This document shows positions 1 to 36,417 of a stretch of DNA of 36,417 nucleotides, one piece after another (position 1 is the stretch's first letter; each line of letters begins with the position of its first letter). The notes beneath the pieces are model-generated. The model was not told where the DNA came from and searched no databases. It worked only from the letters and a program-made list of their open reading frames with translations. The stretch lies in NCBI GenBank assembly GCA_030145195.1, contig JAQYVY010000036.1, positions 1 through 36,417 on the forward strand. Reading direction: 5' to 3'. Both the position numbers and the translations under genes were made by a program. The DNA comes from Desulfuromonadales bacterium. GTDB taxonomy: Bacteria > Desulfobacterota > Desulfuromonadia > Desulfuromonadales > BM103.

Positions 1-429
1 CGTGTCATCACCGACGACAACATGGTCTCCCAGGTAAACTCCGGGCAAGATGCGACTGTTTTTGCCAACGGTAACATTCGTCCCCAGAGAGGCTTTTGGG
101 AAAATCACGGCCGTGGAATCGATCTGTTGAGATTCTGCTTGCGGCAGATCGAAAACCGGGCGGAACAACCGAGAGGCTTGAGCCATGCTGAGCTCAGGGT
201 CCGCCACCACAATGGCAATCGCCGTGGCACTGACCATGTTCTTTAACTTCTCAGTGACCAGAACCGCCGCCGCTTCAGTTTGCTTGAGATCGCTCAAGTG
301 CTTGCTACTGATGGCGTAGGCGAGCTGCGAGCCGGTTGCGTCACTGAGGGTTGAAAGGCCTGTGATCTCAGGATCATTGTCGAGTCTCGAACTGATGGAC
401 AGTGTCTTTAGAATCGCGCTCAGTTTCAT
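1..429 (-). CDS. lpxD: UDP-3-O-acylglucosamine N-acyltransferase, N-terminal part (runs off the window)
   Basis: LpxD adds the second (N-linked) acyl chain to UDP-3-O-acylglucosamine in lipid A synthesis in the cytoplasm. The 143 residues seen start MKLSAILKTL and carry the family's N-terminal uridine-binding type domain, including a region around ITGLSTLSDA that matches the usual 'I.gv.sL..A' pattern. After about residue 105 the hexapeptide repeats of the left-handed beta-helix begin (TAVIFPKASLGTNVTVGKNS, then GVYLGDHVVVGDDT). The start at 429 is supported by an AAGGAAGAG ribosome site upstream. The catalytic His and the rest of the helix lie beyond base 1. In this group lpxD normally sits with other lipid A genes, which would be to the left. 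Identification rests on recognised sequence pattern; confidence is high for the family. Confidence 0.88.
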   Translation of the reverse strand, partial: MKLSAILKTLSISSRLDNDPEITGLSTLSDATGSQLAYAISSKHLSDLKQTEAAAVLVTEKLKNMVSATAIAIVVADPELSMAQASRLFRPVFDLPQAESQQIDSTAVIFPKASLGTNVTVGKNSRILPGVYLGDHVVVGDDT

Positions 430-473
430 TGGCAATCTCTTCCTTTAAAGCGGCTGACATGGGACGAATATCA

Positions 474-506
474 AAATAGCCCCACGGAATATCCGAAGGG
501 CTATTT
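474..506 (-). terminator. Rho-independent terminator after the cold-shock gene
   Basis: A 9-bp perfect stem (AAATAGCCC at 474-482 with GGGCTATTT at 498-506) has a second inner pairing, CGGA with TCCG. It lies just downstream of the cold-shock gene, between that gene and lpxD. Read on the minus strand the stem ends in a short T-rich run. Confidence 0.7.
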
Positions 507-527
507 CATTAATCTTGGTGGTAACAA

Positions 528-728
528 TTAAACTTTTTGGACATTGGATGACTGAGGGCCTTTAGGACCGTCGGTGACATCAAAGCTCACACGATCGCCC
601 TCAGCCAGGGATTTAAAGCCATCGCCCTGAACTTGTGAAAAGTGCACGAACACATCCGGACCGTTATCCTGCTCAATAAAGCCAAAACCTTTTGCGTCAT
701 TGAACCACTTCACTGTTCCTTCTGCCAT
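528..728 (-). CDS. Cold-shock domain protein, CspA family
   Basis: A 66-residue single cold-shock domain protein that binds single-stranded RNA or DNA and acts as an RNA chaperone or antiterminator. It begins [23 protein letters not shown]1 (KGFGFI) and RNP2 (VFVHF) are both intact, and the length equals the family norm. The start at 728 is chosen over an upstream in-frame ATG at 776 because the protein then starts exactly like other Csp proteins and has AGGAGAGA just upstream. It is monocistronic, ending in a hairpin at 474-506. The upstream region is long and gene-free, as is common for csp genes with structured leaders, but no specific leader motif was recognised. Confidence 0.95.
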
Positions 729-1150
729 TGTTCTCTCTCCTGGGTGCTCTTTGGAACACTCTGCATTGGTGTGCAAAACTAGGCCTGCGGGTCAAAACGA
801 ACAAACGAACGTCCCCAAAAGTGGTCTATATTTATTTGTTCCCGACCGATTAACTTTTAATCTTGTCCGACAAACTCTGTTCCGGCACAACCGTTTAAGA
901 TTTTTTGACGCTACCATGAGCCTCCCGGGCAAGACAAGTTTAATTTCAGGGGGTTGCAACGACTTTAGATGACACCTTTCGTTATAAACTGCCGCCATGA
1001 ACCTGGAACTGACTCAGTGCGTAAGGCCTTGACTCATGCCTGCACAACTCATACGCCTCGGTCCTCACCACGCGTCACGATTGCCTCTTGACTCCTCAAT
1101 AACGCTCGGGCCACAATGCCCAAAACTTCACTCCAGCCTAAAGAGCCCCA
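729..1150. other. Gene-free stretch between the cold-shock gene and the MFS gene
   Basis: About 420 bases without a convincing gene. It should contain the minus-strand promoter and leader of the cold-shock gene and the plus-strand promoter of the MFS gene. A short near-palindrome, TTGTCCGACAA, lies near 864-874. I see no clear sigma-70 promoter, repeat or RNA. Open frames here lack ribosome sites and recognisable products. Confidence 0.5.
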
Positions 1151-2320
1151 ATGGTTTACACTCCCGCATTCTGGGTCATGGCACTCGCTAACCTCTGCCA
1201 TACTGCCAGCTTCAGCGCCTTCTTCCTGTTGCCCCTTTACATCCTTGAGCACGGTGGCCATCAAGGTGACATCGGTGTCATCATGGGTGTCTTCGCTTTG
1301 GCCTCGGCAACGTGCCGCCCCTGGGTGTCTGAAATGATCGATCGGATCGGCCGCAAACGTAGCTACACTCTGGGCAGCCTCCTCATGGTTGTCTCGCCAT
1401 TTCTTTATATCTTCATTCAGGAGCCTCTCGGTTCCACCTATCCTCTCTTCTTGCTCCTTCGTGCCCTCCACGGGGTAGGGTTGGCAATCTGTTTTACTGC
1501 AGCATTCACCTTTATCGCAGACATCCTGCCGCAGGATCGGCTCAATGAAGGCATCGGCATGTTCGGCATTTCAGGACTGCTCGGTATTGCCATCGGCCCC
1601 ATTGTCGCCGAGATGGCCCTTAAGCACTCTGGCTTCTCGGGTCTGTTTCTCACCGCAGGTGCCATGGCGACAGTGGCACTGTTGGTCCATCAACCTCTTC
1701 GGGAAATCCTCCCCGAATACAGTTCAACAGGTCAAGCCACCTTCTTCGGTCTATTCAAACGGGAGAAATTTATCGTGGTGGGAATCCTTTCGCTGCTGTT
1801 CGGGGTTGGTCTCGCCGGAACCGGGGGTTTTGTCGCTCCACTGGCAGAACAACGCAATCTCGGTTTTATCTCGGTCTATTTTTTCTGTTACTCAGGAGGC
1901 GCAATCGCGGTGCGATTCGTCAATAGATGGCTGACAGACCGACTGGGAGAAAACCGCATTCTCCCCTACAGCATCGGCTTGTACATGGCTGGCTTGTTCC
2001 TTTTGCCCTTCACACACAACCAGACAACCCTCTGTGCGGCCGGGATTCTATCCGGAGTTGGCCACGGCCTGATCTTTCCGCTACTCAACACCATGGCCGT
2101 GCGGGATGAACCCGCCTCAATCCGTGGCAAAGCAACTGGAATTTTTACCGGGGGAATCGACACCGGAATCTTTGCAGGATCACTGATGTTAGGCTATATT
2201 GGCGACTGGTTTGGCCTCAATGTCCTCTTTGTCTGCGCAGGGCTGAGCATGGCTGCCGCATTGGTTCTTTTCCGCTTTCGCCATTCACGCTTCAAAACAC
2301 AGGATCAACAGAGACTATGA
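1151..2320 (+). CDS. MFS transporter, coupled to a PlsC-type acyltransferase
   Basis: A 389-residue major facilitator protein with about 12 hydrophobic segments and no signal peptide. The cytoplasmic loop between helices 2 and 3 carries motif A in the form SEMIDRIGRKRSYTLG, and a related DRLGENR sequence follows the middle of the protein, as expected for the two six-helix halves. An in-frame stop at 1139-1141 makes 1151 the first possible ATG; the ribosome site is weak. The last four bases (ATGA) overlap the start of the acyltransferase gene, so the two are probably translated together. Substrate cannot be read from sequence. The coupling recalls the LplT/Aas lysophospholipid transporter and acyltransferase of enterobacteria, but I do not claim orthology. 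Sugar or drug efflux are alternatives. Confidence 0.85.
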   Translation: MVYTPAFWVMALANLCHTASFSAFFLLPLYILEHGGHQGDIGVIMGVFALASATCRPWVSEMIDRIGRKRSYTLGSLLMVVSPFLYIFIQEPLGSTYPLFLLLRALHGVGLAICFTAAFTFIADILPQDRLNEGIGMFGISGLLGIAIGPIVAEMALKHSGFSGLFLTAGAMATVALLVHQPLREILPEYSSTGQATFFGLFKREKFIVVGILSLLFGVGLAGTGGFVAPLAEQRNLGFISVYFFCYSGGAIAVRFVNRWLTDRLGENRILPYSIGLYMAGLFLLPFTHNQTTLCAAGILSGVGHGLIFPLLNTMAVRDEPASIRGKATGIFTGGIDTGIFAGSLMLGYIGDWFGLNVLFVCAGLSMAAALVLFRFRHSRFKTQDQQRL

Positions 2321-3111
2321 TCGACGTCAAAGGTTTTTACGAAGGTACTGAATATCACACCCCGGAGCACAAAATCGGCTGGCTATCGCGGCTGTTCCCG
2401 TCATTGTGTTTTTACTGGAGAGCCATCTGGATCGTTTGGAGTGCCAGCCGCAGGGTTAGGGCCGGTAATTATGATTCTGTCGCCTGGCATGACGACAGCG
2501 CCAGAACCATCAAAGCCCTGGAAAAAAGCGGTTGTCGGCTAGAAGTCACGGGTCTGGAGAATCTCAAAGGCATAGACCGGCCATGCCTCTTCATTGGCAA
2601 CCACATGAGTTCCTTTGAAACCTTTGCGTTGCCAGCATTAATCATGCCGCATGGCTTTGATCTGGCCTATGTGGTCAAAAGCAGCCTGCTCAAATTCCCG
2701 ATTTTCCGTGACGTCGTCACTGTTCGCAATCCAGTGGTGGTCGAACGGGTCAACCCCCGCGATGATCTCAAAATGGTCATGGAAGAAGGGGCCCGTCGCT
2801 TGGAGCAGGGTCGTTCGCTGATTATTTTCCCGCAGCATACCCGCACGGTCAGTTTCGACCCGAAACAGTTCAACAGCATCGGCATCAAACTCGCCCAGAG
2901 GACCGGCGCGGTCGTCGTACCCGTCGCCCTGCTGACTTGGGCCTGGTCAACCGGCAAGACCATCAAGGACTTTGGCCCGATTATACCCTCCCGAACCATC
3001 CATTTTGCCTTTGGCGAACCGATGGCAATCACCGACAAAGGAAAAGAAGATCACGCCCGAATCGTTGACTTCATCCAGAGCCATCTCAAAAAGTGGCAAG
3101 CTGAGGACTAG
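2317..3111 (+). CDS. Lysophospholipid acyltransferase-like protein (PlsC family), variant motifs
   Basis: A 264-residue PlsC/LPLAT-family protein, expected to move an acyl chain onto a lyso-lipid at the inner membrane. The block CLFIGNHMSSFE is motif I, with His96 followed four residues later by Glu101 where the family has Asp (HX4D). Motif III reads FPQHTRT (171-177) instead of the common FPEGTRS. A downstream VVVPVALLTWAWSTGK segment fits motif IV. Hydrophobic stretches near residues 28-43 and 100-112 could attach it to the membrane. The start overlaps the MFS stop by 4 bases (ATGA), which indicates translational coupling. Because the acidic member of the catalytic pair is shifted to Glu and the glycerol-phosphate binding motif is altered, the acceptor may differ from 1-acylglycerol-3-phosphate. 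The family call is firm; the substrate is unknown. Confidence 0.8.
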   Translation: MIDVKGFYEGTEYHTPEHKIGWLSRLFPSLCFYWRAIWIVWSASRRVRAGNYDSVAWHDDSARTIKALEKSGCRLEVTGLENLKGIDRPCLFIGNHMSSFETFALPALIMPHGFDLAYVVKSSLLKFPIFRDVVTVRNPVVVERVNPRDDLKMVMEEGARRLEQGRSLIIFPQHTRTVSFDPKQFNSIGIKLAQRTGAVVVPVALLTWAWSTGKTIKDFGPIIPSRTIHFAFGEPMAITDKGKEDHARIVDFIQSHLKKWQAED

Positions 3112-3184
3112 GGACAGTCCCGGTTTCTCACGGAACTGTCCCTGCAATAACCAATAACGCCATACCGTCTGGGACCGTCCCTGA
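3111..3184. repeat. GGGACAGTCCC-type palindromic repeat cluster
   Basis: GGGACAGT at 3111-3118 pairs with ACTGTCCC at 3135-3142, giving a hairpin that starts on the last base of the acyltransferase stop codon. A third related copy, GGGACCGTCCC, lies at 3171-3181. Repeats of this GGGACAGTCCC kind are common between genes in Deltaproteobacteria, often linked to REP-associated transposases; none is present here. It may also end transcription of the MFS-PlsC unit, although there is no T-run. Confidence 0.55.
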
Positions 3185-3292
3185 GCACCGGCACTCATGC
3201 CCAGCACACAGCACTATCTTTCCCCCCTTGACGTCCTGCCAAGCCATCACTATATTGACCCTGCGCAACAACTACACACTTAAGGACAACTC

Positions 3293-4189
3293 ATGGCCAA
3301 AGATTATTATGCTGTGCTCGGCCTCGAAAAGAGCGCCGCAGCCACTCAGATTAAGAAAGCTTATCGCAAGCTGGCGCTGAAGTACCATCCAGACAAAAAC
3401 CCTGACGATGCCAAAGCCGAAGAACGCTTCAAAGAAATCACCGAAGCATATGCGGTTCTTTCCGACCCGGAAAAGAAACAACAATACGACCAGTTCGGCG
3501 AGGCGGGCTTCCATCAGCGGTTTTCTCAGGAAGACATCTTTCGCAACTCCAACCTCGGGGACATTTTTAAAGAGTTTGGTTTCGGCGGTGGCGATGACCC
3601 CTTCGGCCAACTGTTCGGCAACAGGGGGGGGCACCAGGGTTGCGGCGGCCATCAACAACCCAGACCGATGAAGGGTCAAGACTACCTGATGCGAATCACC
3701 ATCCCGTTTCGTCAGGCGGTGCTTGGTGGCGAACGTCGGGTGGACCTCGATCGCAATGGCCAGAACGAACAGCTCCAGGTTCGCATCCCTGCCGGAGTCG
3801 ATGCTGGCCAGAAATTGCGGATTTCCGGGAAAGGCGGTGCTGGCTCAAATGGTGGTCCAGCCGGGGACCTGATGCTGGAAATAAACATCACCAACGATCC
3901 ACGCTTTCGACGCGAAGATCGCGACCTGTTCACTACCGTCAAGACGTCATTCAGCGGTGCCTGCCTGGGAAGCTCGGTTAATGTTGAGACCCTGGAAGAA
4001 ACCAAGCGAATCAAGATCAAACCAGGCACACAGAATGGCAGTAAAGTCAGATTAAAAGGCTTTGGCGTGCCGGGCCGCCCCGGCAAACAGGCGGGCGATC
4101 TTTATGCCGTGATAGAAGTTGAGATCCCTGCGGAGTTGAGCGCTGAACAGAAGGAATTGTTGGAAAAGCTCAAGGAATTAAACCTTTAA
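3293..4189 (+). CDS. cbpA: J-domain co-chaperone, CbpA/DnaJ class B
   Basis: A 298-residue Hsp40 protein that delivers clients to DnaK and stimulates its ATPase. The J-domain occupies residues 1-70 with the HPD motif at 32-34. A Gly/Phe-rich linker follows ([19 protein letters not shown]), then two C-terminal beta-sandwich client-binding domains from about residue 125. The cysteine-rich zinc finger of true DnaJ is absent, which makes this the CbpA type. AAGGA precedes the ATG at good distance. It stands alone, with repeats and a terminator downstream. Confidence 0.9.
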
Positions 4190-4230
4190 AGCAAGCGGTT
4201 AAAGCTGCTGCAAACAAAAACAAAAAAGGG

Positions 4231-4322
4231 TTTAACGCAGAGGCGCAAAGACGCAAAGGAAACTGCGCTAACGCCATCTTGAGCCTCTGCCTTCTTTGCG
4301 ACTTTGCGACTTTGCGTTAAAA
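4231..4322. repeat. Inverted pair of ACGCAAAG-octamer repeats
   Basis: A forward copy at 4231-4260 (TTTAACGC followed by RCGCAAAG octamers) faces a reverse copy at 4291-4322 (CTTTGCGA octamers ending GCGTTAA). About 30 bases lie between. Both outer ends carry TTAACGC/GCGTTAA. The same arrangement recurs at 5608, 15746, 18244 and 28963. No coding potential. Confidence 0.75.
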
Positions 4323-4339
4323 TGGGGTTAAAAGAATAG

Positions 4340-4367
4340 GGGCCCGGTCTAAATGACCGGGCCCTTT
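4340..4367. terminator. Strong, probably bidirectional terminator
   Basis: A perfect 10-bp stem, GGGCCCGGTC (4340-4349) with GACCGGGCCC (4355-4364), loop TAAAT, followed by TTTATT on the plus strand and a mixed A/T-rich run on the other. It separates the convergent J-protein and haem genes. Confidence 0.8.
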
Positions 4368-4407
4368 ATTGTTAAACTTTTTACGTTTTACAATTAACCT
4401 TTTACAT

Positions 4408-4590
4408 TCAATGACAACTCAGATCGTACATCATCGCCAACCGTCCTCGGCTGGCCAAACAGTTGCCACAAACCTTACCCGCATCGTCATAGCGCTCCAC
4501 GGCCAGGATCATGCCCGCTTCTACCGCTGCATCATTCGGCAGGTTATCGGGGTCAAACTCTTCGCCGCAATGGCGGCAGGGAATGGTCAT
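4408..4590 (-). CDS. Small zinc-ribbon-like protein coupled to hemH
   Basis: A 60-residue protein with two CxxC pairs (Cys5/Cys8 and Cys41/Cys44) that should bind one metal ion, probably zinc, plus a Cys59-His60 end. I do not recognise a named family. Its ATG overlaps the hemH stop by four bases (ATGA), so it is very likely translated with ferrochelatase, and it is the last gene of the haem block before the hairpin at 4340-4367. A role in haem synthesis, iron handling or regulation is possible but is inference from position only. Real translation is supported by the tight coupling and the spaced cysteine pairs. Confidence 0.7.
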   Translation of the reverse strand: MTIPCRHCGEEFDPDNLPNDAAVEAGMILAVERYDDAGKVCGNCLASRGRLAMMYDLSCH

Positions 4591-5561
4591 AAAATCTCCA
4601 GATGATGTCGAACCAGACCTGCTATGGCCTGCAGAAAATCCTGTTGCGCGTTCAGTGACGGGGCGCGCTCAAAACGCGGCAGACCAATCTTTTCTGCGTG
4701 CATACGCATCTCATAATCGATCTCCTGCAGCGTCTCGATATGATCCGAAACAAAAGAGATCGGCACGATCAAGGCACCAGGGGCCTGTTCCACACCAAGT
4801 TGATCCAAAACTTCCAGAGTGTCTGGCTCCATCCATTGCACCGGACCGCTTCGGCTCTGAAAGCCGAGCTTCCAGGGCCGTTCTTCGAAGCGTTCCATCA
4901 CGCCTCTGACCGTACAGAGCACATGATCAAGATAAGGATCACCATCATCAATGAACTTCTGCGGCAGCGCGTGCGCCGAAAACAGGATGGGAATCTCGTC
5001 GCGCACCAGTTCGTGGAACTTCTCCAACCCTTCACGCACCCGACTGGCCAATACGTCAAGATAAGCGGGCCAATCGTACCATTCGCTGATAACCGTGTAT
5101 TTGAGTTCCGGGTAGATCCGTGCCGCAGCGGCCTTAAAATCCTTGATGCTGCTGCCAGAGGTCGCGCTGGTGTAATGCGGATACATGGAAAGCACCACCG
5201 CCTGCTCAATGCCTTCCTGCTTCATCCGATGCAGACACTCATAGGCGCGGGGCCGCCAGTAGCGCATCGCCACAAACGGCTTGACCTGTTCACCAAGCTC
5301 CCGGGACACGCCATCGGCCTGCTTGACGGTCCACTCCAGCAACGGCGACTTGCCGCCGATCATGGCATAGTTGACTTTAACTTTTGGCGCCCGCAGAGCA
5401 CTGATCATAAACGCGAACGGCTTCTGCAACAGCGCCCCGGCCGGGAGTTGAATCAGGTCGCGATCGGAAAAAAGGTTGTAGAGAAACGGGCGGACCGCTC
5501 TTAACGAGTCTGGTCCGCCCATATTCAGAAGCACCAATCCGGTAGGCTTATTTAGATTCAT
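4587..5561 (-). CDS. hemH: Ferrochelatase
   Basis: A 324-residue class II chelatase that inserts ferrous iron into a porphyrin. The start VLLNMGGPDS is typical. Further landmarks are the VVLSMYPHYTSATSGSS block (122-138), the metal-binding His197 in LFSAHALP, GFQSRSGP.QWMEPDT (233-248), and the acidic Glu276 in VSDHIETLQEIDYE. Length fits proteobacterial HemH. The usual product is haem b from protoporphyrin IX; homologues in other bacteria use coproporphyrin III, and sequence alone does not settle which applies here. It lies downstream of hemE, with a 189-base gap holding a degenerate repeat pair, and overlaps the small zinc-ribbon gene by four bases. Confidence 0.95.
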   Translation of the reverse strand: MNLNKPTGLVLLNMGGPDSLRAVRPFLYNLFSDRDLIQLPAGALLQKPFAFMISALRAPKVKVNYAMIGGKSPLLEWTVKQADGVSRELGEQVKPFVAMRYWRPRAYECLHRMKQEGIEQAVVLSMYPHYTSATSGSSIKDFKAAAARIYPELKYTVISEWYDWPAYLDVLASRVREGLEKFHELVRDEIPILFSAHALPQKFIDDGDPYLDHVLCTVRGVMERFEERPWKLGFQSRSGPVQWMEPDTLEVLDQLGVEQAPGALIVPISFVSDHIETLQEIDYEMRMHAEKIGLPRFERAPSLNAQQDFLQAIAGLVRHHLEIL

Positions 5562-5607
5562 GGATGAAAATCATAGGTTAAGAGCCAAAATTCAACAGTC
5601 AAAGCGT

Positions 5608-5740
5608 AACGCAATGACGCAATGAGTAAATGAAAGACGCAAAGTTTTTGATTTAACAATAATCCGGTTTTCTTCGCGTCTTTCCCAGGTTTTCTTCGCG
5701 CCTTGAGTGAGCGCAGCGAACGGGCGTTACGCTTGGGTTA
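5608..5740. repeat. Degenerate inverted repeat pair between hemE and hemH
   Basis: A decayed forward copy near 5608-5644 (GTAACGCAATGACGC, later AGACGCAAAG) faces reverse-type sequence at 5669-5740 (TCTTCGCGTCTTT, later GGGCGTTACGC). It looks like an eroded member of the ACGCAAAG family and sits inside what would otherwise be a continuous haem operon. Confidence 0.45.
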
Positions 5741-5750
5741 AGAACCAGCG

Positions 5751-6788
5751 CTACTTACCGCTAAGCCTATGCACGCATTCAACCATGTGAACCGCATTTT
5801 CCGGTGGCACGGTGGGCAGAATGCCATGGCCCAGGTTGAAGATGAAGCCAGGTCGACCGGCATTTTCATCGAGAATCCGCTGCACCTCGCGCTCAATATG
5901 ATCTTTCGGCGCATAGAGAACGGTCGGGTCAAGGTTGCCCTGGACAGCGATGTCGGGGCCGATGATGTCGCGGGCCTTGCCGAGGTTAACGTGCCAGTCG
6001 AGACCAAGCACATCAGCGCCGGACTCTTTGACCAGTTCCAGCATGGTACCGCCATTTTTGACAAAGTAGATGACCGGGATGCCGTCACGATTGAGGCCGT
6101 TGATCAACTCCTTGACGTAAGGCAGGATATAACGCTCGTAATCGTGGGGAGCCAGCAGACCGCCCCAGGTATCAAAGATCTGGATGGTCTGGGCACCGGC
6201 CTCAATCTGCATGTTGAGGTAGAGCCGATCCATCTCGGTGACCTTCTTCATCAAGGCGTCGTAAAGCGGGAAGTCGGAATACATCATCTGCTTGAGCGCC
6301 GCGAAATCCTTGCTGCCCTTGCCTTCCACCATATAGCAGGCCAGGGTAAAAGGCGCACCACCAAAACCGATCAGCGGCACGCGGCCCTCAAAGGCCGTCC
6401 GCAAACGTTTGATAATGGCCGGAACATAGGGGACCGCTTCGGCCATATTTTCCGGCACCACCAGGGCATCGACATCGGCCGCGGTCCGGATTGGCTTTTC
6501 AAACACCGGACCAGGCACGAAATCGAGCGCCATCCCCATCGGCTCAATCGGCGTCAGGATGTCGGAGAACATGATTGCAGCATCAACGTTGAGAATGTCA
6601 ATCGGTTGGATGGAGACTTCAGCCGCCCGCGCCGGGTCTTTGCAGAGATCGAGAAAAGTGCCGCCACCCTTGGCGCGAACATCCTTGTAACACTGTAAAT
6701 AACGACCAGCTTGACGCATCAGCCAGACAGGAACATAGTCGGTCGGCTGGCCCCAGCAAGCCTTGATAAAAGTATATTCTTGAGACAT
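5751..6788 (-). CDS. hemE: Uroporphyrinogen decarboxylase
   Basis: A 345-residue cytosolic TIM-barrel enzyme that removes four carboxyl groups from uroporphyrinogen III to give coproporphyrinogen III. It has the substrate-binding signature RQAGRY (25-30), the catalytic Asp76 in MFSDILTPIEPMGM, a YMVEGKGSKDF block and the NLGHGILP motif near the C-terminus. Length matches the family. The start at 6788 has a near-perfect AGGAGGAG ribosome site. It follows the radical SAM gene after 60 bases and precedes hemH, consistent with a haem cluster. Its presence argues for a coproporphyrinogen route rather than only the sirohaem-based route. Confidence 0.96.
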   Translation of the reverse strand: MSQEYTFIKACWGQPTDYVPVWLMRQAGRYLQCYKDVRAKGGGTFLDLCKDPARAAEVSIQPIDILNVDAAIMFSDILTPIEPMGMALDFVPGPVFEKPIRTAADVDALVVPENMAEAVPYVPAIIKRLRTAFEGRVPLIGFGGAPFTLACYMVEGKGSKDFAALKQMMYSDFPLYDALMKKVTEMDRLYLNMQIEAGAQTIQIFDTWGGLLAPHDYERYILPYVKELINGLNRDGIPVIYFVKNGGTMLELVKESGADVLGLDWHVNLGKARDIIGPDIAVQGNLDPTVLYAPKDHIEREVQRILDENAGRPGFIFNLGHGILPTVPPENAVHMVECVHRLSGK

Positions 6789-6848
6789 GAAACTCCTCCT
6801 GAAATTATTGTTAAAAGTTGAAAGTTAAAAGGAAAAATCAATTACGTT

Positions 6849-7952
6849 TTACGATTTCTTCTCCGCCGCTTCTTTTTCCATCCGCTTCAGGGTTCGCTGC
6901 GGCACGTAGTTGCAGAACGGCTCTTCGGCCATGTAGTCGCCGTACACTGCATCGGCACGGGCGCGGCAGCCGCCGCAGACATTGATAAACTCACACTCTC
7001 CGCACTTGCCCTTGTACTTCTTGAAATCACGCAAGTCGTTAAAGGTTTTGCTGTTAAACCAGAGCTCCTTGAACGGAATCTGTTTAACGTTGCCGACCGA
7101 GGAGTGGAAATAGGAGCAAGGTTTGAGGTTGCCGAAGCAATCGATCAAACAGATGGTTTGAGCCGCGATGCAGCCTTTGCCACCGCCGGTGGAGAAGGTC
7201 AGACTGCGACGTTTAAAATCGACGCCCTCAGCCTTGGCCATCTGTGGTACGACCCGGTAGTAATGCGGCGCACAAGTCGGCCGCATCAGGATATCGTCTT
7301 CGCCCTTCTCCTGCGCATAGTGCCAGGAGAGGATCTCCTCGTAGTCTTCCTTGGAGATCAACTCGTTCATGATATCCTCGCCACGACCGGTTGGCACGAT
7401 CATGAACATGTACCAGGCGGTGGCACCGAGCTCTTTGGCAACCTTGAAGGTGGCACCAATGTCGTGCTGGTTGCGCTTGGTGAATGAAGAGTTGATCAGG
7501 AACTTGATGCCGTTGCGCTTAAGAGTTTCAGCGGCACGAACCACGCCTTCGAAAGCTCCGGGACAGGAGCGGAAGTCATCATGAATCTCGGCGGTCGAAC
7601 CATCCAGCGACAGGGAGACCATCTTGATGTCGGCGTCTATCATCTGCGCGCAGACTTCATCGGTGATCAAGGTGCCGTTGGTGGCCATGCACATACGCAG
7701 CCCCTTACTGGTGCCATACCGGGCGATCTCGAAGATGTCTTTGCGCAGCAGCGGTTCGCCACCGGAAAGCACCATCACCGGCTTGCTGACCTCGCAGATA
7801 TCGTCGATCAGCTTAAAAGCCTCTTCGGTATTAAAATCGCCAACTGCGGCGTCCATATCGGACGAACAGCGGCAATGCACACAGTTCAGATTACAGCGTT
7901 GGGTCGACTCCCAAGCGATCCACTTGGGAATAAATTCTTGCTCTGAAGCCAT
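6849..7952 (-). CDS. Radical SAM/SPASM protein of haem synthesis, AhbD-like
   Basis: A 367-residue radical SAM enzyme. The CX3CX2C cluster site is Cys20, Cys24, Cys27 (CNLNCVHC), followed by the SAM-binding GGEPL. The C-terminal SPASM region has the cysteines expected for extra Fe-S clusters: [19 protein letters not shown], then [17 protein letters not shown] and a final EEPFC. This block is typical of the AhbC/AhbD/NirJ group. AhbD decarboxylates Fe-coproporphyrin III to haem b without oxygen, AhbC removes acetate groups from didecarboxysirohaem, and NirJ acts in haem d1 synthesis. The place immediately upstream of hemE and hemH favours a haem b role, and I prefer AhbD-like. AAGGAG precedes the ATG. 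Family certain; exact reaction inferred. Confidence 0.75.
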
Positions 7953-8182
7953 ACAGACAACTCCTTGAAAAGCTCAGTAGAAGATAATCAAGGCTCGGAG
8001 TGAATCCGAACCCTGAAAGGTCAGTTTACAACAGAGCGCGTGAGTCTGACAAGGGGATACAACAACTCGAATCTTTCCTTTTAAGGAATGATTTCCCTAG
8101 CGGTCTACGCGGCTCCGCACTTAACAAGCATTTTTTGGCTATAGCCTCATTATATTGAAGCCTTTCAAAAAACCGCAAACCC
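7953..8182. other. Intergenic region upstream of the radical SAM gene
   Basis: About 230 bases, probably with the promoter of the haem block on the minus strand. A perfect palindrome GGCTATAGCC lies at 8137-8146, and an imperfect TTTCCTTTTAAGGAA lies near 8086-8100. No regulator site was identified with confidence. Confidence 0.35.
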
Positions 8183-8206
8183 AAAAAGGCGGCCAAACGG
8201 CCGCCC
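8183..8206 (-). terminator. Rho-independent terminator of the flavin oxidoreductase gene
   Basis: The perfect stem GGCGGCC/GGCCGCC (8188-8194 with 8199-8205), four-base loop, is followed on the minus strand by five T residues. It lies 26 bases past the stop codon at 8232. Confidence 0.85.
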
Positions 8207-8231
8207 CTGGATATTATTATCGGTTTATCGC

Positions 8232-9293
8232 TTACGACTTTTGCTCACTGCCGAAAAGCTCATCAAAAATGTCTTGAACCGTTTCGATCTTTTCGGCTTT
8301 CCAGGCGTTGGTGCCGCAAAAGATCAGGCCAGTATCGACGTCGCCACGCTGAGCACGATCCAGAGCCTGGACGATACAGAACCGCTCCTGCGCTGACTTG
8401 TAGGCGCATTTTTTCAAGCAACCGGTTGGGCAGGTCGGAGTCATAACGAGATCGCGCTCCCGAATCGCTTCGACATTGGAAATCAGGGCTCGCCCCGGCA
8501 ATCCGGCCGGGCTCATCAGCAAACCGATATCCTCTTTCGCGCAATCGAGATACGCCTGTTTGAACGCATCATCAGCATCACATTCTTCAGTGCAGACGAA
8601 ACGGGTGCCCATCTGAACGCCGTCGGCGCCTTGCGCAAGGGCATCATCAAAATCGGCACGGTCCCAGACTCCGCCTGCAGCAATAATCGGGATGTCGAGT
8701 TGCCAGGTCTCAAGAAAATAGGCTTTGACTCCACGCACGGTGGCATATTGGTCATATTCCCCGGTGCCGATCCGCTCGAGCTTTTCGCCCAGATGACCAC
8801 CGGCTGTACCGGGGTCTTCCACCACCACAGCATCCGGCAGACGATCATAAGACTTCTTCCATTTGCGCGCGATCAACTCTGCAGCCTTGACCGAAGAAAC
8901 AATCGGCACCAGTGCAACATCTGGCCAGTCGGCAGTCAACCCCGGAAGACTAAGGGGTAACCCCGCGCCGGAAACAATCAGCTTCGCGCCGCCTTCACAA
9001 GACGCCTTAACCAGTTCAGCAAAGTCGGTCACGGCCACCATGCAGTTGGTACCGATCACACCGTCGGGGGCGATTTCATAAGCCTTGGCAAGCTCATCCT
9101 TAAGCGCCAAAGACTCGGAAGCGAAGTAATTGTCGCCTTTATAATGAGGGCTGTTCAGGCCGATTCCAGCGGTCGCGATCAGGCCGACCCCACCGCAACG
9201 GGCAACAGTGCCCGCCAGGCGACACGCCGAGATACGAACACCCATACCACCCTGAATCAAGGGATAAGCAACCTCATGTTTACCAATACGCAT
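8232..9293 (-). CDS. Nitronate monooxygenase-family flavin oxidoreductase
   Basis: A 353-residue FMN-binding TIM-barrel protein of the 2-nitropropane dioxygenase/NMO and FabK superfamily. It starts with the flavin-binding PLIQGGMGVRISACRLA, contains VVVEDPGTAGGHLG with the His expected at the active site, and a phosphate-binding IIAAGGVWDRADFDDALAQG followed by GADGVQMGTRFV. The C-terminus is unusual: CPTGCLKKC and two further cysteines (RFCIV, IFCG) within about 45 residues. In anaerobes such proteins may not act on nitronates; an NAD(P)H-linked reductase role is equally possible. AGAGAGGT precedes the start. It appears monocistronic. Confidence 0.8.
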   Translation of the reverse strand: MRIGKHEVAYPLIQGGMGVRISACRLAGTVARCGGVGLIATAGIGLNSPHYKGDNYFASESLALKDELAKAYEIAPDGVIGTNCMVAVTDFAELVKASCEGGAKLIVSGAGLPLSLPGLTADWPDVALVPIVSSVKAAELIARKWKKSYDRLPDAVVVEDPGTAGGHLGEKLERIGTGEYDQYATVRGVKAYFLETWQLDIPIIAAGGVWDRADFDDALAQGADGVQMGTRFVCTEECDADDAFKQAYLDCAKEDIGLLMSPAGLPGRALISNVEAIRERDLVMTPTCPTGCLKKCAYKSAQERFCIVQALDRAQRGDVDTGLIFCGTNAWKAEKIETVQDIFDELFGSEQKS

Positions 9294-9507
9294 AAAACCT
9301 CTCTTTTGGAGTCCTGTCAGATCGCTTTAGGAGAGTGCCCTTTACACCGACACTCTAAATCTATAGCTCCTTAATCTAACAAAATCAGGATGATAGGATT
9401 GTAATAGTTCTGTAAAACACCTCCCCGGACCTGAATAACCGCAAGAAGCCCCGCTTACCCTCACGCCTCACTCCTCACCTCTTACCCCTTGCCGCTCAAA
9501 GACGGTA

Positions 9508-10488
9508 ATGGTAAAAAGAATGACTATGAAATGGCTGAAACGCATCTTCAATCCGCTGATGGCTTTCATCGGCATCCAGGTCGCCTGGGTTCTGGCGGTT
9601 ATCGTCTGGCTTAACTGGTTTCTGGGCAACCATCGCAAGCTCAGGGTTTTGGCTGAAAAATACAGCCCCGAGTTGTTAGTCGGTGGCCCGGACTGGCTGA
9701 TCCTGACCGAGGGCCTGCTGCTGCTAATCTCCATCCTGGTCGGCGTCTACGTCATCTTCCTCTACTGGACGCGCCAGTCGGCACTGGTCCGGGAACAACG
9801 CCAGTTCATCTCCCAGGTCACCCACGAGCTCAAATCGCCCCTGGCTTCGATACAATTGCATCTGGAGACAATCCGTCGCCACGAGCTCCCTCCCGAACGC
9901 ATGGCTCCCTTTCTCGAAACCATGCTCGGTGACACCAACCGCCTCAACGGACTGATCGACAATCTGCTCTCAGCCAACCGGGTCGGTCAAAAGCACTGGA
10001 AACTCAACCTGCAACCAACTGACTTCAGCGCCTTTGTCGAACAATACTTTCGTGCGCGGCAATTCACCCTGCCCCGGGCTGGCAAGATCACGCTGGACAT
10101 TGCTCCCGGGGTAAACGTCGCGATCGACCGCGATGCCATAGAAACGATCCTGCGCAACCTGTTAGAGAATGCAGTACTCTATTCCGATGATCCACCCGAC
10201 ATTACCGTCACCCTGAAGGCAGATTCTCGGAACTGCCATCTGGCGTTCGCCGACCACGGCCGCGGGATCGAAACCAAAGATCAAAAGAAAATCTTCAACA
10301 TGTTCTATCGGATTCGCCGCAAGAGTGAGAACATTCGCGGCTCAGGGCTGGGCCTGTTCATCGTCAACGCCAACATCCGCCGCCACTACGGGCAGGTCAG
10401 GGTCGAAAGCCCGGGCAAGGACCAGGGCACGACCTTCCACATCACCCTGCCCCTCTGTCAGGCTGGAGTTCTGGAGGACAAGACATGA
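9508..10488 (+). CDS. Two-component sensor histidine kinase
   Basis: A 326-residue membrane kinase. Two hydrophobic segments (about residues 15-35 and 68-90) flank a short periplasmic loop of roughly 30 residues, so there is little external sensing domain. The dimerisation/phosphoacceptor helix carries His106 in FISQVTHELKSPLAS. The N-box is NLLENAVLYSD, followed by DHGRGIE and GSGLGLFIV for ATP binding. The stop overlaps the regulator start by four bases. The ATG at 9508 and the one at 9520 are both possible; neither has a strong ribosome site. The signal is unknown. Confidence 0.9.
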   Translation: MVKRMTMKWLKRIFNPLMAFIGIQVAWVLAVIVWLNWFLGNHRKLRVLAEKYSPELLVGGPDWLILTEGLLLLISILVGVYVIFLYWTRQSALVREQRQFISQVTHELKSPLASIQLHLETIRRHELPPERMAPFLETMLGDTNRLNGLIDNLLSANRVGQKHWKLNLQPTDFSAFVEQYFRARQFTLPRAGKITLDIAPGVNVAIDRDAIETILRNLLENAVLYSDDPPDITVTLKADSRNCHLAFADHGRGIETKDQKKIFNMFYRIRRKSENIRGSGLGLFIVNANIRRHYGQVRVESPGKDQGTTFHITLPLCQAGVLEDKT

Positions 10489-11192
10489 GACCTCCCCACA
10501 TCCTACTGGTGGAAGATGAAGTCCATATTGCCCAGGGGCTGGTCTTCAACCTGGAGCTGGAAAATTATCGCGTAACCCATGTCGACACCGGTGCCGCGGC
10601 CATGCAAGCCTTTGCCGCAACCGCTTTCGACCTGGTGATCCTCGACCTGATGCTGCCAGACAGCCACGGCCTCGACCTCTGTCGTCAAATGCGCAAGCAG
10701 GCTCCGCAATTACCAATCCTCATTCTCACCGCGCTTGGCGAAGAGAAAGATCGCGTCAAGGGGCTGCAAGAGGGGGCCGACGATTACCTGAACAAACCGT
10801 TCAACCTCGACGAGTTCCTGCTGCGGGTACGCGGTATGCTGCGCCGCTCCAAGTGGTATCGCCCGGAAGCCGATCTGAGCGAACCGTATCTGTTCGGCAA
10901 CAACCGGGTCGACCTCGACAACCTCAAAGCCAAAACCCGCCAGGGCGAAATTACCCTGACCGAACTGGAAGCCCGCATGCTCGCCACCTTCTTTGCCACC
11001 GAAGGACAAACCCTGCGCCGCGGCGACCTGCTGGAACAGGTCTGGGGCCTCAGCAGCGACACCGAAACCCGCAGTCTCGACAACTTTATCGTGCGCCTGC
11101 GCAAGTATTTTGAAGAAGACCCTTCCCAACCGCAGCATTTTTTGACCGTGCGCGGGCGGGGGTATCGGTTTGTGCAAAAGCCGGGGGCATAA
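10485..11192 (+). CDS. OmpR/PhoB-type response regulator
   Basis: A 235-residue transcription regulator. The receiver domain (1-120) has the acidic pair Glu10/Asp11, phosphoacceptor Asp54 in VILDLMLPD and the conserved Lys104 in NKPF. The winged-helix DNA-binding domain covers about 135-232 and ends with VRGRGYRFV. It is coupled by an ATGA overlap to the kinase before it, its obvious partner. Target genes cannot be read; the quinone oxidoreductase downstream is separated by 300 bases and has its own ribosome site. Confidence 0.93.
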   Translation: MRPPHILLVEDEVHIAQGLVFNLELENYRVTHVDTGAAAMQAFAATAFDLVILDLMLPDSHGLDLCRQMRKQAPQLPILILTALGEEKDRVKGLQEGADDYLNKPFNLDEFLLRVRGMLRRSKWYRPEADLSEPYLFGNNRVDLDNLKAKTRQGEITLTELEARMLATFFATEGQTLRRGDLLEQVWGLSSDTETRSLDNFIVRLRKYFEEDPSQPQHFLTVRGRGYRFVQKPGA

Positions 11193-11493
11193 CGCACCCA
11201 AGTCACTGGAAACAAGCCACCTCAGCAGGCTCAAATCAAGCGACAGCGAGGTTGCTTCAAACGATTCAGAAGTGTACAGTAAGTTTTTTATAATCGTTTC
11301 CAGACTCAGAGCCGAGCGTAAAATCAAAGAAGAAAATGAAATTTGAATCCTGGAGAAGATTCACTTGATAGGATTCTTTACCCTTTGCGTCTCTGCGTCT
11401 TTGCGTTAAATCTTTATAGCTTTGGCTCAGCTTAGATTTTAGGCTCGAATCAATCAGCTCACACGAAACCGATATAATTTCAGGAGGAATTTT
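11193..11493 (+). other. Intergenic stretch upstream of the quinone oxidoreductase
   Basis: About 300 bases without a gene. It contains one reverse-orientation ACGCAAAG-type repeat at 11382-11410 (CTTTGCGTCTCTGCGTCTT, ending GCGTTAAA) without a forward partner. The strong ribosome site CAGGAGGA precedes the next gene. No terminator with a T-run was found after the response regulator. Confidence 0.6.
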
Positions 11494-12486
11494 ATGAAAG
11501 CGGTATTGCTCGAAGGGTTTGGCGGACTGGAAGTTCTCAAGGTGGGTGAAATCGACAAGCCCACACCGAAAGCTGGCGAGGTTCTGGTCAAGGTGGTTGC
11601 CACCTCAATCAATCGTCCCGACCTGGTACAGCGTCAAGGCAAATATCCGGCCCCTCCGGGAGATTCGGAGATCCTCGGGCTTGAAGTTTCCGGAACAATC
11701 GCCGAGCTCGGCCCGGAGGTCACCGGTTGGAGTGTTGGTGACCGGGTCATCTCTCTGGTCGGCGGTGGCGGGTACGCCGAGTACGCCGTCGCTTACGCCA
11801 GTCACCTGATGCGCATTCCCGAGAGCATGAGCTTTGAAGAAGCCGCCTGCGTCTGCGAGTCTTACATCACCGCGTTCCTCAACGTCTTCATGATCGGCGA
11901 CTTTCAGGATGGCCAGACTGCGATCCTGCACGGTGGTGGCGGCGGCGTCAACACCGCGGCGATTCAACTCTGCAAGGCGTTGACGCCCAACAGCAAGCTG
12001 ATCGTGACCGCTCATCCGTCCAAAATCGACCGGGTGCGCGACCTCGGGGTCGATCTGGTGATCAACTACCTTGAGTCGCCTGACTTCACCGATATCGTTA
12101 AAGAGTACACGGCCAAGAAGGGGGTCGATCTGGTCCTCGATCATGTCGGCGCCAAGTATCTTGCCCCCAACATGAAATCGCTTGCTTACAAGGGCAAGAT
12201 GGTGAGTATTGGCGTTATCAGTGGCATCAAGGCTGAGCTCAACCTCGCCTTGATGATGGTCAAGCGCCAGCAAATCATCGGCTCAGTGCTGCGGTCTCGC
12301 CCGGTTCCGGAAAAAGCCGAGATTGTCGCTGAATTCACCCGGCGCGCGCTGCCAAAATTCGCTGATCGCAGTATCGTACCGATCATCGAGAAAGCCTTCA
12401 GCATTGATGATGTGGTTGAGGCTCATCGAATGATGGAAGAAGACAGCCATTTCGGCAAGATCGTGTTGAAAATCACCGGCGTCTGA
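11494..12486 (+). CDS. NAD(P)H quinone oxidoreductase, PIG3-type MDR family
   Basis: A 330-residue zinc-independent medium-chain dehydrogenase/reductase. The N-terminal GroES-like domain has the TSINRPDLVQRQGKYP and ILGLEVSGTIAELG blocks typical of the PIG3/quinone oxidoreductase branch. The Rossmann domain has a glycine-rich HGGGGGVNTAAIQL in place of the usual AAAGGVG. Catalytic zinc ligands are lacking. The likely role is NADPH-dependent reduction of quinones or enones. Cytosolic. CAGGAGGA lies ideally before the ATG. Shikimate-kinase-like and PilZ genes follow with gaps of 20-30 bases, so the three may be co-transcribed. Confidence 0.88.
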   Translation: MKAVLLEGFGGLEVLKVGEIDKPTPKAGEVLVKVVATSINRPDLVQRQGKYPAPPGDSEILGLEVSGTIAELGPEVTGWSVGDRVISLVGGGGYAEYAVAYASHLMRIPESMSFEEAACVCESYITAFLNVFMIGDFQDGQTAILHGGGGGVNTAAIQLCKALTPNSKLIVTAHPSKIDRVRDLGVDLVINYLESPDFTDIVKEYTAKKGVDLVLDHVGAKYLAPNMKSLAYKGKMVSIGVISGIKAELNLALMMVKRQQIIGSVLRSRPVPEKAEIVAEFTRRALPKFADRSIVPIIEKAFSIDDVVEAHRMMEEDSHFGKIVLKITGV

Positions 12487-12514
12487 GTACGTCGGCAATG
12501 CCCTGAGGCAAATC

Positions 12515-13036
12515 ATGCGCACAGACTGTGCTCTCAACATCATCCTCATCGGCATGCCCGGCGCTGGCAAAAGCACCGTCGGCGTCTTGCTGGCAAAACG
12601 TCTCGGTTACCATTTTATCGACACGGACCTGTTAATTCAGGTCAGAGAAAACAACCGTCTGCAACAGATCATTGCTGAGCTGGGGATGGCCGCCTTCAAG
12701 CTGATGGAAGCTGACATCCTCACTGAACTTGAAGCCGGTCGCAGCGTCATCGCCACCGGCGGTTCAGCGGTCTACAGCGAAGCCGCGATGGCCCGGCTCA
12801 AGCAGCTCGGTCGGGTCGTTTTTCTCGACCTGCCGCTGGCAACGCTGCAAGCGCGCGTTCTGGACATGGACAGCCGCGGCTTGGTGATTGACCCTGGTGA
12901 ATCTTTTGAGCAGCTCTATCGAAACCGGCGACCACTGTATCAACAGCATGCGGATATCACAATTGACGGCAGTGGCATGCAACCCGAGCAACTGGCCGCA
13001 GCCATTGAAAAGTCAGTCTGCCGACAAACCATATAA
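12515..13036 (+). CDS. Shikimate kinase-like P-loop kinase
   Basis: A 173-residue nucleotide kinase of the shikimate kinase fold. The Walker A sequence is GMPGAGKST (14-22), DTD supplies the Mg/substrate acidic residues, GGSAV corresponds to the shikimate-binding GGG region, and RRPLYQQHAD matches the conserved C-terminal Arg. The usual FR.xE substrate site reads FKLME here, so the Arg that holds the shikimate carboxylate is Lys, and the lid region (SRGLVIDPGES) differs from the RPLL type. It may phosphorylate shikimate or a related small molecule. No other aro gene adjoins it; the DAHP synthase gene is about 8 kb away on the other strand. GAGG precedes the start. Confidence 0.72.
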   Translation: MRTDCALNIILIGMPGAGKSTVGVLLAKRLGYHFIDTDLLIQVRENNRLQQIIAELGMAAFKLMEADILTELEAGRSVIATGGSAVYSEAAMARLKQLGRVVFLDLPLATLQARVLDMDSRGLVIDPGESFEQLYRNRRPLYQQHADITIDGSGMQPEQLAAAIEKSVCRQTI

Positions 13037-13057
13037 CGCAAATGAATTACTAAGAAC

Positions 13058-13783
13058 ATGGCCTACGCAAAGTATTTCAATAAGGGACAGAAGGTCTTCA
13101 TCAAGCGGATTTTTGCTGAAGGCGAACATGTTGCGCTCGACACCATCACCGGCTACGCCATGCGCAGTCAGCCGATGCAGCTCGACCTGGCGCTGCCATA
13201 CGGTTCTGCCGCTGCGGATTCTTACCCGTTTGTCCCGGGGATGAGATTTGAAGTTCTAACCGATCACAAGAGCATGGGTCTGCGACTGACCGCCTCTTTC
13301 GTCGAGCGCACCAGCAGCACGGATATCCGTTTACAGCTTGAAGGCAACCTGGAGTTCATTTCTCGGCGCATCTACAAGCGGGTGGATGTCAATGCTTGGG
13401 TCGGGATTGAGCGTGGCAGCGGCAACCTTGGCGAAATGCGCGCTCTGTGGAAGGGCTCTCTGGAAAAGATCAAAGCCGGGGTCTCAGCCGCGGAGATGAC
13501 GGAATTCAAAAAACACCTGATCAATCTGGCTGGCGGCGGCATGAGCCTGCCAATGCAGCCCCCCCTTGAAAGCTCGGAGTTGGTACTGATCTTTCTCTCA
13601 ATCGGCGACAAGAAAGGCATTATCTGCGCGCTGTCAGAGGTGGTCTGGATCGGCAAGCCAACGGAGAATGACAAGCAGCAGGCGGGCTTGCGTTTTTTAA
13701 ATATTATGGAAGACGATCAGAAGCGGATCGATGTTGTGGTCAATTCGCTTCTGCAGCGAATGGAGGAGATGCAAGAGAATTAA
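13058..13783 (+). CDS. PilZ-domain protein, probable c-di-GMP receptor
   Basis: A 241-residue cytosolic protein with an N-terminal beta-rich domain (about 1-95, YcgR-N-like in position) and a C-terminal PilZ domain. The first PilZ motif is RRxxxR (SRRIYKR, 102-108). The second, usually D/NxSxxG, reads NLAGGG (156-161) with Ala for Ser. About 48 residues separate the motifs, longer than in many PilZ domains, with an inserted helical-looking part. Binding of c-di-GMP would change motility, secretion or adhesion; the partner is unknown. It is the last gene of the plus-strand run and converges on algH/mltA. Confidence 0.82.
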   Translation: MAYAKYFNKGQKVFIKRIFAEGEHVALDTITGYAMRSQPMQLDLALPYGSAAADSYPFVPGMRFEVLTDHKSMGLRLTASFVERTSSTDIRLQLEGNLEFISRRIYKRVDVNAWVGIERGSGNLGEMRALWKGSLEKIKAGVSAAEMTEFKKHLINLAGGGMSLPMQPPLESSELVLIFLSIGDKKGIICALSEVVWIGKPTENDKQQAGLRFLNIMEDDQKRIDVVVNSLLQRMEEMQEN

Positions 13784-13831
13784 CGCGTCTGCAACCAAAG
13801 CCAAGACGGTGAACAGGTAAAACCAATGACC

Positions 13832-14440
13832 CTATTTGTTGGCATCAATCGCAAAGCAATCAACCCGTAAGCGTCGCCAGAGTTCTGAAACCTCCCCGCC
13901 GAAGAGACTGTCAACATCAATAGCAACAACCTGCCAATCGTTTTGCGCCAATTCAACCGCCAACTGCCCTGGAGCCCAGCCGGCATATCCGGTAAAGACC
14001 CGAAAAACTTTCTTTTGCTCAGGCTCTTTCTGCCAACGAGCCAAGCTCTCAAGCCCGACCAGATAGAGACCCTCGGCGATCCGCTCGGACATCTCAGGTG
14101 GAGTCTGCTCAACGCGAACCAAGGCCAGCAAAGTCTCCGGCTCAATCGGCCCACCATAGGAAAGAGTTTCCCCTTCAAAAGATAAATCAGACTCTGGTTC
14201 CCAAACGGCAGACAACGGCAGACGACTGGTTTTATTAATAATCAGACCTACCGTGCCCTGGTCGTCATGCTGAAGCAACAAGATAACGCTATCGCGAAAA
14301 CGCGGGTCGGGCAACTGCTCGCGAGACAGCAGAAGCAGGCCTTTTGCCGGAGTCAGTTCCGCTTCTTGCGCCGAGGCGAGTTCGCCCCCACCGGACCAGA
14401 CCAAGAGCATTATCAGCAACCAGGCAACTCGGCCTATCAT
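13832..14440 (-). CDS. YqgE/AlgH family protein with a signal peptide
   Basis: A 202-residue protein whose residues 30-200 match YqgE/AlgH (UPF0301). It has KGLLLLSREQLPDPRFRDSV near the start, GTVGLIINK, the SYGGPI block and GYAGWAPGQLAVEL near the end. Most family members are cytoplasmic and begin directly with the domain. This one has an extra N-terminal segment with a hydrophobic core and a likely signal peptidase site ASA|QE after residue 24, so it is probably exported. It overlaps the stop of mltA by four bases. Molecular function of the family is unknown; the pairing suggests an envelope role. Confidence 0.85.
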   Translation of the reverse strand: MIGRVAWLLIMLLVWSGGGELASAQEAELTPAKGLLLLSREQLPDPRFRDSVILLLQHDDQGTVGLIINKTSRLPLSAVWEPESDLSFEGETLSYGGPIEPETLLALVRVEQTPPEMSERIAEGLYLVGLESLARWQKEPEQKKVFRVFTGYAGWAPGQLAVELAQNDWQVVAIDVDSLFGGEVSELWRRLRVDCFAIDANK

Positions 14441-15666
14441 GGTCTGGCCTCAGCCGGATTCGGCAACAGCACCCAGAATTTGGCCGACTGCTTCATCCGC
14501 CCGGCCAAGTCTCCGGCGGCATCCCCCATCCCCCAGAAGAAATCACCCCGAACCTGGCCCTTGATCGCACCACCGGTGTCTTGAGCCACCATCAGGCGAG
14601 ACAAGGGTTTATCGCTGTTCGGCCAGGTGGTTGCAACAAACACCGGCGCGCCCAAAGGGATGTGTCGTGGATCGACCGCCAGACTGCGGCCCGGAGTCAA
14701 CGGCACCCCCAGGGCACCTGGAGGGCTCTGTACGGCCTCATCCAGTTCACGGAAAAAGATATAACTCGGGTTCTGATTGAGCAGGGCCGCGACTTGGTCT
14801 GGATTCTCCTGCGCCCATTTGCGAATATTCTGCATCGACATCTGATCGCGGGTCATGGCCCCTTGATCAAGCAGATATTTGCCGATCGATCGGTAGGGAT
14901 GGCCATTCTGATCGGCGTAGTTGACCATCACACGCTTGCCATCATCGAGCAAAATGCGCCCGGAGCCCTGAATCTGTAAGAAGAAGCGCTCGACTGGATC
15001 GGCCACCCAGAACAGCTCGAGTCCGTTTAAAGGGGGGTTCGGCCCATCGATTTCACTGCGATCAAAATAGGGGACGACGCGATGACCATCCAGCCGGCCA
15101 CGCAATCGATAGTTGCCAAGATCAGGATAGATGTCGCTCAGATCGACGACCAGCAGATCCTCGGGACGACTGTAGAGCGGATACGCATACTCCGCCGAAG
15201 CCTGCCGACTGCCGCGTAAATCAGGAACATAGTAGCCAGTCACTAGACCGGTCGGGGAGTTGTCCGGTTGCAAGACCTGGTAGGCTAAAAAGCGGGCTTC
15301 AAAGAAAGAGCGAATCTGTCCTTCTGAAGACTGTGCCATAGCGGTCGCTTCACGGCAGGCGGATTGCCACTGCGGCCGCCACCGCAACGCGCTGCAGCTC
15401 TTTAAGAACGCGCTGAAGGCCAGAGCGGGGTCGTCTTCCTGCCAACCCTCAACCTCAGTCCAGGGGACTTCCTGCAACGCCGGAGAGATCACGGCAGGGA
15501 GGACTTGCTCTTCTTCAATAACCGGTTCGGCTTCGACCTCGGGCGCCTCAACCACAATGACGCACGGTTGCGGCGGTTTGGCGCAAGCCGTCAGAGACAA
15601 CAACGCAAGAAACAGCAGCCAACCGATTATATTTTTAGCTCCAGGAAACCTGGTGAACAACCTCAT
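14437..15666 (-). CDS. mltA: Membrane-bound lytic murein transglycosylase A
   Basis: A 409-residue lipoprotein that cleaves peptidoglycan glycan strands with formation of 1,6-anhydro-MurNAc. The lipobox is LTAC with Cys28, followed by an acidic, proline-rich linker. The MltA domain runs from about 130 to 290 (VTGYYVPDLRG, LFWVADPVERFFLQIQGSG). The C-terminal 3D domain holds the conserved acidic residues in VAQDTGGAIKGQVRGDFFWG, including the predicted catalytic Asp. I choose ATG at 15666, which has GGGGGAAA nine bases upstream, over a GTG at 15672. It is translationally coupled to the AlgH-like gene. Confidence 0.93.
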   Translation of the reverse strand: MRLFTRFPGAKNIIGWLLFLALLSLTACAKPPQPCVIVVEAPEVEAEPVIEEEQVLPAVISPALQEVPWTEVEGWQEDDPALAFSAFLKSCSALRWRPQWQSACREATAMAQSSEGQIRSFFEARFLAYQVLQPDNSPTGLVTGYYVPDLRGSRQASAEYAYPLYSRPEDLLVVDLSDIYPDLGNYRLRGRLDGHRVVPYFDRSEIDGPNPPLNGLELFWVADPVERFFLQIQGSGRILLDDGKRVMVNYADQNGHPYRSIGKYLLDQGAMTRDQMSMQNIRKWAQENPDQVAALLNQNPSYIFFRELDEAVQSPPGALGVPLTPGRSLAVDPRHIPLGAPVFVATTWPNSDKPLSRLMVAQDTGGAIKGQVRGDFFWGMGDAAGDLAGRMKQSAKFWVLLPNPAEARP

Positions 15667-15745
15667 ACGCACTTTCCCCCAAACCGCAACTTTCTAAAAA
15701 TGCGGCAATATCTTTCAAACGGGACCACAATTTCAAACCTTATCA

Positions 15746-15902
15746 TTAACGCAAAGGCGCAAAGACGCGAAGGGAAAACATGGACACTTTGTAGGGGCTA
15801 AGCCTATCCCAAGCATTAGAGACAAAAGCCTCGCGGTTGTGTCGTCACAATATTATGTTTTGGACTGGTTTAAACCTTTGCGTCTTTGCGTCTTTGCGTT
15901 AT
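15746..15902. repeat. Inverted pair of ACGCAAAG-octamer repeats
   Basis: A forward copy at 15746-15774 (TTAACGCAAAGGCGCAAAG...) and a reverse copy at 15875-15902 (CTTTGCGTCTTTGCGTCTTT, then GCGTTA) face each other across about 100 bases. It fills the gap between mltA and priA. The core between the arms shows no gene. Confidence 0.75.
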
Positions 15903-15938
15903 CTCTTCAAAGTTTTTACCGGCAACAATCAAACTCTA

Positions 15939-18149
15939 TCAGAACATATCCAGCGGATCGACATCAACCGTCAGGTTGACACCGGCAGGAATTTTCTTAC
16001 GGAGGCGACCGAGCATCACAATCTGTCGCCGGAGCGGTTCTCGGCGCTCTGACTTCAGCAGAATCTGGCGGCGGTGCTTGTTGCGCAAACGCGACAACAG
16101 GCATGGGGCCGGACCGAGCAGTTCGGTCTCAGTCGACAAGCTTTCCAACTCAAGCGCGAGTTGTTCAGCAATCTGCTGAACTTTGGCCTCATCGTTGCCC
16201 GACAGCACCAGGTTCACCAGGTAACCGAAAGGCGGGTAAGCCAGAGCCTTGCGTTGATCCAGTTCCACTTTGGCGAAACCGGTGTAATCATGCCCGGTGA
16301 CAAAATCGAGCGCGTAGTTGTCGGGAGCATAAGTCTGAATCAAGACCCGGCCCAGACGATCACCCCGCCCGGCTCGACCGGCGACCTGACTAAGCAGGGA
16401 GTAGACCCGCTCGGCACTGCGAAAGTCAGGGAGATTCAACGCCGAATCGGCATTCAAGACCCCAACCAGGGTCACCGCCGGGAAATCATGGCCCTTGGCG
16501 ATCATCTGGGTGCCAATCAAAACATCAATCTCACCGGCGTTCATCTGATCGATCAGGCGACTATGCGCGCCCTTGCGGCTGGTGGTATCACGATCCATCC
16601 GTGCCACTCTCGCTTCGGGCAAGAGCAGGCGAATATCCTCTTCCAGGCGCTCGGTCCCACCCCCTTCAGGCAGGATCCGCACCCCGTTGCAACGAGCACA
16701 AGACTCTGGTGGCCGAATCCGGTAATCACAATAATGACAACGCAAGCTGCGCTGCACCTGGGAGTAAGTCAGGGTGATTTCACAATTCGGGCAGTGCACG
16801 GTGGCACCACAATCGTGACAAAGCAGAAAAGGCGCGTAACCGCGGCGGTTCAGTAGCAAGAGGGCCTGTTCACCGGCAGCGAAGGTCTCCGTCAGGGCCA
16901 GAACGAGAGGCTCACTCAGCAGGCTCTCGGTTTCAGATTGTGCCAGGTCGACCAGCTGGACTGCTGGCAGCGGCCGCTCAGCGGTACGATCGGGCAGTTC
17001 GAGGTAGGTCAGATGACCTTCTTTGGCCCGGTACCAGGTGGTCAGGGCTGGCGTCGCACTCCCCAGAATCACCACCGCCTGCGCCATCTTGCCGCGCAGC
17101 AGCGCCAGATCGCGCGCGTTATAGCGAAACGCCTCCGACTGCTTATAGCTGCCGTCATGCTCTTCATCAACCACAATCAGCCCCAGATCCGGCAAGGGCG
17201 CGAAGATCGCGGAACGCGCGCCGATGACCACATCAATGTCGCCGCGTGCGACCTGACGCCAGGCATCGTAACGTTCGCCGTCGGACAAGCCGGAATGCAG
17301 CACTGCCAAACGAACGGCACGGTCCTGGAACCAACTGCGAAAGCGAGTCACCAGCTGTGGGGTCAACGCAATTTCGGGAACCAGCATCAGGGCCTGACGG
17401 CCTTGATCGAGAGTCGCGGCAATTGATCGCAGGTAGACTTCGGTCTTGCCGCTGCCGGTGACGCCGTGGAGGAGCACCGGATGGAAGCTGTCTGATTCGG
17501 CCAAAAACGCGTTAATCTGCGTGACCGCCTGATCCTGGGCCGGGTTGAGTTCGACCGGAAAATGTTCGACTATGGCAACATCAACAAAAGGATCGCGGCA
17601 AGACTCGACCTCTTCAACGGTCAGAAAACCGAGCTCCAGCAACCGCTGCAAAACCGCGTGCGGAGTGCTGAACTGCTTGCGGAGCAGGCTCAAGCGCGCC
17701 TCGCCAGCAGTAGCGATATAAGCCAAAACGTCTTGCTGCCGGGCGCCGGCAGGCAAGTCGTCTCGACCGGTTGAGCGATAAACCTTATCAGTCAGAACCG
17801 AAGGACCGCTGTTCAGGCCGGAGAGTCCGGCGGGCAACGCGGTTTTGATCGCCGCCCCGATGGGGTAGGCATAATACTCGGCGGCGCGACGGTAGAAGAT
17901 CGCATGCTGCTCATGGAACAGGGGGTGGGGGTCGACCACTGCCAGGACGGGCTTTAACTTATCACTCACGGTCTCCGACCAGGCCATGACATAGCCAATC
18001 ACCTGCCGGCGGCCCAAAGGCACCCGCACCCGGCTGCCGATACAGAGCTCGGCGACCATCCCGGCCGGAACCGCATAGCTTAAGGTCTTGTCGATCGGAG
18101 CAGCGACAGCGACGTCAACCGCCCGGTTCACTGTCGAAGTCGGGGTCAC
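15939..18149 (-). CDS. priA: Primosomal protein N' (replication restart helicase PriA)
   Basis: PriA is a 3'-5' superfamily 2 helicase that recognises abandoned replication forks and starts reloading of the replicative helicase. This copy has Walker A GVTGSGKTE, DEEH box VVDEEHDGSYKQ, GSATP motif III, and the zinc-binding cysteine module LCHDC...HCPNC...LRCHYC...SCARC. Helicase motifs IV-VI follow (GTQMIAKGHDFP, SQVAGRAGRG). The N-terminal DNA-binding domain starts VDVAVAAPIDKTLSY. The GTG at 18149 with AAGG seven bases before it gives 736 residues, close to E. coli PriA; upstream in-frame starts add sequence with no family match. Monocistronic between repeat-filled gaps. Confidence 0.95.
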   Translation of the reverse strand: MTPTSTVNRAVDVAVAAPIDKTLSYAVPAGMVAELCIGSRVRVPLGRRQVIGYVMAWSETVSDKLKPVLAVVDPHPLFHEQHAIFYRRAAEYYAYPIGAAIKTALPAGLSGLNSGPSVLTDKVYRSTGRDDLPAGARQQDVLAYIATAGEARLSLLRKQFSTPHAVLQRLLELGFLTVEEVESCRDPFVDVAIVEHFPVELNPAQDQAVTQINAFLAESDSFHPVLLHGVTGSGKTEVYLRSIAATLDQGRQALMLVPEIALTPQLVTRFRSWFQDRAVRLAVLHSGLSDGERYDAWRQVARGDIDVVIGARSAIFAPLPDLGLIVVDEEHDGSYKQSEAFRYNARDLALLRGKMAQAVVILGSATPALTTWYRAKEGHLTYLELPDRTAERPLPAVQLVDLAQSETESLLSEPLVLALTETFAAGEQALLLLNRRGYAPFLLCHDCGATVHCPNCEITLTYSQVQRSLRCHYCDYRIRPPESCARCNGVRILPEGGGTERLEEDIRLLLPEARVARMDRDTTSRKGAHSRLIDQMNAGEIDVLIGTQMIAKGHDFPAVTLVGVLNADSALNLPDFRSAERVYSLLSQVAGRAGRGDRLGRVLIQTYAPDNYALDFVTGHDYTGFAKVELDQRKALAYPPFGYLVNLVLSGNDEAKVQQIAEQLALELESLSTETELLGPAPCLLSRLRNKHRRQILLKSERREPLRRQIVMLGRLRKKIPAGVNLTVDVDPLDMF

Positions 18150-18243
18150 ACTTAAGCCTTGATTTACGATTAAAGATGTTGTTTTGGCCACAAAGACTCG
18201 AAGGCACCAAGCCCCACCCAAAGCCTCAGGGCAAAACCATTTT

Positions 18244-18425
18244 CAACGCAAAGACGCAAAGTCGCAAAGGCAATCATTATCATTAAGGGCGTTTTTGCAT
18301 CGCCAGGACCAGCCACTCAAGGTCAGACATGAAGGTTTTAGGGTTAACCCATAGGATTCAAGGCTTGTCTTTGCGCCTTTGCGCCTTTGCGTTAAAGCCT
18401 TTCGCCTTTCGCCTTTAGCCTTTGA
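18244..18425. repeat. Inverted ACGCAAAG repeats plus CGCCTTT heptamers
   Basis: A forward copy at 18244-18270 (CAACGCAAAGACGCAAAGTC) faces a reverse copy at 18368-18397 (TCTTTGCGCCTTTGCGCC, then GCGTTAAAG), about 97 bases apart. The reverse copy runs straight into degenerate CGCCTTT heptamers at 18398-18425. The core contains the palindrome GGGTTAACCC (18341-18350). It occupies most of the 305-base gap between priA and the flavodiiron gene. Confidence 0.75.
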
Positions 18426-18454
18426 GAGGTTCCACCAAGAAACACCCTGCCAGC

Positions 18455-19657
18455 TCAGGCCGACTCTGGATTCAGCACCTGCGCCGCGACCGCCTTGGCG
18501 AACTCACCGCACTCTTTGAGATTTTCCTCAGTTGGCGAGAAGCGCAAGGTCATCCCGGCGACCGGCAGCTTGAAGCGTAGCCCTTTGAGTCGTTCTTCGA
18601 TCAACTTCACCGCTTCACCGCTCCAGCCGAACGAACCAAACACTGCGGCGATCTTGGCCTTGGGTGTGACCAGAGAGAAGAGCGACAGGGCATGCCAGGC
18701 TTGCGGCGGGGCATCCCGGTTGATGGTCGAGGCTCCGACCAGGATCACATCGGCCAACTCCAGTTCATCGCGCAGATCATTGTCGCTCAGTTCAAACATC
18801 TTCAGTTCGACCACGTTGAAGCTTTGAGTCTCCAGTTGCTGCCGAATGGCGGCCGCCATCCGGTGGGTGTTGCCATGGGACGAAAAGGTCAACAACAAAG
18901 CCCGCGGCTGGGCCTGTTCCGGCGGCGCCGCCGACCAACACCGATATGCGTTGACCACAGCCTGAGGGTCGCTACGCCGAATTGGCCCATGCGAGGGACA
19001 GATCAATTTGAGATCCAGCGCGTCGACTTTGGCAACCGCCGCCCGCACCTTGTCTTTGAAAGGACGCATAATACAGTCGAAATAGAAGTGAAAATCCTTA
19101 GAAAAATCAGGGATTTGATCGTCATACAACTGGCGAGCACAATAGTGAGCACCAAAAGCGTCACAGGAAAAGAGCATGGCCTCCTCGACCAGGTAGGTAA
19201 ACATGGTATCGGGCCAGTGCAGGTAAGGTGCCAGCAAAAACCGTAAAGTTTTACCGCCCAGATCGATCTCGTCGCCATCGCTGACCACCTGGGCATTGAA
19301 CGGCGCATTCAGCAACTGACTTAAAAAATTCTGCGCCGGACGAGAACAATAGACCGGCAGATCTGGTCGACGTTCCAGGAGATGGCATAAAGCGCCAGAA
19401 TGGTCAGGTTCAGTATGGTTGATCACAACCAGATCAATCTGGTCGAGTCCGACTGCGGCTTCAACCTTGGCCATAAATTCGTCAGTAAACGGCTCTTTGA
19501 CGGTATCAATCAAAGCCGTCTTCTGCTCACCCCGAACAATATAGGAATTATAGGTGGTGCCATTATGAGTCGGGAAGAGCTCATCAAAAACTTTCAGCTC
19601 TGGGTGCTTGACCCCGACCCAGAAAACATTGCTGCTGATATCCTGGTATTGTTCCAT
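18455..19657 (-). CDS. Flavodiiron protein (A-type flavoprotein, O2/NO reductase)
   Basis: A 400-residue two-domain protein that reduces O2 to water or NO to N2O, protecting anaerobes. The metallo-beta-lactamase-like domain has all expected diiron ligands: HxExDH in NHTEPDHSG, His in PYLHWPDTMFTY, Asp in LFSCDAFGAHY and His in CPSHGPI. The flavodoxin domain begins LLLTFSSHGNTHRMA, the FMN phosphate loop. There is no fused rubredoxin, so a separate electron donor is needed. The start MEQYQDI at 19657 matches relatives; 40 more residues could be read upstream but have no support. A metallophosphoesterase gene diverges 126 bases away. Confidence 0.93.
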   Translation of the reverse strand: MEQYQDISSNVFWVGVKHPELKVFDELFPTHNGTTYNSYIVRGEQKTALIDTVKEPFTDEFMAKVEAAVGLDQIDLVVINHTEPDHSGALCHLLERRPDLPVYCSRPAQNFLSQLLNAPFNAQVVSDGDEIDLGGKTLRFLLAPYLHWPDTMFTYLVEEAMLFSCDAFGAHYCARQLYDDQIPDFSKDFHFYFDCIMRPFKDKVRAAVAKVDALDLKLICPSHGPIRRSDPQAVVNAYRCWSAAPPEQAQPRALLLTFSSHGNTHRMAAAIRQQLETQSFNVVELKMFELSDNDLRDELELADVILVGASTINRDAPPQAWHALSLFSLVTPKAKIAAVFGSFGWSGEAVKLIEERLKGLRFKLPVAGMTLRFSPTEENLKECGEFAKAVAAQVLNPESA

Positions 19658-19783
19658 AATTTGTATCACCCTTTCCTTTTCTGGATGGTTCCAAGTATAA
19701 TCAAGGTTAGTACCGTCTCTAAAGATAATACAACCGGGCCAGGCAAGCAACCGCCCAACTGCGGTTTTTTCAGGCAAATCAAC

Positions 19784-20650
19784 ATGATCTTCTCATCCCA
19801 AAAAAGCCAGGGAATAACCCGCCGCCGGTTTTTGACTCTCGGGTTGGGCGGCCTGACCGGAACCTTGCTCGCCGACACTCTGTGGTACGAGCCCCAGGCC
19901 ATCAAGCTTGAAAACTTATCCGTGCCGGTCGCACAGTTTAAGAAAAGCTTGCGCCTGGTTCAAATCAGCGATCTGCACCTGAATAACTTCAACCGCTATT
20001 TTGAGAAAGTTGCCGCCAAGGTCAACGCGCTGCAACCGGATCTGATCATGCTGACCGGTGATTATCTTGAAGAGGAAAGAAATATTCGCGGGGTGCTTGA
20101 TTTCCTGAAAGAGCTTAAAGCCAAGCATGGCATTTATGCGGTACAGGGCAACTGGGAATATTGGTCAAGACTGGAAGGGGAGAATTTACGACGGCACTTT
20201 GCCGGGGTTGGCGTCAAATTGCTGATCGACGAACGCGCCGACCTGGAGATCAACGGCCAGTCCTTGTCGATCCTCGGTCTGGACTACCCTTCAAGCACCG
20301 ATCAACTACAGCGAGTGCAGAAAGGAATTGACCCACAACGTTTCAACCTGCTGCTCTCACACGTCCCGGCTTTCGCCCACGAACAACTCCATGAGCGGAT
20401 CGGACTGATTTTAAGTGGTCATACCCATGGCGGTCAGGTCCGGCTACCGTTTCTCCCCCCCTTCTATCTGCCTCGCTACTCAGGCCGCTTCATCTCGGGC
20501 CTGTATCATGTTAGCCATCATCGCATCCCGCTCTATGTCAGCCGCGGTGTCGGCACCAGCGTCTTACCGGTGCGGTTTCTGTGCCGACCCGAAATTGGGC
20601 TAATTGAATTAACCGCCCAAGCAACGAACCCAGCCCCCTCCCAAAGCTGA
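19784..20650 (+). CDS. Tat-exported metallophosphoesterase, YkuE-like
   Basis: A 288-residue calcineurin-like phosphoesterase. The N-terminus has a twin-arginine signal (ITRRRFLTLG, 11-20) followed by a Gly/Leu-rich hydrophobic stretch, so it should be folded before export or anchored to the periplasmic face. Metal motifs are DLH (63-65), GDYLEE, GNWE and SGHTHGGQVRLP. The third motif is normally GNHD/E; here the His is Trp. The relatives known as YkuE act on lipid-linked or phosphorylated substrates at the envelope, but the substrate here is unknown. The start at 19784 places the Tat signal at the N-terminus; longer in-frame readings run antisense into the flavodiiron gene. Confidence 0.86.
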   Translation: MIFSSQKSQGITRRRFLTLGLGGLTGTLLADTLWYEPQAIKLENLSVPVAQFKKSLRLVQISDLHLNNFNRYFEKVAAKVNALQPDLIMLTGDYLEEERNIRGVLDFLKELKAKHGIYAVQGNWEYWSRLEGENLRRHFAGVGVKLLIDERADLEINGQSLSILGLDYPSSTDQLQRVQKGIDPQRFNLLLSHVPAFAHEQLHERIGLILSGHTHGGQVRLPFLPPFYLPRYSGRFISGLYHVSHHRIPLYVSRGVGTSVLPVRFLCRPEIGLIELTAQATNPAPSQS

Positions 20651-20677
20651 ACACTAAAGAGCCTTGTTTTGCCCTTA

Positions 20678-20787
20678 CTTCAAGCTTCAAGCTTCAAGCT
20701 TTAAACTTAGCGTCTTTGCGCCTTTGCGTTAAACGGTTAAAGTTTGGTTTAGATTGGTTTGGTTTAGATTGGTTTGGTTTAAATTGC
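20678..20787. repeat. Three adjacent short-repeat types: CTTCAAG heptamers, ACGCAAAG-type copy, 15-bp tandem
   Basis: Three CTTCAAG heptamers and a diverged fourth (CTTTAAA) occupy 20678-20705. A reverse ACGCAAAG-type copy follows at 20710-20732 (GCGTCTTTGCGCCTTTGCG, then TTAAA). A 15-bp unit TTTGGTTTAGATTGG then repeats: two perfect copies at 20743-20757 and 20758-20772 and one with two changes at 20773-20787. No gene is present. Confidence 0.8.
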
Positions 20788-20802
20788 AATCCACAAACCA
20801 AA

Positions 20803-20836
20803 AGGGCCCTATTCCCGATAACGAGAATAAAGCCCT
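20803..20836 (-). terminator. Terminator of the DAHP synthase gene
   Basis: A long hairpin pairs 20804-20817 with 20822-20835 with two or three mismatches. On the minus strand it ends GGGCCC followed by TTTT. It lies 33 bases beyond the stop codon at 20869. Confidence 0.75.
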
Positions 20837-20868
20837 GAGTTGGTTTCATTTCTCAAGTGCGACAGCAA

Positions 20869-21882
20869 TCAGACGGACTCGAGTAAGTTTTCCAGCCGCC
20901 GCAGTTCAGCGACCAGCTTAGTAAAGCTATCGCCATCCAGACTCTGCGCACCATCACAAAGAGCCTTATCCGGGTCAGGATGAACCTCAACCATGATGCC
21001 GTGGGCACCGACCACAATCGCCGCCTTGGCCATCGGCGACACCAGGTTGCGCCGCCCGGTGGCATGACTCGGGTCAACGATAATCGGCAAATGGCTCATC
21101 TCGCGGATTAACGGCACGACACTTAAATCAAGCGTGTTGCGGGTGGCCCGCTCAAAGGTCCGAATCCCTCGTTCACAGAGAATGACGCGCGGATTACCCT
21201 CAGCGAGGATATATTCAGCAGCAGACAAGAACTCCTCAATAGTGGCGCTCATACCGCGCTTGAGCAGCACGGGATGACCGGTCTTTCCCACCTCTTTGAG
21301 CAGGTCAAAATTCTGCATGTTGCGAGCCCCAATCTGCAACACATCGGCATAATGGCAGATCGTTTCCAGCTGCTCAATGCGCATGACTTCGGTGATCACT
21401 GGAAGGGCGACGGCATCCCCGGCTTGACGCAGGTATTTCAACCCTTCCAGGCCGAGGCCCTGAAAGCTATGGGGTCCGGTGCGCGGTTTAAAAGCCCCGC
21501 CGCGTAGCATCTGCGCGCCAGCTTGCTTGACGATCTGGGCGGCTGCCAGCATCTGCTCTTCACTCTCCACCGAGCAAGGCCCGGCAATGATCACCGGGGA
21601 CTGACCATCACCAAACTTAACACCAGCGGCTTCGACAATCGACGGCTCGGGATGAAAATCACGTGAAACCAGTTTATACGGCTTGCTGACATGGATAACC
21701 TCACGCACGCCGGGAAGTTCCCGAATGGTCGCATCATCAACATAGCCCTGATTACCAAGAACTCCAATCGCGGTCCGTTCACTGCCGGGGATCGGTTCAG
21801 CGGTCAGCCCCATAGCTTTCACCGCATCAGTGACCGCCTGCACTTGCGCGTTTGTCGCCGATTGATGCATTACAATCAACAT
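20869..21882 (-). CDS. aroF: 3-deoxy-7-phosphoheptulonate synthase, type I-beta (AroF/AroQ-less form)
   Basis: DAHP synthase condenses phosphoenolpyruvate and erythrose 4-phosphate, the first step to aromatic amino acids. This 337-residue protein has the N-terminal ferredoxin-like regulatory domain (1-70, [19 protein letters not shown]) followed by the barrel: [10 protein letters not shown] with the metal-binding Cys, [34 protein letters not shown] and DPSHATG. No chorismate mutase domain is fused. AAGGAC precedes the start. Feedback by Phe or Tyr through the N-terminal domain is known in this subtype; not testable here. It diverges from the cytochrome gene. Confidence 0.95.
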
Positions 21883-22080
21883 AGATATTGTCCTTATCGT
21901 AGTAGTGTCAGTTCTTACCGTCGAGAAATCGATAAGATGTCGCTAAGACTACTCGGGCAAAAGTTTGATTTCAAGTTCTTTTCCTGACTTGGCGAATGAA
22001 CCAATCTTCTATATGCTACACGGATTGATGATTCAATCTGAGCAGAGAAAACTGTCGGGCTGTATATTAAGGAAACCGTC

Positions 22081-22422
22081 ATGCATCGATTATTGATCTG
22101 CACCATATTATTGCTGGCCCTCGGCGTCTCGACAACAACAGCAGTCGAAAGCGTCGAAAGCGTCGAAAGCGACGCGCTAGCGCACAAGCTGATCAATAGC
22201 CAGGGGTGCAAGGCCTGCCATTCGCTCGGTGGAGAGGGCGGTACTTTTGCCATCAGCCTTGAACAAGCCGGACAAAAACTCACCCCCGTCGAAATCCTGC
22301 AGCAATTAGTGAATCCAAAGAGACAACACGGTAACGGCCACATTCCCGACTTCGCTCATCTCTCGGCAACCGAGATTGATGCCTTGGTCGAGTTCCTCAA
22401 ACAGAGCCGCGATAGCGCCTGA
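22081..22422 (+). CDS. Small exported monohaem cytochrome c without an evident Met ligand
   Basis: A 113-residue protein with a signal peptide (MHRLLICTILLLALGVSTTTA) and one CKACH haem-binding site (Cys43, Cys46, His47). The fold pattern after the site (GGEGGTFAISLEQAGQKLTPVEILQQLVNPK...LSATEIDALVEFLKQ) fits class I cytochromes c. The usual C-terminal Met axial ligand is absent: no Met follows CKACH, and the equivalent region reads GHIPDFAH, offering His or an open sixth site. The mature N-terminus is a VES triplet repeated three times. AAGGAAAC precedes the ATG. trmB follows 17 bases on, probably in the same transcript, without functional link. Confidence 0.85.
   Translation: MHRLLICTILLLALGVSTTTAVESVESVESDALAHKLINSQGCKACHSLGGEGGTFAISLEQAGQKLTPVEILQQLVNPKRQHGNGHIPDFAHLSATEIDALVEFLKQSRDSA
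22144..22170 (+). repeat. Nine-base tandem repeat inside the cytochrome gene
   Basis: Three perfect copies of GTCGAAAGC encode VES-VES-VES directly after the predicted signal peptide cut. Because the unit is a multiple of three, copy-number change would keep the frame. Confidence 0.9.
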
Positions 22423-22439
22423 GAATAACGGTAAACTTA

Positions 22440-23141
22440 ATGACACAACGAATTATTCCGATTCATTCACCCAATTTTATCGCCGAATCAGCCGTGACCG
22501 GGGGGCTCGATTGGGCAATGATCTTCGGCAACACCAACCCCCTGGCTCTGGAAATCGGCTGCGGTATTGGGCACTTCGTTCTGGAGCGGGCGCAACAACA
22601 ACCTCATATCAATTTTCTCGCCATCGACATCTACAATAAAGGTTGCCTCAAAACCTGCCGGAAGATCGATGAAGCCGGATTGGTCAATGTTCGCGTCATA
22701 CGGTCTGAAGCGCGTTATTTGATGACTAACGGCCTCGAACCGGAAAGCCTCACCGCCGTCTATATCAACTGCCCCGACCCCTGGCCGAAAAAGCGTCATC
22801 GGCAAAGGCGTCTGGTCGATCGGGAATTTCTTTTGGCGCTCGGCCATTACCTGGTTCCCGGCGGCGACTTCTACTTCAGCAGCGACTTTGTCGACTATGC
22901 GAAAGAGGTTGCCTCGCTGATCCGCGACCTGACTGGATATTGCAACAGGCAGAGCGATGACTGGGTTCACAACCTGCCGGACTACCCCGTATCCAAATAT
23001 ATGCAGCGTTTTCTCGATCTCGGGCAAAACATTTATTACATTCACTACCAGCGCGATCCAGCGGTAAGTCGCAGCGAACTGTCCACCCAAGAATTCCAAA
23101 GGGGCTTCCGGGCCGACTGGAAGCAGGCTCTCCATGACTGA
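22440..23141 (+). CDS. trmB: tRNA (guanine-N7-)-methyltransferase
   Basis: A 233-residue SAM-dependent enzyme that makes m7G46 in the variable loop of tRNA. Motif I is LEIGCGIGHFVLERA. The family signature is CPDPWPKKRHRQRRLV, which has Cys in place of the usual Phe before PDPWPKKRH. Late motifs GGDFYFSSDFVDYA and SKYMQR complete the match. The gene overlaps truD by eight bases, so the two tRNA-modifying enzymes are probably co-translated. The ribosome site is weak. Confidence 0.95.
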   Translation: MTQRIIPIHSPNFIAESAVTGGLDWAMIFGNTNPLALEIGCGIGHFVLERAQQQPHINFLAIDIYNKGCLKTCRKIDEAGLVNVRVIRSEARYLMTNGLEPESLTAVYINCPDPWPKKRHRQRRLVDREFLLALGHYLVPGGDFYFSSDFVDYAKEVASLIRDLTGYCNRQSDDWVHNLPDYPVSKYMQRFLDLGQNIYYIHYQRDPAVSRSELSTQEFQRGFRADWKQALHD

Positions 23142-24336
23142 TTTTTTGACCGCCTCACTGCCGGGAACCGGCGGCATAATTAAACAGGATGTCGACGATT
23201 TTTTTGTCGAAGAGATTCCGCTTTATGAACCGTGCGGTGAAGGTGACCACCTTTTCGTCACGGTAGAAAAACGAGGTCTGACAACCTACGACCTGCTGCG
23301 GGAACTGTCGCAAGCCCTCAACTGCCAAGAACGCGACCTGGGGTACGCTGGGCTCAAGGACGCCAGGGCGGTGACCCGTCAAACGGTCTCCATTCCGCTA
23401 CGCAAACCGGAAGAAGTTGCCAAACTGGACATCCCGGGGGTGCAGATCCTCTCGGCCGTTCCACACCGTAACAAGTTGCGCCCTGGGCACCTGGCAGGCA
23501 ACCGTTTCCAGATTCGCATTCACCATCCGCTCGCTGATAGCGCACCTCGGGCCGAAGCAATTCTCAAACTGCTATCAGAGCAAGGGGTACCCAACCGCTT
23601 CGGCGATCAACGCTACGGCTCGCTCGGAAATTCTCATCGGATCGGCCGGGCACTGCTGCGCGAGGACTACCCCCGTGCCATCGAGGAGATCATCGGCGAC
23701 CCGGCGACCATCCATCATCAAGGCTGGCAACTGGCGGCAGAATCTTTCCGTGCGGGTGATATCACCGGGGCCATCGAGCGACTGCCCCGTCATTGTCGTC
23801 CGGAACGTCGCCTGCTGGAAATGCTCCAATCCGGCAAGTCCGAACGTAAATGCGTGCTCGCCATGCCCCGCAAACTGCTTCGGCTCTATCTTTCAGCCTA
23901 CCAATCGAGCCTGTTTGATCGTATTATCGAGATGCGCCTCAACAGCCTCAACCGCATCTGGCCAGGTGACCTGGCCTACAAACATGTTAACGGTGCCTGC
24001 TTCCTGGTGACGGATCCAGAGGCTGAGCAGATACGCGCCGATGCTTTTGAAATCAGCCCGACCGCTCCGCTTTTCGGCTATAAAACCATACTGGCGGAGG
24101 GACAAGCTGGACAAATGGAACGGTCTCTGCTGGAAGAGGAAGATTTGACCGTTGAGGCGTTTCGCCTCTCGGGTGGACTGTCTATGGAGGGTGAACGACG
24201 ACCTCTGCGGATTCCAATTCAGGGCACGGCCTGCAACAACGACGGCGACGACCTGATTGTCGCCTTCAGCCTGCCCAAAGGCAGCTTCGCGACAACGGTT
24301 ATGGAAGAAATCATGAAAACAGTCCCGCTCTCCTGA
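23134..24336 (+). CDS. truD: tRNA pseudouridine(13) synthase
   Basis: A 400-residue enzyme that isomerises U13 of certain tRNAs. The start KQDVDDFFVEEIPLYEPCGEGDH contains the FxVxE-type motif I, and motif II GYAGLKDARAVTRQ has the catalytic Asp. NRFQIRIHHP, PNRFGDQRYG and the TRUD insertion region follow, with PLFGYKTILAEGQAG near the C-terminus. Length is typical. It overlaps the end of trmB and ends 69 bases before the symporter small-subunit gene, which has its own ribosome site. Confidence 0.95.
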   Translation: MTDFLTASLPGTGGIIKQDVDDFFVEEIPLYEPCGEGDHLFVTVEKRGLTTYDLLRELSQALNCQERDLGYAGLKDARAVTRQTVSIPLRKPEEVAKLDIPGVQILSAVPHRNKLRPGHLAGNRFQIRIHHPLADSAPRAEAILKLLSEQGVPNRFGDQRYGSLGNSHRIGRALLREDYPRAIEEIIGDPATIHHQGWQLAAESFRAGDITGAIERLPRHCRPERRLLEMLQSGKSERKCVLAMPRKLLRLYLSAYQSSLFDRIIEMRLNSLNRIWPGDLAYKHVNGACFLVTDPEAEQIRADAFEISPTAPLFGYKTILAEGQAGQMERSLLEEEDLTVEAFRLSGGLSMEGERRPLRIPIQGTACNNDGDDLIVAFSLPKGSFATTVMEEIMKTVPLS

Positions 24337-24405
24337 AGTTGGCAGAGCGCTTGCGTTAAAAAAGTTAAACAGCTTTTCATCCGTATTTTCAAGGGAGCCG
24401 TTGCC

Positions 24406-24738
24406 ATGCAACAACCTGAGGAGAAAACCGCACCCAACCGCGAAGATCTTCGGATCAATTTCTTCCGACCGCGACCCGGCTTCATGCGCAAAGAGGTCAC
24501 GATCATCTGGATCACCCTGTCCGCTTGGGCCTTGCTGACCTTCGGCATACCGATTCATCTCGCCATAAACCACGTCGACCCAGTCGAAACTCTGGCCAGA
24601 GTCCCCTATCTTTTAGGTGTCCCCGCCTACTTCTGGTTCAGCGGGCAATTCCTGATTCTCTGGTTTATCTTTCTCTGCTTTTTCTTTAACATTTTGATCG
24701 ACTGGCTCTCATCCAGTTATCGCAGGCGTCGTTCATAG
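24406..24738 (+). CDS. Sodium:solute symporter small subunit (DUF4212-like)
   Basis: A 110-residue protein with two membrane helices (about 34-54 and 76-100) separated by a loop containing YFWFSGQF, and a charged end SSYRRRRS. This layout, small size and position directly before a large SSS-family permease match the DUF4212 small subunit. AAGGGAG precedes the ATG. Fourteen bases separate it from the permease gene. It probably helps assembly or function of that permease; mechanism is unknown. Confidence 0.75.
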   Translation: MQQPEEKTAPNREDLRINFFRPRPGFMRKEVTIIWITLSAWALLTFGIPIHLAINHVDPVETLARVPYLLGVPAYFWFSGQFLILWFIFLCFFFNILIDWLSSSYRRRRS

Positions 24739-24752
24739 GGGATATTTATTTC

Positions 24753-26273
24753 ATGGAAGCCAACTACAAGTTCACGGCGTTTATTCTGCTAGGGCTCACT
24801 CTGGTGATCTCGCTGATTGTCGGTCTAATGACTCGCCGTCACGACAGCGGCGGCTACGGGATTCAGGTTCGCTCTATCGGTCACGCCAATATCGGCGCCG
24901 CGATTGCGTCAAACTGGATGAGCGCGGCCTCCTTTCTTGGCATTGCCGGAGTCTTCTTTGTCCAGGGCTACTTCGCCTTTGCTTACGTTCTGGGCTGGAC
25001 CGGTGGCTACGTCCTGTTATTGGTGCTTATGGGTAGCCAAATCCGTCGATTTGGCAAATATACTGCTCCTGACTTCGTCGAGGCCCGTTACGACTCTCCG
25101 GTGGCCCGAGCCTTCTCGGCAGTCATTGCCATTGTCATCTCGCTGATTTACTGTGTCGCCCAGTACAAGGGAATCGGTATGATTTTCGCCTGGATGTTTG
25201 GAATCGACTATACTCAGGCCCTGGTCTTCGGCACACTGGTCGTGCTCTCCTACCTGGTTATTGCCGGGGCCCTGGGCGCATCACGAAATCAGCAAATGCA
25301 CTATCTGATTCTGATTATCTCGTTTGTTGTGCCGCTGATGCTGATTGCAAAAAAGCTGGGCTACAACTGGCTGATCCCACAGTTCAGTTATGGTCAGGCC
25401 CTACAGGATCTGCCAGCCAAGATGTCGTCCGACTATCTCTTTCCCTGGACCTTCGGTACACCTTACGAGTGGATCGCCCTCTGCTTTACCCTGATGGTCG
25501 GAACCGCTGGCCTGCCGCACGTTCTGTCGCGCTTCTACACCGTACCAAACAGTCGTGATGCGCGCTGGGGAGTGGTCTGGGGGCTCTTCTTCATCGGCCT
25601 GCTCTATTGGAGTGCACCGGCTTATGGCGCCTTTGCCAAGTCCTGGCTGGCGCGCACCGGAACAGTACTCGACCCCGCGGCAGCAGAAGCAATCGCCGAC
25701 ATTATCGTCATTAAGGCGGCAGAGTGGGTCGGACTCCATGAAATCTTTGTCGCCATCCTGGCCATTGGCGCCGTTCTTGCGGCAATCAGCACCATTACCG
25801 GGCTACTGGTCACAGGTGCGGGGGCTATCGCCTACGACATCTATTACCGGATGATCAACCCGAATGCGAACGAACGCCATCTGCTCCTGGTCGCCAAAGG
25901 GTCAACGCTGGTTCTGGCTTTTTTGATATTGGTCATTGCTGTCAACCCACCCGGGCTGATTGCCCAGATCACTGCCGTTGCCTTTGCGCTGGCCGGGAAC
26001 ACCCTCTTCCCGGTCTTCCTGCTGGGCATCTGGTGGGATCGCGCCAATAAATACGGTGCCATCGCTGGCATGATGATCGGAACTATAATCACCTTTGCTC
26101 CGATTCTTGTCGGACACCTGATTCCGGGACTTCGGAGCATTCTACCGCCGACCTCCTCGGCGCTGATTGGTGCCCCGGTCGTCATCCTGACTATGATCAT
26201 CGTCTCTCGCCTTACGCCGCCGCCACCAGAGCATATTCGACGCTTTCTGGTCGAAAAAGTTCATAGCCCATAA
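24753..26273 (+). CDS. Sodium:solute symporter family permease, acetate-type
   Basis: A 506-residue SSS-family protein with about 13 membrane helices. Family landmarks are SIGHANIGAAIASNWMSAASFLGIAGV, YTAPDFVEARYDS, and GTAGLPHVLSRFYTVPNSRDARWGV in the middle. These place it in the ActP-like branch that pairs with DUF4212 subunits and carries monocarboxylates such as acetate. Acetate as substrate is inference from the subfamily and from the central role of acetate in this bacterial group. It is co-transcribed with the small subunit before it. No kinase or regulator is attached. Confidence 0.88.
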   Translation: MEANYKFTAFILLGLTLVISLIVGLMTRRHDSGGYGIQVRSIGHANIGAAIASNWMSAASFLGIAGVFFVQGYFAFAYVLGWTGGYVLLLVLMGSQIRRFGKYTAPDFVEARYDSPVARAFSAVIAIVISLIYCVAQYKGIGMIFAWMFGIDYTQALVFGTLVVLSYLVIAGALGASRNQQMHYLILIISFVVPLMLIAKKLGYNWLIPQFSYGQALQDLPAKMSSDYLFPWTFGTPYEWIALCFTLMVGTAGLPHVLSRFYTVPNSRDARWGVVWGLFFIGLLYWSAPAYGAFAKSWLARTGTVLDPAAAEAIADIIVIKAAEWVGLHEIFVAILAIGAVLAAISTITGLLVTGAGAIAYDIYYRMINPNANERHLLLVAKGSTLVLAFLILVIAVNPPGLIAQITAVAFALAGNTLFPVFLLGIWWDRANKYGAIAGMMIGTIITFAPILVGHLIPGLRSILPPTSSALIGAPVVILTMIIVSRLTPPPPEHIRRFLVEKVHSP

Positions 26274-26369
26274 AACGAATATTCAGCTCGTCGCGGCAAG
26301 CAATTTCCTCGTTCAGCTTCGGGGAAAACTAAATTAGTATTTTATTTTCAACAGTCAAGATTCCACAAA

Positions 26370-27179
26370 ATGAAATTAATTTTATCCGCAGGCAGTCTCT
26401 ATACTTTGCCACCAACCCAAGTCTTTGAAATGGCTCGGGATGTTGGTTTTGACGGTATGGAGGTCATTATAAATCATGATTTTTCGGGTTCGAAGTCTTT
26501 GGATCACCTTCGCAGTTTGCAGGAGATTTTCCCCGTTCTCTCCCTCCATGCGCCGTTTTTCGAAATCGATGGTTGGGGCAATAAGATCGACCAGTTAAAG
26601 ATCTGCGCCGAACTGGCGCTTAATGCCGGCGTTCCCCTCATCAATTTCCATCCTCCAAACTGGCTTTTTTTCGAGTTTAAATTCTGGAACTGGTTTAAGA
26701 AAGTCGATGATTTTCAAGCCGATATCGGTCAGAATGGAGTGTTGATTACCATCGAAAATATGCCTTGTCTGCCCAAGTTCAAAATCAATCCTTATCTCTT
26801 GTCAAAAATCGAAAACATGATTGCCTTCATGGAGGAGCGCAATCTCTACATGACCTTTGACACCGCCCACTGCGGATCTATGCACACTGATTTTCTAAGT
26901 GATTTCCATAAGTTTTATGACTCTGGACGGATGCGTAATATCCATTTTTCGGACTACGGCAATGAGCAGGAGCACCTGCTGCCAGGACATGGGGCCCTGC
27001 CCCTGACGCGTTTTCTCAATCATCTCAGGGAGACCGGATACGACCATTCACTGGTCTTGGAATTATCTCCTTATGAGTTTCCAGAAGAACTGGGAATGAT
27101 CAAAGAAACCCTGATCGAGATCTACGATTACCTGTGTCAAGAAACCAAACTCCCCTCGCCGTATTCAGCAGAGGGGTAA
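26370..27179 (+). CDS. Sugar phosphate isomerase/epimerase-like TIM-barrel protein (AP endonuclease 2 family)
   Basis: A 269-residue protein of the xylose isomerase-like/endonuclease IV superfamily. Candidate metal ligands are spread as expected: His in LSLHAPF and NFHPPN, Glu in ITIENMP, Asp and His in TFDTAHCG, His in NIHFSDYG and LPGHGAL, and Glu in VLELSPYE. The substrate cannot be named; both sugar-type isomerases and DNA repair nucleases share this fold, and the short length favours the former. Base composition looks more A/T-rich than in neighbouring genes, a hint of separate origin. No clear ribosome site; it stands apart from the symporter genes by about 100 bases. Confidence 0.75.
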   Translation: MKLILSAGSLYTLPPTQVFEMARDVGFDGMEVIINHDFSGSKSLDHLRSLQEIFPVLSLHAPFFEIDGWGNKIDQLKICAELALNAGVPLINFHPPNWLFFEFKFWNWFKKVDDFQADIGQNGVLITIENMPCLPKFKINPYLLSKIENMIAFMEERNLYMTFDTAHCGSMHTDFLSDFHKFYDSGRMRNIHFSDYGNEQEHLLPGHGALPLTRFLNHLRETGYDHSLVLELSPYEFPEELGMIKETLIEIYDYLCQETKLPSPYSAEG

Positions 27180-27230
27180 AGTCATCGGAGAGCAGTGGCG
27201 GAGTAGCAGGAGTAAAAGTGAATAGCTTGG

Positions 27231-27683
27231 TCAGCGGACGATATAAACGGAGCAGTGCGCGTGCGAGGAGATTTTCGACGAGACGCTCCCAAGAAGGGTT
27301 CGCTTCACGCGGCCTTTTCCTGAGGAGCCAACCACTATAACATCACAATTCTTTTCACTGGCCATCATCATCAATTCTTCGGCCGGGTCTCCATAAATAA
27401 CCAGTGACTCCAAATCGACACCGGCTTCGGCGGCGACTTTTTCAACAACGTAAAAAAGACGGTCTCGCTTCTCTTCCCAACCGGGCAATTCGGTGGCCGG
27501 TTTATCAGGGAAAAAGTCGGTAAAGGACGGTGTTTTCATGCTAGGCAGAACCAAGACCGCATAAAGCCGACTCTTGAATTTGCTGCCTGAAATTGAGGCT
27601 AAGCGGACAGCTTCTTCAGCAGCCTTATCAGATTGCGGGGAGCCATCGATAGCGACCAGGATTTTCTTGCTGAGCGTGAGCAT
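27231..27683 (-). CDS. Universal stress protein, UspA family
   Basis: A 150-residue single Usp domain. It starts KKILVAIDGSPQSDKAAEEA, and the C-terminal ATP-binding motif G-2x-G-9x-G-S is present as GSSGKGRVKRTLLGSVS, so it is of the nucleotide-binding type. Usp proteins accumulate under starvation or stress; the precise job here is unknown. GGAGGG stands before the ATG at 27683. It converges with the TIM-barrel gene. Confidence 0.92.
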   Translation of the reverse strand: MLTLSKKILVAIDGSPQSDKAAEEAVRLASISGSKFKSRLYAVLVLPSMKTPSFTDFFPDKPATELPGWEEKRDRLFYVVEKVAAEAGVDLESLVIYGDPAEELMMMASEKNCDVIVVGSSGKGRVKRTLLGSVSSKISSHAHCSVYIVR

Positions 27684-28092
27684 GCTAAACCCTCCGAAGC
27701 TTAATCAGTACCCATCCCGAATTACAGACAGGTATGAATCTGTTTTTATAGAGGAAACAAGTAATTTTTAGCGCGATCTTTAAGTGAGCCTTTTGATTAA
27801 CGCAGAAGTCACGGAAAAGTTTTGTCGCCAAACGAAAAGGTATTAAGAGGAATCTACCCGGCCGCTTAATGCGTGTCAACTGTCGTGTTTTTCAAAATTT
27901 GGAGTTAATCTGTTTGACATCTATAAAACACTATTTTAAAATCAACAAGAATCTGTTTTTTTTGTAACGGAATGAGACCTTTGCGAATAACCATTTAGCG
28001 CATATTTTTCCATTCTGTCTTGACAGGAGGCTGAAGTTTCGTTAAAGAGTGTCTGTTTACCTACGCAATGACCTATTGGGGATATTAAAATC
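27684..28092. other. Gene-free region between uspA and the IclR regulator
   Basis: About 410 A/T-rich bases with divergent promoters expected. The plus-strand promoter at 27914-27942 is clear. Open frames on the minus strand lack ribosome sites and familiar content. No IclR operator was identified with confidence. Confidence 0.5.
27914..27942 (+). promoter_or_regulatory. Near-consensus sigma-70 promoter for the IclR gene
   Basis: TTGACA (27914-27919) is the perfect -35 element. A 17-base spacer follows, then TAAAAT (27937-27942), one mismatch from TATAAT. The start codon is 151 bases from the -10 box, leaving an untranslated leader of roughly 140 bases. Confidence 0.7.
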
Positions 28093-28875
28093 ATGGCCAG
28101 GAAAGAAAAATCAGAATATATCATTCAGGCAGTGTCCCATGCATTGGATCTGCTTGAGCAGTTTCACGACGATGTTGACGAGCTCGGCGTCACCGAACTC
28201 AGCAAACGCCTGAAACTCCACAAAAACAATGTCTTCAGGCTTCTGGCAACGCTGGAATCCCGCGGCTACATAGAACAGAACAAGGCGACGGAAAACTATC
28301 GTCTCGGGCTGAAAGCCTTGGAACTCGGCCAAACCTTCATCAAACAAATGGGTCTGTTGCGCCAAGCCAAGCCGATCCTGGAAAAGATGGTGAGCGACTG
28401 CAACGAAACTTGTTATGTCGCAATATTTAAGGAAGGTCACGTCGTTTATCTGGATATGGTAGAAACAGACATGACTGTACGCGTGGTATCGCGAGTCGGC
28501 TCGCGTCTACCTGCCTACTGCACGGCTTCAGGAAAAGTACATCTGGCATTCATGTCGGAAGACGAGGTTCACGAAATTCTCCCAGAGGAGAATTTCAAAA
28601 CCTTCACTGACACCACAGTGCCCAACCGTACCGCCCTCAAAAAGGAACTGGCAACAATCGCGGAGCAAGGTTACTCTATCGACAATGAAGAGCTCGACCT
28701 GGGTGTGCATTGCGTTGCAGCGCCGATTCGGGACTATACTCGCCGCATCGTTGGTGCAATCAGCATTTCCGGACCATCCATGCGTCTGGGTGAGGACCGC
28801 CTTGCCAAGGAACTGGTTCCCTTGGTTCTCGCTGCGGCCAAGGAGCTATCAACCCGGCTCGGCTACCACGAGTAA
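28093..28875 (+). CDS. IclR-family transcription regulator
   Basis: A 260-residue regulator. The N-terminal winged helix-turn-helix (about 8-75) includes VTELSKRLKLHKNNVFRLLATLESRGYIEQ. The effector-binding domain has CNETCYVAIFKEGHVVYLDMVE, RVGSRLPAYCTASGKVHLAF and a late GVHCVAAPIRDYTRRIVGAISISGP, all typical. IclR proteins sense small carboxylic or aromatic compounds. No metabolic gene cluster adjoins it, so the target is unknown. It has its own promoter at 27914 and a strong terminator at 28900. The ribosome site (GGGGAT) is weak. Confidence 0.93.
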   Translation: MARKEKSEYIIQAVSHALDLLEQFHDDVDELGVTELSKRLKLHKNNVFRLLATLESRGYIEQNKATENYRLGLKALELGQTFIKQMGLLRQAKPILEKMVSDCNETCYVAIFKEGHVVYLDMVETDMTVRVVSRVGSRLPAYCTASGKVHLAFMSEDEVHEILPEENFKTFTDTTVPNRTALKKELATIAEQGYSIDNEELDLGVHCVAAPIRDYTRRIVGAISISGPSMRLGEDRLAKELVPLVLAAAKELSTRLGYHE

Positions 28876-28899
28876 GCCAATCATCACATGCCACGACAT

Positions 28900-28928
28900 A
28901 GCCCTCGCTGAAAAGCGGGGGCTTTTTG
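28900..28928 (+). terminator. Rho-independent terminator of the IclR gene
   Basis: A ten-pair stem (28900-28909 with 28914-28923, one G-U pair) with a GAAA loop is followed by TTTT. It lies 25 bases after the stop codon. Confidence 0.88.
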
Positions 28929-28962
28929 TTTCAGACCTGTGACCCAATAAAAGCTATAAGCA

Positions 28963-29082
28963 TTTAACGCAAAGGCGCAAAGGCGCAAAGATTAAAGATA
29001 AAACGTTCAAAAGACTGTCGCTAAAAGCAAAACATTTACCCTTTGCACCTTTACTGACTGTTATTGGCGTCTTTGCGTTATC
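28963..29082. repeat. Inverted pair of ACGCAAAG-octamer repeats
   Basis: A forward copy at 28963-28990 (TTTAACGCAAAGGCGCAAAG, then GCGCAAAG) faces a reverse copy at 29039-29082 that starts CCCTTTGCACCTTTA and ends GGCGTCTTTGCGTTATC. About 14 unrelated bases appear to break the reverse copy. The spacing between arms is about 48 bases. Confidence 0.7.
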
Positions 29083-29133
29083 TTTCTAGTCATTGCGTAC
29101 CGCTTAGTTCTTAAGAGAACATCGGAAAAAGGG

Positions 29134-29952
29134 ATGGAACATTCTGAAACCAACAGCGCCTGCCACGCCGCTCGTCAAACAGCGCAACAAGAAGGCGTCA
29201 CCGACCCTGACAACCTGCCCTTCATGCTGTTGCCTGCCAACGCAACAATAGCGGTCCTGCTCGTTCACGGTTTCACAGCAACGCCAAGTGAGATGCGTCC
29301 CGTGGCCGAGCAACTGTCGTCAGCAGGCATTGCCAGTTACGGTGTGCGCCTCCCCGGTCACGGCACCTCACCGCAAGACCTCTCGCATCGACGTTGGGAA
29401 GCTTGGTACAAAACCGTCGAACTGGGGCATCAATCGCTGAAAAAAGATTTTCCATCGGTTTACGGTGCCGGCATGAGTACGGGGTGCTTGCTGCTTTCGC
29501 TCCTTGCTGTCCATAACCCTTTGAATGGTCTGGTGCTCTTCTCACCCTACCTGCGCGTCGCCCACAAACTGGCGCCCTATGCCAGTTTGATAAAGTGGTT
29601 TATGCCGTATCAGACCAGGCTTGAGGACGAGCAAAGTAGCCGCTATTATCACCGCCGACCGATTGCCGGAGTTCACCAGATCAATCGCCTGATTCGAACG
29701 CTACGTCCCCTGTTGCCACAGATCAGTTGTCCCGTGCTGGCATTTAACGGTGAAGGCGATCAGACAGTTGATATCGCCAGCGGCCGACAATTGGTGGAAA
29801 ATCTCGGTAGCACCATCAAGCAACACCAAACTTTCGGACCCGACGTCGGCCACGTCTTGACGCTGGAGGAGAATCCCTGTCGTCAGGTGATGTTCGAGCA
29901 AATGACTAAATTCATTCGGGAGACTGACAACCAGAAGAGCTTGTCGGCTTAA
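29134..29952 (+). CDS. Alpha/beta hydrolase, carboxylesterase Est30/monoacylglycerol lipase-like
   Basis: A 272-residue serine hydrolase. The oxyanion-hole region is VLLVHGFTATPSEMRPVAE, the nucleophile is Ser115 in GAGMSTG, and the acid and base are Asp209 (NGEGDQ) and His240 (PDVGHVL). HGFTxTPSEM and LPGHGTSPQDL are characteristic of the Est30-like carboxylesterases, and a lid-like insert follows SPYLRVAHKLAP. It likely cleaves short acyl esters or monoglycerides in the cytosol; there is no signal peptide. It stands alone between a repeat and the convergent coaE. An imperfect short hairpin (AACGGG/CCCGTT) lies at its stop codon. Confidence 0.85.
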   Translation: MEHSETNSACHAARQTAQQEGVTDPDNLPFMLLPANATIAVLLVHGFTATPSEMRPVAEQLSSAGIASYGVRLPGHGTSPQDLSHRRWEAWYKTVELGHQSLKKDFPSVYGAGMSTGCLLLSLLAVHNPLNGLVLFSPYLRVAHKLAPYASLIKWFMPYQTRLEDEQSSRYYHRRPIAGVHQINRLIRTLRPLLPQISCPVLAFNGEGDQTVDIASGRQLVENLGSTIKQHQTFGPDVGHVLTLEENPCRQVMFEQMTKFIRETDNQKSLSA

Positions 29953-30022
29953 ACGGGAGTCCCGTTAAAGCTGTCGCCGTCATGAACCAAGCAACAGAGT
30001 TTGCATGATGTTTCGGCTAGGC

Positions 30023-30634
30023 CTAACCAGCCGCTGGCAGCCCGTGCCGGGTGAGGTAGCAATATAGGGCAGAAACCATTTCACGCGTCTGAGCCATTGA
30101 GCCAGAGTTATCGATCACAAAATCAGCTTTTTGCACCTTGTCAGCCTGTAACCATTGCGCGGCCACTCGCTGTCTGGCTTCGGCCTTGCTCAGACCGTCA
30201 CGCCGCAGCAATCGATCAAGCTGCACCATCGGCTCGACCACAACAACCAGCACTCGATCAACCCGGCCCTCGGCTTTCGCCTCAAACAACAGCGGAGCTT
30301 CATAAACGACCAGATCATGCCCCCGACTTCTCAGTTCCGCCAGACGACACTCGGCGAGGTGCGCGATGGCCGGATGAGTGATTGACTCCAGACGCTTTCG
30401 AGCCGATGAATCTGCAAAGACCAGGCGAGCCAAAATCTTTCGATCCAGACTGCCCCCTTGAGTCAGAATATCTAATCCGAAGTGATCAACGAGTTTTGCC
30501 AGAGTCGGGCTACCCGGCGCGACGACTTCACGAGCCAGAAGATCAGCACTGACCAGGATCGCACCAAGTTCGGCGAAACAATCAGCAATGGAACTCTTTC
30601 CCGAAGCAATGCCTCCAGTAAGACCAAGAATCAT
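30023..30634 (-). CDS. coaE: Dephospho-CoA kinase
   Basis: A 203-residue P-loop kinase that phosphorylates the 3' hydroxyl of dephospho-CoA, the final step of coenzyme A synthesis. The Walker A region is GLTGGIASGKSS (4-15), followed by VSADLLAREVVAPGSPTL, LESITHPAI and VYEAPLLFEAKAEGRVDRVLVV, all standard. The C-terminal DFVIDNSGS is the expected adenine-side motif. GGAGGTGA stands before the ATG at ideal spacing. It diverges from the HEAT/HD-GYP pair. Confidence 0.96.
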   Translation of the reverse strand: MILGLTGGIASGKSSIADCFAELGAILVSADLLAREVVAPGSPTLAKLVDHFGLDILTQGGSLDRKILARLVFADSSARKRLESITHPAIAHLAECRLAELRSRGHDLVVYEAPLLFEAKAEGRVDRVLVVVVEPMVQLDRLLRRDGLSKAEARQRVAAQWLQADKVQKADFVIDNSGSMAQTREMVSALYCYLTRHGLPAAG

Positions 30635-30901
30635 AACTGATTCACCTCCAGAAGATCGTCACACCAGAAGAACCTTGTGGAAAACACCTTCCTACAAAGT
30701 AAAAGCCCTTTTGTGAGCAATCTTGAGTCCAAGGTTGGCAACGATGTTATTGGGTCTGCCAACGCCCCTGAGAGTTTCACAAGCCAAGCAAAAATACAAC
30801 ACCTCAGGTCTGGTCAAAGAGTTGAAAATCATTTAGAATGCTCTGAAGGTTTCACCCGAGACGGAACAACAATCAAGCAGTTACCCACGGATACCTCCAA
30901 A

Positions 30902-32473
30902 ATGCAAAACGCAAACGAACTTCACAATCTGATTGCCACAGCCCTGACTGGCCTGGTCAAACAAATCAAAGCGATCAGATACTACCCGGCGAAGCACCCG
31001 GCGCTGCAGGCTGGGGCGGAAGAAACGTTGCGTGGGTTCCAACCGATCTTCACCAACACCAGCAATCTGAGTTTGACCATTCGCAAAGAGGGTTTTCTCT
31101 TTGGTGATCTTCCCGTTGCAAAATCGAACCAGGTTCTTGTTCAGTTGGCCAACTTCTGCTTTGCCCGACGTATCCAGCATTTAACCTTTCTCTCGGAACT
31201 TAACAGTGGGGATCTGCACTGTTTCGTTCACTACCTTCTGCTCGAGCCCCAGGACATTTTAAAAGCGGGGGGAATCCAGTCGATCCTGGAAAAAGCGCGC
31301 GTGACTACAATCTGGGCCAACATCCGCGAGCTTGACGACATTCTGGAACGCAAGGAAGAGCTGGAAGAGTTACCACCCGAACCGGATTTTGATCCCGAGT
31401 CCGTCCTCTCCGAGGCCGACGACGCTGCTGGAGAACAGGAGCAAGCCGAAGCCCAGAACCTGGAAAAGCTACTCCAACAAATGGAACAGGAGCAGGATGA
31501 CGCCAGGTATCAGCATGGTCTTCAAGAGCTGATCCCTTTGCTACGACTGCAAATGGATGAGGAAAAACGCGTATTGGTCTTGCGCGCACTCTTACTCCTC
31601 TGCCGCTGCGCTACCGGCAAACAGTACTCCGAGGAGCGCAAGGGCCAGTCCATGCAGGCCCTCAACCAACTGGCAAACGATGAAATGGTAAATTTCCTGG
31701 TCGCCTACCTGTGTGCCGAGGGAACTGACCAGAATACCAGCAAGACCCTGATACAGATTCTCGCCTTTCTACGCGGCAAAGTGGCTAAGCGGCTGATGAA
31801 CATGCTCGCCGATGAAGAAGCCGCGCCCAAGCGCAAATTGCTCAGCGACATTCTGGTTCGCATCGGCATCGCTGCCCTGCCGGTTTTACAGGAATATCTT
31901 GACGATGACCGCTGGTTCGTGGTCCGCAACGCGATTGGCATCATGGGCGACATACGTAGTCAGGAGTCGCTGGCACACCTGCCACCACTGTTGCAGCACG
32001 ATGATATTCGGGTTCGCCGGGAAACAATTCGCGCCCTCACCAAGATCGGCGGTCAACGGGCCATTAACCTCTTGCTACAAACATCGATGGCAAGCGATCA
32101 GGAACTGCGACGACAGGCTATTCTGTCGTTAGGTGCCATCCGTGCCGCTGGTGCCGTTCCGACTTTGCTGTCGCTACTCCAGAGATCGGACTGGAGCCAA
32201 AGGTCGATTGATCTCAAAAAAGATGCGATTCGCGCCCTGAGTGAGATTCGTGACACCGAAGCCGTTCCAACATTGGTAAATATCATCAAGAAAAAAAGCT
32301 TTCTACACCGCAAGCTCAATGATGAACTCCGCATTGCAGCAACAGCGGCCCTGGGTGATCTCGCCGATGAAAGCACCCGCGATATCCTCGAAAAAACCAC
32401 CTGTGACCGCACCGCAGCTGTCGCCAGAACAGCGGCCCAGGCTCTTAAACAGCTCAACAAGGCAAATACATGA
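30902..32473 (+). CDS. HEAT-repeat protein with a KAIRxYPxxHP N-terminal domain
   Basis: About 523 residues. The N-terminal 140 residues start MQNANELHNLIATALTGL and contain QIKAIRYYPAKHP (21-33); the neighbouring HD-GYP protein has a similar block, so the two seem to share a domain I cannot name. A highly acidic, probably coiled-coil linker follows (Glu/Asp-rich around residues 150-205). The C-terminal half consists of HEAT-like repeats (for example RWFVVRNAIGIMGDI, DIRVRRETIRALTKIGG and DELRIAATAALGDLADE). No enzyme motif was seen. Reading from a GTG at 30677 would add 75 low-complexity residues; ATG 30902 is preferred because the shared domain begins there, though its ribosome site is weak. 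The stop overlaps the HD-GYP start (ATGA). Confidence 0.78.
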   Translation: MQNANELHNLIATALTGLVKQIKAIRYYPAKHPALQAGAEETLRGFQPIFTNTSNLSLTIRKEGFLFGDLPVAKSNQVLVQLANFCFARRIQHLTFLSELNSGDLHCFVHYLLLEPQDILKAGGIQSILEKARVTTIWANIRELDDILERKEELEELPPEPDFDPESVLSEADDAAGEQEQAEAQNLEKLLQQMEQEQDDARYQHGLQELIPLLRLQMDEEKRVLVLRALLLLCRCATGKQYSEERKGQSMQALNQLANDEMVNFLVAYLCAEGTDQNTSKTLIQILAFLRGKVAKRLMNMLADEEAAPKRKLLSDILVRIGIAALPVLQEYLDDDRWFVVRNAIGIMGDIRSQESLAHLPPLLQHDDIRVRRETIRALTKIGGQRAINLLLQTSMASDQELRRQAILSLGAIRAAGAVPTLLSLLQRSDWSQRSIDLKKDAIRALSEIRDTEAVPTLVNIIKKKSFLHRKLNDELRIAATAALGDLADESTRDILEKTTCDRTAAVARTAAQALKQLNKANT

Positions 32474-33798
32474 ACATCGATGAAATCAAACAGGTCGTAC
32501 AGGTTCTGGCTGCCGCAATCAAGGGCCTGCGCCTCTATGCTGTTGATCATCCAGCGACAGCCAAGCAGGTTGAAGCCTTGCAAAACGGCTTATTTGGCCT
32601 ATTACAATACAAAAAACAGATCAAGATGGGCCTGCTGGAAGGCACCCTCTTCGTTGAAGACCATCTCTTTATGCAGGAGTTTCCCGCAGCAGAAGAAATC
32701 GCCAAGTTGCTGGAGTCCCGCGAGCTCGTCGGCTTCGAATTTATGGCTGGGCTCTCGGCCACCGAAATCCAATCCCTACTGCGACTGCTGCACTCAGGCA
32801 GCGAAAAGGGGCAGGATTTTGCTGATGCACTGGCCTCCCAGGGAGTCAAAAAGATTCGAGCCGTCGCAGCCGATGACGATGACGATGATAAAGAACCTCG
32901 CAAGGTTTACCGCAAGGCACTGAAAGTTGTCGACCAGATCTTCCAGGATGTCCGCATGGGCGAAATCCCCTCATCGGAAGAGGCGATCAATGTCGTCAAG
33001 AGCATGGCCCAAATGACCATGACAGAGCCGCATGCCATGATGGCCCTATCGATGCTTAAGGATTACGACAACTACACCTTCACCCATTCGGTCAATGTTT
33101 CAGTCATCGCCTTGGCCGTTGGTCGAGCCTGCAAGCTCACCGAGGAGCAGTTGCGCACCATCGGGCTCGGCGCACTTCTCCATGACTTGGGAAAACTTCG
33201 CATCGATGTCAACATTATTACCAAACCGGGCCGTCTGACCGATTTAGAATTCGAAGAGATCAAGCGTCATCCCGACTACGGCGCGGAGATTATCCAAGAG
33301 ATGGAGGATGTCACGCCAGAAGTCATGGCCATTGTTCTCGGCCACCACCTGCGCTACGATCGTTCCGGATACCCAGTCAGTTCGTTAGATTCTGCGACAT
33401 CTCCACTGGTTGAGATGACCGCCATTGCCGACGCATACGATGCTATGACCACCTTGCGCTCTTATCAGCGGCCATTTACTCCGCGAAAGGCAATCGCCCG
33501 GCTCAAGGAGATCTCCGGGACATCGCTGCACCCGGAATACGTCATGACCTTCATCGATTCACTAGGGCCCTATCCGGTGGGCAGCCTAGTTCGCCTTGAC
33601 AACAACGAGATCGGCCTGGTTATCAAGGTCGACACCCAAGACCCGAGCCTGGCCGACATCAAGATCATCTTCAACCCTGCGGGGCAACTTATCGAAGAGC
33701 CCTTCATGCTCAACCTGCGCCCCAATCAACTGCGTCGTATTGTCGCGGAAGTCGACCCACAAACCAAGGGCATTGATGTCACTGATTTTTTTGATTAA
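32470..33798 (+). CDS. HD-GYP domain protein, probable c-di-GMP phosphodiesterase
   Basis: A 442-residue cytosolic protein. The N-terminal 130 residues resemble those of the preceding HEAT protein (AIKGLRLYAVDHP, 16-28, then EGTLFVEDHLF). An Asp-rich stretch (DDDDDDKE) precedes the HD-GYP domain, which has LLHDLGK (His238/Asp239 by count), KRHPDYGAEI, GHHLRYDRSGYP and AIADAYDAMTT. The GYP motif is intact; the usual HHExxDGSGYP is altered to HHLRYDRSGYP. After about residue 365 comes a small beta-rich tail (GSLVRLDNNEIGLVIKV). The family hydrolyses c-di-GMP to GMP or pGpG. The ATGA overlap argues for joint action with the HEAT protein. Confidence 0.9.
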   Translation: MNIDEIKQVVQVLAAAIKGLRLYAVDHPATAKQVEALQNGLFGLLQYKKQIKMGLLEGTLFVEDHLFMQEFPAAEEIAKLLESRELVGFEFMAGLSATEIQSLLRLLHSGSEKGQDFADALASQGVKKIRAVAADDDDDDKEPRKVYRKALKVVDQIFQDVRMGEIPSSEEAINVVKSMAQMTMTEPHAMMALSMLKDYDNYTFTHSVNVSVIALAVGRACKLTEEQLRTIGLGALLHDLGKLRIDVNIITKPGRLTDLEFEEIKRHPDYGAEIIQEMEDVTPEVMAIVLGHHLRYDRSGYPVSSLDSATSPLVEMTAIADAYDAMTTLRSYQRPFTPRKAIARLKEISGTSLHPEYVMTFIDSLGPYPVGSLVRLDNNEIGLVIKVDTQDPSLADIKIIFNPAGQLIEEPFMLNLRPNQLRRIVAEVDPQTKGIDVTDFFD

Positions 33799-33870
33799 AT
33801 TGTCCGGCATGGAGATGTGGAGCATTGCTCCCACACTCTGATTAAACCGACCATCGACAAACAAACAGCA

Positions 33871-33904
33871 AAAGGCCAGGAGAAAATTCTCCTGGCCTTT
33901 TTGT
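33871..33904. terminator. Strong bidirectional terminator
   Basis: A perfect 14-base inverted repeat (33871-33884 with 33887-33900) flanked by A-run and T-run sequence. It lies between the convergent HD-GYP and small HEAT genes and can serve both. Confidence 0.92.
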
Positions 33905-33944
33905 TTGATCAAGGACCATATCAATCCAGGCAACGCCCAGTCAT

Positions 33945-34520
33945 TTATTCTTTCAATGGAATTTCGCTGAGGGCCACCACCGCTGCAATCCGGACCGAAG
34001 CCCGACTGTCTTTTGTCAAATTTGACAGAGCCGCAACGCTGTCGGGAGAACCGATAGCACCTAAAGAACGGGCGGCACTGATAACCAGTTGTTCATCGTC
34101 ATCCCCAAGCAAGGAGACCATGTAGGGGGCCACCCGGACATCGGCAAAGTGGCCCAAGGCTTCGGCAGTATAAACTCGCACTGCAGGAGAAGGATCCTTG
34201 AGGTGCTTCACCAGACTGTTGAGCGATTTTGGATGGGCCTTGCTACCCAAAACCTGAATAGCCGCCCCCCGGATATCTGCATCAGGATCCTTAAGCAGAT
34301 TAATAAGATGCGGGAAGACTTCCGCCGAGCGGACATTTTCCATGGCAAAAATCGCCTTGACCCGCTGCCCCCGCTTCTCAGACTTGAGCTCCTGGATAAT
34401 CTGGGCCAGGCCCTGAAAAGACTCAAGCCGCTCCAAAGCTGTGGCCGCAGCAGTGCGAACATCTTCTTCCGCATCAGACAGCAGCCCAACAAGCAGATTT
34501 CTTCTTTGCTCCAGAGACAT
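33945..34520 (-). CDS. Small HEAT-repeat protein
   Basis: A 191-residue protein made almost entirely of HEAT-like repeats of about 31 residues (for example AEEDVRTAAATALERLES, DPDADIRGAAIQVLGSKA, DPSPAVRVYTAEALGHFA, DEQLVISAARSLGAIG, SRASVRIAAVVALSEI). No catalytic motif or signal peptide. ATG 34520 is chosen because GGGGAG precedes it at good distance; an upstream ATG at 34538 lacks this. It faces the HEAT/HD-GYP pair across a shared terminator. A scaffold or binding partner of that pair is possible; function unknown. Confidence 0.85.
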   Translation of the reverse strand: MSLEQRRNLLVGLLSDAEEDVRTAAATALERLESFQGLAQIIQELKSEKRGQRVKAIFAMENVRSAEVFPHLINLLKDPDADIRGAAIQVLGSKAHPKSLNSLVKHLKDPSPAVRVYTAEALGHFADVRVAPYMVSLLGDDDEQLVISAARSLGAIGSPDSVAALSNLTKDSRASVRIAAVVALSEIPLKE

Positions 34521-34613
34521 AAAGCTCCCCATCTTCAATTAAATAAATCGATTAAAGCTACCAGAAACTAGTCTACCGTGCAAACCTGAAAAAGGCTATA
34601 GATCGAAGATAAA

Positions 34614-34639
34614 CGGGCAAGGTCGTATGACCTTGCCCG
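34614..34639 (-). terminator. Terminator after ssb
   Basis: A perfect 11-bp stem, CGGGCAAGGTC with GACCTTGCCCG, and a four-base loop GTAT. The T-run on the minus strand is short (GTTTATC), so strength is uncertain. It lies 27 bases past the ssb stop. Confidence 0.7.
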
Positions 34640-34665
34640 GAAACTTTTCATTGACTCATATTTCG

Positions 34666-35136
34666 CTAAAACGGAATATCATCATCCGGGTTAAAGGGTG
34701 GCGGCTCATCAGGGCCAGTCGAACCGACCGCAGGAGCTGTGGCAGGAGCTGAGGCAGGAGCTGACGCTTGATAGCCACCTCCACCACCGCCGCCACCACC
34801 AGCATCGCCGGAACGACTCAACATCTGCATTTCGCTGGCAACAATTTCCGAGATGTAACGCTTGTTGCCGTCGCGATCATCATAGGAACGATTCTGGATA
34901 CGACCTTCGATATAAACCTGTTTTCCCTTGGTCAAGTACTTGCCACAAATTTCGGCGAGGCCAGCCCAGACCACAATATTGTGCCACTCGGTACGCTCCT
35001 GCTGCTCACCATTGCGGTTTTTGAATTTTTCAGTTGTCGCGATAGAAAAGGTACAAACGGCCGCACCTGATGGCGTATAGCGCAGCTCAGGATCTTTGCC
35101 CAGATTACCGACCAGAATTGCTTTATTGACTGCCAT
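34666..35136 (-). CDS. ssb: Single-stranded DNA-binding protein
   Basis: A 156-residue SSB that protects single-stranded DNA and recruits repair and restart proteins, including PriA, through its acidic tip. The OB fold (1-108) has [20 protein letters not shown] and [21 protein letters not shown] linker with nine consecutive Gly and an Ala/Ser/Pro-rich part follows, and the tip is DDDIPF, the universal partner-binding tail. AGGAAG precedes the start. It ends at the hairpin 34614-34639. Confidence 0.96.
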
Positions 35137-35235
35137 AGAACTTCCTCCATATACATTATTGAGGTGCAGTCTAGCGGAATAATCCTGCGCTGTAAAGAGC
35201 TCAAAAAAACCGCATCAAATTCTGGACATGATGCC

Positions 35236-35373
35236 CTATTGCCTTCGATCGGCGAGCCCGCAGAACAAAAACCAACAACTTCGATATCTCCCGGAATGGT
35301 TTTTATTTGGCACGGCCCTTAACATACCTAACCGGTCGAGCAATCTATCAATATCCAAGTTAAAATTCTTCAT
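35236..35373 (-). CDS. Possible 45-residue small protein upstream of ssb
   Basis: An open frame starting MKNFNLDIDRLLDRLGMLRA with GGAGAGAG at good distance before its ATG. The first half looks like an amphipathic helix; the rest (SGRYRSCWFLFCGLADRR) is basic and aromatic. No family recognised. It lies in a 640-base gap, reads toward ssb, and could be chance. Confidence 0.25.
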   Translation of the reverse strand: MKNFNLDIDRLLDRLGMLRAVPNKNHSGRYRSCWFLFCGLADRRQ

Positions 35374-35402
35374 TTTCTCTCTCCGAATAGCAAAACCATT
35401 CA

Positions 35403-35437
35403 CCCCGCAGTCCCCTCTTGGCTGTGGGGCTTTTTTT
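35403..35437 (+). terminator. Orphan rho-independent terminator upstream of corA
   Basis: A ten-pair stem with two G-U pairs (35403-35412 with 35420-35429), 7-base loop, then C and seven T on the plus strand. No plus-strand gene precedes it; it ends 346 bases before the corA start. It may end a small RNA or a leader transcript starting in the ssb-corA gap. Nothing else could be identified between 35137 and 35782. Confidence 0.75.
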
Positions 35438-35782
35438 GTGTGAGCAGAGACCACAAAAGTTCCGTCTTTAAAGAATAATCCATCTTAAAACAGCCACAAA
35501 ACACCCCTAAAGCTTTCATACGCAACCCAAACGATCAGACACCAAGACTTCTGGAAGTTAAATCGACTGAATAGACATATAAAATTCCTCTCAACATGTG
35601 TAATCTTGCATAATTACGCTAAAGTGTTAACTACCATCACGAAAGACCATTTATGGGTGAGGACAACTCGCTGCTTCCCCTGCAAGGTTTTCACCGCAAC
35701 TCGCGCGGAAGACTTTTGTGACGGGCGCGCTCAATCTTTCGCCAAATAGACGACCATATCAGCCGTCAAGGATTACCTGAAC

Positions 35783-36417
35783 ATGAGACAAAAACAGCGC
35801 ATCAATCTCGACTTCCTCAAACTGCCGATCAACCGAGACATGTTCCAGGTCAAGGCCAAAGAAGTCGGCCTGCCGCCAGGAACCTTGATCCATGTGGGGG
35901 AGCAGAAGACGGAAAGGCCGGTTATCACTCTGATCGACTACGATAAAACCAACCTCGAAACCCTCACAGACATCAACCTCGCAGAGGCCTCTTCGTTCAA
36001 GGAAACTGCCACGGTCAGCTGGGTCAACCTGAGCGGCATCCATGACATCGGCCTTCTCGAAGAGTTCGGCAAGAGCTTTAGCCTACACCCCTTGGCTCTC
36101 GAGGACATCCTCAACACCCAGCACCGCCCCAAGCTCGAAGAGTATGACGACTACAGCCTGATCATTCTCAAAATGTTGTTTTTCAACGATAAGACGCAAG
36201 CCATCGATACTGAGCAGATCAGCCTGGTGCTCGGCCCAAATTACGTCATCTCCTTCCAGGAACTCGAAGGGGATGTCTTCGACGGAGTCCGCGACCGGCT
36301 GCAGCGCAGCAGTGGGAGAATCCGCCAGCGCGGCCCAGACTATCTTGCTTATGCTTTGCTTGATTCGATTGTTGACAGCTATTTTCACATTCTGGAAAAA
36401 ATCGGCGACAGGCTGGT
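35783..36417 (+). CDS. corA: CorA-family magnesium/cobalt transporter, N-terminal part (runs off the window)
   Basis: The first 211 residues of a CorA-type channel protein. The seen part is the large N-terminal cytosolic domain: VSWVNLSGIHDIGLLEEFG, then FSLHPLALEDILNTQHRPKLEEYDDY, a hallmark of the family, then ISLVLGPNYVISFQE and LAYALLDSIVDSYFHILEKIGD at the beginning of the long stalk helix. The two C-terminal membrane helices and GMN motif lie past the window end. The ATG at 35783 has AAGGA about ten bases upstream. CorA forms homopentamers in the inner membrane and imports Mg2+. Confidence 0.9.
   Translation, partial: MRQKQRINLDFLKLPINRDMFQVKAKEVGLPPGTLIHVGEQKTERPVITLIDYDKTNLETLTDINLAEASSFKETATVSWVNLSGIHDIGLLEEFGKSFSLHPLALEDILNTQHRPKLEEYDDYSLIILKMLFFNDKTQAIDTEQISLVLGPNYVISFQELEGDVFDGVRDRLQRSSGRIRQRGPDYLAYALLDSIVDSYFHILEKIGDRL

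Follow-up and report, generated by a model that had tools for sequence, protein, structure and literature searches.

Two overlapping genes lie near the end of the 36,417-nt stretch of DNA analysed here (the window). One encodes a HEAT-repeat protein and the other an HD-GYP protein, and the original prediction was that both start with the same domain. Why would a repeat protein and a phosphodiesterase begin alike, and does the common part join them?

Layout of the two genes and their common N-terminal domain

The locus contains the following features.

30902..32473, + strand: HEAT-repeat protein gene (523 aa; ATG start, TGA stop within ATGA)
30902..31342, + strand: N-domain of the HEAT protein, HEAT-N (residues 1–147; hhalign against the HD-GYP N-domain 98.35%, E 1e-14)
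31343..31489, + strand: acidic linker and long helix of the HEAT protein (residues 148–196; sequence and model)
31490..32470, + strand: helical-repeat solenoid of the HEAT protein (residues 197–523; helices in the model; HEAT_2, HEAT_PBS and Arm matches)
32470..32473, + strand: ATGA start/stop overlap of the two genes (4 nt)
32470..33798, + strand: HD-GYP protein gene (442 aa)
32470..32874, + strand: N-domain of the HD-GYP protein, HD-N (residues 1–135; profile comparison and model)
32875..33048, + strand: linker helices upstream of the HD-GYP domain (residues 136–193; model)
33049..33564, + strand: HD-GYP domain (residues 194–365; invariant columns and PDB matches)
33565..33795, + strand: C-terminal beta-rich domain of the HD-GYP protein, working label GA_C (residues 366–442; DSSP of the model)
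33870..33901, no strand: 15-nt perfect inverted repeat with A/T tracts, terminator-like both ways, between the convergent units
33945..34538, − strand: convergent gene for a 197-aa HEAT-repeat protein (HEAT_2 105.8 bits)

Coordinates and frames, including the ATGA overlap at 32470–32473, agreed with the original prediction. By their overlapping stop and start codons the two genes would form a translationally coupled operon. A longer frame beginning at GTG 30677 was rejected as the start of the HEAT gene, as aligned orthologues, judged by eye, mostly begin near 30902. HEAT repeats were assigned to one protein (HEAT_2, 93.9 bits against a curated cut-off of 27.7) and HD-GYP to the other (Pfam HD_5, 72.0 bits, cut-off 27.2; HD, 55.9 bits, cut-off 22), as predicted. 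AlphaFold2 models of the full proteins had mean pLDDT values of 87.9 and 91.2. For the HEAT protein, the N-domain model scored 78 in its first ten-residue block and 86–96 beyond, and the linker was partly of low confidence (47–74 for the blocks of residues 161–190). Foldseek matched the solenoid to alphaRep, importin-alpha and beta-catenin. The HEAT protein has the same repeat family and predicted solenoid as HEAT/alphaRep scaffolds; unlike them, it bears the N-domain and is apparently coupled to a phosphodiesterase gene. An Rfam scan of 10 sources gave no match bearing on the pair, its sole match being an rRNA in L099.

Both N-termini contain the predicted motif I-K-[AG]-[IL]-R-x-Y-x-x-x-H-P; the HEAT protein has it as QIKAIRYYPAKHPA, the HD-GYP protein as AIKGLRLYAVDHPA. 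The EG.LF pattern is present in both as well. Single-sequence similarity was marginal (20% identity and E 5e-4 in one BLASTP comparison of the two N-termini), and it was the family profiles that settled homology. Aligned with hhalign, the HEAT-N (46 rows) and HD-N (50 rows) profiles matched over 107 columns with a probability of 98.35% and E 1e-14. The HEAT-N and HD-N profiles of a second pair type, described below, matched at 98.54%, and the remaining four comparisons among the four N-domain sets gave 97.7–99.7%. Scores of reversed family profiles did not exceed 3.1%, and the highest among 60 column shuffles of each pair was 10.2%. Profiles built from phylum-survey loci outside the order (58 HEAT-N and 40 HD-N stretches) matched at 99.86% (E 3.3e-31, 143 columns), compared with 0.8% on reversal and 3.1% for the best of 40 shuffles. 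Shuffling and reversal thus reject a chance resemblance. The N-domain is also not a piece of the HEAT or HD regions, as profiles of the N-domain showed no similarity (at most 2%) to the remaining parts of these proteins (HEAT, HD and C-terminal regions). The two predicted structures share one element order, namely two helices, a beta hairpin, a helix, a strand, 2–3 helices and a strand, with one extra short strand at the hairpin of the HEAT protein. The predicted common domain is therefore confirmed: the first ~135–147 residues of the HEAT and HD-GYP proteins are homologous, with HEAT-N to HD-N profile probabilities of 98.4–99.9%.

The domain had been called novel, and neither Pfam nor NCBIfam has a name for it. 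With a threshold of E ≤ 0.01, scans of 58 members against the two libraries found no named domain apart from two lone matches, one to DUF3783 (0.003) and one to an SDR model (0.0096). DUF3391 (PF11871) was considered as a candidate, since DUF3391-HD-GYP proteins (example L216) likewise have a domain of unknown function and similar length preceding HD-GYP. This identity was rejected. The window HD-GYP protein scored 12.7 bits (cut-off 27.8) over residues 139–170, behind the N-domain; none of the 58 N-domains matched DUF3391 in the Pfam scan; and N-domain profiles reached at most 0.82% against the one DUF3391 domain compared, that of L216. The fold also differs from the helix-rich N-domain, since PMC12943098 describes DUF3391 as consisting of four or five antiparallel strands and one or two helices. 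HD-GYP-type matches occurred in 530 records of a plasmid search; the first record, the one examined, carries DUF3391. The best hit of the N-domain profile in a PDB sequence search was a designed protein (E 0.00094), and a scan of a genome contig collection gave a single match, to a distant HD.

Structural searches with the full models (Foldseek and VIA-align) returned lists filled by HD and HEAT chains. The best match of the HD-GYP model was Bd1817 of Bdellovibrio (3tm8, 3tmb and 3tmd; Z 25.1, rmsd 2.9, 225 residues), aligned from model residues 57..366 to chain residues 8..306, a range that gives first and last residues only. Alignments to the other Bd1817 entries begin at model residues 52–57. 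The Bd1817 match covers the HD-GYP domain, and its first aligned residue falls in the second half of the N-domain, past the first two helices, which carry the Y-x3-HP stretch. Matches to PmGH and DvhD begin later, at model residues 130–144. Judged from the alignment range of the full model, a shortened relative of the N-domain may be present in Bd1817. In PMC4159591, Bd1817 is reported to show no c-di-GMP phosphodiesterase activity and to lack the GYP tyrosine; the window HD-GYP protein, in contrast, has G300-Y301-P302.

Conservation, neighbours and fusions

Neither outcome named as refuting the original prediction, N-terminal profiles without a significant match or a pair confined to this genome, was observed; the pair is conserved far outside this genome. 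Searches with the HD-GYP protein covered 58 genomes: that of the window, another 21 from its family and 36 from its order. Some match turned up in all 58, at E below 1e-90 in 52, and 51 of these 52 genomes, the window's among them, supplied the window-type loci. An N-HEAT gene directly followed by an N-HD-GYP gene was present in 47/51. The four exceptions are two loci with HEAT cut at a contig end (L052, L079), one with HEAT split (L076) and one with HD-GYP cut (L064). Four N-domain matches at E ≤ 1e-6 were found in the window's genome, and they make up two pairs. The second, diverged pair lies on another contig (L015), and pair order was kept in 18/21 loci of this second type.

Across the phylum, the N-domain was found at E ≤ 1e-6 in 79/198 genomes. 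Sixty stretches were chosen among the matches listed, some from the same genome, and 39/60 contained the pair by a strict rule. Three more (L160, L199 and L201) have the same order with the HEAT gene split or the N-domain undetected on the HD-GYP protein. An N-HEAT gene had no HD-GYP neighbour at 12/60 loci, fusion proteins among them, and 6/60 held an N-domain ORF for which HEAT and HD both went undetected. Eight loci (L096–L103) have an N-HD-GYP gene and no adjoining N-HEAT gene. Together with the 12 phylum loci, these argue against an obligatory pair. Each of the eight genomes has a window-type pair as well, which would allow pairing in trans, with a homodimer equally likely. No single-frame HEAT/HD-GYP fusion occurred among the ORFs scanned.

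The 4-nt overlap was found in 16/47 window-type pairs. Counted at the first possible start, the genes overlap in 43/47 window-type, 15/18 second-type and 23/39 phylum pairs, which are upper bounds because starts were chosen mechanically. The genes flanking the pair vary between families. The convergent ~195-aa HEAT gene, which is absent from the original prediction, was present at 43/47 window-type loci whose downstream sequence spans 700 nt or more and at 11/28 phylum loci, and at none of the 19 second-type, 8 orphan and 2 other loci. The scan that covered the terminator-like repeat gave 7 sites overall against 5.3 ± 2.0 in shuffles.

A survey of genomes for the N-domain in front of other outputs had been proposed. 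In related proteins from the phylum, N-domain/HEAT occurs in one chain with GGDEF-AAA (L171, L183, L202, L212) and with cNMP-binding and PilZ domains (L213, L214). These fusions tie the N-domain/HEAT module to cyclic-di-GMP. Proteins of ~740 aa encoded next to Ser/Thr kinase genes (L186, L200) likewise contain the domain, and it stands in tandem in two of the GGDEF-AAA proteins (L183, L202).

Descent and proposed pairing of the N-domains

A tree of 102 N-domains (147 columns, midpoint root) was labelled by protein, HEAT or HD. The labels required 2 changes on it, whereas shuffled labels averaged 34, and 0/500 shuffles were as low. HEAT-type and HD-type N-domains thus form largely separate groups, each containing both pair types, on a tree whose deep branches are weak (SH-aLRT 77) and in which nine HEAT-labelled rows, of which seven belong to GGDEF-fused proteins, lie on the HD side of the root. 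Given this separation, the pair appears to be ancient and to have been duplicated as a whole. The simplest reading is that one ancient duplication gave HEAT-N and HD-N, and that the whole pair was then duplicated.

Distances between the partners gave a mixed picture. In window-type pairs (n = 47) the partial correlation of HEAT-N with HD-N distances was 0.55 (bootstrap 5–95%, 0.43–0.63), and that of HD-N with its own catalytic domain 0.03. With the small HEAT gene and a neighbouring gene cluster, which we take to be coaE, added, the HEAT-N/HD-N value was 0.43 (n = 31). In second-type pairs (n = 18) it was 0.28, lower than the 0.66 of HEAT-N with the HD domain. Over all 106 pairs the N-N correlation was not favoured (0.39 versus 0.44, about equal). 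The N-N correlation is therefore favoured in window-type pairs only and serves as a hint. Combined with the largely separate descent of the two types, it lends indirect support to contact between the N-domains.

On balance, we lean towards reading the locus as a two-protein cyclic-dinucleotide phosphodiesterase unit, with the enzyme docked on a HEAT scaffold by paired N-domains. HEAT-N and HD-N are ancient paralogues and would most likely pair with each other. The HEAT protein would then be the scaffold and the HD-GYP protein the output, as in the original prediction, and the N-domains the joint, so that the phosphodiesterase would be held on the scaffold and perhaps gated by it. The solenoid repeats may bind a further partner, for which the convergent small HEAT protein is one candidate, and cyclic-di-GMP would be removed locally, near that partner.

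The N-domain could instead be a ligand sensor, with homodimers of each protein answering the same signal in parallel and making no contact. We consider this unlikely, although it suits the occurrence of N-HD-GYP without an adjoining HEAT partner, the presence of the domain beside Ser/Thr kinases and in tandem in GGDEF-AAA proteins, as expected of a mobile module for sensing or oligomerisation, and the Y-x3-H motif, found in 208/254 N-domain stretches. Only one column, however, is invariant over 58 diverse members, which offers little for a common ligand site, and two largely separate N-lineages on adjacent genes fit complementary surfaces better.

Active site, substrate and wider relations

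The HD-GYP domain, the predicted output of the unit, carries D200, H206, H238-D239, K242, H267, H292-H293, G300-Y301-P302, D321 and D324. Seven metal ligands common to the two HD-GYP groups (H206, H238, D239, H267, H292, H293 and D321) were conserved in 119/119 N-domain HD-GYP ORFs, as were K242 and G300-Y301-P302. The positions of PmGH D183 and D308, taken like the other PmGH positions and their roles from PMC4159591, were D in 115/119 and 118/119, respectively. Judged by these residues, the HD-GYP protein is very likely active as an enzyme. The position of PmGH E185 was Y in 118/119 and thus lacks the carboxylate of the E/D-T-G trinuclear group. The family fits in this respect the Y/F group of HD-GYP enzymes, which is expected to be binuclear according to PMC4159591. 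PmGH (4mcw) shares with the window enzyme the HD-GYP fold, 7/8 metal ligands, the equivalents of D183, K225 and D308 and the GYP triplet. The window enzyme differs in its Y for E185, its other, unnamed N-domain and its partner HEAT gene.

The position of PmGH K317, which contacts guanine (PMC4159591), is Q in 68/119 ORFs, so the substrate may differ from c-di-GMP. Another HD-GYP enzyme, PmxA, is reported to have its top in vitro activity on cGAMP (PMC8844925). Both points suit 3',3'-cGAMP, or another cyclic dinucleotide, as the substrate in place of c-di-GMP, which we nonetheless judge improbable. Changing K317 to alanine did not substantially lower PmGH activity (PMC4159591). The position is also K or R in 46/119, and GGDEF and PilZ domains occur in relatives of the proteins.

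Bacterial genes often overlap, and the two could be co-transcribed for convenience, with the common domain a relic of an old duplication and the proteins out of contact at present, but this is highly improbable given a gene order that stayed constant over many families with differing flanks and in two duplicated lineages.

Regulatory N-domains on HD-GYP enzymes are already known. In the literature, covered as titles and abstract beginnings among the matches listed with few subscription journals, no such pair or shared domain was found. Conservation of the HEAT/HD-GYP pair across many related families suggests a signalling unit not described before. Cyclic-di-GMP diffuses, and it is not settled how single phosphodiesterases can nevertheless act in a local manner. 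An enzyme and scaffold that have stayed paired in families of one phylum, with a likely docking domain that is joined elsewhere to synthase and receptor domains, would make such local action testable in one operon, and would give a likely function to a domain that is unannotated in many signalling proteins.

More tentatively, the locus may belong to an undescribed cyclic-di-GMP scaffold system, in which the new domain forms specific hetero-pairs that plug the phosphodiesterase into a HEAT solenoid and is joined in relatives to synthase (GGDEF-AAA) and receptor (cNMP-PilZ) domains; we hold this to be possible, if doubtful. If true, the making, breaking and reading of cyclic-di-GMP would share one docking code. 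Ten genes directly upstream of second-type or similar pairs included four with GGDEF (L015, L111, L116 and L118). The other six encode a PLD protein, a histidine kinase, an epimerase, two peptidases and one protein without a match. The upstream GGDEF gene at L015, which is cut by the contig end, reads NGLFL at the motif by eye and is probably degenerate.

Neighbours of the paired genes

In 43 of 47 loci that are orthologous to the window pair and have at least 700 nt of downstream sequence, the HD-GYP gene keeps a convergent small HEAT-repeat gene as its neighbour, with the other flanking genes varying. Distances of the small HEAT protein track those of the HD domain (partial correlation 0.53 with other protein parts taken out, n=43).

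33945-34538, minus strand: small HEAT-repeat gene, window

Upstream of its diverged second pair, the window's own genome encodes a GGDEF protein whose motif looks degenerate.

L015:5328-5834, minus strand: GGDEF protein

N-domain HD-GYP genes without an N-HEAT partner

Eight orphan loci (L096-L103) carry N-domain HD-GYP genes with no adjoining N-HEAT gene. The gene in L099 has neighbours encoding a histidine kinase along with a sigma-54 response regulator.

Other N-domain proteins in the phylum

Large proteins (1180-1447 aa) combining HEAT repeats with one or two N-domains were found in four surveyed loci; Pfam assigned GGDEF and AAA to each of the four scanned, the first L183 copy among them.

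L171:1140-4727: GGDEF, AAA
L183:2050-6393: first copy; GGDEF, AAA
L183:6896-11176: second copy
L202:2539-6834: GGDEF, AAA
L212:570-4112: GGDEF, AAA

Two further single proteins join N-domain, HEAT, cNMP-binding and PilZ domains.

L213:3514-8556
L214:3420-6176

N-domain proteins of ~740 aa were encoded directly downstream of Ser/Thr protein kinase genes at two loci; a Pfam scan of the L186 protein at E<=1e-5 returned zero matches.

L186:2829-5057
L200:2904-5129
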